Below are positions 1 to 64,000 of a DNA stretch of 64,000 nucleotides, in pieces (the stretch's first letter is position 1; each line of letters opens with the position of its first letter). Below the pieces are notes generated by a model. That model ran no database searches, was not told the origin of the DNA, and was given only the letters and a program-made list of their open reading frames with translations. The DNA is from Eximiradius sp. (GTDB lineage: Bacteria > Bacteroidota > Ignavibacteria > Kapaibacteriales > UBA2268): positions 253,001 to 317,000 of the forward strand of contig CAKZLY010000014.1 in the NCBI GenBank assembly GCA_937127445.1. Reading direction: 5' to 3'. A program made the translations under genes and the position numbers.

Positions 1-2253
1 ATTGGTATAGTTAAGTCACCAGATGGTAATGTCGTAAATGTTGCTGATGCGATACGCAAATCTTTGCCACAAATAGAAAAAACTTTGCCGAAAGGCATGA
101 AATTAGATATCGCATTGGACCGCTCTACATTTATCAAAAGTTCTGTCAGCGATGCTCTTTCTAACATTTATATGGGCGTTATTCTAACAGGATTAGTGCT
201 ACTATTCTTCCTGCACGATATTAGAACAACCTTTATCGTTGCTCTGGCGATGCCAATTTCCATTGTTTCTACTTTCTTTTTGATGCAAGTATCAGGGTTT
301 TCGTTAAATACCATGACTCTTATGGGATTGTCTGTCTCTGTTGGTGTGCTTGTTTCTAACTCAATTGTGGTAATTGAAAACATTTTCCGACACAAAGAAG
401 AACTCGGCTCGGATAACAAAGAAGCTGCCGCCAAGGGAACGGATGAAGTTGTTGTCGCTGTTCTGGCTGCTACAATGACAAACCTTGTTGTGTTCCTACC
501 GATTGCCCAAATGACTTCTATGGTTGGGCTATTCTTCCGTGAATTTGCTCTCACTGTAACATATGCAACATTGTTCTCTCTACTTGTTTCGTTTACTGTT
601 ACTCCGATGCTTGCTTCTATTTTGCTCCCAAAACAAATTAAAGTTGGAAAGATCGGTGCAGCTATAGAAAAATACTGGTCGAAAGTGGAGCAATTCTATA
701 AGCGTACTCTTGCGTGGGTCCTTAGCCGAAAACTTTATGCTTCGTTTGTTGCTTTCGGTTCATTTGGATTGCTAATTCTAAGCTTTATAGTTCTGGGCCC
801 TTCTATTGGTTTCGAAAACTTCCCTCGTATTGATGATTCACAAATTAGAATTGATGTGGAATTGCCCGATGGATATAATATTGATGAAACATCTATTGTT
901 ATGGCAGAAATTGAACGCCGTATTAGCCAATACCCAGACGTTACTAAAATCATTACAAGCTTAGGCAAACAAACCGAACTGGATAAGAACACAAACCTTG
1001 CATCGATGGATGTAACTGTAACCGATGCAAACAAACGCGAAACTACTCTTCAAGAATACATAACTGAATTTACAAACTTGCTTTCTGATATCCCAAACGC
1101 AAAAATTAAAGTTGACTTTGCTGAAAATGTCGGTGGTCCCGGCGCTCCAATCGAATTCTACTTAATGGGAAATGATGCATTGGTGCTCGAACGATTAAAA
1201 ACAAAAGTTATTAATGAAATATCAGATGTTCCCGGGCTTATTAATTTCGATAATTCATCTCGTTCTGGCAAACCGGAAATTACAATTTATCCATATCGTG
1301 AAAAAATAGAAGAAGCTGGTATTACTGTTATGGATGTTGCGATGACTCTTCGCGCTTCGATGGAAGGTCTCGTTGCTACAACATATAGGGAAAAAGGCGA
1401 AGAATACGATATTAAAGTAAAACTTTTCGACGATGCTTACAACACACCAGAGAAAGTCGGTAATATTCCGATTGCAACACCAAACGGTCCATACCGCTTG
1501 TCGCAATTAGGTGAAGTTCGCTTTACTAAAGGTTTTGCAAAGATTTTGCACAGAGATAAACTCACAACCATTAAATTTACCGGTTCTCCCGCAGCTGGTG
1601 TCCCATTAGGTCAGGTTACCGACGAAATTGAAAAGCGTCTCGCTAAAATTGAGATGCCTGCCGGATACTATTACAAATGGGGTGGTAGTGCCGAGATGAT
1701 GAATGAAACTGTTGCAGAAATGTTGCGCGCGTTTTTAATTGCAATTGTGCTTACTTATATGTTGCTTGCTGCACTGCTCGAAGATTTAGTCCAACCGCTT
1801 ATCATTATGAGCACTTTGCCTTTATCATTTATTGGTGTGCTGGGCATCCTGTTTATTACTGGTGCAACTATGAATACAATTTCTATGATGGCAATAATAA
1901 TGCTTGTGGGGATTGTGGTCAACAACGCAATTCTCATTCTTGATTACTCTAACCAATTAGTTCGCAAAGGAATGAGCCATAGAGACGCTCTAATTGAGGC
2001 TGCTCCAACAAAACTAAAACCGCAAATTATGGCTTCTGCTGCTATTATTTTGGGTATGCTTCCGATGGCTTTGGGTATCGGGGATTTCGGCAAAGAATTG
2101 CGTATGCCACTCGGTATTGTTTCCTTAGGTGGATTGCTCGTCTCGACTGTTCTTACAATTTATGTTATTCCTTCTGCCGATTATTTAAATAACGCATTTG
2201 GTAAAGCAGTATTCGGCAAAATTAAACGAATTTTCAAAAGGAAAACAGCATAA
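1..2253 (+). CDS. Efflux RND transporter permease subunit (AcrB/MexB-like), 5' truncated by window edge
   Basis: Frame is open from base 1; the listed TTG start at 64 is internal. Multi-TM RND layout with conserved segments (VGVLVSNSIVVIENIFRHKEE, MLVGIVVNNAILILDYSNQLVRKGMSHRDALIEAAPTKLKPQIMASAAIILGMLPMALG). Confidence 0.95.
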   Translation: MGIVKSPDGNVVNVADAIRKSLPQIEKTLPKGMKLDIALDRSTFIKSSVSDALSNIYMGVILTGLVLLFFLHDIRTTFIVALAMPISIVSTFFLMQVSGFSLNTMTLMGLSVSVGVLVSNSIVVIENIFRHKEELGSDNKEAAAKGTDEVVVAVLAATMTNLVVFLPIAQMTSMVGLFFREFALTVTYATLFSLLVSFTVTPMLASILLPKQIKVGKIGAAIEKYWSKVEQFYKRTLAWVLSRKLYASFVAFGSFGLLILSFIVLGPSIGFENFPRIDDSQIRIDVELPDGYNIDETSIVMAEIERRISQYPDVTKIITSLGKQTELDKNTNLASMDVTVTDANKRETTLQEYITEFTNLLSDIPNAKIKVDFAENVGGPGAPIEFYLMGNDALVLERLKTKVINEISDVPGLINFDNSSRSGKPEITIYPYREKIEEAGITVMDVAMTLRASMEGLVATTYREKGEEYDIKVKLFDDAYNTPEKVGNIPIATPNGPYRLSQLGEVRFTKGFAKILHRDKLTTIKFTGSPAAGVPLGQVTDEIEKRLAKIEMPAGYYYKWGGSAEMMNETVAEMLRAFLIAIVLTYMLLAALLEDLVQPLIIMSTLPLSFIGVLGILFITGATMNTISMMAIIMLVGIVVNNAILILDYSNQLVRKGMSHRDALIEAAPTKLKPQIMASAAIILGMLPMALGIGDFGKELRMPLGIVSLGGLLVSTVLTIYVIPSADYLNNAFGKAVFGKIKRIFKRKTA

Positions 2254-2272
2254 AATCAGATAAAAAATAATT

Positions 2273-2308
2273 AATCAGGCTGCCTTTTCGTCAAAGTGCA
2301 GCCTGATT
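2273..2308. terminator. Bidirectional intrinsic terminator hairpin
   Basis: AATCAGGCTGC(2273-2283)/GCAGCCTGATT(2298-2308) perfect 11-bp stem followed by T-rich sequence, between convergent genes. Confidence 0.85.
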
Positions 2309-2334
2309 TTATTAGATAGCGAAAAAATGTAAGT

Positions 2335-2997
2335 TTATACATTCGCGATTTTATTTTTTATTGCATAGCGAACCAAACTCGCTGTATTCGAGCATTGAAG
2401 CTTTTGCATTAAATTATAACGATGCGATTCCACAGTACGAACGCTTAAAAACAGTATTTCAGCTATTTCTGCATTAGTTTTTCCTTCGGCAATAAGATTT
2501 AGCACTTCCTGCTCCCTTTTGGTAATAGATATTGGTTTGGCATTCTCCTGTGATTTGCGCAGATTATGTTGCATCATATTCAATATTGATTTGCTGAACA
2601 CTCTTTCGCCTAAAACAACTTTTTTTATCGCATCTATTAAATCAGCTGATGCTATATCTTTTGATAGATAACCATCGGCACCTGCATCAATTGCCTGCTC
2701 GATATGTAATGCGTCCTCAAACGCTGTAAGCATAACAACCATTGTACCGGGCGACATCTTTTTTATCAAAGGCAATGCTTCGATGCCTGTCATTACCGGC
2801 ATAAGTATGTCAAGCAGCAACACATGTGGCTTATGGTAGCTTACAAGCTCAACCGCTTCCTCGCCATTGTGTGCTTCATCAATTATCTTAAAAGATTTTT
2901 CAATGTTCAGCAAACGCTTAAGCCCTGCACGCACTATTTCGTGATCGTCCGCTATTACTATCAATAATGGATTATTTATATCGAAAAAATCAATCAT
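2335..2997 (-). CDS. NarL/LuxR-family response regulator (REC + HTH)
   Basis: N-terminal REC (IADDHEIVRAGLKRLL, LLLDILMP, K at SKDIA) and C-terminal LuxR HTH (KREQEVLNLIAEGKTNAEIAEILFLSVRTVESHRYNLMQKL). Confidence 0.95.
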   Translation of the reverse strand: MIDFFDINNPLLIVIADDHEIVRAGLKRLLNIEKSFKIIDEAHNGEEAVELVSYHKPHVLLLDILMPVMTGIEALPLIKKMSPGTMVVMLTAFEDALHIEQAIDAGADGYLSKDIASADLIDAIKKVVLGERVFSKSILNMMQHNLRKSQENAKPISITKREQEVLNLIAEGKTNAEIAEILFLSVRTVESHRYNLMQKLQCSNTASLVRYAIKNKIANV

Positions 2998-4940
2998 ATT
3001 TCGGACCTATCTATTTCTGATATCCATATTTCCATAACTGCATCACTCGGCATCCTCCAATCCCCTCGAGGCGATAGAGCAACTGTTCCAACTTTTACTC
3101 CATCGGGTATGCACGAACGCTTATATTGATTTACGAAAAATCGTGTAATGAATTTTTTCATACTTTCTTTTATTTCGTGATTTTTAAATTTATCACCAAA
3201 CGCTACTTTCGCCATCATCATAATCTTTGTCGGCGAATAACCAAATCGGGCAAAATAGTAAAGGAAGAAATCGTGTAGCAAATATGGACCAATTATTTTT
3301 TCCGTCTGCTGAACAAGCTCGTCCTCGCTTACAGGCAAAAGTTCCGGTGAAATCGGTGTCTTCATAATGCTACCGAGGATTAGCGACGCTTCTCCTTCGA
3401 ACATATTGTCCTTTGCCCAGTCAATCAAATACATTACAAGTGTTTTCGGAACACCCGAATTTACATTATACATTGACATATGGTCGCCGTTGTATGTGCT
3501 CCATCCCAATGCTGCTTCCGATAAATCGCCCGTTCCAACAACAATACCATTCAACTTATTTGCTAAATCCATCAATATCAATGTTCTTACCCGTGCTTGT
3601 GCGTTCTCGAATACAATATCAACCTGATTCTCATTGTGCGAAATATCTTCAAAATGCGACCTAACTGTGTTTGTTATGTCAATTTCACGAAAACTAACTC
3701 CAAGCGCCTCAGATAACTTTTGTGCATTTATCTTTGTTCGGCTCGATGTCCCAAAGCAAGGCATAGAAACCGCCAAAATACCTTTTTTGTTTAAGCTGAG
3801 TCTTTCAAAAGTTTTAGCACAAACAATCAAAGCAAGAGTTGAATCAAGTCCACCAGAAACACCCAGAACAACATTCTGAATCCCAATATGTTTCAAGCGT
3901 TTTGATAATGCTGTGATTTGTATGTTCAGGATTTCCTCGCATACTTCTTTTTTCTGCTGATACGAACGGGGAACAAACGGTAGCTTAGGAATATGGCGCA
4001 AAAGTTTAGTTGTCGATACTGTTCCAAACTGAAAACTAATTGTTTTAAATTGCTTTTGAGTACGTCCCGTAGCAAAAGAACTATTCTTCAAGCGTTCGGA
4101 ATTAAGTTTTTCAATATCAACATCAGAGATGATCATTTGCGTGTTGAACGAAAACCTGCGACTTTCTTCCAGAACTCTGCCATTTTCTGCTATAATGCAA
4201 TGCCCAGACATAATAAAATCAGTCGAGCTTTCCCCCGGCCCAGCCGAAGAATAAAGATAAGCAGCATGGCAGCGTGCCGATTGCGATACTACCAGATTTC
4301 TTCTGTATTCTGCTTTGCCTAAATACTCGCTGCTCGCGGATAAATTAAGCAGTACATTTGCTCCACCAAGCGCTAAATCAGAACTTGGTGGCACTACGGA
4401 CCACAAATCTTCGCATATTTCTATTCCTATTCGAAGCAATGGAAAATCCCTTGCTTCGAATATTAAATCCGCACCAAATGGAATTTCGTTGCCATTTAAC
4501 TCTAATGTGTTGCAGTGTCTATCCTCATCACCCGAGAACCATCGCTCTTCGTAATATTCGTCGTAATTCGGAATAAATGTTTTAGGAACAACTCCCAAAA
4601 TTTGACCATTTGAAATGAAAACGGCACAATTAAACATTTTCCCAAGCGAACGCAAAGGTGCTCCTATCACAATTGTAACTGCTTGCTGCTGAGTAAATTT
4701 CTGCAATTCCAGCAACCCTTGCTCTACTGCACGATTTAAATTATCTTGAAAGAACAAATCGCCACAAGAATAGCCCGTTATCGACATTTCAGGGAACAGA
4801 TAAAAATTGCACTTGTTTTCGAGCCCCGTTTCTACTACTTCCTTGATTTTTTCTACATTGAATGGCACATCGGCAATTCTCACCTCAGGCGAGACAACCG
4901 CAAAGCGTGCTATATTATATTTGTTCAAATTTATCAGCAT
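2994..4940 (-). CDS. nadE: Glutamine-dependent NAD+ synthase (nitrilase-type amidase + NAD synthase domains)
   Basis: N-terminal nitrilase fold (FPEMSITGYSCGDLFF, IGIEICEDLW) and C-terminal SGGLDSTLAL P-loop pyrophosphatase motif; GTGDLSEAALGWSTYNGDHMSMYNVN. Overlaps the response regulator by 4 bp. Confidence 0.95.
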   Translation of the reverse strand: MLINLNKYNIARFAVVSPEVRIADVPFNVEKIKEVVETGLENKCNFYLFPEMSITGYSCGDLFFQDNLNRAVEQGLLELQKFTQQQAVTIVIGAPLRSLGKMFNCAVFISNGQILGVVPKTFIPNYDEYYEERWFSGDEDRHCNTLELNGNEIPFGADLIFEARDFPLLRIGIEICEDLWSVVPPSSDLALGGANVLLNLSASSEYLGKAEYRRNLVVSQSARCHAAYLYSSAGPGESSTDFIMSGHCIIAENGRVLEESRRFSFNTQMIISDVDIEKLNSERLKNSSFATGRTQKQFKTISFQFGTVSTTKLLRHIPKLPFVPRSYQQKKEVCEEILNIQITALSKRLKHIGIQNVVLGVSGGLDSTLALIVCAKTFERLSLNKKGILAVSMPCFGTSSRTKINAQKLSEALGVSFREIDITNTVRSHFEDISHNENQVDIVFENAQARVRTLILMDLANKLNGIVVGTGDLSEAALGWSTYNGDHMSMYNVNSGVPKTLVMYLIDWAKDNMFEGEASLILGSIMKTPISPELLPVSEDELVQQTEKIIGPYLLHDFFLYYFARFGYSPTKIMMMAKVAFGDKFKNHEIKESMKKFITRFFVNQYKRSCIPDGVKVGTVALSPRGDWRMPSDAVMEIWISEIDRSEI

Positions 4941-4987
4941 ATTTTCCCCTTCATTTATCGATTATTACGGCAAAATTTATACCAAAT

Positions 4988-5797
4988 CTATTTTTTCAAA
5001 ACATACATACATTCAAGCGACAGGAAGTCTCCAAAAAACGGGATTTTCCCAATTGCTCCAATTTTTAGTGACGGCAGTCCGAACTTTTTTTGGAATACTG
5101 GACGCAATAAATAATAATCCTCTTTTGCAATTGTTAAGCCCGCCGAATAAACACATTCTTTGAATTTTTTTGAGGAAAGCCTAATTTCCCGCAATCTAAG
5201 CGTTTCCTCTTGGTCAATTTGCCTACCAGAACTTATCATTTTTTTGAAGATAAAATCAGGAAATAAATGAATATAAGGCAATTTTGTTATAAAATTGCCA
5301 GCAAGCGTGTGTTGATGACCACCATAGGGCGAGCGATACGGCGGAAATGTAACGTAGAGAAATCCACCTTCACGCAATAATTCTCGAATTCTTACAATTG
5401 CAAGCTCGGTTTCTGATAAATGCTCTATTACATCTCGCAATATTACTATATCGAAGTAATTTTGCCATTTTGAAGGTATTTCATCATAAAGAATATTATG
5501 GGAAGTAAATTCCACATTCAGTTGCGCAGCAGCGGACACTTTTCGTCCGCTTTCCAATCTATTTTTAGCTATATCAGTGCCTAACCCATATTCAGCGCCG
5601 GCTCTAACAAATGAATGAAGCACACCACCCTCGGCAGAACCTATTTCAGCAATTTTCTTGCCCTTTATTTCGCAGATGTTTTTCTGAAAATATGGCACAA
5701 TTATATCCCTGCCTAATTCATATTGATAACGCCAATAATAAAAATCTGCCTTCCCAAGACCGCTTCGTTCCGCTTGTGTGATAATTTCATCTACCAT
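4988..5797 (-). CDS. Class I SAM-dependent methyltransferase
   Basis: IAEIGSAEGGVLHSFVRAGAEYGLGTDIAKNRLE and FDIVILRDVIEHLSE motifs. Confidence 0.85.
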   Translation of the reverse strand: MVDEIITQAERSGLGKADFYYWRYQYELGRDIIVPYFQKNICEIKGKKIAEIGSAEGGVLHSFVRAGAEYGLGTDIAKNRLESGRKVSAAAQLNVEFTSHNILYDEIPSKWQNYFDIVILRDVIEHLSETELAIVRIRELLREGGFLYVTFPPYRSPYGGHQHTLAGNFITKLPYIHLFPDFIFKKMISSGRQIDQEETLRLREIRLSSKKFKECVYSAGLTIAKEDYYLLRPVFQKKFGLPSLKIGAIGKIPFFGDFLSLECMYVLKK

Positions 5798-5878
5798 TAT
5801 TTTTAATCGGATATTTTTAATAAATTAGTTAAATTTAAATATCAAAAAACGAAATTTCTAATAAATAATTGCTTTTAT

Positions 5879-7042
5879 ATGAAAATAGCATATCTTTCGA
5901 CATTCTATCCTTTTCGTGGTGGTATTGCTCAGTTCAATGCTGCACTTTTCCGTGCATTTGAAAAATTTGCTGAAGTCAAAGCCTATACGTTTTCGAGGCA
6001 GTACCCATCGCTTCTATTCCCCGGACAAACGCAATTTGTGTCTCCTACCGATAAAGTCGATAAACTTATTGCTGAACGAATACTCGACACAATTAATCCG
6101 ATGAGCTATCTACGCTCAGCTCAAAAAATACGCCGCTACGACCCAGATTTACTGCTTACAAAATATTGGATGCCGTTTTTTGCTCCCTCGCTTGCCACTG
6201 TTTGCAAGTATTTGCCCGAAAAAATTACTAGAATTTCTATTCTGGATAACGTCAAGCCACACGAAAAACGCCCCGGCGATATTAAATTGACTAACTTTTT
6301 TCTCAAACATAACGATGCTTTTGTCGTTATGAGCGATACTGTGAAAAACGACCTATTAGAATTCAAGCCAGACGCAAAATATATCGAACATATTCACCCG
6401 CTTTACAACCATTTCGGTGAAAAAATCCCGAAAAAAATTGCTCAAGACAAACTCTTCTTGCCTTTCGATAAAAAAATATTGCTTTTCTTTGGCTTTATTC
6501 GTGATTATAAAGGTCTCGATTTGCTTATCGAAGCATTGAAATATTTACCCGAAGATTATTATTTACTAATTGCTGGCGAACCCTACGGCAACTTCGATAA
6601 ATACGACAGACTTATCAAACAGCACGGAGTTGAAAACAAAATCACAAAACACGTTCGCTACATCTCTGATAGTGAAGTCCCGCTTTGCTTCTCGGCTGCT
6701 GACGTGTGCGTCCTTCCGTATCGCTCGGCTACACAGAGCGGAATTGTTGCTATCGCTTACCATTTCGATTTGCCCGTAGTTGCTACGAATGTCGGGAGTT
6801 TGCGCGAAGCTGTCGAACCACACAACACCGGCTATCTTGTTGCAAAACCTGATGCTTTGCTTTTGGCTGATGCAATCAAAATTGTCTTCGAGCAAAACTT
6901 GCTCGAAAAATATCAAAAAAATATTCAGACTTATAAGTCTATTGCTTCCTGGGATAGCCTTGCCCGAAAAATTGCAGACTTGCACTACGAAATTGTTCAG
7001 CAAAAAGCCGATGCAAATAAAAATAAAATTAAGTTGATGTAG
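5879..7042 (+). CDS. Glycosyltransferase family 4-like/group 1
   Basis: GT-B motifs: ILLFFGFIRDYKGLDLLIEAL, CVLPYRSATQSGIVAIAYHFDLPVVATNVGSLREAV. Confidence 0.92.
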   Translation: MKIAYLSTFYPFRGGIAQFNAALFRAFEKFAEVKAYTFSRQYPSLLFPGQTQFVSPTDKVDKLIAERILDTINPMSYLRSAQKIRRYDPDLLLTKYWMPFFAPSLATVCKYLPEKITRISILDNVKPHEKRPGDIKLTNFFLKHNDAFVVMSDTVKNDLLEFKPDAKYIEHIHPLYNHFGEKIPKKIAQDKLFLPFDKKILLFFGFIRDYKGLDLLIEALKYLPEDYYLLIAGEPYGNFDKYDRLIKQHGVENKITKHVRYISDSEVPLCFSAADVCVLPYRSATQSGIVAIAYHFDLPVVATNVGSLREAVEPHNTGYLVAKPDALLLADAIKIVFEQNLLEKYQKNIQTYKSIASWDSLARKIADLHYEIVQQKADANKNKIKLM

Positions 7043-7067
7043 TTTCTTTATCTTAAATGGATATTCG

Positions 7068-7610
7068 ATGACAAATAAAATAAGCAATATCAATTCTACC
7101 GCGATTATGAAAAACACTGATTTAGTTCTTCTTGATAATGTTCAATTTATCTATGAACTATCACTTGCTGAATTGGAATTATCTTCGCTTGGAATTGAAT
7201 ATAAAACCACAAACGGATTAAGAGAATTCGAAATTTTAAATAAATCCAATGATAAAATCGAACTTGTTAGAACAAAAAGTTCATATTTTAAAACAGTCGA
7301 AAACTTCTACACTGACTATTATCATATAATTGCAAAAAATACCACTTCTTCAATTAATCAGTACCTTACTCATTGGATTTATCCTTACAAAGGGAAACTT
7401 CACCCGCAAATGATTAGGGCTCTGATAAACAGTATTGAGCTTAGAGAAGGTGATACATTGTTCGAACCTTTTTCTGGAAGTGGAACTACTGCCCTCGAAG
7501 CTCAACTGCTAGGAGTAAATTTGATTGGCATTGATATTTCGCCGCTTTGTGTGATACAAGGGAAGGTAAAAACTCAATCTATTTTTGCTTTTAATGATAA
7601 AGAAAATTGA
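7068..7610 (+). pseudogene. Truncated DNA methyltransferase-like protein (motif I present, no (D/N/S)PP(Y/F) catalytic motif)
   Basis: YLTHWIYPYKGKLHPQMIRALINSIELREGDTLFEPFSGSGTTALEAQLLGVNLIGIDISPL resembles the SAM-binding half of site-specific DNA methyltransferases. The ORF ends about 20 aa later and the next gene starts 7 bp after the stop. Confidence 0.65.
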
Positions 7611-7616
7611 AGAACT

Positions 7617-8357
7617 ATGCTTAATCTCTCTGCTGTTATAATTGCCAAAAACGAAGAAAATAATGTTTCTCGGTGCTTGCGTTCGCTTGACTTCGCCGAT
7701 GAAATAATTCTGCTCGATACAGGTTCTACAGACCACACCTGCGAAATTGCACGTTCGCTTGGTGCGAAGGTTTTTCTGCTTGAAAAATGGGAAGGCTTCG
7801 GTCGGGCCAAACGTTATGCCACCGAACTTGCCTCGAACGACTGGATTTTTTCTATCGATGCTGATGAAGTAGTAAGCGACGAACTCAAACAGCACATCCA
7901 GCAAATAATGCAAAACCCTGAGTTCTTTCTCTACCGAATTAAGCGTAAGTCTTTCTATTTGGACAAAATGATTAACTACTGCGGCTGGCAACGCGACTTT
8001 CCAAAGCGTCTTTTCAATCGCAAGCACGCTAATTTTAACGATAAGCCGCTTCACGAAAGTGTTGTCGGGAATGTTCCCATCGGCACAATCAAGGAACCAA
8101 TCTATCATTATACTTACCCAACAATAAAATCCCATTTGCGGAAAATCGACTTCTATACAGATATTGCCGCAGAGCAACATACAGGGAAAAAATATAGCAT
8201 TTGTAAACCATTCCTCAGCTTTATTGCTAAATTTTGTAAAATGTATCTGCTCGACCGCGGCTTCCTCGATGGACGCAACGGGCTTATCTTGTCGTTCATT
8301 TCTGCTTTTGGTGTTGCTCTCAAATATTTGAAAATCATCGAAAAGCAAAGCAAATGA
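7617..8357 (+). CDS. Glycosyltransferase family 2 (WaaE/KdtX-like)
   Basis: LSAVIIAKNEENNVSRCLRSLDFADEIILLDTGSTDHTCEIA ... IFSIDADEVV. Confidence 0.93.
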   Translation: MLNLSAVIIAKNEENNVSRCLRSLDFADEIILLDTGSTDHTCEIARSLGAKVFLLEKWEGFGRAKRYATELASNDWIFSIDADEVVSDELKQHIQQIMQNPEFFLYRIKRKSFYLDKMINYCGWQRDFPKRLFNRKHANFNDKPLHESVVGNVPIGTIKEPIYHYTYPTIKSHLRKIDFYTDIAAEQHTGKKYSICKPFLSFIAKFCKMYLLDRGFLDGRNGLILSFISAFGVALKYLKIIEKQSK

Positions 8358-9430
8358 CACCTCGCGTGTTACATATAGACACCGGTCGCACCTGGCGCGG
8401 AGGGCAGCAGCAAGCACTTTACCTCTACCAATCAATGCTTGATCAGGGGTTTGCGACAAATATCTGTGTCCCGTCTGCTTCTGCCTTTTCCGAAAAATTG
8501 AAAAATTTGAACCTGCCGCATTTCGAGCTCCCATTGCGAAGTGAATTTGATATTCCCTCAGCCTATAAAATTGCAAAAATCGCAAAGGAGTTTGGTTACA
8601 ACATATTTCATTGCCACTGTTCGCATAGTCTTAGTATTGCGGTCATATCAACTCTATTTAATTCTAACGTGAAAATTGTCGTTTCACGTCGTGTTGATTT
8701 TCCAGTGAAACTCACTTTTTTCAATCGATGGAAATATCTTAACAAACGTGTTACTAAAATTGTCTGCATTTCTGATGCAATTTGTAATGTCTTGCTCGAT
8801 TGTGGTTTCCCCAAAAATCGCCTAACTACTATCCGAAGCGGTATTGATTTAAGTAAGTTTAAGAATTCAGATGGCTTACCCATTCGCAATAAGTTCCCAA
8901 ACAAAATAATTGTTGGTACAATTGCCGCATTTGCCGGGCATAAAAATTATCCTTTACTGCTCGATGTTGCCTTTTTACTTAAAGACAAACCTATTGCCTT
9001 TGTTGCCGTGGGCGATGGCTTGCTTTTAGAGCAAATGAAAAAAATTGCAGCAGAACGTTCCCTCGAAAATTTCCACTTCGAAGGATATCGTACAAACATT
9101 GGCAATTATCTCAAAGCATTCGATATTTTTGCACTTGTTTCAAAAAAAGAAGGGCTGGGCACTTCTTTACTCGATGCAATGTCGGTAGGGTTGCCAATTA
9201 TTGCGACCGCTGTCGGTGGAATTCCAGAAGCTGTTCGAAACAACGAAAATGGTTTTCTGGTGCAACCCGATAATCCCGTTGAACTTGCTGAATATCTCCG
9301 GCTGCTCGCAGACAATGCCGACTTGCGCCACCGCTTTGGTAAGCGTTCGCTCGAAATCGTAAAAGATTTTGACATTAATAAAACTGTTAAAGCAAATATT
9401 AATCTGTATTACGAAATACTAAACGAATAA
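8354..9430 (+). CDS. Glycosyltransferase family 4
   Basis: GT-B C-terminal motif (FALVSKKEGLGTSLLDAMSVGLPIIATAVGGIPEAV); overlaps the upstream GT2 by 4 bp. Confidence 0.93.
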   Translation: MTPRVLHIDTGRTWRGGQQQALYLYQSMLDQGFATNICVPSASAFSEKLKNLNLPHFELPLRSEFDIPSAYKIAKIAKEFGYNIFHCHCSHSLSIAVISTLFNSNVKIVVSRRVDFPVKLTFFNRWKYLNKRVTKIVCISDAICNVLLDCGFPKNRLTTIRSGIDLSKFKNSDGLPIRNKFPNKIIVGTIAAFAGHKNYPLLLDVAFLLKDKPIAFVAVGDGLLLEQMKKIAAERSLENFHFEGYRTNIGNYLKAFDIFALVSKKEGLGTSLLDAMSVGLPIIATAVGGIPEAVRNNENGFLVQPDNPVELAEYLRLLADNADLRHRFGKRSLEIVKDFDINKTVKANINLYYEILNE

Positions 9431-9431
9431 T

Positions 9432-10457
9432 ATGAAAATCTTGGTTATTCAAACTGCCTTCATCGGCGACCTTATTATGACTACGCCAATTTTCCGTGCT
9501 TTGCGCGAAGTTTTTCCGAAAGCACAAATTGATGTACTTGTAATTCCACAATCCTCAATTATTCTTAAATATAATCCGTATATTGATAAAATTTACACTT
9601 TTGATAAAAAGAGCGGTGTTGTTCGAAAAATTTTTAGCTTCTTTCACATTATTCAAAGATTCCGCAAAGAAAAATACGACATCGGAATTTCGGTACAAAG
9701 TTCATATACAAGTGCTTTTATTCTTTTATTTGCTGGAATAGGTCGCCGTATAGGTTACAGAAGACTACTTTTTGCATCAGATAAAGTGCTTCTTCCCAAA
9801 GGCTTGCACAATCGCTTGAGAGTATTAAAATTGCTCGAACCGCTGAGCAAAAAATCTTTTTCTGATAGTACCGAAATTTTTCTCTCCGAAGCGGAAGTGT
9901 TAAAAGCGAAAGAAATTATTGACAAATACAGCAATCCCAACAATATTAAAATTGCAATTGCTCCCGGCTCCGTCTGGGAAACAAAAAAATGGCCCTGGGA
10001 ATATTATGCTGAACTTGCAAAATTGCTTCTTTCAGATAATATTGATGTATTTCTTATAGGAAGTAAGCAAGAAAATGAACTTTGCGAAAAAATCATTTCC
10101 CATTCTCAAAACCCAAATACATTTAATTTGGCTGGGAAATTAAATTTACTCGAATCCACTGCATTGATTAGCGAGATGGACTTACTTGTTTGCAACGATA
10201 GCAGTCCGTTGCATATTGCTAACGCAGTTGGAACGGACGTTTTCGCTTTCTTTGGTCCCACTGTTCAGCGATTTGGTTGCTTTCCATACCGCCCGAACGA
10301 TAAAATGCTTGAAGTGACTCTCGATTGCCGTCCTTGCAGCAAGCATGGCGGCCACCGCTGCCCGCTCGGTCATCACAACTGTATGGAATTAATCAAGCCC
10401 GAGTATGTTCATCAACTAATCATTGAAAAATTTGCTAACTCGCTGTCGAAAACTTAA
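9432..10457 (+). CDS. Lipopolysaccharide heptosyltransferase family (GT9, WaaF/RfaF-like)
   Basis: MKILVIQTAFIGDLIMTTPIFRALREVFPKAQIDVLV; IAPGSVWETKKWPWEYYAELAKLL; LLVCNDSSPLHIANAVGTDVFAFFGPT. Confidence 0.93.
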   Translation: MKILVIQTAFIGDLIMTTPIFRALREVFPKAQIDVLVIPQSSIILKYNPYIDKIYTFDKKSGVVRKIFSFFHIIQRFRKEKYDIGISVQSSYTSAFILLFAGIGRRIGYRRLLFASDKVLLPKGLHNRLRVLKLLEPLSKKSFSDSTEIFLSEAEVLKAKEIIDKYSNPNNIKIAIAPGSVWETKKWPWEYYAELAKLLLSDNIDVFLIGSKQENELCEKIISHSQNPNTFNLAGKLNLLESTALISEMDLLVCNDSSPLHIANAVGTDVFAFFGPTVQRFGCFPYRPNDKMLEVTLDCRPCSKHGGHRCPLGHHNCMELIKPEYVHQLIIEKFANSLSKT

Positions 10458-13400
10458 ATTTTGAACTCCATTTGTACGGCTCTCACGTGCTTGGGCAACC
10501 CTTTCAGCGGCAAGTGCGAATGTTTCGAGTCGTGCCTCGATTATTTGTGAATACACGTTCCCGTCTGTTTCAATTGTCAAAAACGGTATTCTCTCAATTC
10601 CATCGAAAATGCTTGCAAACGAAATATCCTGATTGCATTGCATTTTCGCCCGCAATTTCCCATCAATGTTCATCTCAGGTAGCCCTACTGCTTCTGTAAA
10701 TCGTGTAGGCATACAGGTAAATGGTCCGAAATTGATAATTCCGCAATATTTTTCAAGTCCGTCTTTGAGAGATATGCCCAGAGTTAGACCAGGTTCACCT
10801 TTGAATTCGTATGGCAGCAAGTGCCTGCTATGCTTCAAAATCGGTTCAATTTCTATACGATGAAACTTATAGTATCCACTTTTTTCGAGCGTCTTTTTGA
10901 TTCTTCTTTCGGCGTCGCGCATGAAGAAATTACGAATTTGCCGCTCGAACTTCTTCCGAAGCGATTTTTCGCTTTCGAGCAAGTCTATTTGCAGCAAATA
11001 ATCTACATAGAAAATCCATTCCGAAATATGAGCCGGAAGCAAAACAAATCCACGTTTCGCAAAATACTCGTTCAACCACTTATGGGCAAAATGGTCGCGT
11101 CTGACGTAAATTTCTCCAACAAATGCAATATAGCGCGATTTTTCTATTGGTATTCTTGCGGGAATTTTGTGCTTCAAAGCATACGCAAACTTTTCCAGAT
11201 GATTGTATATCTGCTCGGGGGCACTTTCGTAATCTTGAATTAATTTATCATACTCTTTATGGAAAATCTCTATTCCTTCGTCTGGGTTTTCAGCGTTAGC
11301 CAGAATAGCATTGCGAATATCTTCGATAACATCTGCAGCCAGAATTGCTTGAATGCCACGCAGAGCAAAATTTTCACCAAGCCCAGCAAAACCGTCCTCG
11401 TTCATTAGCACCATTTGTGCTATATTCTCTATACCACGTCGTTCAAGCAACTGACGTATATATACCGGATACTGTCCAAGTCGACAATTCCCAGCTCCTT
11501 GAACAGTGAAATATGCTATATTCCCCTGTCCATCCCAGTGATTTTCGATATAATCTACAAGCAAGCCTACCATAATAATAAGCGGCAGACATTCCTTGCC
11601 AGTGCAATTTGCCCGCCCGAGCTTCAATACTTCAGGTGTTGGTACATCCAATGCTTTTGCCCGAAAGCCTAATGTTCTCAATGCAGCAGCAAAAAATTTA
11701 GCCGAAAGCTCACCCATCGAGGGAATAAGTATTTCAACGCTTGGATCGTTCAGTGGCACAACTTGCCCCGAAGATGTAACAAAACGAGCAACAGGCTCGG
11801 CAAATTCAATTCGTGCTAAATTTATTGATTTTGAGTGAGAACTTTTATTTATTCGAAGATAGTTATTGATAATATCGATTGAAGCATCAATTCGTGTGTT
11901 TATCCCTGCATCGGCAGAATGACTATCGAGTTCGAGCGTTAGCGATGGTTTGTCCTTCATAATATCCCGAAACGAACTAATAATCATCGAGTCAGGTCCA
12001 CACGAGAAATTTGTTATATAAGTTGCAAATAGTTGTTTATGTTTTTTGATAAATTTGCCAACACGCAAAATTCTTTTGCCTGCTTCCCAGAACATATCAT
12101 CGTCGATTGTTTCCGCCGAACAATCGAATAAATCGAACGGCAAAACGTAAATTCCTCGCGACGCATACTTCTGCGGTATGCCCTTATTTGCAAAATCAGG
12201 AAATGAATTGTAGTGCCGACCTACAAGCACAACACCAAATTTATCAGGTGATTGCTCTATTTCTTTGAGCGCTTGCCTACCAAGCTCGTATGCTTCTTGC
12301 TGGCAGCGGTGTTGCATCTCAATTGCAAATTCAAGTGCCGAACGAATTTTTTCTTTGTCTGTTATGCCAATTTTTGCTGCAATATTGCAAAATTTATCTA
12401 ATTCCCGCTCGAAACCATTCGCAAAATTGAGGTTTTCAGTTAAAATCGGAATATTCTGCAATCTATCCTTGAACGCCTGCCGCAAAAAGAACGCCTCACC
12501 GCTTACAAATACGCAAGTACAATTGAAATCAAGCCTCTGCAGTTCTCTGTCGCCTGCGTTTATCTCGAAAACAGCTGGAAGAAATACGTAATTGGGGTTT
12601 TGATTTAGTAATTCTTCCATCAAACCAAGCGAAAGTTGCGCCGGAAAGCAAAACGATGAGATTTCTCGCTCGAAACCTCTTTTGTCTGGCTTTTCTGGGA
12701 TTATAACCCGAAAGCCTAATTGAGTAAAAAAGTTATAAAACAGTGGATAAAGCGAGTGCGTCAAAAACGAATTGTTAATTCCAATGGTTTTCGCATCTGG
12801 TAGCAAATCGCTTTCTGGTGCATACTTTTTAAAGAACAAATGATTTCGTAATGAAACATAGTCGAATTTTCGAATGTTTGCATCGCGTTTAAGATTGATT
12901 GAATAATACTTATCACAAGCGCCACCAAAAGGATAAGTGCGGTTCTCAATTTGTATTAAGTTTATTGTGCATTTTAGGTCGCATTTTTCTTTGCCACCAC
13001 GGCAGATGAATGGCTTTTTGTAGAATACTTCGCGATTTATGAGAACATCGAGATCGAATTTTTTCTCTTTGTATATTCCAAGATTTATTTTGTTCAACAC
13101 ATCGAGTGCCACACCAAGTGCCCCCATCAGTCCAGGTTCTGGCGGAACAATAATCTCTTTGCCTGTAATGGCAGCCATTGCAATTGGCACAGCACGGTTG
13201 TAGCAAACCCCACCTTGCATAAATATCTTGTTCCCCATCGGACGGTTACCTTTTACACGATTTGCGTAATTCATGCAAACAGAATAAACAAGCCCTGCTA
13301 CAATATTTTCACGCGATATTCCCTCTTGCTGTGCAGTTTTTATATCTGAACCGATGAAAGCAGCGCATTGGTCACTGAAATTAGGCGGATTATCCGCATT

Positions 13401-14762
13401 CATTGCCAATTGTTCAATCTCTCGGAGTGCTACTTTTAGGCTTTCGCTTGCTGCTTCTTCCAGAAACGACCCAGTTCCTGCCGAGCAGGCTTCATTCATT
13501 GCGTAATCGGCTGGAACTCGATTGACTATGTAAGTATATTTTGCGTCCTGACCGCCAATTTCAAAAATTGTATCGACACCCTCGTCGAAATGCACAGCCG
13601 CTGTCGAATGTGCGGTAATTTCGTTTATGACAGCTTCGGTTTCGGCGTGAAGTGCGGCAATGTGGCGTCCCGAACCGGTTGTGCCAATGCCAATGATTTG
13701 TATGCTACCGGGCAATTGCGTTCGAAGGTCGCGATAGCAATTCTTAGATGCTTCGATAGGATTGCCGTATGTGTATAGATAAGATTTAGCAAGTATTTCC
13801 TTTGTTTCAGCACTTAGTGCTACCGCTTTTGTAGTTGTCGAACCCACGTCCAGTCCAATGATGCAGCGTTCGCCTTCATTTGCCCGACGTATGCTGATTT
13901 TCTCGAACTTGACTTTGTCCGCATACTTCGCAATCGGTGGCAAAAACGCAAATGAACTTTCTTTGCTTTTGAAAATTTGCTCGTAATCAGCAATTGGCTC
14001 GACTTTGTTTTCGTAGGCGTATATTGCCGCACCAAATGCCTCGAAAACATCCGAAAAATCAGAAACTTCTGCATCTGGATACTTCTCTTGCAAAAATTTC
14101 ATCACAGCACTATTGCGAGTTACGCCACCAAGCAACAATACCCGCTCTATTTCATGTTTTTCGAGCAGTTCCTGAGCTTTTTCGGCAATCATTTGCGAAA
14201 GTCCTGATGCAACTTCCGCCTTTGGCACACCTTTGTTGAGTGCGTGAGTGCAATCAGACTTGCAGAAAACAGAGCAGCGTCCAGAAACACGAAAAGGTTG
14301 GGCATCTTGGGTTATTTCGTTTATCTCTTCGAGCGAAAGGTGCATTCGCTTTATTTGTTGCAGAAAAAATTCGCCTGTTCCTGAAGCACACTGGTTTTTT
14401 GTGATAATACCAGAGATTTTCCCATAATTGTCGAGAGTATAAACAAGGAAAGTTTCACTACCGAGCGAAGCAATCGCATCGAATTCTCCAGTCCCGTAAA
14501 GATAGTTATATGCAATTTCTGTTGCTTCCGGTTCTGATATATTGGTTGCATTGATAATCGAACGAAACTTCCTGCCAGTGAATGTAATAGGTGTTTTGTG
14601 AAGATTATATTTCTTATATAAGTGCTTGATTACTTCCTGTGGCTTTCCGTTATGAGGTTGCACTTCCCAATTATGAATGGCAAGCCCTTCCAAATTTGTT
14701 TGGCGGAGAATTGCTAATTTAACGCTCGAAGCACCTATACAAATTCCTGCTGCTAATTGCAT
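10416..14762 (-). CDS. Giant acyl-CoA dehydratase activase-related protein (two BadF/BcrA/HgdC ASKHA ATPase modules + DUF2229 + HgdB-like C-terminus)
   Basis: Two ASKHA modules (AAGICIGASSVKLAILR; CIIGLDVGSTTTKAVALS), each followed by NQCASGTGEFF / NEACSAGTGSFLEEAA segments; FeS-type Cys clusters; C-terminal NCTGKECLPLIIMVG. Confidence 0.9.
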   Translation of the reverse strand: MQLAAGICIGASSVKLAILRQTNLEGLAIHNWEVQPHNGKPQEVIKHLYKKYNLHKTPITFTGRKFRSIINATNISEPEATEIAYNYLYGTGEFDAIASLGSETFLVYTLDNYGKISGIITKNQCASGTGEFFLQQIKRMHLSLEEINEITQDAQPFRVSGRCSVFCKSDCTHALNKGVPKAEVASGLSQMIAEKAQELLEKHEIERVLLLGGVTRNSAVMKFLQEKYPDAEVSDFSDVFEAFGAAIYAYENKVEPIADYEQIFKSKESSFAFLPPIAKYADKVKFEKISIRRANEGERCIIGLDVGSTTTKAVALSAETKEILAKSYLYTYGNPIEASKNCYRDLRTQLPGSIQIIGIGTTGSGRHIAALHAETEAVINEITAHSTAAVHFDEGVDTIFEIGGQDAKYTYIVNRVPADYAMNEACSAGTGSFLEEAASESLKVALREIEQLAMNADNPPNFSDQCAAFIGSDIKTAQQEGISRENIVAGLVYSVCMNYANRVKGNRPMGNKIFMQGGVCYNRAVPIAMAAITGKEIIVPPEPGLMGALGVALDVLNKINLGIYKEKKFDLDVLINREVFYKKPFICRGGKEKCDLKCTINLIQIENRTYPFGGACDKYYSINLKRDANIRKFDYVSLRNHLFFKKYAPESDLLPDAKTIGINNSFLTHSLYPLFYNFFTQLGFRVIIPEKPDKRGFEREISSFCFPAQLSLGLMEELLNQNPNYVFLPAVFEINAGDRELQRLDFNCTCVFVSGEAFFLRQAFKDRLQNIPILTENLNFANGFERELDKFCNIAAKIGITDKEKIRSALEFAIEMQHRCQQEAYELGRQALKEIEQSPDKFGVVLVGRHYNSFPDFANKGIPQKYASRGIYVLPFDLFDCSAETIDDDMFWEAGKRILRVGKFIKKHKQLFATYITNFSCGPDSMIISSFRDIMKDKPSLTLELDSHSADAGINTRIDASIDIINNYLRINKSSHSKSINLARIEFAEPVARFVTSSGQVVPLNDPSVEILIPSMGELSAKFFAAALRTLGFRAKALDVPTPEVLKLGRANCTGKECLPLIIMVGLLVDYIENHWDGQGNIAYFTVQGAGNCRLGQYPVYIRQLLERRGIENIAQMVLMNEDGFAGLGENFALRGIQAILAADVIEDIRNAILANAENPDEGIEIFHKEYDKLIQDYESAPEQIYNHLEKFAYALKHKIPARIPIEKSRYIAFVGEIYVRRDHFAHKWLNEYFAKRGFVLLPAHISEWIFYVDYLLQIDLLESEKSLRKKFERQIRNFFMRDAERRIKKTLEKSGYYKFHRIEIEPILKHSRHLLPYEFKGEPGLTLGISLKDGLEKYCGIINFGPFTCMPTRFTEAVGLPEMNIDGKLRAKMQCNQDISFASIFDGIERIPFLTIETDGNVYSQIIEARLETFALAAERVAQARESRTNGVQNLSFRQRVSKFFND

Positions 14763-14950
14763 CTAACACCATTTTTATATTCCTCTTTTACAAAATTAAA
14801 AATAAATCATTATAATTTACATTTAATTATTTCTAAATTATTCAAAATATGCGCTGTTGTAAGTTGTTAGAATACAGCGACTTACCTGTTGTGAATTTTT
14901 GGCAAGAAATTTGATAAATCAATTGTTGATAAATACGGAGCGAAATTAAA

Positions 14951-16906
14951 TTGAATTTCGACGAAAAAAAATACTTTTTGCGAACGCTTCTTAAAGCAAA
15001 TTTTGGGAGCATCACCCTCTTCGGAATTATTGTTGCAATTGGGATTTATGCTCTTTCGAGCAGTTTGCCAACCGAGCAAAGTCCCGAGCAGAAGAAAGTT
15101 TCGCAACAAATTAGTAAAACAACAGACTTGCTTTGCAAATACATAGAACAAAATGTTTCTGTTAATTTCGAAAGAGCTGCTTATGCTATTGACGAAAATT
15201 TGAAATTTGGTCCTGGCTGGCGACTCCTTCCTGATGTCCCATTTGAAAAAATGTATTACGAAAGCATACCTTCTCTATACTTCGGTAATATTAATTTAAG
15301 CAGGAACGAAAGAAATAAAATACATCCTTTTCTGCAATTCTTGAAATCAGTTTCAGGCAGCGATATTCTCTTATTCCAGAGAATTAGCGAAAGCGGCGAC
15401 ATGTTTCTCATTAATCACACCTTCTACTATCTTCCTGATAATTTTAAACTTAATTTGATTAGCCCCGGGAAAAATCAATCGGTTGCATTACTAATCGAAA
15501 AAATATTCAAAGGTCAAAGTTTCACCATTTTGCAAAACATTAACGATAACATTTATTCTGTCACCTTTCGCCGACTAATCAACCGACAGGGCAAAATTAT
15601 CGGAATGATGGGTATTCTCAGCAAACTTTCGGGCATAATCGATTTCAACATATCAAAGCTAAATTATAATATCGCTTATTATGATGCCTTCTCTAAAAAT
15701 GTTCTTCTTTCGGTCGGGGCAATGCCTCGCAAAAGCACTTTAGCCTGGGCTGATAGCTTGCACCTGAACAACATAGATTCCCAGAATTGCGACTATGATT
15801 GGGGTCGTTCAACTATTTATTCAAGTAAATTGAACTTGTTAGTATTGATTGATTTCCCACAGCAACCCAAAATTATGTCTTCGGGTTTGCGAGTAAATGG
15901 ACTGAAATTGGTTCTTGCTGTTGCTATCCTTGTTGCGGTGTTGCTTGTCTTCTATTCTGTGCGCGTTTCAGACAATTTTGCCAAAAAATTGAACGAAAAA
16001 GAACAGAACTTTCTGAAATTACTTAACTACGTTGCCGAAGGTAAAAGCCGTGAATTTGAAAATGAAGTTATCGAAAAATCATTCAAAGGTGAAATTGCAA
16101 AGGATGAATTAATTAAATCATTAAATAAAATAAATAAAACTATTTACGATTTGCAACAAGATAAATTTGATTTGCAAGATTTCATTGAAATTAAAATTAA
16201 TCGTTTGATCGCCGTAATCGATAAAATTGGGCAACTGAAGGAAAATGCTGAACTTGCCTTCGAAAACTTAATTGAGAAAACTACCGGCTTGACTGTCAAA
16301 ATTACCCAACTTGCAACCACTGCACAGGAACTTTCACGATGGGAAACACCCACGGAAATTTCTTCCAAATTCAACAACAATTCGGCAAAAGAAAAAATTA
16401 AGCAAAAAGCAATTATCATTCGCACCAAAGCAAAACTTTTAACAGATAAACTTGATAAAATCTTTGCAGAACTGAACGCTCTGAAAAAAATATCAGACCA
16501 TACATACCTTATCGCAGTAAATTCTTCCATCTTTGCCGAAAGGGTAAGTTCAAGCAAAATGGAATTATTGTCTACCGAAATCAAAAAAATATCCGAAAAT
16601 CTTCTCAACACACAAGACCAGCTCTATTACCTTGCTACCGAAGCACGAAATGCAATTTATGCTTGTAGCAACGACCTGGAAACTATTGAAATAGTTTTGG
16701 AAAACACTCCAACCCAATCTGATATCGCCAAAATGCTGCTTGAGTACTCAAAATTCAACGAACGCCTTGCTTCTATTTCAACTAAATTTAATTATGTGGT
16801 CGACGAATTTCGCAACATCCTGAAAAATACGGAAACAGCAAAAAGCAACCTTTCAAAACTCGGTGGAATTATTGAAGATTTGATTGATATTTCAGAGAAA
16901 ATATAA
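14951..16906 (+). CDS. Membrane chemoreceptor-like protein with extracytoplasmic sensor region and degenerate MCP signalling hairpin
   Basis: Two TM segments (TLFGIIVAIGIYALSS; GLKLVLAVAILVAVLLVFYSV) flank about 280 aa extracytoplasmic region; cytoplasmic helical region contains LKKISDHTYLIAVNSSIFAERVSSSKMELLSTEIKKIS, alignable by eye to the MCP tip IxxIAxQTNLLALNAAIEAARAG. TTG start. Directly followed by cheW- and cheA-like genes. Confidence 0.7.
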   Translation: MNFDEKKYFLRTLLKANFGSITLFGIIVAIGIYALSSSLPTEQSPEQKKVSQQISKTTDLLCKYIEQNVSVNFERAAYAIDENLKFGPGWRLLPDVPFEKMYYESIPSLYFGNINLSRNERNKIHPFLQFLKSVSGSDILLFQRISESGDMFLINHTFYYLPDNFKLNLISPGKNQSVALLIEKIFKGQSFTILQNINDNIYSVTFRRLINRQGKIIGMMGILSKLSGIIDFNISKLNYNIAYYDAFSKNVLLSVGAMPRKSTLAWADSLHLNNIDSQNCDYDWGRSTIYSSKLNLLVLIDFPQQPKIMSSGLRVNGLKLVLAVAILVAVLLVFYSVRVSDNFAKKLNEKEQNFLKLLNYVAEGKSREFENEVIEKSFKGEIAKDELIKSLNKINKTIYDLQQDKFDLQDFIEIKINRLIAVIDKIGQLKENAELAFENLIEKTTGLTVKITQLATTAQELSRWETPTEISSKFNNNSAKEKIKQKAIIIRTKAKLLTDKLDKIFAELNALKKISDHTYLIAVNSSIFAERVSSSKMELLSTEIKKISENLLNTQDQLYYLATEARNAIYACSNDLETIEIVLENTPTQSDIAKMLLEYSKFNERLASISTKFNYVVDEFRNILKNTETAKSNLSKLGGIIEDLIDISEKI

Positions 16907-17430
16907 TGGCGGTCCGTAAGATTAAATATTATAAAAGAAAATTTTCAGATAATGACTTTTTCAAGTCTGACTCGTCTTCAAATAAGAATTTCGAACAATC
17001 TCATTTAAGTAGTATAAATAGAAAACTTATTTTATTGCCTTTCAAAATTGGCAATATTAACTTTGTTGCTAATAGTAAGTTTGTTGAAATAGTAATTCCA
17101 AATCGAGAGAAATACACAAATAAAGATTTTCCTAAATGGATTTCAGGACTTATTGCCTACGAAGGATCTATCTTACCGATAGTTGATTTACAGCAACTGG
17201 GTAATTTCCAGAACAACAGCGAGAATTTCTGTACAATAATTTTCAACGACGGTGATTTTCGATTTGGGATAGAAGTGGACTTTGTTCGTTTTCCGTTTGC
17301 TCTCAATACGTCCTCAAAAATTGACGGTTCATTGCACGGCAGCCTTAAAATTCAGCAAAGAGATTACTATTTTCTAAATATCGAAATGATATTTGAATTA
17401 ATTAGAGAACTCGAATTTGAGCAATATTGA
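16906..17430 (+). CDS. CheW-like coupling protein
   Basis: LILLPFKIGNINFVANSKFVEIVIPN ... KWISGLIAYEGSILPIVDLQQLG ... IIFNDGDFRFGIEVDFV is a typical CheW pattern. Confidence 0.8.
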   Translation: MAVRKIKYYKRKFSDNDFFKSDSSSNKNFEQSHLSSINRKLILLPFKIGNINFVANSKFVEIVIPNREKYTNKDFPKWISGLIAYEGSILPIVDLQQLGNFQNNSENFCTIIFNDGDFRFGIEVDFVRFPFALNTSSKIDGSLHGSLKIQQRDYYFLNIEMIFELIRELEFEQY

Positions 17431-19495
17431 GCAAAATATTGAATATCTTAAGGAAACTTGCCGCCGTCATTGCGATATAATCGAGACTTGCTTGCTCGAT
17501 TACGAAAAATATCGAATTTCGGAACTATTGGCAAACACTGCCAATTCTATTAATCAAATCAGGCTTTCCGCAAAGAAATTGTCGGTTAATAATGCTGTTC
17601 TTATTGCTGATGTGATGCTTAAAGTAATTTCACTCGCAAAAGAAAAACGATTAGATTTGTTCCCGAACGATATTGATGTGATATTACGTGCAAATGATTT
17701 CTACTATTCAATTATACAATTTTCCGCTTACGAAATTCTTGAATTGCTTAATTCGGAATTCGCAATTATCAATGAAATTACTGCTGATTTGCAATCAATT
17801 GCAGCACCACATAGAATAAAAAAAGTTCAACCAACAAAAACAAAACCCGAAACAGCTACCGACGAACTTCAAAGCAAAGGTATTTTGCTCGAAAAATTTA
17901 AGTACGCGATCGCCCGTTCTGTTAGCACTATCGAGCAAGTTTTGGAACAATCTGAAAATCAAAAAGAAGCAATAGATGTTGTTCCAATTTCACAGGCTTT
18001 GAACACTATCAAAGGTGCTGCAATAAGTGCGGGCGTATCGAAAGCCTTCGACCTTGCTGACGCTATGGGTGATTTTATTCGCTTCCTTGCCGAACACAAT
18101 GTCCCGATTAATCCATATCAGATGGATTTATTATTGAACTGCAATCGATTGTTCAAGGGAATTGCCGCAACAAGTGCCATAGCAATCATAGACAAAATCA
18201 AGGATTATAGCGATTATATAGACACTTATTCTGATTTTCTGCGCTCCTTCCTTACCGAACAGGAACAATTGAAACCAACACCTTCTGCTAAATTAGCAAG
18301 CGACGAAATTATTCCGTTCTTAAGCTCGGATAGTGATGTTTTTTCCGATAATAAACTCTATTATTTTGGTTACAAGTCGTCTCAGCTCAATGATTATTCC
18401 AAATATAATCGTTTGCTCGATGCTACTATCAATATAATTTCAAACCTTGCTCCAATTGCTAATTCTATTAACAACCTCAAATCTTTGAAATCGCTCATTC
18501 GACAAATCCAGCTCGATAATAATAATATCTTGTATAATATTACAAATACAGAGGCTCTTACCGAAATTGCAACGAACAATGCGAAAAAACTTGATGAAAT
18601 TATTTCACAACTGGATTCTCATTCTACTACAGCAGACGAGTATCTACAAAATATAAAAAGTCGAATTAATACAATCTATAATGGTCTTTATAATTTTCGT
18701 TCAGTTGCTTTTGGCGACTTAGTTCGTGGATATAATGAACTTGCAAATGACTTAGCAAACTATGCAAACAAAAAAGTTAGCCTCAAAATTTCAGGCAGAT
18801 TTGTCCGAATCGGTTCAGAATTGTACACTTTGCTCGAAATCCTTCTCCCGCAATTGCTCCGCGATATAATCATACACAATATCGAGCCACCTAATTTGCG
18901 AAATGAAAAGCCCGAAATAGCTGAAATATCACTTTCTGCTCGTACTTTGAGCGGAAAACTTATTATTGAGATTATTGATGATGGCAAAGGTGAAAATGCT
19001 TCATCTATTGCTTTGCGTTCCGAAGGCTTATTCAATTTGATAAACAATAACAACGGTCGTGTTGATATTAACTCTGAACCCAATTCCGGCACAAAACTTA
19101 CTATTTCATTCAATATGAATTATGTATTGCTGAAATCTCTTGTTTTCGAGGTTGCAAGCAATCTCTATGCAGTGCCACTGCTTAATTGCGAAGCTCTTAT
19201 AGATGAAAAAACTTTTTGCAAGCAGTTCCACGACGCCAAATCAATTGATATGCGAGAAGTTTTAAATATTGAAGCCGAATACATTAGCAAAAATAAACCC
19301 GTTCTTTTGGTGAACGACTTTAATATCAATATTGCTCTGATTTTCGACAAATTCGTCGGTGAGGCAGAACTTGTCCCCGCTCCCACGAATAAACTACTCA
19401 GTGTAACCCAGTTTGTTGCAGCCTCGTCAGTTTACAACAACAAGCCTGTAATGATAATCGATGTGCAGAAGTTACTTAATATGTTCATGAATTAA
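17417..19495 (+). CDS. CheA-like protein, predicted pseudokinase (two degenerate Hpt-like regions, P3-like, eroded HATPase, C-terminal CheW-like domain)
   Basis: ALNTIKGAAISAG matches the Hpt AHTIKG pattern but with Asn for His; FRSVAFGDLVRGYNELANDLANYANKKVSLKISGRFVRIGSELYTLLEILLPQLLRDIIIHNIE matches CheA P3/N-box; EIIDDGKGENASS matches G1; GRVDINSEPNSGTKLTISF matches the HATPase end; C-terminal CheW-like region. Confidence 0.75.
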   Translation: MSNIEQNIEYLKETCRRHCDIIETCLLDYEKYRISELLANTANSINQIRLSAKKLSVNNAVLIADVMLKVISLAKEKRLDLFPNDIDVILRANDFYYSIIQFSAYEILELLNSEFAIINEITADLQSIAAPHRIKKVQPTKTKPETATDELQSKGILLEKFKYAIARSVSTIEQVLEQSENQKEAIDVVPISQALNTIKGAAISAGVSKAFDLADAMGDFIRFLAEHNVPINPYQMDLLLNCNRLFKGIAATSAIAIIDKIKDYSDYIDTYSDFLRSFLTEQEQLKPTPSAKLASDEIIPFLSSDSDVFSDNKLYYFGYKSSQLNDYSKYNRLLDATINIISNLAPIANSINNLKSLKSLIRQIQLDNNNILYNITNTEALTEIATNNAKKLDEIISQLDSHSTTADEYLQNIKSRINTIYNGLYNFRSVAFGDLVRGYNELANDLANYANKKVSLKISGRFVRIGSELYTLLEILLPQLLRDIIIHNIEPPNLRNEKPEIAEISLSARTLSGKLIIEIIDDGKGENASSIALRSEGLFNLINNNNGRVDINSEPNSGTKLTISFNMNYVLLKSLVFEVASNLYAVPLLNCEALIDEKTFCKQFHDAKSIDMREVLNIEAEYISKNKPVLLVNDFNINIALIFDKFVGEAELVPAPTNKLLSVTQFVAASSVYNNKPVMIIDVQKLLNMFMN

Positions 19496-20056
19496 AGTAA
19501 TAATCGACTTTAACCCATCTGAATAAGCAATTACTCCATCTTTGTGCCCACTTAATGCAAAAATACCTGCGTTACCAGTAATTCCAGAAACGTATTCTTT
19601 CGCTTCTAACGCTATTTCTACGGTCCCATATTCTGATAAACCGTTAGTCTTAGCTCCATTAATGATTAATTTATTCCAAATTTCATTATTATGCAAGTGA
19701 GAAACAAACTTTGTATTTGGTTTCGCTTCATAAATTGCAATGTGGGTAATAGTTTCCGACGATGGAGGACGCAATCCGCTATAAACTAATGTATTTTTCA
19801 AAATATCGTAATCGTGAATTATTGAGTAATCGCTACAATTGAGAATTGCATTGCCACCAGTCTGCGAGCCGGTAACTATGATCTTATTATCCCACTTCTT
19901 GCTAACGTTACCATAGCCAGTCCCATCTGGTAGCATTCCAATTAAGTTGTTTATCTTTAAATCATTTCGCAAAACTTGCAAATCAACAATTTGTATTGCT
20001 TCGGGATATTCATTCCCAATGCAAATTGTATTGTATTTGATATATCCTTCGATCAT
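19472..20056 (-). CDS. Class II aldolase/adducin-family protein
   Basis: GYGNVSKKW, RPPSSETITHIAIYEAKPNTKFVSHLHNNEIW, FALSGHKDGVIAYS fit the class II aldolase metal-binding layout. Confidence 0.8.
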   Translation of the reverse strand: MIEGYIKYNTICIGNEYPEAIQIVDLQVLRNDLKINNLIGMLPDGTGYGNVSKKWDNKIIVTGSQTGGNAILNCSDYSIIHDYDILKNTLVYSGLRPPSSETITHIAIYEAKPNTKFVSHLHNNEIWNKLIINGAKTNGLSEYGTVEIALEAKEYVSGITGNAGIFALSGHKDGVIAYSDGLKSIITLIHEHIK

Positions 20057-20286
20057 TTTTTCTTTATAGCCTTGAAAAAATAATAAAATGCTGCAAATAC
20101 TCCAATCGCTGCGAATAATAAAATAAAAAGTGGGGAGGAGTTGTTTTTGCTATCTATCCACCATCCAAGCAAAGTAAATAATACAACGGGAAGAGCCATC
20201 TGCATACCTAAATTCATAAACGGCGCCATCTCTCTCATCGAGCGGAAAAGCGCATCCTTTACTTTTACTTTATTTTTAGAAACCAT
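20053..20286 (-). CDS. AtpZ/AtpI-family small membrane protein
   Basis: 77 aa with two TM helices and GMQMALPVVLFTLLGWWIDSK ... PLFILLFAAIGVFAAFYYFFKAIKKK. Confidence 0.8.
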   Translation of the reverse strand: MVSKNKVKVKDALFRSMREMAPFMNLGMQMALPVVLFTLLGWWIDSKNNSSPLFILLFAAIGVFAAFYYFFKAIKKK

Positions 20287-21604
20287 ATTCTACAAGCGTT
20301 TTGAGAATGTCCTCTAAATATATGTTTTTCGATGAGCCATACCACATATCGTCAGGTACAAGAACTAACGCTCCGTATGTAGCAGGATTTTGCGGGTCGA
20401 ATACTGAACTATTCTTGCGTGTGTATTCTTCTGGACGAAATTCATTATCGTAATCATGTACTGAAACTGTGCAACCAAATTCGATTAGTTTGCCAGTAGC
20501 AACTGGATTGCCCTGTATTCCAAAAAATGCAAATGGCACTTTGAAACGCACCAAATACATCGTATCTTGAATATCCGAAATTGCCATTATATCGTGAGCA
20601 GCAATTTTCTGATAAGGTTCTAATTCGTCTGTTGTGCTTACCTTTACCGACGCAGTTCTATCTAAAAAGTTGCCTGGATATATTTTGATATTAAATATTC
20701 CACTTTCTATGCTTTCTTTGAACGTTAATTTATTACCTTTTATATTAGCAAATCGATTGCTCCCATTTGTATTTACGTCAAACCAAACTTCCACATAATC
20801 GCAAATGCAGGTGTCGCAATTTTGCGGCACAATCCTGTCATCTTTCACTTTTACCGTCATATATAAATAAGTTTCGTCCCAAACAGAACTTATTGAAAAA
20901 GACAAATCTTCATTTCCTCCCCACCAGAAAGCACCTTTCGGAACGAAATTTATATTATCAATATACACTTCTGAACTATAACCTTTGAATATCTGGCGAC
21001 CTCTTCTATATGACGGGATAGTGGTATATTCAGCAATAAAGCGGATTTTGTCTGAATTTGTTACGATGAATTTATCTGTATTCTGCAAATTCTGATAATT
21101 TTTATGAGATTCGTAAGTATATTCATCAATTCTTTCTGTTATAAATTCATCCAGCATTATCAAAGCACCATTATCAAAGCGGTAACCGCGTATTAACCAA
21201 TTGAACTGCTTGTGCTTTTGAGTAACATAGCAAGCATTATCTCTGATTACAACTCCAATTTCAAGCGGCAACTCAACAAATTCATAAGCAAATTGACCCG
21301 CTTTAACAAAATATCCATCAATATCAACAAACAAATAAACTTGCATAATTCGCCCACGCTGCCCGGCAATTCTCACCGAAAATGCCGCATCTGGAACACC
21401 ATCGCCCGAAAAATCTCCTACATCCCATCCCCAAATTGTATAATCACTTCCCTGTGGGAATTCCCTCTGCAAATCCTGGATCATTTCTTTGTTGAAATAA
21501 TTTTCCAATCGTCTGGATAATTCAGGGAAACGTATTCCGCTCTGAGAATATGCAAATTCACAAACAACAACTAAAAACAATACGACACTAACGAATTTTC
21601 TCAT
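20276..21604 (-). CDS. Secreted protein with CBM9/DOMON-like domain
   Basis: Signal peptide; NEDLSFSISSVWDETYLYMTVKVKDDRIV...DYVEVWFDVNT and SDIQDTMYLVRFKVPFAFFGI resemble CBM9-like regions. Confidence 0.6.
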   Translation of the reverse strand: MRKFVSVVLFLVVVCEFAYSQSGIRFPELSRRLENYFNKEMIQDLQREFPQGSDYTIWGWDVGDFSGDGVPDAAFSVRIAGQRGRIMQVYLFVDIDGYFVKAGQFAYEFVELPLEIGVVIRDNACYVTQKHKQFNWLIRGYRFDNGALIMLDEFITERIDEYTYESHKNYQNLQNTDKFIVTNSDKIRFIAEYTTIPSYRRGRQIFKGYSSEVYIDNINFVPKGAFWWGGNEDLSFSISSVWDETYLYMTVKVKDDRIVPQNCDTCICDYVEVWFDVNTNGSNRFANIKGNKLTFKESIESGIFNIKIYPGNFLDRTASVKVSTTDELEPYQKIAAHDIMAISDIQDTMYLVRFKVPFAFFGIQGNPVATGKLIEFGCTVSVHDYDNEFRPEEYTRKNSSVFDPQNPATYGALVLVPDDMWYGSSKNIYLEDILKTLVEYGF

Positions 21605-22593
21605 TTTACTTTCAATAAAATTTCATCACGAAGTTCTTTTAAATCGCCCGAAATTCTGGCGCCCATTTGCGAAACAACCCGTGCACCGACAGCCGAAGCT
21701 ATGTGTCCAGCAATCACTGGGCTGCCCGTTGTGATAATCCCATACATAAAACCACCTGCAAAGCAATCACCTGCTCCTGTTGTATCAACCGACTTTGCAG
21801 GATAGGACGGAATCCTGTAAATATTGCCCTCCCATTTAACTATCGAGCCGTTTCCACCAAGAGTTACAACAACGTTTGGACACTCGCGGCTTAATGCTTC
21901 GATAGCATCTTCTACACTTTGCTTGCCTGTGTAGCAAAGCGCTTCGTTTTCGTTGCAAAAAACGAGGTCGGATTGATTTACTACTTTTTGCAAATTCTTG
22001 CGAAAACTTTCTATAATAAACACATCCGAAAATGTTAGTGAAACCTTTGTCCCGTGCTTCTTCGCTAATTCAACTGAATAAAATAGCGCTTCGGTGCTGC
22101 TTTGTGCTGTAAACTTATATCCTTCGGCATAAATCCATTGTGAACGCAATATTATTGTTTCGTCAATGTTGTGTTTGCCGAAAAAAGCAGTTGCACCAAG
22201 CGAAGTATGCATAGTGCGTTCGCTATCTGGTGTAATAAATACAAAGCATATCCCCGTTGGGTAGTTGTCAAGCATCTCGGCTTTTAATTCTATGCCTAAA
22301 TTTAAGAACTCATTTGCATAAAATTCCCCGAATTCATCTTTTCCCAATACAGTTGAATAAGCAGCTTTGCCGCCAAGCTGCGAAAAACAAATAATCGTAT
22401 TTGCTGCTGCTCCGCCGCTGCATCTATTGAACTTGCGATGCGAATATTTCTCGAGCAATACTCGTTGCTCCTCACTTTCGACAAGTCGCATTTCACCTTT
22501 CTTCAAGCCTAATTCAGCAAGATCGGCTTCCTCGACCTCATATTGAATATCAACAAGCCCGTTGCCTAATCCAAATAGCTGAATATCTTTCAT
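21601..22593 (-). CDS. PfkB-family carbohydrate/adenosine kinase
   Basis: FNRCSGGAAANTIICFSQLGGKAAYSTVLGKDEFG and VDTTGAGDCFAGGFMYGI. Confidence 0.95.
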   Translation of the reverse strand: MKDIQLFGLGNGLVDIQYEVEEADLAELGLKKGEMRLVESEEQRVLLEKYSHRKFNRCSGGAAANTIICFSQLGGKAAYSTVLGKDEFGEFYANEFLNLGIELKAEMLDNYPTGICFVFITPDSERTMHTSLGATAFFGKHNIDETIILRSQWIYAEGYKFTAQSSTEALFYSVELAKKHGTKVSLTFSDVFIIESFRKNLQKVVNQSDLVFCNENEALCYTGKQSVEDAIEALSRECPNVVVTLGGNGSIVKWEGNIYRIPSYPAKSVDTTGAGDCFAGGFMYGIITTGSPVIAGHIASAVGARVVSQMGARISGDLKELRDEILLKVK

Positions 22594-22671
22594 AGTAAAT
22601 CCAAACGTTACATATAATTAAACAAAAATAAAGATTTTTTAATGATTAGCAAAGATAATAGTAGAAAAAGT

Positions 22672-23859
22672 TTATTGAGTCTGTAGTTCTTTCCCGTTAG
22701 ACCTTATTATAAGCATAAAATATATCGCGACAATTATCGCTATACTTCCTGTTGCAACAAATGTTGTTGCACTGCCAAATTTATACCACAAAAGCCCTGC
22801 TATCGCACTTGCAAGCATTGTGCAAATACTCTGAAATGCTGAATATGCACCTATCGCCGTTGCTGTATCCTTTTGGTCTGTTACGTTCGATAACCACGCC
22901 TTAGATATTCCTTCCGTTGCTGCTGCATATATGCCGTAAAGAAAGAACAACCCATAAAATACATGTAAATTCTCGTTCAACGCAAAACCAAAATATACAG
23001 CTGCATAAATTACCAAACCAATTATAAATATTCTTTTAAGTCCGAATTTGTCGGCCATTATCCCAAGTGGAAACGAAAATATTGCATAAATTAAATTGTA
23101 GAAAATATACGTGCCGATAACCATTGTATCATTAAGTCCGGCTTGCTTAACTTTTAGAAGCAAAAATACATCAGAGCTATTAAACAAAGTAAATAAAAGC
23201 AATCCAATTACAATCTTCCTGTATGTTTGCGGGCTTTCTTTCCAATATTTAATGAACGAGAAGAAACCTGTCTTTTTGCAATTTTTTTCAGTAGTTCTTT
23301 GCTTGTCTTTCAGAAAAAAGGTGAATAGTATTGCGATAATTCCGGGAATAAATGCCAGATAAAATAAAGTTACGTAATCCTGCGGGTAAAAAAACAGATA
23401 TATCAATGCTAATAGCGGTCCAATTACTGCACCCAGTGTATCCATCGAACGATGAAATCCAAACACTTTGCCTTTGGTCTCTGGTGTTGCTTCGTCCGAT
23501 AGCAAAGCATCTCTTGCACCTGTGCGAAGCCCCTTGCCTAACCTATCCAGTGCCCTCGAAAAAAACACCCAGATGGGATGAGCAAGCATTACTATCATCG
23601 GCTTTGATATAGCGCTCAATGCATACCCCATCCGAACAAACGGCACTCTCTTTCCAGTAACGTCCGATAGTTTCCCAAAATAGCCTTTGCTAAGCCCAGC
23701 CGTTGCTTCGGCTATTCCTTCCAATATTCCTATGAATAATATTGAAAAACCTATTATTTTGAGATAAATCGGCAAAACCGGATATAACATCTCGCTCGCT
23801 ATGTCTGTAAAAAAGCTTACTAACGATAATACCCACACTGCTCGGGTTATATGCTTCAA
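22672..23859 (-). CDS. MFS transporter
   Basis: 12-TM pattern, LPIYLKIIGFSILFIGILEGIAEATAGLSKGYFGKLSDVTGKRVPFVRMGYALSA, internal repeat GIMADKFGLKRIFIIG. Confidence 0.93.
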   Translation of the reverse strand: MKHITRAVWVLSLVSFFTDIASEMLYPVLPIYLKIIGFSILFIGILEGIAEATAGLSKGYFGKLSDVTGKRVPFVRMGYALSAISKPMIVMLAHPIWVFFSRALDRLGKGLRTGARDALLSDEATPETKGKVFGFHRSMDTLGAVIGPLLALIYLFFYPQDYVTLFYLAFIPGIIAILFTFFLKDKQRTTEKNCKKTGFFSFIKYWKESPQTYRKIVIGLLLFTLFNSSDVFLLLKVKQAGLNDTMVIGTYIFYNLIYAIFSFPLGIMADKFGLKRIFIIGLVIYAAVYFGFALNENLHVFYGLFFLYGIYAAATEGISKAWLSNVTDQKDTATAIGAYSAFQSICTMLASAIAGLLWYKFGSATTFVATGSIAIIVAIYFMLIIRSNGKELQTQ

Positions 23860-24029
23860 TTCGCCCCCGAAATATTCATCAAAATAGGGTTGTTAGACGA
23901 AAACAAAACTTAATTGTTTTGAGCGATTTTATATTTGAAATTGTTATAAAAACTCTCAAGCATATAGCTTTTGCAACTCGTTTGAGAGGCAAATCAATTT
24001 AATTTTTCATTACAAGATTATTAATAATT

Positions 24030-25367
24030 CTACTCGAAATCGTAATATTCAATATCTTCTATCGCAGAATGATAGAATTTCTCTAACTGGCTCTCGAAGA
24101 AAAATTTCTTCGCGCCAAAAGCCGGCTCTAAATCAGTAAGCCATTGTGCTTTTTTATCGTATTTTGCAAAAAACGGCTTGCATACCCAATCTGGATTTCT
24201 TCCCTGTATAAATCTAAGCACAAATACTTTCTCTTCTTTTATTTTTGTTACACCTAATACTTGTACCTTTCCCGGAGTTGCCGACATTACCGGCCCACGA
24301 ATTGTTCGACAAATTCCACTAACTTTTTGATATGCTTTTCTGAATACATCCCACGCTTCTTCAAGCGAAACCGAGAAATAATCTTTTGCACCAGTATCAC
24401 GTGGAATAAACATATAGTAGGGAATTAGATTTAAATTTATCTGCGTACGTAGCATATTTGCCCATATTTCCGGTTGGTCGTTAATATGCTTTAGCACTGG
24501 TGATTGAGTTCGAATAATTGCACCTGTCGAGAGCACTCGTTTTATTGCTTCCTTAACTTCTTCGGTCGCCAGTTCATTCGGATGACAGAAATGTGCCATA
24601 AAAGCAAGATTTCGCCCTTTTGAAACAATTGTGCGGAATATATCAAGCAATTCTTGGTTATCGTCGTCCTTTGTAAATCTATATGGCCAAAAAGCAAGCG
24701 ATTTCGTCCCTATACGTATTGTCTGTACATTCGAAATGCTATCGTCGAGCAATGGCTCAATATATTGTCGCAGCTTGCTCGTTTTCATAATTAATGGATC
24801 GCCACCGGTGAAAAGCACATCAGTAATTTGCGGATTGTTCTTTATGTATTCCACCATCAATTCAGTTTCTTGAGTTGCAAATTTCAATTCATCTACACCA
24901 ATAAATTGAGGCCAACGAAAGCAAAATGTGCAATATGCGTGGCAAGTTTGTCCGTGGCTTGGGAATATCAACAATGTTTGCTTGTATTTATGCTGAAATC
25001 CAAACAACTTTTTCCCGTTAATCTGTGGAATATTTAGCTCCAACTGTCCGCTTGTGTGCGGATTTAACTGCATATGTATTTCATTAGCTCTCTTTTTAAT
25101 TATTTCTTGCGGTGTATTCGTTCGAAGCATAGTTGCAATTTCTTGATAATGCTCTTTTTTCAGCATTCCTTTTTGTGGAAAATTTAACATAAAAAGTGGG
25201 TCAGTTTTGTAATTAGCCCAGTCAATTAATCTTTCAATTACATAATTGTTTGTCTTGAATGGAAAAATAATGCTTACCACATCTATATCGAAAATTTCCT
25301 TCTCAGTCAAATTCGTTATTTGCGGTATCTGTTTGTAATTGCTTCTTGTATATGCTTTATATTTCAT
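24030..25367 (-). CDS. KamA-family radical SAM protein (lysine 2,3-aminomutase-like)
   Basis: CHAYCTFCFRWPQFIG (CxxxCxxC) and VLFTGGDPLIM ... LNLIPYYMFIPRDTGAKDYF. Confidence 0.85.
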   Translation of the reverse strand: MKYKAYTRSNYKQIPQITNLTEKEIFDIDVVSIIFPFKTNNYVIERLIDWANYKTDPLFMLNFPQKGMLKKEHYQEIATMLRTNTPQEIIKKRANEIHMQLNPHTSGQLELNIPQINGKKLFGFQHKYKQTLLIFPSHGQTCHAYCTFCFRWPQFIGVDELKFATQETELMVEYIKNNPQITDVLFTGGDPLIMKTSKLRQYIEPLLDDSISNVQTIRIGTKSLAFWPYRFTKDDDNQELLDIFRTIVSKGRNLAFMAHFCHPNELATEEVKEAIKRVLSTGAIIRTQSPVLKHINDQPEIWANMLRTQINLNLIPYYMFIPRDTGAKDYFSVSLEEAWDVFRKAYQKVSGICRTIRGPVMSATPGKVQVLGVTKIKEEKVFVLRFIQGRNPDWVCKPFFAKYDKKAQWLTDLEPAFGAKKFFFESQLEKFYHSAIEDIEYYDFE

Positions 25368-25469
25368 CTAAGCTGTTGAGGTGATAAACAAAATTGCGTT
25401 ACAAAAGAATATAGCATTTTTTTTTATAAAATGCAAATTCTTTTAAACAAATGTTTATCAATCCCAATT

Positions 25470-26366
25470 TTAGAAAGAAGAATTGTCCTTTGGCTTTTTA
25501 AAATTGTCAGATTTATATGAACGCTTTTTGTCAGACTTAAAATTTCTATCAGATTTATAATTCCTATCGGATTTGAAATTTCTGTCAGATTTGTAATTCC
25601 CATAATTTTTGTTTCGAGGGCGACTTGAATAATCAGACTGGCTGTAAAGTTTATCTGCTGCTTTCGAAAAAGTGTTTTGCTTGTGTCCCTCAAAGCAAAT
25701 AACAAACTCTGCTTTGATATTTTCGTCTTTGAACTTTTCATAAAGTTCAGCAAAGGTGCCGTAATGATGTGTTTCGTACATCATTGTAAGGTTCATACCA
25801 ATATAGGCACGCCTATCTGGCATCACACGAGCAGCTGCTTCGAGCAATGGCTTCAATCGATACGGTGTTTCCAGCAAAATTACTGTCTTTGGGAAGTGAG
25901 AAAGTTGAGTGAGTTCGTGCACGCGTTCTTCTTCCTTGCGGCTCAACATTCCTGCAAAGAAAAACGAGGATGCATCAAATCCGGAACGCACAAGCGCCGT
26001 CAGTATACTTGATGCTCCTGGAACAACTTCAATTTCTATGCTAGTTTTCAGTGCCGCTTTGAGCAAATGGTGCCCCGGGTCGGCAAGCAAAGGTGTCCCG
26101 CAATCAGACACTAAACAAGCACGGTCTCCTTTTTCCAGCCGCTCCAATACACTAAACGTCTGCTCTATCTCGTTCTGCTCGTTGAGTGGAACAAGTTCTT
26201 TTTCAAGGTTTATGTTTTTTAGTAATCGTGCGCCTTCTTTGAGCTCTTCGCAAATGACAAAATCACAAATTTTTAGCACTCCCAAAGCACGTAAAGTTAT
26301 GTCCTCTTTGTTGCCAATTGGTGTCGATACAATAAAAAGCTTCCCTTTTTTCGATTTGTTTTCCAA
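25470..26366 (-). CDS. rsmI: 16S rRNA (cytidine1402-2'-O)-methyltransferase with repetitive basic tail
   Basis: LFIVSTPIGNKEDITLRALGVLKICDFVICEE, ACLVSDCGTPLLADPGHHLL, VVPGASSILTALVRSGF, SHFPKTVILLETPYRLKPLLE. Confidence 0.93.
   Translation of the reverse strand: MENKSKKGKLFIVSTPIGNKEDITLRALGVLKICDFVICEELKEGARLLKNINLEKELVPLNEQNEIEQTFSVLERLEKGDRACLVSDCGTPLLADPGHHLLKAALKTSIEIEVVPGASSILTALVRSGFDASSFFFAGMLSRKEEERVHELTQLSHFPKTVILLETPYRLKPLLEAAARVMPDRRAYIGMNLTMMYETHHYGTFAELYEKFKDENIKAEFVICFEGHKQNTFSKAADKLYSQSDYSSRPRNKNYGNYKSDRNFKSDRNYKSDRNFKSDKKRSYKSDNFKKPKDNSSF
25540..25593. repeat. 18-bp tandem repeat (3 units) within rsmI, encoding (N[F/Y]KSDR)n
   Basis: Units aaatttctatcagattta / taattcctatcggatttg / aaatttctgtcagatttg at 25540, 25558 and 25576. 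Confidence 0.85.
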
Positions 26367-26485
26367 ATTAAAATATCCTAAATCAATTGTAAAATTCTAA
26401 TTTTACAAATTTACTAAATATTAACGACTTAATTTAACTGAAATTGGATTTGGCAACTTGTTAATTCAAGTTCATTTATGTATTG

Positions 26486-27541
26486 CTACATTTGCTGTAG
26501 CATTTTGCGTGCTTTCGGGACATATTCGCTTCTTGGATATTTCTCAATAATTTCGCGGTAAGTATTTTTTGCTTCTGCTATTCGTCCCAACTTTATTTTG
26601 CAATCTGCAAGCTTAATTGCAATTTCTGCTGTTTTTTCGCCACTGCCTTTTTTTAATAGTTCAGTGTATATTTCTGCTGCTTGTTCATAATTGCCAAGCT
26701 GCGAATGGTTTTCAGCAAGCAAATACTTTGCTTCATTTCTAATTGTTTCATTTTTTGTATTGTTTGCAACTTTTTCAAGCTCATCAATAGCTTTATCGAA
26801 TTGTCTTTGGCTCATTAATGTTAATGATTGCGTCATATCGACTTTTTCGGTATTCTCTTGATGGTTGCCTTCGTTTACTTTGCTTTGCGTCTTTTCAACC
26901 GCCCGAGCTGTGCTCTTTTGTATAATCGAACTGCTTTTTTGAACAGCTTGATTGCTAATTGAATTTGTATTTATTGAATTACTTGCTTTTTGTGTACTTA
27001 AAGATGCAGATTTTTGGGTTTGCTGTATGTAATTTTTCCCGGCTTCTTCGTCCGAAAGCAAAATGTTCGAATTAGAAGCATTACTTGCTCTATGTTGTTT
27101 TGTCTCTGCGGATTGTTCGCTACTTACTGGAATTCCTGCTACGGCACTTCTCTTTCCTACAACATTCGATTGTTCGAGCGAACCTTTGATTTCGTCGAGC
27201 GTGTAACGCAATTCATCAACATCTTTTTGCAAATTCGCGATTTGATTCTTCATTGTTATTTGTTCATTACTGATTGCGGTGAGCTGTTCCTCTAATGAAG
27301 GTAATATCCTGTTTTGAGAACTACTTTCGCTTCTTTGAACATTATTTTTTTTTTCGAATTCAGCAATTTTATCGTTAATAGGAATTTCCTGTTTTTGTAC
27401 TTTGGCGGAACTTGTTTTTTTGATTGGTTTGTTTCCTGTTCGTACTGCTGATGGAGCGCATCCAACAAAAGTAAATGTGCATATTATCAGCCACACTGCT
27501 GATATTCTCCATGATTTAATGTGTTGAATTTTGCCTTTCAT
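26486..27541 (-). CDS. Lipoprotein with N-terminal coiled coil and C-terminal TPR repeats (CpoB/YbgF-like)
   Basis: Probable start is the internal Met at 27541 (MKGKIQHIKSWRISAVWLIICTFTFVGC lipobox); coiled coil EQITMKNQIANLQKDVDELRYTLDEI; TPRs RQFDKAIDELEKVANN, GNYEQAAEIYTELLKKG, GRIAEAKNTYREIIEKYPRSEYVPKARKML. Confidence 0.8.
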   Translation of the reverse strand: MKGKIQHIKSWRISAVWLIICTFTFVGCAPSAVRTGNKPIKKTSSAKVQKQEIPINDKIAEFEKKNNVQRSESSSQNRILPSLEEQLTAISNEQITMKNQIANLQKDVDELRYTLDEIKGSLEQSNVVGKRSAVAGIPVSSEQSAETKQHRASNASNSNILLSDEEAGKNYIQQTQKSASLSTQKASNSINTNSISNQAVQKSSSIIQKSTARAVEKTQSKVNEGNHQENTEKVDMTQSLTLMSQRQFDKAIDELEKVANNTKNETIRNEAKYLLAENHSQLGNYEQAAEIYTELLKKGSGEKTAEIAIKLADCKIKLGRIAEAKNTYREIIEKYPRSEYVPKARKMLQQM

Positions 27542-27673
27542 TTCTATATTTCCTTTATTTTCAACATTTTCGATAATATTTGTATGTTTTATTAATATAT
27601 TCTCCAATTTAAATGCCGAAATAGTCAACTTTTTTATAATTTTGCTTTTTTTTAATGTAATGGCGGAGAAAAA

Positions 27674-28870
27674 ATGAATGATTTAATTAATCGTGAACAT
27701 CAGGTCTTTTTCCAAACTTATAAACGTCTGCCAATTGAAATAGACCACGCAAGCGGTGCAAAAATTTGGGACCGCAACGGCAATGAATATTTGGATTTCC
27801 TTGCGGGAATTGCTGTCAATGCTCTTGGGCATAGCCACCCAAAAATCATTGAAGCTGTACAAAAGCAAATTTCTCAATATATGCACGTTTCGAACTATTT
27901 CTACCAGGAACCGCAAATATTATTAGCTGAGAAACTCTCTCAGCATACAGGTTACTCACGTGTCTTTTTCACTAATTCCGGAACCGAAGCAACCGAAGGT
28001 GCTATTAAACTGGTTCGCAAATATTCTTTTGGTCGCGGGAAAAAGACAATAGTTGCTTTCACCGGTGGTTTTCACGGGCGAACATATGGTGCTCTTTCAA
28101 TCATGGACAAGCCTAAATACAAAGAAAATATGGGACCATTTCTTCCCGATACTTTGGTCCTGAAATTTAATGATATTGAAGAACTCGAACGCAACATAAA
28201 CGACCAAACTGCTGCCGTTTTTCTTGAATTTGTTCAAGGAGAAGGAGGAATTGTTTCGCCAACTCAGCAATTTGTCGATAAATTAGAAGAATTGCGCAAT
28301 AAATTTAATTTCCTGCTCGTTGCAGATGAAATTCAATGCGGTGCGGGACGCACAGGGAAATTCTTCGGTTTCGAGCACTTCGGAGTTAGCCCCGATATTG
28401 TAACTATGGCAAAAGGAATTGGAGGAGGATTGCCTCTTGGTGCTATTCTTGCAAAAGAATTTTTATCTGATGTGTGGGACCGCGGCAATCACGGTACCAC
28501 CTACGGTGGTAATGCTGTTGCTTGTGCAACCGGACTTGTCGTTGTCGAGGAACTTTTCAATGGTGTAATGGAAAACGTTTTTAATATTGGTGAATATCTG
28601 AAAAACAAATTGTTTCAGCTGCAAGAGCATTTCCCAAAAATGATTGTTGAAGTGCGGGGTCACGGGCTTATGCTCGGGCTTCTTCTTTCGTTCGATGCTC
28701 AGTTGCTTGTAGACGAACTACTGAAAAATCAAGTAATCTCTAATGCTGCTTCAGGCAATGCGCTGAGAATTGTTCCGCCGCTTACTATCACAAAAGACGA
28801 AGCAGAACTGTTCTTAACTAAATTGCATCTATCGCTTGTCAGCTTAGAAAATAAAATTAATTTACAGTAA
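27674..28870 (+). CDS. argD: Class III aminotransferase, acetylornithine transaminase-like
   Basis: YLDFLAGIAVNALGHSHPKI, VFFTNSGTEATEGAIKLVRKY, LLVADEIQCGAGRTGKFFGFEHFGVSPDIVTMAKGIGGGLPLGA. Confidence 0.9.
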   Translation: MNDLINREHQVFFQTYKRLPIEIDHASGAKIWDRNGNEYLDFLAGIAVNALGHSHPKIIEAVQKQISQYMHVSNYFYQEPQILLAEKLSQHTGYSRVFFTNSGTEATEGAIKLVRKYSFGRGKKTIVAFTGGFHGRTYGALSIMDKPKYKENMGPFLPDTLVLKFNDIEELERNINDQTAAVFLEFVQGEGGIVSPTQQFVDKLEELRNKFNFLLVADEIQCGAGRTGKFFGFEHFGVSPDIVTMAKGIGGGLPLGAILAKEFLSDVWDRGNHGTTYGGNAVACATGLVVVEELFNGVMENVFNIGEYLKNKLFQLQEHFPKMIVEVRGHGLMLGLLLSFDAQLLVDELLKNQVISNAASGNALRIVPPLTITKDEAELFLTKLHLSLVSLENKINLQ

Positions 28871-28929
28871 TTTACGAAAAAAATCGTTATATTTACTAAT
28901 TACAATAAATTAAAAAAATAAAATTATTT

Positions 28930-29619
28930 ATGAAAAGTAGTGTTATTATTCCTGCTGGGGGGATAGGAAAACGTTTCGGTTCACAAGTGCCAAAGCAATT
29001 TGCAGAGCTGGGAGGTGTCCCTATTCTCGTCCACACAATTCGCATCTTTGATACTGTTGAAGATGTCGAAGCCATTGTTATCCCTGTTCATAATGAATGG
29101 TACACCTTTACCAAAGAACTCATCGAAAAATATAAATGCGATAAAGTTAAAGAAATTATTATCGGTGGTTTGGAACGTCAGGATAGCGTCTATAATGGTT
29201 TGCTTTCTGAAACAGTGAAGAATTCTGAAATTGTTTTGGTTCACGATGCCGTTCGTCCTTTCGCTTCTCCAAAGCTTGTCCAGCGCATTATCAATGAAAC
29301 AGAAGATTTTGGTGCTGTTATTCCAGGAATTCCACCAAAAGAAACTGTCAAAGAAAAGACAAGTAACGGGCTTGTTGTGAAAACTCTCGAAAGGCACAAA
29401 TTATCACTTATCCAAACTCCACAAGGATTTTGGACTGATATTATTACTTCTGCTTACCGTAAAGCTAAGGAAGCCAGCTTCTTTGGCACCGATGAAGCTT
29501 CTCTTGTCGAGTTCATCGGATATAAAGTTACCGTTATAGATGGAGAAGATGAAAATATTAAAATCACTACTCCATTCGATTTAAAAATTGCTGAATTAAT
29601 TATGAAAGAAAAAAATTAA
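28930..29619 (+). CDS. ispD: 2-C-methyl-D-erythritol 4-phosphate cytidylyltransferase
   Basis: SVIIPAGGIGKRFGSQVPKQFAELGGVPILVHTI, VLVHDAVRPFASPKLV, IQTPQGFWTDII. Confidence 0.95.
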   Translation: MKSSVIIPAGGIGKRFGSQVPKQFAELGGVPILVHTIRIFDTVEDVEAIVIPVHNEWYTFTKELIEKYKCDKVKEIIIGGLERQDSVYNGLLSETVKNSEIVLVHDAVRPFASPKLVQRIINETEDFGAVIPGIPPKETVKEKTSNGLVVKTLERHKLSLIQTPQGFWTDIITSAYRKAKEASFFGTDEASLVEFIGYKVTVIDGEDENIKITTPFDLKIAELIMKEKN

Positions 29620-29635
29620 AGTGAATAGGTGAGCT

Positions 29636-29935
29636 ATGAAAAAGAAAAGAAATATTCACTCTAATGTTCAGGCTAAATCTGTTAAGTGGGAATTCCCGCT
29701 CGAAAAAAAGGATTTGATTGTTATTGGTGTGGGAATAGCTGTGGTTCTGCTCGGATATTTGCTTATGGCTACAGGAGTAACAGATGAACCTGCACTTCCC
29801 GATGGCAAATGGAACAACCCTTTCGCAACTGTTGTGTCCCCTTTCCTACTTGTGATTGGTTATTGTGTTATTATTCCTTTGGGCTTAATTAAATTCTTTT
29901 CGAAAAAAAAGAATTCTCCCGAGAATAATCAATAA
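29636..29935 (+). CDS. DUF3098-like small membrane protein
   Basis: Two TM segments; WEFPLEKKDLIVIGVGIAVVLLGYLLMATG ... ATVVSPFLLVIGYCVIIPLGLIKFF. Confidence 0.75.
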   Translation: MKKKRNIHSNVQAKSVKWEFPLEKKDLIVIGVGIAVVLLGYLLMATGVTDEPALPDGKWNNPFATVVSPFLLVIGYCVIIPLGLIKFFSKKKNSPENNQ

Positions 29936-29941
29936 TGAATA

Positions 29942-30853
29942 ATGAATAATACTCATACAAAAGATACATTTGCCGGCTTTGTTGCGATAATTGGAAAACC
30001 CAATGCCGGCAAATCTACTTTTATGAACACTGTTCTTGGCGAAAAACTATCAATTGTTACTCCGAAGCCCCAAACTACTCGCAAACGTGTTTTGGGTATT
30101 TACACAAAAGATAACCTTCAAATTGTGTTTGTCGATACTCCTGGTTTTATTAAACCGCGTTATGCTTTGCACGAAGCTATGATGGAATATGTCTCCGAAG
30201 AAGTGCTTTCAGCTGATGTGCTGCTCGTTTTATATGACGTTTCTGAATATTCTACCCACAAAGAACCTTTCCATAGCACTTTTTTTGAACTGCTTGATAA
30301 ATCTCCTGCTCCTAAAATTCTTCTACTCAACAAAATCGACTTGCTAAAAGACAAAAAAACTATACTTCCTGCAATTAACTTCTTTGCAAAAACTAACACT
30401 TTCTCTGAAATTTTACCTATTTCTGCCTACGAACCTAATGATGTTACAAGAGCAATTGAAATTATTGCTAAATACATTCCAAAATCCCCATTTTACTATG
30501 ATCAAGACATTCTAAGCACCCAAAACGAACGTTTTTTCGTCTCCGAACTTATTCGGGAACAAATCTTCTTGCTTTGTGAAGAAGAAATTCCCTATTCTAC
30601 GGAAGTTTCAATTATCGAATTTAAAGAACGAGAAAAAGGTAAATGGTATATTAATGCCGAAATTATCGTTGAACGCACTACTCAAAAACCAATAATAATT
30701 GGCAAAGATGGGCAGCGAATTAAACAAATTGGCGAACTTTCTCGAATTGCTATCGAAAATCATATTGATAAATCTATCTATCTGGATTTATTTGTTAAGG
30801 TTCGTCCTAAATGGCGGCAAAATCCTCGCCAACTTAAATCTTTTGGCTATTGA
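29942..30853 (+). CDS. era: GTPase Era
   Basis: GFVAIIGKPNAGKSTFMNTVLGEKLSIVTPKPQTTRKRVLGIYT, VDTPGFIKPRY, LLNKIDLL, C-terminal KH region IIIGKDGQRIKQIGELSRIAIE. Confidence 0.97.
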   Translation: MNNTHTKDTFAGFVAIIGKPNAGKSTFMNTVLGEKLSIVTPKPQTTRKRVLGIYTKDNLQIVFVDTPGFIKPRYALHEAMMEYVSEEVLSADVLLVLYDVSEYSTHKEPFHSTFFELLDKSPAPKILLLNKIDLLKDKKTILPAINFFAKTNTFSEILPISAYEPNDVTRAIEIIAKYIPKSPFYYDQDILSTQNERFFVSELIREQIFLLCEEEIPYSTEVSIIEFKEREKGKWYINAEIIVERTTQKPIIIGKDGQRIKQIGELSRIAIENHIDKSIYLDLFVKVRPKWRQNPRQLKSFGY

Positions 30854-31349
30854 ACAATTCTTTTTCTATTATTCCTCGAAAATAATCTGGTTTGTTATCA
30901 TTTATTGTTGCGTCCGATATTGTTTCTATGAATATTTCATCAGTAAAAAGAAATTTCTTGAAATAGTCCAGCTTTCTTTTTGTTTTGTCATCAATTTGCT
31001 TATAGAACATATCAAATCTATGACTTAAATCCCATCCCTTTATTTCTACTGGTGTGATTTTCCCAAACCAACGCCTATATAACACATATCTTACCCACGT
31101 AAGTCCAATATACAAGGCTTTGCTTGTTGGACTTTTGGCCCCAAAATCATACACAACACAGCGATAACCCATCGCCAGATGCATCAGAAAATTATAATCC
31201 AGTTCTTTCAATATATCTACAAACTTTTTACTTTCGCAATGGCAGGACTGCAAACGAATAAACGATACTCCCTCCAGTTTCAACCCAAATCGTTCTATGG
31301 CTTCAATTCCATTTGTTAAATTTAGAAATATCTTTGTTTTCTGTTCCAT
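30834..31349 (-). CDS. Hypothetical protein, unknown family
   Basis: ORF 30834..31385; likely start at Met 31349. No family recognised. Convergently overlaps the era 3' end by 20 bp. Confidence 0.6.
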   Translation of the reverse strand: MEQKTKIFLNLTNGIEAIERFGLKLEGVSFIRLQSCHCESKKFVDILKELDYNFLMHLAMGYRCVVYDFGAKSPTSKALYIGLTWVRYVLYRRWFGKITPVEIKGWDLSHRFDMFYKQIDDKTKRKLDYFKKFLFTDEIFIETISDATINDNKPDYFRGIIEKELFNSQKI

Positions 31350-31429
31350 TTTTGTTTTATTATTTCCACAGAATAATATTTGCAAATTAATTATTCAAAG
31401 CGAGAAATTCCGAAAAAAATATAAAAAAA

Positions 31430-31448
31430 GCACAACCTTTAGTTGTGC
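31430..31448. terminator. Intrinsic terminator hairpin
   Basis: GCACAAC/GTTGTGC stem with A-rich flank (T tract on the minus strand) downstream of the TonB-dependent receptor gene. Confidence 0.7.
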
Positions 31449-31478
31449 CTTCGTTCAAATTATTGCAATAGCCAAATA

Positions 31479-34400
31479 TTAGAATGTATATCTAATACCA
31501 ACTTGCATTTGCCAGCGAGACCAGAAGTCGCTTGTTTCGAATATGTCGTCGCCTTTGTATCCTCTTGTGTTCGGGAAGTAGCTTGCACGAATTTTACCTG
31601 ATTTGTCGTAACCTTCGAAACGCATCAAGCTATATGTACTGTTACTTACATATTTTACCTGTCCCCATTCTCTATTGAGAAGGTTTAATACATTCAAGAT
31701 ATCGAGTGTGAGCTCTACTTTTTGTCTGCCAATTGTTGGAATTTCCTGACTAATTCTTAAATCAACTTGATGACGCCACGGTTGATTTAATGAATTCCGG
31801 TCCATAATTTTACCGCGTTTGAGGCCATCCCAATCGCTTAAGAACTTCTCTAAAGCTTCGGCGTATTTCATCTGTGTTCCATCTGGTGCGGTATAAGTTT
31901 GATCTCCGTTGACAAGTATCATCTTATCATCTTGCCAAACGCCGTTGTTGTTAGTTAGTTTGTTTGGGATATAACAGAGGTCGTTGCCCCACACATTATC
32001 ATTGTTTGCGTCACGAACGCGTGTGTCTATAAGCACATCTCTATCCCACGTGATATTGCTTTGAGTGTAATACAAGAATGACATCGGCGAACCGGAACGT
32101 CCTTCGTAGAATAGCCCTACTGTAATATCAGCATTCTTGTAGTATTCATATCTGTATGATACATTTGCTAAGATTCTGTGAGGAATGGAGAACAAAGAAG
32201 TTGAAAGCTTTGGATTATTTGGATCTGGTACTGGATTATACATCCAATTAGAAATAGCACGGCTCGAGGTAGCACTATTCACATCGCGAACAAGCGAATA
32301 TGTGTAAGCAAAATTAGCACTCAAATTTGGCAAAATACCTTGATTGAATGGTTTTTGCAATTGAGCCGAAATGCTTAATTGATCGCCTTTGCTTGTGTTT
32401 GTCATATAAATTACGTTTGTATAACTATTACTTCTTAGTACTGGATTGCTACTGTATCTCAAATAAAGCGGCCTGCCGTCTATAGAAGTAACTCTATTGC
32501 CACTGTTATCAAGTGAATCAACAAGTAGAATATTCTGGAACAATACTTCATTAATAGATTTTCCATAAATAAATTCAAGAGTTCCAATTAATCCCTCAGT
32601 TATTTGCTGGTCTATGGCAACATTAAAACGTAATATTTGTGGCATCTTGAAGTTCTTGTCTGTAATATTTACCTCAGTTGTTTTTACAGGTTGAAGTGTT
32701 GAGCCCGGGTCGCCGGGTTTTGGCTGTTTCTTGGGGTCAGGTTCGAATGCAGGTACATTGCTTGTAACATCAACGCGTCCGTAGTCAACACCCGTATTTG
32801 CATACTGGTTGCCAATCCATACACCAGGTGTGCGACCAGCAAAAAGCCCTACACCTCCACGCACCTGTGTGTTTTTATCGCTGAATACGTCATAGTTGAA
32901 ACCAAAACGAGGTGAAAATGCAAATGTTGTTGGCATCTCTGACGTTTTCATATTAAAAACGCTATCGAATTTTGCATTATATGAAGGTTCATCTGGGAAG
33001 GTATAAAGATCACCGCGTAATCCAAATGTAAGTTTAAGGTTTGGCATTATCTTCCATTCGTCTTGTGCATAGAATGCTAACTGCCAGTACGAAAATTCTG
33101 CTCTTTCTTTGCCACCCGGTAACAAATAACTGTAATAATATCTGTTTGGCTTATTATTATAAAAATTATCTAATCCAGAAAATGTATATGTTCCGAAAGC
33201 ATCTTGAACAAATAAGTTGCTGAACGTAACATATTGATTGGTTGTCCCAATAGTAAATACGTGATCGCCAAAGAAATAGTTGAAGTTATCAGTTACTTCG
33301 AGAATGCTTTGGTCCAAAGCATTTGCTTGCGAGAAACGTTCTACGCCGAAACTTACCGAGCTTCGCTTGTCGTCGCCCAACGATGAGATAGTAACACTTG
33401 GGAATGGCTTAGATTGCGGGTCACGTTCGTCGTTAATTTGTGTATAAGCAAGGCGAAATTCATTTGCAAAATCTTTACCTAAAACGCTATTTAACTGCAA
33501 TACAGTTTGATTTTGCATACTTTTGAATATATATTCTTGTCCAGAATACGAAAAGAAAGTTGCTGAACGAGTAACAGAATTATCTTGGTCAGCGTTTACA
33601 AAGTTATGGCGTAAAGTCAATCTATGCTGATTAGATATGTTATAATCCAAACGCATAAATATCTTATAGTTATTTACATCGCGAGTATATTTATCGTAAG
33701 AACCAGGGTCGTAACCATATTTTGTAATTACACTATCACGTAATGCTTTAAGTTCATTTCTTGATAGACCGAAAACATTCGGACCGCTTTCACCTTTGTA
33801 TGCAAGAGTTTGTGGTTCTGCACGTTGACGTATCTCACCATTTACAAAGAAGAAAAGCTGATCCTTAATGATTGGCCCCCCAATGCGTCCTCCTGCCTGA
33901 TAATCTGTATAATCTGGATACGGTGCGTACTTGCCATCTGGACCTTTTATCACCGCATTTCCAACTAATTTTTCATTCCTACCATAAAAATATGCTGAAC
34001 CATGATAGTAATTTGAACCACTTCGAGTTATAGCGTTGATCAATCCTCCTGTAAATCCACCTAAACGAACGTCGAATGGTGCAACTGCTACCTGAAATTC
34101 CTGAATTGCATCGAGCGATATAGGCTCTGTCCCTGCTTGACCACCGGGCGTGCCAGCAGACGACAATCCGAATGCATCGCTCATTATCGCACCATCTACC
34201 TGTATGTTGTTGTATTTACTGTTTCTTCCGCCGACATTCGAACCTTCCGAAGTTGATGAAATTATATGAGGAGACAATCTCGAATAGTCGTGTATTGAGC
34301 GAGCAATCGTCGGTAAGCTCTTAATTTCACTTTCTGTTACTGATTGTGATGCACCCGTTCTATTCGATGAGATAATTTCATTTTTGTCTGCTATTACATC

Positions 34401-34757
34401 TACTGTCCCTGTTTTGACACCTTTTTCCACAAGGCGAATATTCATACTATAATTCTGGTCTATACCTAATGTGATATTTTCCTTGATTTGCGATTCATAT
34501 CCAACCATCGAAATTGTAACAGTATATGGACCACCTACGCGCAAACCCATAATGTTAAATCTTCCGGCATTGTTTGTTACTGCACCGGCGGTTGTCCCCG
34601 TTGGTTGATGTACAACTTTTACGGTTGTCCCTGCCAATGGTTTGCCGTCTGCATCAGTAACACGACCGCTAATTGATGCGGTTGTTCCGCCTTGCGAATA
34701 AGCAAAATTGATTATTGCTAAGAAAGCAAGAATAATTAAGGATACTTTTTTTAGCAT
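31479..34757 (-). CDS. TonB-dependent receptor with N-terminal carboxypeptidase-regulatory-like domain (Oar-like)
   Basis: Signal peptide, GTTASISGRVTDADGKPLAGTTVKVVHQPTG, plug region, long beta-barrel ending WQMQVGIRYTF. Confidence 0.93.
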   Translation of the reverse strand: MLKKVSLIILAFLAIINFAYSQGGTTASISGRVTDADGKPLAGTTVKVVHQPTGTTAGAVTNNAGRFNIMGLRVGGPYTVTISMVGYESQIKENITLGIDQNYSMNIRLVEKGVKTGTVDVIADKNEIISSNRTGASQSVTESEIKSLPTIARSIHDYSRLSPHIISSTSEGSNVGGRNSKYNNIQVDGAIMSDAFGLSSAGTPGGQAGTEPISLDAIQEFQVAVAPFDVRLGGFTGGLINAITRSGSNYYHGSAYFYGRNEKLVGNAVIKGPDGKYAPYPDYTDYQAGGRIGGPIIKDQLFFFVNGEIRQRAEPQTLAYKGESGPNVFGLSRNELKALRDSVITKYGYDPGSYDKYTRDVNNYKIFMRLDYNISNQHRLTLRHNFVNADQDNSVTRSATFFSYSGQEYIFKSMQNQTVLQLNSVLGKDFANEFRLAYTQINDERDPQSKPFPSVTISSLGDDKRSSVSFGVERFSQANALDQSILEVTDNFNYFFGDHVFTIGTTNQYVTFSNLFVQDAFGTYTFSGLDNFYNNKPNRYYYSYLLPGGKERAEFSYWQLAFYAQDEWKIMPNLKLTFGLRGDLYTFPDEPSYNAKFDSVFNMKTSEMPTTFAFSPRFGFNYDVFSDKNTQVRGGVGLFAGRTPGVWIGNQYANTGVDYGRVDVTSNVPAFEPDPKKQPKPGDPGSTLQPVKTTEVNITDKNFKMPQILRFNVAIDQQITEGLIGTLEFIYGKSINEVLFQNILLVDSLDNSGNRVTSIDGRPLYLRYSSNPVLRSNSYTNVIYMTNTSKGDQLSISAQLQKPFNQGILPNLSANFAYTYSLVRDVNSATSSRAISNWMYNPVPDPNNPKLSTSLFSIPHRILANVSYRYEYYKNADITVGLFYEGRSGSPMSFLYYTQSNITWDRDVLIDTRVRDANNDNVWGNDLCYIPNKLTNNNGVWQDDKMILVNGDQTYTAPDGTQMKYAEALEKFLSDWDGLKRGKIMDRNSLNQPWRHQVDLRISQEIPTIGRQKVELTLDILNVLNLLNREWGQVKYVSNSTYSLMRFEGYDKSGKIRASYFPNTRGYKGDDIFETSDFWSRWQMQVGIRYTF

Positions 34758-34946
34758 ATGATGCCCTTTTATTATGAAAAATAAAACAGTTTATTTTATG
34801 CAAATTAATCCTTTTTTCTTAATTCTTTCACAACGTATTGTTAATTTTTGATAAACTAATCTGAAACTCTTTCTAAACAACGAACTACCTTGATTATTAA
34901 CAAGTTAATAATAATTGCAGAGAATTGAAAAATAAACTTTTCCACA

Positions 34947-36260
34947 TTAGTAATTTGCGGAAAATGCTAATTCTCTTGCAAGCAATTTTGTTAAATATTG
35001 GCGTTCATAATTCTGACTGTTTTTAATATTGGGGTGGGGCAAAGAGCCTTTCTTCCACATCTCAAAATAAGCATCAATTGCTTCGATTATTGCTTTTGTG
35101 TTGCGTGGCTCTGTTGCAATGGCGGCTTCTGTTTCGAGTGCTGTTTGTTTGATATTCCCATCCGGTATTGAAATCAAAATTGGCTTTCGTGCACCAATAT
35201 ATTCATACAATCTCGAAGGGGTTACTATGTTATTTGGTGACATCATCCACAACACATCGGACTGCATCAGTCCCTTTATGCATTCGCTATGTGGCAAATA
35301 GCCTTTCAGCACAACGTTGTCACCTAAATTATACTTTTTTATAAGCTTCTCGTGCGATTTTCTCATAAGTCCGATAAACACAGCTCTTATTTTGTTTTTT
35401 GCTTCCTGTGTCTTCTTCAAATACATAGACAAAGCTTTCAAGAAATACTTGGGTGTAAGGTCGTCCGGGAACAATCCGGAATGAGTAATTGTGAAATAAT
35501 TTGGGTCTGGCTGCAATTGCCTGTATGGTGCAAAATCTTCTTCGTCGTAACCGTGTGGAATAATTGTAATATCTTCGTGAGATAGGAATTTATATCTTTG
35601 CAGCAATTTTTCTTTCATAAATCGGTTGATGACTATTATTCGTTTTGCTCGGGTCAGCACTTCTGTTTCCATCCTAATTGCTCTCATCTTGTGAAAGGGT
35701 GTAAGATAATAGTAATATGCGTTATCTACCCAGAGATCGCGATAGTCAATTACATATGGTAGCTCATATCTATCAGATAACTCACGAGCAATTAGAAAAT
35801 CAGTAAATGGTGGGGCGGTCGCCAGTAGTGTATGAAAATGATTATTCTCTATAATTTCTTGGGCAAGCTTTATTGCTTTCTTCTTCCAAACAATCCTGCT
35901 ATCGGGCTGCAAAAAAGATTGCAGAATTATTCTTTTTAACTTCTGAGATAAATGTGATGGATATTGTACTAAGTTTGAACCTTTTTTTTTAGCCAGACGC
36001 GTTGCATCAGGTGGTGTCCTGTAAATAGAAATTTTTAGATTATTCAACTCTTCAAGCAATGTTTCATCATAAGCGTAGTAAACTGCTGGTGTTGTGGTTA
36101 GTATAGAAACGTCCCACCCATTTTCAGGCAAATATTTTGCAAATTTTACGCTTCGTTGAACACCGCTAAGTCCCATCGGCGGGAAATAATAAGCAATAAA
36201 TAGTGTATTGAGATTGCTTGAATTATTTCCCGCTAATTTATCGTCAGTTTCAAAATCCAT
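34947..36260 (-). CDS. Glycosyltransferase family 4
   Basis: YYFPPMGLSGVQRSVKFAKYLPENGWDVSILT; SDVLWMMSPNNIVTPSRLYEYIGARKPILISIPDG. Confidence 0.88.
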   Translation of the reverse strand: MDFETDDKLAGNNSSNLNTLFIAYYFPPMGLSGVQRSVKFAKYLPENGWDVSILTTTPAVYYAYDETLLEELNNLKISIYRTPPDATRLAKKKGSNLVQYPSHLSQKLKRIILQSFLQPDSRIVWKKKAIKLAQEIIENNHFHTLLATAPPFTDFLIARELSDRYELPYVIDYRDLWVDNAYYYYLTPFHKMRAIRMETEVLTRAKRIIVINRFMKEKLLQRYKFLSHEDITIIPHGYDEEDFAPYRQLQPDPNYFTITHSGLFPDDLTPKYFLKALSMYLKKTQEAKNKIRAVFIGLMRKSHEKLIKKYNLGDNVVLKGYLPHSECIKGLMQSDVLWMMSPNNIVTPSRLYEYIGARKPILISIPDGNIKQTALETEAAIATEPRNTKAIIEAIDAYFEMWKKGSLPHPNIKNSQNYERQYLTKLLARELAFSANY

Positions 36261-36262
36261 AG

Positions 36263-37384
36263 TTAAATGACAATTAATTCTGCTGGTGCATTAGTTAACA
36301 TTGTTATTTCATTGCGGGTTATATAAATGTCGTCTTCCACTCTCATTCCAAATTTGTCGGGGAAATACACGCCCGGCTCGATAGCAAGCACAACGTCCTC
36401 GGGAATTATCTGGTCGTCGCGTCGGAAGGTAATTATTGGTCCCTCGTGCGCTTCCAGTCCAATTCCGTGACCTAATGAATGCTGGAAGTTTATCCCATAA
36501 CCCGCATTATCAATCATTTTGCGTGCAACTGCATCGAGCAATTTCCCGTTCATACCCGGGCGAGCAGCCTCGCAAGCGGCTTTTTTTGCATCATATAACA
36601 GTTTATAAATTGCTTTTTGCTCTTTTGTTGCTTTGCCTACACAAAAAGTTCGTGTAATATCCGAACCGAAACCTTGTACCTTTGCACCAAAATCAAGTAA
36701 AATCACATCATTCTTTTTTATCTTGCGGTCCGATGGTTTGCCATGAACTAGCGCTGTGCGTGGTCCCGATACAGCAATAATATCAAAAGGATCGCCTTCA
36801 CTGCCAAGCTTGCGTGTGCGATAAGCAATTTCGATTGCTATATCTTTTTCTGTCATTCCCGGCTGTATGAAATTAAGCATTTCTTCGTATACTTTCTCGG
36901 CAATTTTGCAAGCTTGTTTTATGTATTCAAGCTCTTCCGGTGCTTTCGGATATGTAAAACGTTCTACTAAATTATTGATTGGCTTGAATTTTAATGGTCT
37001 GATTCGATTACGAATTTCGACTGCTTCGCCATAAGGAATATGATCTGCTTCGAAACCTAAATTTTCAACTTTCTTCAAAAATTTGCTTTTAGCAAGATAT
37101 CCCCACACATCTCTGGTAATATGTACCTGTAAATTTGGTAGATCATATAGCTCTGTCTTTATTTGTTCTTCGTATCTGTCATCTGTAACGAAATGCACTT
37201 CGTCATCTGTAACAAATAGAAAAGCCGATGACCCCGAAAAATTAGTTAAATACCTGACATTCGAAAGTTTTGTTATTACCGCTGCTTCGCATTTGTTTTC
37301 TTCAATATTGAAACGCAACTGATGAAAACGTTTGTCTACAATTTTTGGATATTGCGTTATAAAATTTGGTTGAGAATAAGTCAT
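36263..37384 (-). CDS. M24-family aminopeptidase P (Xaa-Pro peptidase)
   Basis: DVILLDFGAKVQGFGSDITRTFCVG, HSLGHGIGLEAHEGP, LAIEPGVYFPDKFGMRVEDDIYIT. Confidence 0.95.
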   Translation of the reverse strand: MTYSQPNFITQYPKIVDKRFHQLRFNIEENKCEAAVITKLSNVRYLTNFSGSSAFLFVTDDEVHFVTDDRYEEQIKTELYDLPNLQVHITRDVWGYLAKSKFLKKVENLGFEADHIPYGEAVEIRNRIRPLKFKPINNLVERFTYPKAPEELEYIKQACKIAEKVYEEMLNFIQPGMTEKDIAIEIAYRTRKLGSEGDPFDIIAVSGPRTALVHGKPSDRKIKKNDVILLDFGAKVQGFGSDITRTFCVGKATKEQKAIYKLLYDAKKAACEAARPGMNGKLLDAVARKMIDNAGYGINFQHSLGHGIGLEAHEGPIITFRRDDQIIPEDVVLAIEPGVYFPDKFGMRVEDDIYITRNEITMLTNAPAELIVI

Positions 37385-37401
37385 TTTAGATTCATTATAT
37401 A

Positions 37402-38865
37402 TTATACATAGTAATTTGGCGATTCTTTGGTGATTCTTACATCGTGTGGGTGTGATTCTCGTAATCCCGCCGAAGTAATTCTATTGAACTGTGCTTTCTG
37501 CTGCATCTCTCGAATTGTTCGGCAGCCACAATATCCCATCGATGCTCGCAATCCACCGACAATCTGATATATTGTATCACCAACATTGCCTTTGAACGGA
37601 ACTCGTCCTTCTATTCCTTCAGGCACAAATTTGGATATCTCTTCTTCCACGTCCTGGAAATACCTATCTGCTGAACCCTGGCTCATCGCACCAAGTGAAC
37701 CCATCCCACGATAAATTTTATAAACTCGACCTTCATATATAATCTTTTCTCCCGGGCTTTCCTCGTGTCCAGCAAACAAATTCCCAATCATTACGCTATC
37801 AGCTCCGCCGGCAATTGCTTTAGCTATGTCGCCAGTTTGTTTTATTCCACCATCAGCAATTACTGGCACGTCATATTTCTTTGCTACTTTCGATACATTC
37901 ATCACTGCACTAAGCTGCGGGACACCCACCCCGGCTATTATTCGCGTTGTGCAAATCGAACCCGGTCCAATTCCGACTTTCAACCCGTCAGCACCGGCAC
38001 GAATGAGTGCTTCTGCCGCTTCTTCTGTTGCGATATTACCTGCAATCACCTGTAATTCGCGATACTTGCTCTTTATCAATTTCACCATTTCAATTACACC
38101 GCGGCTGTGACCGTGTGCTGTATCAACAAATACAGCATCAACTCCAACCTCTATCAAGGCTGCCACCCGTTCCATCGTATCCGCCGAAATCCCCACACCT
38201 GCACCAACTCGCAATCGTCCCTGTTCATCTTTGCAGGCGCGAGGGAATTGCTTTTTTTTCTGTATGTCCTTAAAAGTAATTAATCCACAAAGAGTGTAAT
38301 TTTCATCAACAACCGGAAGTTTCTCTATTCTATATTTTTGAAGTAGTGTTTCAGCTTCTTCTAGTGTTGTTCCAACAGGTACAGTTTTCAAGTTATCTTT
38401 TGTCATTATGTTTTCGAGCAACTCACTTCGTTCGGGATTGAACCGCAAGTCTCTATTAGTAACTATTCCGATTAATTTTTTGTTCTCATCAATAATAGGA
38501 ATGCCAGAAATTTTATATTTAGCCATCATTTCGAGCGCATCAGCAACAGTTTTGTCTCCTGTCAAAGTTATAGGTTTTTTAATCATACCGCTTTCAGAAC
38601 GCTTCACTCTATCGACCTGGTCTGCTTGTCGCTGAATGCTCAAATTTTTGTGAATTACGCCCAGACCACCTTCACGTGCAATAGCCTGAGCCATTTCGGC
38701 TTCGGTAACTGTGTCCATCGCAGCGCTAAGTATCGGTATATTCAATTTTATTGCTTTAGTAAGGCGCGAGCTAACGTCAGTATCCCTTGGCAAAACCTCA
38801 CTATATCCCGGAATTAGCAAAACATCATCGTATGTAATCCCTTCAAACAATATTTTTTCTTCCAT
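37402..38865 (-). CDS. guaB: IMP dehydrogenase
   Basis: ITYDDVLLIPGYSEVLP, two CBS domains, GIGPGSICTTRIIAGVGVPQ. Start placed at Met 38865 because the longer ORF start (38922) overlaps atpC. Confidence 0.97.
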   Translation of the reverse strand: MEEKILFEGITYDDVLLIPGYSEVLPRDTDVSSRLTKAIKLNIPILSAAMDTVTEAEMAQAIAREGGLGVIHKNLSIQRQADQVDRVKRSESGMIKKPITLTGDKTVADALEMMAKYKISGIPIIDENKKLIGIVTNRDLRFNPERSELLENIMTKDNLKTVPVGTTLEEAETLLQKYRIEKLPVVDENYTLCGLITFKDIQKKKQFPRACKDEQGRLRVGAGVGISADTMERVAALIEVGVDAVFVDTAHGHSRGVIEMVKLIKSKYRELQVIAGNIATEEAAEALIRAGADGLKVGIGPGSICTTRIIAGVGVPQLSAVMNVSKVAKKYDVPVIADGGIKQTGDIAKAIAGGADSVMIGNLFAGHEESPGEKIIYEGRVYKIYRGMGSLGAMSQGSADRYFQDVEEEISKFVPEGIEGRVPFKGNVGDTIYQIVGGLRASMGYCGCRTIREMQQKAQFNRITSAGLRESHPHDVRITKESPNYYV

Positions 38866-38891
38866 AAACGCCTCTTCTTCAATCAAAAATA

Positions 38892-39314
38892 TCAATTTTC
38901 TTCTTGCAAAATACTTAAGCAAGCTTTTGCAAAATCTAATTCCTTCTGTGCTCTTATTTTTTCTTCTGGTTGCTTTGTTTTATTTAGATTTTCTTTTGCT
39001 TTTTCTAACTGCAATTTTACAGCGTCAAGCTTCAAAATATCTGCTGAAACGGCTTTCTCAAGCATTATGCTTGCTTTGTTGTTGTGCAAATCAACAAACC
39101 CACCCGTAATCGCATATTTTACAATTTTGTTCTGTTCATCAAGAAATTTAAGTATTCCTGCATCAAGCGAAGATACTATCGGCGCGTGATTTGGCAATAC
39201 CTGAAAAGGTGACAACGAACCCGGAAACCACACAGATTGCACATTCCCCGAAAATATTCTCTTTTCGGGAGTAACAAGTTCTATATATAACGTTTTTGCT
39301 TCCAACTTTTGCAC
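38892..39314 (-). CDS. atpC: F1F0 ATP synthase epsilon subunit
   Basis: LYIELVTPEKRIFSGNVQSVWFPGSLSPFQVLPNHAPIVSSLDAGILKF; directly downstream of atpD. Confidence 0.92.
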   Translation of the reverse strand: MQKLEAKTLYIELVTPEKRIFSGNVQSVWFPGSLSPFQVLPNHAPIVSSLDAGILKFLDEQNKIVKYAITGGFVDLHNNKASIMLEKAVSADILKLDAVKLQLEKAKENLNKTKQPEEKIRAQKELDFAKACLSILQEEN

Positions 39315-39319
39315 CTTTA

Positions 39320-40753
<1,434 letters not shown>

Positions 40754-40956
40754 CTACTTGTTATTAACTTATTTCAAAATAAGCACAACAGCGTTGTGCA
40801 AAATTACGCAATAATCAATTTATTGACAAAAAATTACAAAAAATATTTTATTTGCAAACATTAAATATTTATAAAATTACACTTAATGTTATTCGTCAAA
40901 ATACTATTCGTCAAAAAAATCTTATTATTTGTTATTTTTTATTTTCGGAGAAAATT

Positions 40957-41280
40957 ATGGCTCAACCAATTCATTTAACTGATGATACCTACGATGAAGT
41001 TGTATTGAAATCAGATATCCCCGTCTTAATTGACTTTTGGGCTACCTGGTGCGGTCCATGTCGTATGATTGCACCTATTGTTGAAGAACTTGCCGTTGAA
41101 TACGAAGGTAAAATCAAAGTTTGCAAACTTGATGTAGATAATAACCAAAAAGTTGCTATGATGTATGGTATTCGTTCTATTCCAACTGTAGTAATTATTA
41201 AAAATGGGGAAGAAGTTGATCGTATTTTAGGCGCTGTCCCAAAACAACATTTTGTAGAAAGAATTAAAAACCACATTTAA
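40957..41280 (+). CDS. trxA: Thioredoxin
   Basis: MAQPIHLTDDTYDEVVLKSDIPVLIDFWATWCGPCRMIAPIVEELA; start chosen at 40957 rather than the longer ORF start at 40852. Confidence 0.95.
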   Translation: MAQPIHLTDDTYDEVVLKSDIPVLIDFWATWCGPCRMIAPIVEELAVEYEGKIKVCKLDVDNNQKVAMMYGIRSIPTVVIIKNGEEVDRILGAVPKQHFVERIKNHI

Positions 41281-41282
41281 TA

Positions 41283-42882
<1,600 letters not shown>

Positions 42883-42914
42883 TTTTTGATGTTTAACTAA
42901 TTTATATAGAAAAT

Positions 42915-44321
42915 ATGACTATAGTTTTTGGAACGGATGGCTGGCGTGGCGTAATCGCTCGTGACTTTACTTTCGATAATGTTCGGTTGGTTGCTTATGC
43001 AACTGCTAAACATATTCTCAATAATTATAAAGATGTTGAATATCCAAGCGTAGTTGTTGGCTACGACACGCGTTTCCTATCTCGTGATTTTGCCGAAGAA
43101 ACTGCTGCCATATTAGCAAGCCAGGGAATAACTGTTCATCTTACTGACTCGGTTTCTTCTACTCCACAAGTCTCTTTCCATACCAAGCAAAAAGGTTCAC
43201 AACTCGGAGTTGTAATTACTGCTTCTCACAACCCTCCAAAATACAATGGTTTTAAACTTAAAGGTAGCTTTGGCGGCCCTGCCACTCCCGACGAAATTGC
43301 TTTGGTAGAGAACGAGCTCAAATCTATTATGAAAAAGCCTCCTCAACTTGATTTAAAAACACTTGATGAATACGTCGAACAGAAAAAAATTCGCCTCTTC
43401 AACGCAAAAGAATCCTACATACGTCAGATTAAGAAAAAAGTTGATATGCAGGCTGTTAATGCTGCCAACTTCAAAATTCTCTACGATCCTATGTATGGTG
43501 CCGGTATTGACACAATTCATCTGCTTCTTCCCGGTGCTGATGTTATTCATAATGAGTATAATCCTTCCTTTGGTGAACTTCACCACCCCGAACCAATTGC
43601 CGAAAACCTGTACATTTTAGCAGAAAAGGTCAAAGAAGGTAAGTACGACATCGGAATTGCAACAGATGGCGATGCAGACCGTGTCGGGCTAATCGACAAT
43701 GAAGGCAATTTCGTTGATTCTCATCGAGTCTTTATGATTTTGCTCAAATATCTTTACGAATATAAAAAGAAACGCGGAACCGTTGTCAAAACTGTTTCGC
43801 TTACCTCAATGGTAGATAAGTATTGCAAAGCTAAAAATATTCCGCTTGTCGAAACTCCCGTCGGGTTCAAACACACTGCTAAAATTATGAACGAAACAAA
43901 AGTGCTTATCGGTGGTGAAGAATCCGGTGGATTAGGTACAATTCTTCATATTCCTGAGCGCGACGGATTATTCAACGCTATGCTTATTCTTGAAGTTATG
44001 GCTGTTCGTGGCAAAACTCTTAAAGAACTTTGCAGCGAACTTGACGAAGAACTTGGCACACACAAATATCATCGCCGCGATGTCCGCGTAACTCCCGATA
44101 GGAAAAAAGCAATTTTAGCTGCCGCACAAAAACTACCCGAAAAAATCGGTCCTTTCCCGGTCGAAAGTATAAACACACTTGATGGGTATAAGTTCTATAT
44201 TGATGGTGGGTGGTTGCTTATTCGTGCTTCTGGAACTGAGCCTCTCGTTCGCTTCTATGCTGAAGCTGATTCAATGAGCAAAGTCAATGAATTGTTAGAC
44301 GCTGGTATAAAATTAAAATAA
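42915..44321 (+). CDS. Phosphoglucomutase/phosphomannomutase family protein
   Basis: VVITASHNPPKYNGFKLKGSFGGPATPDE, IATDGDADRVGLIDNEGNF, VLIGGEESGGLG, IRASGTEPLVRFYAEA. Confidence 0.95.
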   Translation: MTIVFGTDGWRGVIARDFTFDNVRLVAYATAKHILNNYKDVEYPSVVVGYDTRFLSRDFAEETAAILASQGITVHLTDSVSSTPQVSFHTKQKGSQLGVVITASHNPPKYNGFKLKGSFGGPATPDEIALVENELKSIMKKPPQLDLKTLDEYVEQKKIRLFNAKESYIRQIKKKVDMQAVNAANFKILYDPMYGAGIDTIHLLLPGADVIHNEYNPSFGELHHPEPIAENLYILAEKVKEGKYDIGIATDGDADRVGLIDNEGNFVDSHRVFMILLKYLYEYKKKRGTVVKTVSLTSMVDKYCKAKNIPLVETPVGFKHTAKIMNETKVLIGGEESGGLGTILHIPERDGLFNAMLILEVMAVRGKTLKELCSELDEELGTHKYHRRDVRVTPDRKKAILAAAQKLPEKIGPFPVESINTLDGYKFYIDGGWLLIRASGTEPLVRFYAEADSMSKVNELLDAGIKLK

Positions 44322-44336
44322 ATTTTGATTACTGTT

Positions 44337-44360
44337 AGGCGGGAACGAACAACCCCGCCT
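44337..44360. terminator. Intrinsic terminator
   Basis: AGGCGGG/CCCGCCT stem followed by TTTTTT after the phosphohexomutase gene. Confidence 0.85.
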
Positions 44361-44384
44361 TTTTTATTAACATAAATTTCATTA

Positions 44385-45896
44385 TTACGCTGTTACTTCC
44401 TCTTTCTTTTGCTTCAACGGAAGTGAAAATGCAAAAGATGAACCTTTGCCAAGCGTACTTTTTACCCAAACCCGACCATTATGAGCATCTACGAGTTTCT
44501 TCACTATCCAAAGTCCAAGACCTGTGGAAGTCTCTCCCGCGGTCGGCTGTGCCGATAACTTATTCCCTCGTTGAAATGCTCGTTTTATGTCATCTTCGGT
44601 TAGTCCCAATCCGTTGTCATTTACTTCAACAATTACTTTATTCCCATCAAGATAAGACCGGACGTGCACTTTCCCGCCTTTTTGTGTAAACTTAATAGCG
44701 TTAGACACAAGATTATCAAGCACTTCGTCGATTTTCTGCGTATCAATTTCAATTTCTGGTAAACTCTTTGATATATCATAAGTCATTTCAATATTTTTGC
44801 TCCTTGCTGAAACAAAGTTGCGATTAACAACATCTTCTATTATAGCACCAATTTGCACCGCTTCAATATTCAGTTCAAGCTTTGTTGTTTCAAGGGCAAG
44901 TATTTTTGTAACTTCTTGCGATAGGCTTACTATACGAGCGGTAGTTTCGGCAATATCATCAATAATTTCTTGCTTTTCGACTGCAGATAAATCATAAGAC
45001 CGTAGCAAATCTACAAGGCTCTTGATCAAAGCTGCTGGATTTTTAATATCGTGAATAATTAACGCAAAAAGTTCATCTTTTTGTGCTTGTAGATTTTCTA
45101 ACTCTGCCTTTGAGTTGGAAAGTTGATTGAGCCTTTCTTGCAATTCTTTGTTTTGCTTGCGCATATCATTTGCACGAGCCTGAAGAGCATCTATCTGTCC
45201 GCGTAATGCCGATATTTCTGCTCGTAGATTGCTATTTTCCGACATTATCCTATTATACTCTTCTTTTGTTATTACAATGCTTTCTAATTCATCCATATTC
45301 TCACCTTTATTTTTTTTATTCTTAATTCCAACATAGAGGAAGAAAATTGAAGATGCCAGTATTATTCCAAAGGTCAAACCAAAAATCAAAGATGCTTTAT
45401 CAAAAGTAAATGAACCAATCTCTGATTTTTCAGGTACTAATTTTTCCAATTTTTCAATGTGGTTTTCGTATTGTTTTAATTTATCGCGTAGATCAGCTTC
45501 TCGATTATTTACTCTGAAAGAGATACTGCTTGTTTTGGCTATCCAGCGTCCCTGTAAATCAAATCCACCTGCAACAAATGTATAATTATCCTCTAATAAA
45601 TCAGAATATTGAACAGTATTCGAGCCAGTAACTTTAAAACTTGAGTCCTGACTATTCCTCAAAACAACTCGGTAATAAAACGAATTCCCCGCATTTTTTG
45701 GTATATTTTTTATTTCGTATTTGAAAATAATTGTATCACTCCGTCGAACTACAATCTCTTTCTCGCTTGATAAGTTAATTTCTTTGCTATTTACTTTGAC
45801 TTCAATAATTTCACTCTCTGGCTGCTGGCTTTTCACCACCTCTATGCTGCCAAGCAATACTATAGATAATACTATGTATGGGACTAATTTTCTCAT
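44385..45896 (-). CDS. Membrane sensor histidine kinase with short Y_Y_Y-like extracytoplasmic domain and coiled coil
   Basis: Signal/TM, one TM (LIFGLTFGIILASSIFFLYVGI), coiled coil, HisKA (LFALIIHDIKNPAALIKSLVDLL), HATPase (LDNLVSNAIKFTQKGG, VNDNGLGL, GLGLWIVKKLVDAHNGRVWV). Confidence 0.9.
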   Translation of the reverse strand: MRKLVPYIVLSIVLLGSIEVVKSQQPESEIIEVKVNSKEINLSSEKEIVVRRSDTIIFKYEIKNIPKNAGNSFYYRVVLRNSQDSSFKVTGSNTVQYSDLLEDNYTFVAGGFDLQGRWIAKTSSISFRVNNREADLRDKLKQYENHIEKLEKLVPEKSEIGSFTFDKASLIFGLTFGIILASSIFFLYVGIKNKKNKGENMDELESIVITKEEYNRIMSENSNLRAEISALRGQIDALQARANDMRKQNKELQERLNQLSNSKAELENLQAQKDELFALIIHDIKNPAALIKSLVDLLRSYDLSAVEKQEIIDDIAETTARIVSLSQEVTKILALETTKLELNIEAVQIGAIIEDVVNRNFVSARSKNIEMTYDISKSLPEIEIDTQKIDEVLDNLVSNAIKFTQKGGKVHVRSYLDGNKVIVEVNDNGLGLTEDDIKRAFQRGNKLSAQPTAGETSTGLGLWIVKKLVDAHNGRVWVKSTLGKGSSFAFSLPLKQKKEEVTA

Positions 45897-46031
45897 ATTT
45901 ATACAATAAATCAATAAATCTACATAAATAATATAACAAAATGCAAGCCAATTAATTGCAATTTAACTGATTAAAAATAAAAAAATTATATCAAATTTGA
46001 TAAAAAAAAGAAATGTATTTTTTTTAATTAA

Positions 46032-47057
46032 TTATTCATTTTGCTTTCTGGAACGAAGTGCATTTGCACTTACTCGAAAATCTAATTTGTAGAAGTACTG
46101 GGGTCCTTTTTCAAGCAGCTTTTTCTCTGCTATGAAGCCAATCATTGCTGCATTGTCCATACAATATCCCATTTCAGGTGCATAGGTAGCAATCCCAATT
46201 TCTTCAGCGTTCATTTTCATTTTTTCTCTAAGCCAGCTATTTGCTGATACTCCACCCGAAATCACAATATTTTTTACTTGAAATTCTTCTGCTGCTTTTA
46301 GTGTTTTCGTAACAAGCACATCCACTATTGCTGCCTGAACCGATGCCGCTATATCCGGTAAAACTTCTTTGGGAACACCATTTGGATAATTCTTGTAAAC
46401 AAAGTTTTTTACAGATGTTTTCAACCCGGAAAAACTAAAATCATAATCGCCTGAATTCAACATCGAACGCGGAAAATCGAATGATTTGCTATTTCCGCTT
46501 TGTGCTAATTTATCAATTTCTGGCCCTCCTGGATAGGGAAGTCCCAGAAGCTTTGCAATTTTGTCGAACGCTTCGCCTGCTGCGTCGTCCCGAGTAAGCC
46601 CAACCATCTCATAATCATTGAATGAACGCACTAAAAATATTGCAGTGTGCCCCCCGCTTACAAGTAAATTAACAAACGGAAAGCCGCACCCACTATTACT
46701 AATCAATCCTGAATATATATGTCCTTCGATGTGATTTATTGGCACAATTGGCAAATTATACTTAATAGAAAGCCCCTTTGCAAAGTTTGAGCCAACAATA
46801 AGCGAACCAATCAATCCCGGCTCGGTTGTCACTGCTATTGCTTCTATATCTGCTGGTGTTTGCTTCGCTTGTTCGAAAGCAATTGAAGTTAGCTCACAAA
46901 TTGCTTCAAGATGTGCTCTCGAAGCAAGTTCTGGAACAACTCCGCCATATTTTTTATGAAAATACTGCGATGAAATAATATTACTTAGGATTTGCCCATT
47001 CTCAACTATTGAAACTGAAGTTTCATCACAGCTTGATTCAAATGCCAATACCTTCAT
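46032..47057 (-). CDS. tsaD: tRNA N6-threonylcarbamoyladenosine biosynthesis protein TsaD
   Basis: VLAFESSCDETSVSIVENG, VPELASRAHLEAI, NHIEGHIYSG, LVSGGHTAIFLV, GLPYPGGPEID. Confidence 0.97.
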   Translation of the reverse strand: MKVLAFESSCDETSVSIVENGQILSNIISSQYFHKKYGGVVPELASRAHLEAICELTSIAFEQAKQTPADIEAIAVTTEPGLIGSLIVGSNFAKGLSIKYNLPIVPINHIEGHIYSGLISNSGCGFPFVNLLVSGGHTAIFLVRSFNDYEMVGLTRDDAAGEAFDKIAKLLGLPYPGGPEIDKLAQSGNSKSFDFPRSMLNSGDYDFSFSGLKTSVKNFVYKNYPNGVPKEVLPDIAASVQAAIVDVLVTKTLKAAEEFQVKNIVISGGVSANSWLREKMKMNAEEIGIATYAPEMGYCMDNAAMIGFIAEKKLLEKGPQYFYKLDFRVSANALRSRKQNE

Positions 47058-47653
47058 CTTACATCAATTATTTCGACATTTTTGGGTGCTTTAAAAATAA
47101 AATATTCTTTTTCAAATTTTGGATTTATTCTAACCTCCCAAATTGCCCATTTTTCTTCAATTTTATCTTTAATAATTGCAATAGAAGCAATTTCTCCTTT
47201 GCTATCTATCCACAATTTTATCTGTGAAAATTGCTCGCTTGTTTTTGGTTCAAGTGTCAATATTCTAAAAGAAGTCCCTCGTGAAGAACTCTCTGCTTTT
47301 AGTTCCACTGGGTTTAGCTGCGAAATTAACGAAAAGAAAAAGTTTTCAAGCGAATTTGTGTGTATATTGCTATCGAAATTGCTTACAATAACATTATTAT
47401 CCGTTTCTGAGTAATTCCAGAGTGTTTTTCCATTGCAGGTGATTATTCTGTCGCCAAGACGCAGCACATACTTATTCCCTTTTTGGGCGTCAAGTTTCCC
47501 TTCCAGAGATTTATTATTCATCGATTTAAATTTTAACGATATTGAATTAATGTCTCCGTATTTGCTCAATAATGAATTATAAACCTGAACTTTGTCGTTT
47601 TGAGCAAATACGGACGCAACTGCAAGCAAAAAAACTATTATTTTTATACGCAT
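47054..47653 (-). CDS. LolA-like outer-membrane lipoprotein carrier
   Basis: Signal peptide; INSISLKFKSMNNKSLEGKLDAQKGNKYVLRLGDRIITCNGKTLWNYSETDNNVIVSNFD pattern. Confidence 0.75.
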   Translation of the reverse strand: MRIKIIVFLLAVASVFAQNDKVQVYNSLLSKYGDINSISLKFKSMNNKSLEGKLDAQKGNKYVLRLGDRIITCNGKTLWNYSETDNNVIVSNFDSNIHTNSLENFFFSLISQLNPVELKAESSSRGTSFRILTLEPKTSEQFSQIKLWIDSKGEIASIAIIKDKIEEKWAIWEVRINPKFEKEYFIFKAPKNVEIIDVR

Positions 47654-47662
47654 CGCCTCACC

Positions 47663-48520
47663 TTAATTAAGTTTTGCTGATACCGGACCGCGTGTGCCAC
47701 TATACGATACTAAATCTGCACTAACAAATCCAATTAAAATACGTGTCGCTACTTTTACAGGTATTTTACGTTCGTCGTCGCTCAGCCAAATGAAAATACT
47801 TCCATCGCTTTTGAAAAGCCCTCCTTTTACAACTAGTGGTTCGATAACAATGCAACGAAATTTCCCTGCCTCTACATCTATTGTTTCTCTACGATGAATT
47901 TTCACACCCAGAGTATAGGTTGTATCTTTGAAAAATTGTTTCAAGTAGAATGTATATCCGTCTTTCATAGACTGCAAATCAAGTGTACGAGTGTAATAAA
48001 ACGCTGATACTATGTCGTGAACATATTCCGGCACTTTATATTGCTTATCTTTCACAGTTGCAATATTATTAACCTGGTCGAAAACCGCTCGCGCATCTCT
48101 TTTGTAGTTTCCTTCGCGAATACTTTGCTCAAATTCCCAGGGGAAAATTCCTGCCACATCAAGCACTGTGCGGTAACGATCTCTCACCTTGTATAGCATC
48201 TCCAAACTTGGTAGTGAACGCACCTCGAAGCGAACATCATAGCATTCTCGATCATTTCGATAAACCGGATTAGGTTGTATGTGGAAATATCCTGTCCCTG
48301 CTGTGATAAATTTATATCCTACTTTATAATTTAACTTTTCGTTGTATCCAAATGCTTCGTTCGATACATATCGAAACGTTTTAGTTTGTTGCTGTGCTAT
48401 TAGTAAATTTTTTACCTTATTATCTAAAATTGTAAGTAATGACAAAACAATAGCGACTGCAAGTGTTGCTAATATGAATTTTTTCGAATTTCGGATATTA
48501 TTCATTTTGCTCTCATACAC
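47663..48520 (-). CDS. DUF3108-domain protein
   Basis: FGYNEKLNYKVGYKFITAGTGYFHIQPNPVYRNDRECYDVRFEVRSLPSLEMLYKVRDRYRTVLD; probable start at Met 48505. Confidence 0.75.
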   Translation of the reverse strand: MYESKMNNIRNSKKFILATLAVAIVLSLLTILDNKVKNLLIAQQQTKTFRYVSNEAFGYNEKLNYKVGYKFITAGTGYFHIQPNPVYRNDRECYDVRFEVRSLPSLEMLYKVRDRYRTVLDVAGIFPWEFEQSIREGNYKRDARAVFDQVNNIATVKDKQYKVPEYVHDIVSAFYYTRTLDLQSMKDGYTFYLKQFFKDTTYTLGVKIHRRETIDVEAGKFRCIVIEPLVVKGGLFKSDGSIFIWLSDDERKIPVKVATRILIGFVSADLVSYSGTRGPVSAKLN

Positions 48521-48721
48521 TTTTATAATTTATAAATATACGAATAAATAGGCAATTTGTTAATTTAATTCTTATTTTTTCATTCCACAGCTTATTTCTT
48601 TTCGAGCAGAATTACCTATTGATGATAATTTTAGATCCTGAATTATTGCATACAACCCTTTTAATTGAAAAAAACTCTTTTGTCCGAATGTTTTTTATAT
48701 TCTTGCACTTCCTCAAAAAAA

Positions 48722-48750
48722 AACCGAGGGAATAAATATTCACCTCGGTT
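48722..48750. terminator. Bidirectional intrinsic terminator
   Basis: AACCGAGG(48722-48729)/CCTCGGTT(48743-48750) with flanking A and T tracts. Confidence 0.8.
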
Positions 48751-48774
48751 TTTAATAGCATCTCTAAGATAAAC

Positions 48775-50637
48775 TTATTTAACAATAATCTGCTTTGTAG
48801 CTACACTCGAATTATTAATGATTTTTACGTAATATACTCCTCGTGGGAAACTTTCTGTGTTTATTTTATGAATATTGTTAGACATTTTGTCAGAATATAC
48901 AATTTTGCCATTATTATCGAAAATTTGAATGGCTGATGCTTCTCCGCATTCTACAACAAAGTATTTGTTTGCTGGATTAGGGTATACATTAATATTCTGA
49001 TTATTATCTGGTTCTATTGAAGTGGTAGCATTAGATTTAACAAATATTGGGTTTGAGTAAAACCAAAGATCCCCAAATGCTTTGGCTGCTGTGTTTTTGC
49101 CATATCCCTCTAATGTATCACTCAATGGATTGCCTTCTCCATCAGTTTGATTTGGCACATTCAAGCCAAGGTTCGACCCACGCAATCTAAAATACATATT
49201 ATAATTAATAGGTACATTTATGGTCATTTCCTTCCAGCCATTGCCAATATCTGTCCATTTCTGGCTTGTTAATCCTTTGCTGTCTTTAATTCCGCCATTA
49301 GCATCAAATCTTGCGATTATTTGAGTTGTTGCTACTGTATCTACATTGTAAAGTGGGCTGCTTGGCTCTATTTTGTTGCCTACTTTTCCGGCAATCAAAA
49401 CAACGTTGTTAACTTCTGGTCTGTTGTATGAGGACCATACGTTATAATTTGGCTTTGATGGTACGTGGAATCTTATTGTTACTTTTACTGACTTTTTATC
49501 TGTAACCAACATTTCGCCCATTGTTGTATTTTCAACAAAGAAGTGCAAGCTATCAATTAAATCACCAGATACTACCCAAGCATTTCCTGAACGAGCACCA
49601 TCAATAATTGCTTGTGGATTTTTCTTGTCGCTCACGTAGATATAAGTTTTTTGGTACTCGCCTGGATAAAAGTCGCCGCCATCATCAGTTGTATTGTGGC
49701 AATCTGAGTTCGAGAACAACCAGAATTTCCTGCCTTCTGAAAGCATTGCATCCCAAAGCCCACCAACTTTTGCGCAATATATACCAGCGCCTCCGTAAGT
49801 TCCGCCTCCAGCACTTGTATTGGAGTAACTTCCGCGATATTTTTCTTTTTGGTGACCTGGTACGCTTTCAAATCCAAATGCAACATCTGGTCCTGCGTTG
49901 TTAAAATCTCTAAAATCAGCAATTGTATAGCCACCTTTACCGGGCAGTTTTCTTTCTGGATGTGCAATTATTGCCCAGCTTGTATATCTATGATTTTGCT
50001 GCAACCACGTTATCGCCTCGACTGCTTTTTGATGATTATTTACATGATTTTTCCCTTGCCAGCCTTGTGATAATCCACCATTAGTATCCTTGTCCGAAGC
50101 ATCAAATAAGAATTCGAATTGTGCCACAGCATTTGAATTATCATTTTGTTTGAATTGATCGCCTAATATTAACACACTGCAATGTTCGTGTCCTGGTACA
50201 TTCCATTCTAAGCCTTGAAGTACAATTTTGTTAGGATAAATTTTCCGTGTTAATTGAACTGCTGGGTATGAGAAGTCTCTTATTGACTGCCATCTCCACA
50301 TTTTAGGATTTTTTTCAGAAGTATTATCGCCTATTAATTTCGTTGGTGAATATGAATCCCAATAGGTTATTACCGGAAGAACATTCCCAACTGAATCAAA
50401 ACCTCCAAATAAATCAATGCCCGAATACAAACCATTCATTTTAAATGCTCCGCCGTGCTCGCTGTTTGCCCACCAATCTAAACCAAATTCAGCGTTTTTC
50501 CTCATCATATGAAAAATACTGTACGATCCATCGGTGAATGTTGTGTGTTGATGGAAATCTCCGACTGTCCAGCCCGGCTGAGCCTGCAAGTTGAAATATA
50601 CGAAAAGTGAAATTGAGAGTAGAATTAATTTTTTCAT
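48775..50637 (-). CDS. Secreted PHP-type metal-dependent hydrolase with T9SS C-terminal sorting domain
   Basis: VGDFHQHTTFTDGSYSIFHMMRKNAEFGLDWWANSEHGG, IIAHPERK, FSNSDCHN; C-terminus NINVYPNPANKYFVVECGEASAIQIFDNNGKIVYSDKM...FPRGVYYVKIINNSSVATKQIIVK. Confidence 0.85.
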   Translation of the reverse strand: MKKLILLSISLFVYFNLQAQPGWTVGDFHQHTTFTDGSYSIFHMMRKNAEFGLDWWANSEHGGAFKMNGLYSGIDLFGGFDSVGNVLPVITYWDSYSPTKLIGDNTSEKNPKMWRWQSIRDFSYPAVQLTRKIYPNKIVLQGLEWNVPGHEHCSVLILGDQFKQNDNSNAVAQFEFLFDASDKDTNGGLSQGWQGKNHVNNHQKAVEAITWLQQNHRYTSWAIIAHPERKLPGKGGYTIADFRDFNNAGPDVAFGFESVPGHQKEKYRGSYSNTSAGGGTYGGAGIYCAKVGGLWDAMLSEGRKFWLFSNSDCHNTTDDGGDFYPGEYQKTYIYVSDKKNPQAIIDGARSGNAWVVSGDLIDSLHFFVENTTMGEMLVTDKKSVKVTIRFHVPSKPNYNVWSSYNRPEVNNVVLIAGKVGNKIEPSSPLYNVDTVATTQIIARFDANGGIKDSKGLTSQKWTDIGNGWKEMTINVPINYNMYFRLRGSNLGLNVPNQTDGEGNPLSDTLEGYGKNTAAKAFGDLWFYSNPIFVKSNATTSIEPDNNQNINVYPNPANKYFVVECGEASAIQIFDNNGKIVYSDKMSNNIHKINTESFPRGVYYVKIINNSSVATKQIIVK

Positions 50638-51200
50638 TTGTAGATACCTTATTGTTGGTAAAACATATTTTACATTGGCAAAACTATTCTGGTTGTTTAA
50701 AGTAATAATTAACGATTAATTTTTTTTTGAATAAATTTGTTTTTTTAATACAAGTCCTTATCTTTTTATTACTTACTGCTGGTTTAGTCTTGATTAAAAT
50801 GAATTTGATGTGAAAATGATTAAAATACTTTAATATTTAGTTAACTTTTATTTTAGTTTTTGAGCGATTTAAAATTATTGCTTGAATTATTTATTGAGTT
50901 TTAGTAAATTCTTCCGGTAGTTTTTAGTTCTCTTTATTCATTTTTTCTTCATTTGATATAATTCAAAATGCGAAAGTATTGTGAAAAATATAACAAATCT
51001 ATCTCTGTGGTTAATTGCCTGATAATTAACGGCTTATTGCGTTGTATGGGGGGGGACGCCTTCATTTGTCTTGTTATGGCTTATAAACTCTTGCAAATAC
51101 TTACGACCGCCTCCAAAATAAATGAGCATCACAAATTACTCTTGTGTCTTAAATGTTGTTGCATTATTCAATTATTATTAATATTAAATTGGGTGAAAAA

Positions 51201-51566
51201 ATGAAAAAAACAATTGTTATATTTAGTTTTCTTCTTTTGTCAACGTCTATTCTTTTTTCTGATATCCCGCGATTTATTCCCGAAGGCGTGAGTTGACGTA
51301 TTGATGTTTGTCCTAAAGATTTTCAATGCTATGGAAGCTGGCGAGAAATATCAAGGCACAATGATGAAGATAATAACCCTAAATGGGGACAAGGACAATG
51401 TCAGCCAAGCGTACTACACGAATGCCACTGCTGGGATTGGATTACCTGGTGGTTTGGTATAGCCGATATTCCTTCACCACCTCAAGATTGGGAGTCAATT
51501 TATGGAAGATATGATGATTTCCCTAATTCTTATAATCCAGAAACAGGTCAATATGAAAGAGAATAA
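51201..51566 (+). pseudogene. Small secreted Cys-rich protein ORF interrupted by an in-frame TGA (codon 32)
   Basis: Manual translation: MKKTIVIFSFLLLSTSILFSDIPRFIPEGVS[TGA]RIDVCPKDFQCYGSWREISRHNDEDNNPKWGQGQCQPSVLHECHCWDWITWWFGIADIPSPPQDWESIYGRYDDFPNSYNPETGQYERE*. Signal-peptide-like start; both parts in one frame; TGA at 51294-51296. Confidence 0.6.
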
Positions 51567-51574
51567 TCAATTTG

Positions 51575-51601
51575 GGGTAGGTTCTACACCTACCCTGTTT
51601 T
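51575..51601 (+). terminator. Intrinsic terminator-like hairpin
   Basis: GGGTAGGT(51575-51582)/ACCTACCC(51588-51595), 5-nt loop, followed by TGTTTTATT; lies between the small ORF and the TlpA-like gene. Confidence 0.75.
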
Positions 51602-51622
51602 ATTAACAATAAAAGGTGAACT

Positions 51623-53434
51623 ATGAGAAAGATATTGTTTTTATTCTTAACACTAATTGTTTATAGTTGCTCGCAAAATGTAACCAACGATAATTTTAAT
51701 TATGGGAATATGCTTTTCATTAAAAATGGTAAAAAATTGCTACAAGGCAATGAATATGAATTTTTCTGGAATACAAGCGGACTTAATTCGAAATTATATT
51801 ATACAACAATAGTATTTGTTTTTGAGAAAGACGGTTATTCGAGAAAAGAAATAATAAAACTTGAAAAATTAGACAGTATTTTCTATCGAGGTGTGATTAG
51901 AATACCTGAATCGTCATCGTCAGTGTACTTTTGTCTTTCTACGCCATTAGCTGATTTGTCGTGTCCTTATGCTATTACTTTACCAATTTATAAAGATGAA
52001 AATACGCCTGAATTTGGAGCAAATTCAACATTACTATATAATTCCGATACTCAAAATTATTTAAAATATTTCTACAATGAAAGAAACCTTTATCCCGATA
52101 ATTATTCCATTTTTTTAGTTCGATGGCTGTATGAAATGGAAAATAAGATATTTGTAACAGATTCAGTTAGAAAACATCTTGAAGAATTAAAAAAAGAAAA
52201 AGAATCTTCCGATATTCAATTGCTAAAATTGGTTGGAAATTCAATGCTTATGGACTACTCAGAACACAGTAAAATACTTGAATACCTGGCACAAAATCTG
52301 AAATGTTCTAATATACTAAATAATCAATATGTTTCTGGTGTTATCAAGCATTTGTTAATTAATAATTATAAAAAAGACACGATTAATATGAAAAAGATAA
52401 TAGAGAATATTGTAAAATACTCCCCAAATTCTATGTTTTGCGAAGGAATGATTGATGGAGATCCAAAAGATTTCAAAATTTTATCACCTTCAAAAATTAT
52501 ATGGCTAATTAACAAAAATTTAGAAAAACAGCAAACATATGATTTGTTGATGTCAAAGCTCCAAGTTCTTTCATTTAAATTTTTACCTGATTCGTTAGAA
52601 GCGGCTGAACTTTTAGCTGATAAACTTTATAGAGACTATATTAACTATTTTGTTGATGATGATAATTATTATAAAATTAAAGATTATTATCATATTCTTT
52701 ACTCTTCAATAGGATTGCTACCAGATGTTTTCAAAAAAATTGCTTTAGTCACAAAAGATTATGATAAATATCTTGGGTATATGAAAGATATTTCAGAGAA
52801 AATTAATACTAATCTATCATCAAAAGCTATATACTACCTTGATATTGGAAATGTTTATGATAGTTTGTCCATATTAGATTCTGCTTCAAAATATTATTAT
52901 TATTCGCATTCGTTACTACCAGTTCGTTCGCTTGGTTATGAGAAATTAAATAAACTAACGAAAAAAATGAAATATAGTGATGTTGATAAATTAATTGCAG
53001 ATATTAGCAAAAAATATGGTTTTCCTTTCACCAAAATTGGAGATAATTTTCCATTGATTGAATACGCTGATGGAACAAAAGAAAATCTCGTTAATACCAA
53101 ATTCCCCAAAATAGTGTTTTTCTATAATACTACTTGTGGCCCTTGCGAAAGAGCTTTCAAAGATTTAACAAAAGTGAAATCATTGCTTGAGAATAAAAAA
53201 ATTAAATTATTTTTCATTTCACCAGAAAATACTGATAAATTAAAAAAATGGTGGATATATGATTCTTTTGGTGTTAAAGTAATTAAAAATGCTTCTCAAA
53301 TAAAATCAGCCTTTGCCTCTGATGATTCTGTCCCTCAAATTTTACTTCTCAATTCTGACGATTATATCGTAAATTGGATAAATGGATATTCTCCTGATGG
53401 AATGAATTGGGAGGAAATTTTAGGGAAATTATAG
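51623..53434 (+). CDS. TlpA-like thioredoxin-fold lipoprotein with long N-terminal region
   Basis: Lipobox FLTLIVYSC; C-terminal FPKIVFFYNTTCGPCERAFKDL ... SVPQILLLNSDDYIVNWINGYSPDG. Confidence 0.8.
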   Translation: MRKILFLFLTLIVYSCSQNVTNDNFNYGNMLFIKNGKKLLQGNEYEFFWNTSGLNSKLYYTTIVFVFEKDGYSRKEIIKLEKLDSIFYRGVIRIPESSSSVYFCLSTPLADLSCPYAITLPIYKDENTPEFGANSTLLYNSDTQNYLKYFYNERNLYPDNYSIFLVRWLYEMENKIFVTDSVRKHLEELKKEKESSDIQLLKLVGNSMLMDYSEHSKILEYLAQNLKCSNILNNQYVSGVIKHLLINNYKKDTINMKKIIENIVKYSPNSMFCEGMIDGDPKDFKILSPSKIIWLINKNLEKQQTYDLLMSKLQVLSFKFLPDSLEAAELLADKLYRDYINYFVDDDNYYKIKDYYHILYSSIGLLPDVFKKIALVTKDYDKYLGYMKDISEKINTNLSSKAIYYLDIGNVYDSLSILDSASKYYYYSHSLLPVRSLGYEKLNKLTKKMKYSDVDKLIADISKKYGFPFTKIGDNFPLIEYADGTKENLVNTKFPKIVFFYNTTCGPCERAFKDLTKVKSLLENKKIKLFFISPENTDKLKKWWIYDSFGVKVIKNASQIKSAFASDDSVPQILLLNSDDYIVNWINGYSPDGMNWEEILGKL

Positions 53435-53442
53435 AAAAAAGC

Positions 53443-53473
53443 AGGAGGAAGCTGCACTTTTTTGCAGCCTCCT
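53443..53473. terminator. Bidirectional intrinsic terminator between convergent genes
   Basis: AGGAGG/CCTCCT and CTGCA/TGCAG paired arms with T tract. Confidence 0.8.
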
Positions 53474-53484
53474 TTTTTAGAACT

Positions 53485-55110
53485 TTATTTCTTATCTCTT
53501 TCTTCTAATATTTTGAGTATCTCTTCGCACTTTGTTTTTGCTCGGCCGACCATTGATTCTGCTTCCGAAAGAATTCTTTGTTTGAACTCGTTGTCCTTTA
53601 TTCCCGGTAAATTAATCAACACATTCCTATATGCCCCCCAAATCCCAACTTCAAGCGCACGAGCACCAACTTCAACATCAGACTTCGATGCAATATTCCC
53701 TATTTTGGCGCATTCAACCATTGCATCCCACGCACCGTCCCCAAGTCGCATTGTTCCCAGTGGTACTTCAATTGCCTTTTTCAAACCGTCTTGCATCTTT
53801 TGCTCGCGAACGCGCTTTTCCTCTTCAGTATCCTTCGGTAGTCTCATCGCTTCCATATAATCATTGAACGCATTTGTATCGGCATCAATCATAGGGATTA
53901 GCGCCTGCACTGCATTGTGCAACGGCGGTATTATCTGACGCAAATCATTTTCCAGATGCTCAAACTTGCGAACTCCATAAGTAAGTTTCGCAACCATAGC
54001 ACCAAGACCCGAACCAATTGCTGCGATCGCTGCCGATGCACTTCCACCGCCCGGTGCGGACGAACGTGCTGCTACTTCCTCTATAAAACCGCGAACCGTC
54101 ATTCCCGCAAGCGGTTCAACCGGCTCTTCTTTTATAATATATTCGATTATTCTCTTCTTTGGGTCGAACTGCGAAACTGAATTTAGCCCAAGTCTATCAA
54201 CCACTAGCTTTATTTTCTGATCCTCATCAAGAATAAATAAATTCTCTTTTTCAATATAATAATCTGCTGCCATAAGCATCGCTTCGAGTGGAATTAAACC
54301 AACTATTTCGGAACCAGCAACGCCTACATTTATTTCTTTCGCAATGCGTTTTGCTTCCTCGAACGCGATATGTGGAGGAGTTACCTTGAAATTTGTCAAA
54401 TTAATTGAAATTTGTGCCATATTGTATTCATTTACCCACCAGCCAATTGCTTTCACTTCTTTTAGCAAACCTGGCTGACCATCGCCACGACCTGCCTCAC
54501 GTAAATCCAGCGCAATACGATGAGCCTGATTGTTTGTTCCAAGTATATTAATATTATATGCAATTAAGAAAAATCTCGCTCCCGCAACAGTTGCACCCCA
54601 TTCTGGGATGAACTCAGCAGGACCAAAATCCGGCTCCCATTCAGGTTTGTGTATTTTTTCACGCAATCCTTCATATTCACCTTGACGAATATCCGGAAGG
54701 CGTTTGCGATATTCCTTCTCTTGCGCGTACTCATACAAATATACTGGAATCCCAATTTCTTCAGCAGCACGCCGTCCAAATTCTTTTGCAAGCTCGACGC
54801 ATTCTTCCATTGTTACGTTTGCCACCGGAATAAACGGGCAAACGTCCAACGCTCCCATTCTTGGGTGCTCCCCTTTGTGATGACGCATATCTATTAGTTT
54901 TCGCGCCACTTTTGCTGCATTAATTGCGCCATCTACGATATGTTCGGGTGAACCAACAAATGTATATACTGTTCTATTAGTTGATTTACCCGGATCAACA
55001 TCAAGCAGAGTGCAACCGGGCGTTTGTCTGATGGCTTCTGCTATTGCATTGATTACATCTTCATTCCTGCCTTCTGAAAAATTGGGCACACATTCAACAA
55101 TTTTTTTCAT
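53485..55110 (-). CDS. ftcD: Bifunctional glutamate formimidoyltransferase/formimidoyltetrahydrofolate cyclodeaminase
   Basis: MKKIVECVPNFSEGRNEDVINAIAEAI, LDVDPGKSTNRTVYTFVG, C-terminal cyclodeaminase ARSSAPGGGSASAAIAAIGSGLGAMVAKLTYG. Confidence 0.95.
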   Translation of the reverse strand: MKKIVECVPNFSEGRNEDVINAIAEAIRQTPGCTLLDVDPGKSTNRTVYTFVGSPEHIVDGAINAAKVARKLIDMRHHKGEHPRMGALDVCPFIPVANVTMEECVELAKEFGRRAAEEIGIPVYLYEYAQEKEYRKRLPDIRQGEYEGLREKIHKPEWEPDFGPAEFIPEWGATVAGARFFLIAYNINILGTNNQAHRIALDLREAGRGDGQPGLLKEVKAIGWWVNEYNMAQISINLTNFKVTPPHIAFEEAKRIAKEINVGVAGSEIVGLIPLEAMLMAADYYIEKENLFILDEDQKIKLVVDRLGLNSVSQFDPKKRIIEYIIKEEPVEPLAGMTVRGFIEEVAARSSAPGGGSASAAIAAIGSGLGAMVAKLTYGVRKFEHLENDLRQIIPPLHNAVQALIPMIDADTNAFNDYMEAMRLPKDTEEEKRVREQKMQDGLKKAIEVPLGTMRLGDGAWDAMVECAKIGNIASKSDVEVGARALEVGIWGAYRNVLINLPGIKDNEFKQRILSEAESMVGRAKTKCEEILKILEERDKK

Positions 55111-55126
55111 AACTAACCTTTATTAA

Positions 55127-56749
55127 TTAAAAATCACCAAATTTTAAAATCAAACGTGCGTATGGACACACATCTCCATTTATGTTTGAATGTCTGAAAT
55201 ATCCCAATACATAGAAATTACGGAAAATTTCATATCCCATTGAAATTGAAACAGAAAAATTCCGTTCTACTTTTCCCGTCAAAAAGTCTATTTCCATCGG
55301 GTCAAACCACCTGCGTGTTTGGAACGGATCGCCTCCTGCATTGTAAACTAAACTGTCCCCATCGAAAATATTCGTTCCGTGTCGCTGATAACTTATCCCA
55401 AGCTCCACGGGATAACGTTCGCCCCACCAATATTTTAACGTTAGTAAAAATCTATCTGAATTTGGCAAAAGTATCGAACCAATTAATTTCCCGTCGTGCG
55501 AAACTGTGTTTTGTCTGTTGAAATGCGAAAAAGTATATGGCTCGACTCGTGCATATTCAAATCCAATATCCAGATTTTTTGCCGAAGCATATTCCACAGA
55601 AAAATTATAAGCCATCTTGTTGCTCCAATATCCCGTTCCAATCTTTTCGAAAATTATATCGTCGAGCAAATAACTGCCTTTAATTTGCAATCTTCCAACA
55701 GGGCGAACTGTAAAAAACAAGCCCATTAGCGAATTGTCTCTATCGTGCAAAGCGTGTTCGATTGATTTCAGAAATCCTATCGGGTTTAAATATGCTAAAT
55801 CTGTATTCCTATTCGAATATATTACTTGCTCGACAAAGGCTATTTCTCCCCAATTCGGACGAACAGCAATTTTATGGTAAGCCATATACTTAGGTGGAAT
55901 TTCTGCAAATGCCCCAATTGAACTTTGCGATGGCTCTCCAATAAGCGAACCGTGAATAAATGAATATTCAAAATTGCTAAATTTTGCTGCAAGTGTAAGT
56001 GCGTCGAACGCCGGTGCAACATCTGCAATGAAAATCCTCTGTTGCAGTCCTGCACCTTCAAGTTTTGTTTCGCGAGCAAGAGAAGCAAAGAACCAACGGT
56101 TTCTATAATTGACGTGCGATTCAGAAAAATCAATATCGTCGTTCAATTTTGTGAATTTTATGCTTTTTGCATAATATTTATCTTTTGCTGCAAGTTCTCG
56201 TGAACCAGAAAACAATCTCCCGTTCGTTGCTTGTAAATAAAAGCCTAATCGATTATCTATGCTTCCACTAAAGCGAACACCCAAAGTTCCAATAATGCTT
56301 TTTTCACCATTTCGCAGTGAAAACATATTGTCCAACATTCCCAATGGCAAAACCGAAATTTTTGTCGAATCATATGAGTAATAATAGAAGTATTTTTCTT
56401 TGTTAGAAAACAAATCCTTCGAAAGCACAAAAGTGCTATCGCTCGGGCTTCGGAAAAGCACAGTATTTTCTCTTTTCTCGATTTCAAACTCTAATAAATA
56501 CTTTTCAAGTAATTTCAAATCAGAATTTGTGAGGTATTCTCGTTTGTTGTTTATTGAGCGTAAACACTCCTGAATCTCCATTTTTTGCAATGGTAACGAC
56601 GAAAGCGAACGATGTTCAAGCAAGCCAATTGCTTCGGCTCTTTGCAGAAAAATATACACGGGGTGGGCAACCTGAACATTTTCTACCTGTGCATAAGCAA
56701 TACTTGCAATCAAAAACAGGATTGCCGTTATGAATATCCTATTTATCAT
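55127..56749 (-). CDS. Capsule assembly Wzi-family outer-membrane protein
   Basis: Signal peptide; Wzi-like pattern and beta-barrel; operonic with an SLBB polysaccharide export protein. Confidence 0.7.
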   Translation of the reverse strand: MINRIFITAILFLIASIAYAQVENVQVAHPVYIFLQRAEAIGLLEHRSLSSLPLQKMEIQECLRSINNKREYLTNSDLKLLEKYLLEFEIEKRENTVLFRSPSDSTFVLSKDLFSNKEKYFYYYSYDSTKISVLPLGMLDNMFSLRNGEKSIIGTLGVRFSGSIDNRLGFYLQATNGRLFSGSRELAAKDKYYAKSIKFTKLNDDIDFSESHVNYRNRWFFASLARETKLEGAGLQQRIFIADVAPAFDALTLAAKFSNFEYSFIHGSLIGEPSQSSIGAFAEIPPKYMAYHKIAVRPNWGEIAFVEQVIYSNRNTDLAYLNPIGFLKSIEHALHDRDNSLMGLFFTVRPVGRLQIKGSYLLDDIIFEKIGTGYWSNKMAYNFSVEYASAKNLDIGFEYARVEPYTFSHFNRQNTVSHDGKLIGSILLPNSDRFLLTLKYWWGERYPVELGISYQRHGTNIFDGDSLVYNAGGDPFQTRRWFDPMEIDFLTGKVERNFSVSISMGYEIFRNFYVLGYFRHSNINGDVCPYARLILKFGDF

Positions 56750-58497
56750 TATTTATTTTTCGAAACCCAATAAATATTAAATAATGTTCCAATTACAGCA
56801 ACCGTTACGCTCACAAGCGATGCAATTGTCCCATATTTCTGCCATTCAATAGCAAGCGGAACATCTGGCGGACGTGGCACATAAATTTCGTCTCCTGCAA
56901 AGACAAATGTGTTTTCATCTCCTTCTGTCCATACACGGGATTTGCCGCGAATAATACGAGCTCGCTTTTTTGCAGCTCCTTGTGCATAGCCTCCTGCTTT
57001 TTCTATATACCACTGCATTGTTTTGCCTTCGTGAAACTCTACATATCCAGGATGATTAACCTGTCCATAAACATAAACATAACCTGGATTATCCGGCACA
57101 GTGATTACGTCCCCATCGTAAAGCAAAACGTTATCTATTTCTGAATTTTCCTTAAATGCTTTGACAAAGTCGCAAGAAACTATTTGCTTTTTCAGCATCA
57201 TATCAATATAGAAGCGTGTTGTGTCTTCCATCGTTAAATCGCTGTATTGAAACGATGAAAAATAATCGCCTCGATAATCTACATAAGCATCAATCATTTC
57301 TTGCCGACGAGTAATATACGCAAGCGGCAAATAAGCTTTGTTTGTAAATCCACCTGCTTGGGCTATCACATCTTTTAGGCGTGTCTCTCCATAATTAATT
57401 GAATAAATACCCGGATTTTGAACTTCGCCTCGAATTGAAACAGTAGCTGTGTTCTCGTATTTTTTCTGTTGCATTATCCCGACAACAATACTTGCTCCAG
57501 GTTCAAGTTCAATGTCCTCTTCAAGTAAATTTAAATTTCTATCAACCTTGATTTTTTTCGGATTGTGCCCCTGTTGATAAAGAGTTATGTTATTTATATC
57601 AGCATTTTCCTTAAAGCCATAGCAAAATTTCAATACATAAGATAATCTGTCGCCACTTTTGAAAGGTAGCACAACTGGTCTATGAACTGCACCACTCAAA
57701 GACACTTTCGGATATTGATAAGGCTCGAACGGGACAAAAATTTCATCACCTTCAGCTATGAATGGGTCGTAGGAAAGGTCACCTGTTGCTATAGCTCGTT
57801 CAATATCAACATTTTGAGAAGTATAATACTTACGTAACAATGTAATGTTTCTCATAGAATAAAGATTTTCCGATGCAATCCCTGCTTCTGAATAGTTTTT
57901 TGTGCGTTCCCGCGACCTTGATTGTAACTTTTGAATTGATAATTTTTCTTCGTCAGCAAGTGATTTTTCCGTGGAAATTTGATTTGCAAATTTTATCGCA
58001 GTTGATACTCTATATGAAGATGGCAGAGCATATGTCCCCGGAAATAATACATTACCACTTATTGTAACAATCACTGTTCTTGCTTTTCTCAACGAAAGAT
58101 TGACTTCTACTCTTTCATTCCTTTGTTTAAAAATGCTCGATAAAGTATCTTTCAACTGTGCAAGTGTCATATTTCGAACAGATATTTCACCACCGCGCGG
58201 CAACACAATAGTTAAATCCGGCGACACCATAAGTGGCACTTCGTACGGAATAATCGGATTTGCCTGCAAAGAAATTATATCACCAGGTCCTAAATAGTAA
58301 TATTTTGGCTCTACAATATTGCCAACAGGCATCTTATCTTGTTCAATTGCAGATGTTAATGCCTTGTCTGTCGAAGTTTGCAACTTAAAAATATCTTCTT
58401 TGTCCAGCGAAGATGATGTTGGCAATCCTTTTAGTTGTGAGTATAAATTTATGCCTGCAACAAACAAGATAAACACTGCTATCGCTATTCTTTTCAT
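56749..58497 (-). CDS. SLBB-domain polysaccharide export protein (Wza-like) with C-terminal TM
   Basis: YYLGPGDIISLQANPIIPYEVPLMVSPDLTIVLPRGGEISVRNMTLAQLKDTL; several SLBB-like blocks; C-terminal TM IASLVSVTVAVIGTLFNIYWVSKNK. Confidence 0.9.
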   Translation of the reverse strand: MKRIAIAVFILFVAGINLYSQLKGLPTSSSLDKEDIFKLQTSTDKALTSAIEQDKMPVGNIVEPKYYYLGPGDIISLQANPIIPYEVPLMVSPDLTIVLPRGGEISVRNMTLAQLKDTLSSIFKQRNERVEVNLSLRKARTVIVTISGNVLFPGTYALPSSYRVSTAIKFANQISTEKSLADEEKLSIQKLQSRSRERTKNYSEAGIASENLYSMRNITLLRKYYTSQNVDIERAIATGDLSYDPFIAEGDEIFVPFEPYQYPKVSLSGAVHRPVVLPFKSGDRLSYVLKFCYGFKENADINNITLYQQGHNPKKIKVDRNLNLLEEDIELEPGASIVVGIMQQKKYENTATVSIRGEVQNPGIYSINYGETRLKDVIAQAGGFTNKAYLPLAYITRRQEMIDAYVDYRGDYFSSFQYSDLTMEDTTRFYIDMMLKKQIVSCDFVKAFKENSEIDNVLLYDGDVITVPDNPGYVYVYGQVNHPGYVEFHEGKTMQWYIEKAGGYAQGAAKKRARIIRGKSRVWTEGDENTFVFAGDEIYVPRPPDVPLAIEWQKYGTIASLVSVTVAVIGTLFNIYWVSKNK

Positions 58498-58500
58498 TAT

Positions 58501-59601
58501 TTATCTCAAATAATTGTAAATAATCTCTACTATTCTTGATGCAGCTTTCCCGTCCCAAAGCTTCGGAATTTCGTAACTTTTATTTCTTTGGTCAAGTGCT
58601 TCGTAAATTGCTTTCAATATATCTTCCTTTTCGGGTGGAACAAGCACATTTGTTCCAATTTCTACTGTTATTGGTCGTTCTGTTGTTGTTCTTGTTGTGA
58701 TACAATGAATACCTAAAAAGGTTGTTTCTTCTTGAATTCCACCCGAGTCAGTAATAACAAGCGAAGTGTTTTCCATAAGCTTTAGAAAATCTAAATATCC
58801 AAGAGGTTCTATCAAGTGTAGTCTTTCATTATTATTTACAACGTTCGATAATCCAAATTCCTCTATTTTTTTTCTTGTTCTTGGATGAACCGGGAAAATA
58901 ATTTTCTTTTTGCTTGTGATATAGTCAAAAATCTCGAAGAACATTTTCAACATTTCTGGTGCATCTACATTTGTCGGTCTGTGTAAAGTAACAAGAACGT
59001 AATCTTTTTTGTCAAGATTTAATTTTTCTAAAATGGTTGATTTATGTAATCGCTCTTTTGCGAAAATCAATGAATCAATCATTGTATTTCCCACGAAGTA
59101 AATTTTATCGCTTGGCACACCTTCATTCAGCAAATTTTCGTAGCCTGATTTTTCTGTTACAAAAAGCAAATCAGAAATTGCATCAGTTACAATTCGATTG
59201 ATTTCCTCCGGCATTGTGCGGTCGCCCGATCGCAATCCTGATTCAATATGCCCAAGTGATAAATTCAACTTTTTCGCTGTAATTGCTGCCGCCATCGTGG
59301 AATTAACATCACCTGCCACCAAAACTAAATCAGGTTGCACCTGATTACAAACTTTTTCGAACTCAATCATTACTTTTGCTGCTTGCTCAGCGTGTGTGCC
59401 CGAACCAACTCCAAGAAAATAATCAGGTTTCGGCATTTCCAAATCCTGAAAAAATGCTTCGGACATCTCAAAATCGTAATGCTGTCCCGTATGCACAATA
59501 AAATGTTCGATTTTATCAGAGTACTTCACAATTTCACGAGCGATTGGCGCTATTTTCATAAAATTTGGTCGCGCCCCGACTACCGATAATATTTTTTTCA
59601 T
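58501..59601 (-). CDS. wecB: UDP-N-acetylglucosamine 2-epimerase (non-hydrolysing)
   Basis: VVGARPNFMKIAPI, IVHTGQHYDFEMSEAFFQDL, VAGDVNSTMAAAITAKKLNLSLGHIESGLRSGDRTMPEEINRIVTD, VITDSGGIQEETTFLGI. Confidence 0.95.
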   Translation of the reverse strand: MKKILSVVGARPNFMKIAPIAREIVKYSDKIEHFIVHTGQHYDFEMSEAFFQDLEMPKPDYFLGVGSGTHAEQAAKVMIEFEKVCNQVQPDLVLVAGDVNSTMAAAITAKKLNLSLGHIESGLRSGDRTMPEEINRIVTDAISDLLFVTEKSGYENLLNEGVPSDKIYFVGNTMIDSLIFAKERLHKSTILEKLNLDKKDYVLVTLHRPTNVDAPEMLKMFFEIFDYITSKKKIIFPVHPRTRKKIEEFGLSNVVNNNERLHLIEPLGYLDFLKLMENTSLVITDSGGIQEETTFLGIHCITTRTTTERPITVEIGTNVLVPPEKEDILKAIYEALDQRNKSYEIPKLWDGKAASRIVEIIYNYLR

Positions 59602-59813
59602 AATACTTTCAAATATATTTAAACTACAAATTTACAAAATTGTTAAATATATCACATACTCCAATTAGAAAATAACTTTTTTGCTTACAAGTGTGTTACA
59701 AAAAAAATAATTATTTGTTTATTATGTTAAAAATCTATCTATTTATATTAATGTTAATTTTGAAATTAAATAAAAATAAGTTAAATTAAAGATAATTAAT
59801 TTTTGCTTTTGCG

Positions 59814-62800
59814 ATGAAATACACATTTTTTCTTAAGATTGCTATTTTGCTACTATTATTTGTATTGGAGCAAAATGCTAAGGCGAATACATATTCTTCC
59901 TATTCTGGAAGAAATTTTTATGTGTCTTTCATGCAAAATGAAATTCATCTCAATAAAGATCCTCTCGTTCTGCGTATTTTTCTTACCTCTCTTTATCCCG
60001 CCAATTACGAAGTAATTATGCCAGGCGAGACTTTTATTGGTTCTTTGAAGGCTAATGAAATTAAAGAAATAGAAGTTCCTGCCACCCTGGAAGCAAGAAA
60101 CTCAGAAATTCCTGAAAAAATAGCTATTCAGATAAAATCTGACATCCCGATTACAGTCTATTGTTTTTCCAGTAAACTTACAACCAGTGATAGCTACTCC
60201 GCTATTCCTGTTTCCCGTTGGGGGAAAAAATATATAGTCGCGAGTTATCCAAACGATCAATATGTTGCTCCCGAACGCGAAAATTTAGATTCACTAACAA
60301 AGTTTGTTCCTCGCTCCAGCCAATTTCTAATCATTGCTGCCTACGATGGAACCGTCATTAATTTTGCTCCAAAAGCAAATACTCGCGGTGGAAAATCAGC
60401 TAATCAAAACTATCAAGTGACACTTAATCAAGGCGATGTTTATTTAGTTCAGTCATATCCTTTCCCAAAGGGTTTTGGCGACCTTACTGGTACAATCATA
60501 ACCGGCAATAAACCTTTTGGATTGTTAGCCGGACACGTAAGAACAGCTATTCCGCAAAACGCGCCTTATCCATTCGATTCAAAAGATCACCTTGTTGAAA
60601 TGCTTCCTCCGACATATGCTTGGGGGAAAAACTATATTTCTGCTCCTTTTGGCGTTAACTCAAAAGGCGATTTGTTCCGTATAGTTGCTCTCGAACCGGA
60701 AACTATCGTTGAAGTGAAAAAGTCCGATGGTAGCATAAGCTATCTACCAATAAATAGTGCTGGTGGTTATTACGAAGTTAAAAATTTAAATATCCCTATA
60801 ATCTGGAATGCAAACAAACCCATTCAGATAGTTCAGTATATGCAACACACCGGTGAATTCGGCGATTCGAAAGAATACGATCCGTCTATGGTGGTACTTC
60901 CACCAGTCGAACAATTTGTCAATGAGATTCTTTTCCTTACTCCACGTAATTATCGTGTTGAAGATCAATTCAAAGAACATCGTGTTGCAATTGTTTTCGA
61001 AAATTCTGCTCTTGCTACTCTGGCACTCGACGGACAAAAAATTACCGATATTTGGGACGTTACTATCGAAAATGTCCCAAATACAAACTATTCCTGGACT
61101 TCGATTAGACTCAAAGAAGGACGCCATAAATTATCCTCTACAACCGGAAAATTTTCAGGTGTTTTATATGCATATGGTTTTCACGATTCTTATGCTATGT
61201 CGCTTGGGAATTCGCTTATTGACCCAACTAATCCAGATACTATTCCGCCCACAATCAATATTTCAGAAAATTGTGGAATTATTAATGGTTCCGCCACCGA
61301 TTTACATAATGCCGCTGATTTAGGGCTTGATTATGCTTATATTGTTCCGGAACTTACTAACAACTATTCCTGGAACATATCTGAAATTTCCGACACAGCA
61401 TTTTTCGCAAGTTTCACCGCCGCACCAATAGATGCTTACAGCGATGGTCGTTTTACTATTGACGTTTTCGATAAAGCAAGCAACCGCTCAAGATATACCT
61501 TTAATTATATCGGCACAAAAATTGACAACGTAGTATCTCTTAGCTTCCCAAATACTGCTCTTAATGGCAAAGATTGTCGTAGTTTTGACATTACTAACAA
61601 CAGTAATAAAATTATCGAATTGCGCTCAATTGATGTCGTCGGTGACGGCAGAATATCATGGAATACGAGCAGACCTCTTCCTTATGCCATTTCCCCAAAA
61701 GAAAAAATCAATGTGCAAGCTTGTTTTACTCCGAATGGCGATTCGACTTCTCTTGCTGCCGATTTGAGACTTAATTTCGATTGCAATTATACTAAAATTG
61801 TAAAAATTGATGGTCGCGTGTTTGCTCCTCAATTCGAACTTGTAGGTTACGATTTTGGAAAAATTCGTTTAGGAAATGAATCTTTAGGCTTTATTAAACT
61901 CATTAATACAGGGAATACAAGTATTCTTATAGAAAATATTAATGGTTTTGCAGCCTTCACGGATTTCCAACTTCAAAACATTCAATATCCGATTTTGCTT
62001 ATTCCTGGTGAAGAACGTCAGTATTGGGTCGTCTTTTCTCCATCTGATAGATTTTACTATGATTTTGATATTACTGCAACTAATAGCTTTGGTCTTAGTG
62101 CTACTGCACAAATCAAAGGCGAAGGAATTGCTCCCGATATTAATAATATTATAGTTGACTTTGGCAGAAAAAGAGTTGGTACTAAAAATACTATCTCTTC
62201 TATTCTAAAAAATTCCGGTAACGATGCAACTTCCCTTTCACTACAAAACCTTGACGGTAATTTAGATGATGGCAATTTTGCTACATTGCAGACTCTTGAT
62301 GGTATTCTACTTGGAATAAACGAAGAAAAGCACCTTGATTTTTCTTTCGAACCAACAGAAACTATTGATTACTTAACTACTGCACAATTCCAATGCGATT
62401 GGGAACTCCACTCCCCGATAAATGTTGAAATCAAAGGCGTTGGCACTTTGCCCGAAATCACCGCTTTCAATAATCGCTTTGATACTACTTTTGTTGCTCA
62501 CGACTTAGATAGCGCTTTCCTGGTTTTCGAAACCTCGGGCAATGAAGAACTTACTGTGTTTGATGTGAATATCCTTGGCGGCGATACTAATTCCTTTGAA
62601 ATTGAATATTTACCATATAATAACCTGACATTTTTACCAAACGAGAAGGTTTATTTCCAGACTAAATTCAAACCAAGACGAGCCGGCGAGCATATTCTCT
62701 TCCTTGAAATAATTAGTGACGCTATGCCGAACTACGGTATTAAACGCGATACAATTACAATCTCTGGCTTTGCACTTCCCAACGATACTCTAAATTATTT

Positions 62801-63818
62801 AATGTCAGTTGAATTGCAACATTTAGAAGCCTGCAAGTACTATCCCGGAAATTTAGTTGTTAAAAATCTCGGCAATGTGAATATTAATGTCCAATCTATC
62901 TCTATAATCAAGCATAATCAAGATATGTATATTGATTTTGCAACTGATATTGCTTCCTTGTTGCCATTTTCAATACTGCCAGATAGTTCCTTCTTTATAC
63001 CATTTATTTCTTATGCAGAAAGAAACCAGAGCGGCAAAGTCGAATTCGAAATGCTATTCAACGATACTCTTAGTCAAGTACTTGAGGTTGAAATTTCTCC
63101 AACTGTTTATCAAATAGAACTTGTTGAAGCAAACAACTTGCAAGTTGAACCGGGCGATACAGTTAAATTGCATATTCACGGACGTTTTCCAAGCGGAATA
63201 GATGCTAAAATTGTTCCAAATATTTCTTTATTTGTTAATCGTTTTATGCTCGATCTATTAAGCACTAATACCGAACTTGTTTTGAAAAGCGCTACTACCG
63301 ATTTGCATTTAATAGCACAAATTGAACAAATCAAAGATAGGATTAATATTATTTTAGGGGTTGATTCCCTAATTATTCCAGAACCGGTTGACTTTTATTT
63401 TACACTCGAATTTTTAGGATTGCTTCATACCGATGATTCAACCAGCATTCGTTTAGCCATTAATGCTGATAATTGCTTCGATCCGTTGATTGACTTAATC
63501 CCATTGAAAATTATCAACGTATGCAATTTTCCCTTGCGTCCTATAAAATTAATTACTAATTTGCCATATTTAAGTGTAACCCCAAATCCAATTATTGATG
63601 AATTGGTGGTTGAATTATATTTAGTTGATAATGATGAAGTTATGCTTTATATAACTGATATGCAAGGGAAAACGATGATTTTAGATAAAAGTAGACATTT
63701 TGACAAAGGAAAACATATATTGAAATATAACACCTCCGAATTAGCAAATGGTGTTTATAATTTGATTTTGTTATCTAAACAAATGAAGGAAAATATTATT
63801 TTTATAAAAACTAAATAG
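59814..63818 (+). CDS. Large secreted protein: IgGFc-binding-like N-terminal domain, choice-of-anchor-D/ASPM-SPD2-HYDIN-like repeats, T9SS sorting domain
   Basis: N-terminal GRNFYVSFMQNE ... PITVYCFSSKLTTSDSYSAIPVSRWGKKYIVASYP ... AYDGTVINFAPKA; repeated FGKIRLGNESLGFIKLINTGNTSILIENI and FGRKRVGTKNTISSILKNSGND; C-terminus SVTPNPIIDELVVELYLVDNDEVMLYITDMQGK...LANGVYNLILLSKQMKENIIFIK. Confidence 0.75.
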   Translation: MKYTFFLKIAILLLLFVLEQNAKANTYSSYSGRNFYVSFMQNEIHLNKDPLVLRIFLTSLYPANYEVIMPGETFIGSLKANEIKEIEVPATLEARNSEIPEKIAIQIKSDIPITVYCFSSKLTTSDSYSAIPVSRWGKKYIVASYPNDQYVAPERENLDSLTKFVPRSSQFLIIAAYDGTVINFAPKANTRGGKSANQNYQVTLNQGDVYLVQSYPFPKGFGDLTGTIITGNKPFGLLAGHVRTAIPQNAPYPFDSKDHLVEMLPPTYAWGKNYISAPFGVNSKGDLFRIVALEPETIVEVKKSDGSISYLPINSAGGYYEVKNLNIPIIWNANKPIQIVQYMQHTGEFGDSKEYDPSMVVLPPVEQFVNEILFLTPRNYRVEDQFKEHRVAIVFENSALATLALDGQKITDIWDVTIENVPNTNYSWTSIRLKEGRHKLSSTTGKFSGVLYAYGFHDSYAMSLGNSLIDPTNPDTIPPTINISENCGIINGSATDLHNAADLGLDYAYIVPELTNNYSWNISEISDTAFFASFTAAPIDAYSDGRFTIDVFDKASNRSRYTFNYIGTKIDNVVSLSFPNTALNGKDCRSFDITNNSNKIIELRSIDVVGDGRISWNTSRPLPYAISPKEKINVQACFTPNGDSTSLAADLRLNFDCNYTKIVKIDGRVFAPQFELVGYDFGKIRLGNESLGFIKLINTGNTSILIENINGFAAFTDFQLQNIQYPILLIPGEERQYWVVFSPSDRFYYDFDITATNSFGLSATAQIKGEGIAPDINNIIVDFGRKRVGTKNTISSILKNSGNDATSLSLQNLDGNLDDGNFATLQTLDGILLGINEEKHLDFSFEPTETIDYLTTAQFQCDWELHSPINVEIKGVGTLPEITAFNNRFDTTFVAHDLDSAFLVFETSGNEELTVFDVNILGGDTNSFEIEYLPYNNLTFLPNEKVYFQTKFKPRRAGEHILFLEIISDAMPNYGIKRDTITISGFALPNDTLNYLMSVELQHLEACKYYPGNLVVKNLGNVNINVQSISIIKHNQDMYIDFATDIASLLPFSILPDSSFFIPFISYAERNQSGKVEFEMLFNDTLSQVLEVEISPTVYQIELVEANNLQVEPGDTVKLHIHGRFPSGIDAKIVPNISLFVNRFMLDLLSTNTELVLKSATTDLHLIAQIEQIKDRINIILGVDSLIIPEPVDFYFTLEFLGLLHTDDSTSIRLAINADNCFDPLIDLIPLKIINVCNFPLRPIKLITNLPYLSVTPNPIIDELVVELYLVDNDEVMLYITDMQGKTMILDKSRHFDKGKHILKYNTSELANGVYNLILLSKQMKENIIFIKTK

Positions 63819-63828
63819 TAGGTTAATT

Positions 63829-64000
63829 ATGAACAAAAGGTTCATTTTACTATGTCTGGGGATAGTCGCGTTATCCTTTTTTAAGTTGAATGCTCAAGTG
63901 GACTTAGCTGACCCTCTTATGCCTGTTGAGAAAAAACCCAATTTCTACATTGGTCCCGTTCTGGGATACAATAAGTCAATGCACACGGTTGAATTGAAAA
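63829..64000 (+). CDS. Probable outer-membrane/secreted protein, 3' truncated by window edge
   Basis: MNKRFILLCLGIVALSFFKLNAQVDLADPLMPVEKKPNFYIGPVLGYNKSMHTVELK: signal peptide then IGPVLGYN barrel-like start. Confidence 0.7.
   Translation, partial: MNKRFILLCLGIVALSFFKLNAQVDLADPLMPVEKKPNFYIGPVLGYNKSMHTVELK

Follow-up and report, generated by a model that had tools for sequence, protein, structure and literature searches.

The in-frame TGA that splits a gene for a small secreted protein in the window (the whole 64,000-nucleotide stretch of DNA analysed here) is probably a recent single-base nonsense allele in which a Trp codon has become a stop, the base being read from the assembly (Table 1). 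The gene is real and forms the upstream member of a two-gene module not previously described, in which a small secreted protein and a thioredoxin-like lipoprotein of ∼600 aa are encoded with a hairpin between them. Its product is one of a hitherto undescribed family of small proteins that bacteria secrete.

Table 1. The interrupted gene, its parts and the adjoining features, with positions in the window
Feature	Position	Strand	Remarks and basis
Small secreted protein gene	51201..51566	+	121 codons and TAA, broken at codon 32; translation, orthologues, dN/dS
N-terminal signal peptide MKKTIVIFSFLLLSTSILFS	51201..51260	+	Kept in orthologues; called by sequence pattern, no predictor
In-frame TGA	51294..51296	+	Next base C (TGA-C); Trp column in four closest relatives
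89-aa Trp-rich segment with 5 Cys	51297..51563	+	Omega 0.29 (bootstrap 0.14-0.59); purifying selection
Intergenic hairpin, then weak T tract; terminator- or attenuator-like	51573..51597	+	Fold against shuffles; comparison with relatives
Partner gene; 603-aa lipoprotein-like product with C-terminal thioredoxin/AhpC-TSA-like domain (CGPC motif); intact	51623..53434	+	Pfam; lipobox by inspection

The interrupted gene and its family

A hidden gene for a secreted Cys-rich protein, split by a single TGA at codon 32, had been proposed by the sequence-only reading and was confirmed by translation, which gives MKKTIVIFSFLLLSTSILFSDIPRFIPEGVS*RIDVCPKD...ETGQYERE* (asterisks mark stops), with one internal TGA in a frame that otherwise runs unbroken to the TAA. 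Translation likewise bore out the description of the segment beyond the TGA as 89 Trp-rich residues with five Cys, ending in TAA, and the view that the frame on both sides of the stop is one gene agrees with two same-genus genomes, which encode a stop-free protein of 123 aa. By sequence pattern, the signal peptide of the small protein lacks a lipobox. AlphaFold2 applied to the small protein (three sequences) gave a pLDDT of 42. Upstream of the gene, an eight-G run lies inside a short hairpin at 51046-51065, a place filled by a string of N in the G002 assembly.

When the post-TGA segment was used as query against 60 relatives, intact orthologues were found in two congeneric species (72% identity over 89 aa, E 4e-47), represented by the MAGs Ignavibacteria bacterium SKW44 and Bacteroidetes bacterium UR.bin29, between which the gene does not differ in sequence. 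Orthologues lacking the upstream part, which the sequence-only reading had named as evidence that would count against a single gene, were not what was seen, since these proteins bear the same signal peptide. Among 123 genomes of the order, a profile search picked up family members in 11, and samples of the class and phylum yielded no additional family-bearing genome beyond it.

The residue that orthologues carry at the column of the TGA had been put forward as a check, with Cys, Trp, Arg and TGA itself as the possible outcomes. It is Trp in the four closest relatives, namely the two same-genus species and two further species (G002, G003, G094 and G095 together), and the codon is TGG in all four; because relatives carry Trp (TGG) at this column, the stop arose by a single-base substitution in a Trp codon. 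Among remoter members the column holds Trp in G067, Tyr in G045, G089 and G020, Lys in paralogues and Gly in G093. Cys occurs there in no family member aligned, so that the earlier suggestion of a sixth Cys, based on TGA being one base from a Cys codon, does not hold, and no relative has TGA at the same column.

Invariance across the family is limited to a Cys pair (C69/C77 as numbered in the G003 orthologue), three Trp and a handful of further positions, and the motifs CH-DW-TWW and YNPxTGxY recur. None of the Pfam and NCBIfam models compared with 12 small-protein members gave a match near its curated cut-off. In Bacteroides, exported small proteins of the NVEALA type are encoded near TlpA-like lipoproteins, an arrangement that resembles the present one in pairing a small exported Cys-containing protein with a thioredoxin-like lipoprotein gene. 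The lack of any model match near cut-off among the 12 members is a difference from NVEALA-type proteins, and the motifs CH-DW-TWW and YNPxTGxY mark the family as separate from them.

Constraint beyond the stop

The post-stop segment has a dN/dS of 0.29 against the sister species (bootstrap 0.14-0.59); the downstream gene gives 0.21, and the values for other neighbouring genes lie at 0.02-0.07. With G094 as outgroup, six amino-acid changes beyond the stop could be assigned to the window branch and seven to the sister branch, which are small numbers, and there is no acceleration on the window branch after the stop. In simulations of neutral decay, the 89 codons stayed free of stops in ∼0.5% of runs when decay extended over about half of dS and in ∼30% of runs when it extended over 0.05 substitutions per site. 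Purifying selection without acceleration therefore means that the stop is recent, that it is an assembly error, or that the product is still made; given omega and the unaccelerated branch, the gene is at most a very young pseudogene, and the pattern of an old one was not found.

A recent nonsense mutation had been among the options first offered, and it is supported by Trp in the orthologues, by standard decoding and by the constraint downstream. On this reading the stop would be real in the organism and would abolish function. Translation would mostly stop once 31 residues had been joined, the signal peptide plus a stub of 11, and the mature domain, which contains the conserved Cys pair and the CH-DW-TWW motif, would consequently go unmade or be made in traces only. 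The gene resembles known nonsense-allele pseudogenes in having a premature stop, created by a single-base change, in a conserved accessory gene that is undamaged elsewhere and whose orthologues have a sense codon, and in that related copies of the module bear independent lesions (see below). It differs from them in that the TGA allele is very young or known from the assembly alone, with no second lesion and with constraint intact. The strong preservation beyond the stop would also fit an assembly error or continued expression through readthrough.

Other readings of the TGA

The reading ranked next after a recent nonsense mutation, although itself improbable, is that of a one-base error in the consensus, or of a variant from a minority strain, in an assembly of metagenome type, with the gene intact in the living population. 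An otherwise undamaged frame under normal constraint, with no branch acceleration, is the picture that such an error is expected to leave, and the sister species are low-coverage MAGs, so that the present genome may be a MAG too. However, the window lies within a 328-kb contig of an assembly of 2.45 Mb that is 99.2% complete in 35 contigs, no homopolymer is found at the TGA site, and the other 45 orthologous genes checked in the window are all free of internal breaks, from which the error rate looks low. Seeming further breaks in the window were rejected: some were short overlapping frames that disappeared once the set was reduced to the longest non-overlapping ORFs, and the remainder came from an untranslated extension upstream and from a displaced stop at a C-terminus.

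It is less probable still that the allele is functional through leakiness, the normal tRNA-Trp(CCA) reading UGA-C and inserting the ancestral Trp, so that a reduced-expression allele would remain under selection. As proposed, UGA-C would be tolerated because ordinary tRNA-Trp misreads UGA, and this doubtful route would supply low, possibly condition-dependent amounts of normal protein without dedicated recoding machinery. TGA is the leakiest stop in E. coli and is replaced there mainly by Trp (PMC11126739), and reported TGA readthrough reaches ∼12% in E. coli, as against 0.04-0.08% in Pseudomonas and 0.04% in Pseudomonas aeruginosa (PMC9481147). Since misreading restores the exact ancestral residue, the allele may not be null, and constraint does persist after the stop, although a young mutation predicts this persistence equally. 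Against leakiness, the TGA is shared by no relative, no conserved stimulatory structure lies downstream of the stop, and the single tRNA-Trp of the genome has an unchanged CCA anticodon and an anticodon stem of five pairs (top pair G-U), and is identical across four genus members, including sister species in which the gene is intact. The same anticodon, five-pair stem and identity with the sister species rule out a suppressor tRNA-Trp or a tRNA-Trp with a 4-bp stem, the latter being a described mechanism (PMC13092985). Reinitiation past the TGA was likewise rejected, as no in-frame ATG, GTG or TTG follows shortly downstream.

A dedicated recoding mechanism has left no sign in the sequence. Incorporation of selenocysteine, suggested by the sequence-only reading, is highly improbable. 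What speaks for it is a lone in-frame UGA in a small, exported, Cys-rich protein adjoining a thioredoxin-like gene, a setting shared with bacterial selenoproteins, together with the mini-stem that was pointed out downstream. In bacterial selenoproteins, however, the UGA is served by a bSECIS and by SelA/SelB/SelC, whereas here the column is one of Trp, Tyr, Lys or Gly, SelA has no match in the nearly complete genome (E. coli and M. jannaschii controls were positive) and no tRNA-Sec match in the genome exceeds the gathering score, the eight best sub-threshold matches being ordinary Ser, Leu, Trp, Cys and Tyr tRNAs. Nor did the mini-stem stand up as a SECIS-like element, as the 52-nt stretch beginning at the UGA folds no more stably than shuffled sequences do (z +0.23), this fold is absent from the orthologue, and an Rfam search of the region gave no match. 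That UGA has been reassigned to Trp throughout the genome can be given scarcely any weight either: the TGA does occupy a Trp column, but in the 46 orthologous genes of the window compared (18,750 aa) TGG fills 151 of 152 conserved Trp columns, codon 32 being the one TGA. Moreover, RF2 is present in the genome, TGA terminates four of the 37 long ORFs in the window, and no UCA anticodon occurs among the 38 tRNA genes read (of 44 tRNA model matches in the genome).

The two-gene module and the decay of its copies

As a stop codon the TGA is ordinary, whether it reflects a young nonsense allele or an erroneous base, and its main use is to show that genes can be missed in ORF tracks; should the allele be both real and leaky, it would offer a natural test of whether misreading of UGA by tRNA-Trp can sustain a gene. 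Of greater interest is the module, which is conserved, unnamed and repeatedly decaying, and which merits a family description. Among the genomes searched it is restricted to one order, and a search of the literature for a module of a small protein and a thioredoxin-like lipoprotein found nothing. At the f1-family loci inspected, the gene downstream of the small one encodes a protein that carries a CxxC motif and ends in a thioredoxin-like domain; intact partners are ∼600 aa long with a lipobox-like N-terminus, and family f2 has a similar downstream gene. Thioredoxin-fold Pfam matches of the window partner fall just under the curated cut-offs (PF00578: E 1.7e-5, 25.2 bits, cut-off 26), which the homologues in G095 and G093 pass. 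The small gene and the thioredoxin-like lipoprotein gene are probably carried on one transcript. The small protein, putatively exported, may be handled by the redox site of its partner, and could be a substrate or ligand of that protein outside the cytoplasm.

The hairpin noticed 3′ of the TAA of the small gene proved to be real (-14.5 kcal/mol, z -3.3). Its position is kept, with differing sequence, in G094, G089, G020 and G093, and it is near-identical in G003; a hairpin that keeps its position while changing its sequence is possibly an attenuator or an mRNA-processing element. Over loci L017, L038, L041, L043 and L044 and the window, z values range from -2.1 to -4.9. From ∼51536 to 51645, a stretch that takes in the end of the small gene, the hairpin and the start of the partner gene, the DNA is near-identical to that of G003, with gene-wide synonymous divergence at ∼0.6; either RNA constraint or recent exchange would account for this. 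Further upstream in the G003 assembly (L017, ∼6043), the gene for a Por_Secre_tail protein is split near query residue 42, probably by an assembly frameshift in a low-coverage MAG.

Lesions are found in several other copies of the module. In G045 (L019, C1:596000-608000; 4031-6221, on one contig), a TAG replaces an invariant Trp codon of the small gene and a TAA interrupts the partner gene, both frames being otherwise open. The corresponding partner in G003 (C37) is broken by a 13-bp tandem duplication and a TAG, and the partner in a second copy of the module in the source genome itself (G000, C20) is disrupted by several stops and one or more frameshifts. We argue that copies of the module decay repeatedly and independently, and, because stops and lesion types differ between copies, that this reflects the loss of a dispensable module rather than recoding. 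The locus of this second copy (L020, C20:1-10000) holds in tandem, at 96-4782, genes for a 170-aa Cys-containing small protein, a 570-aa CGPC protein, a 122-aa family member and the broken thioredoxin-like partner.
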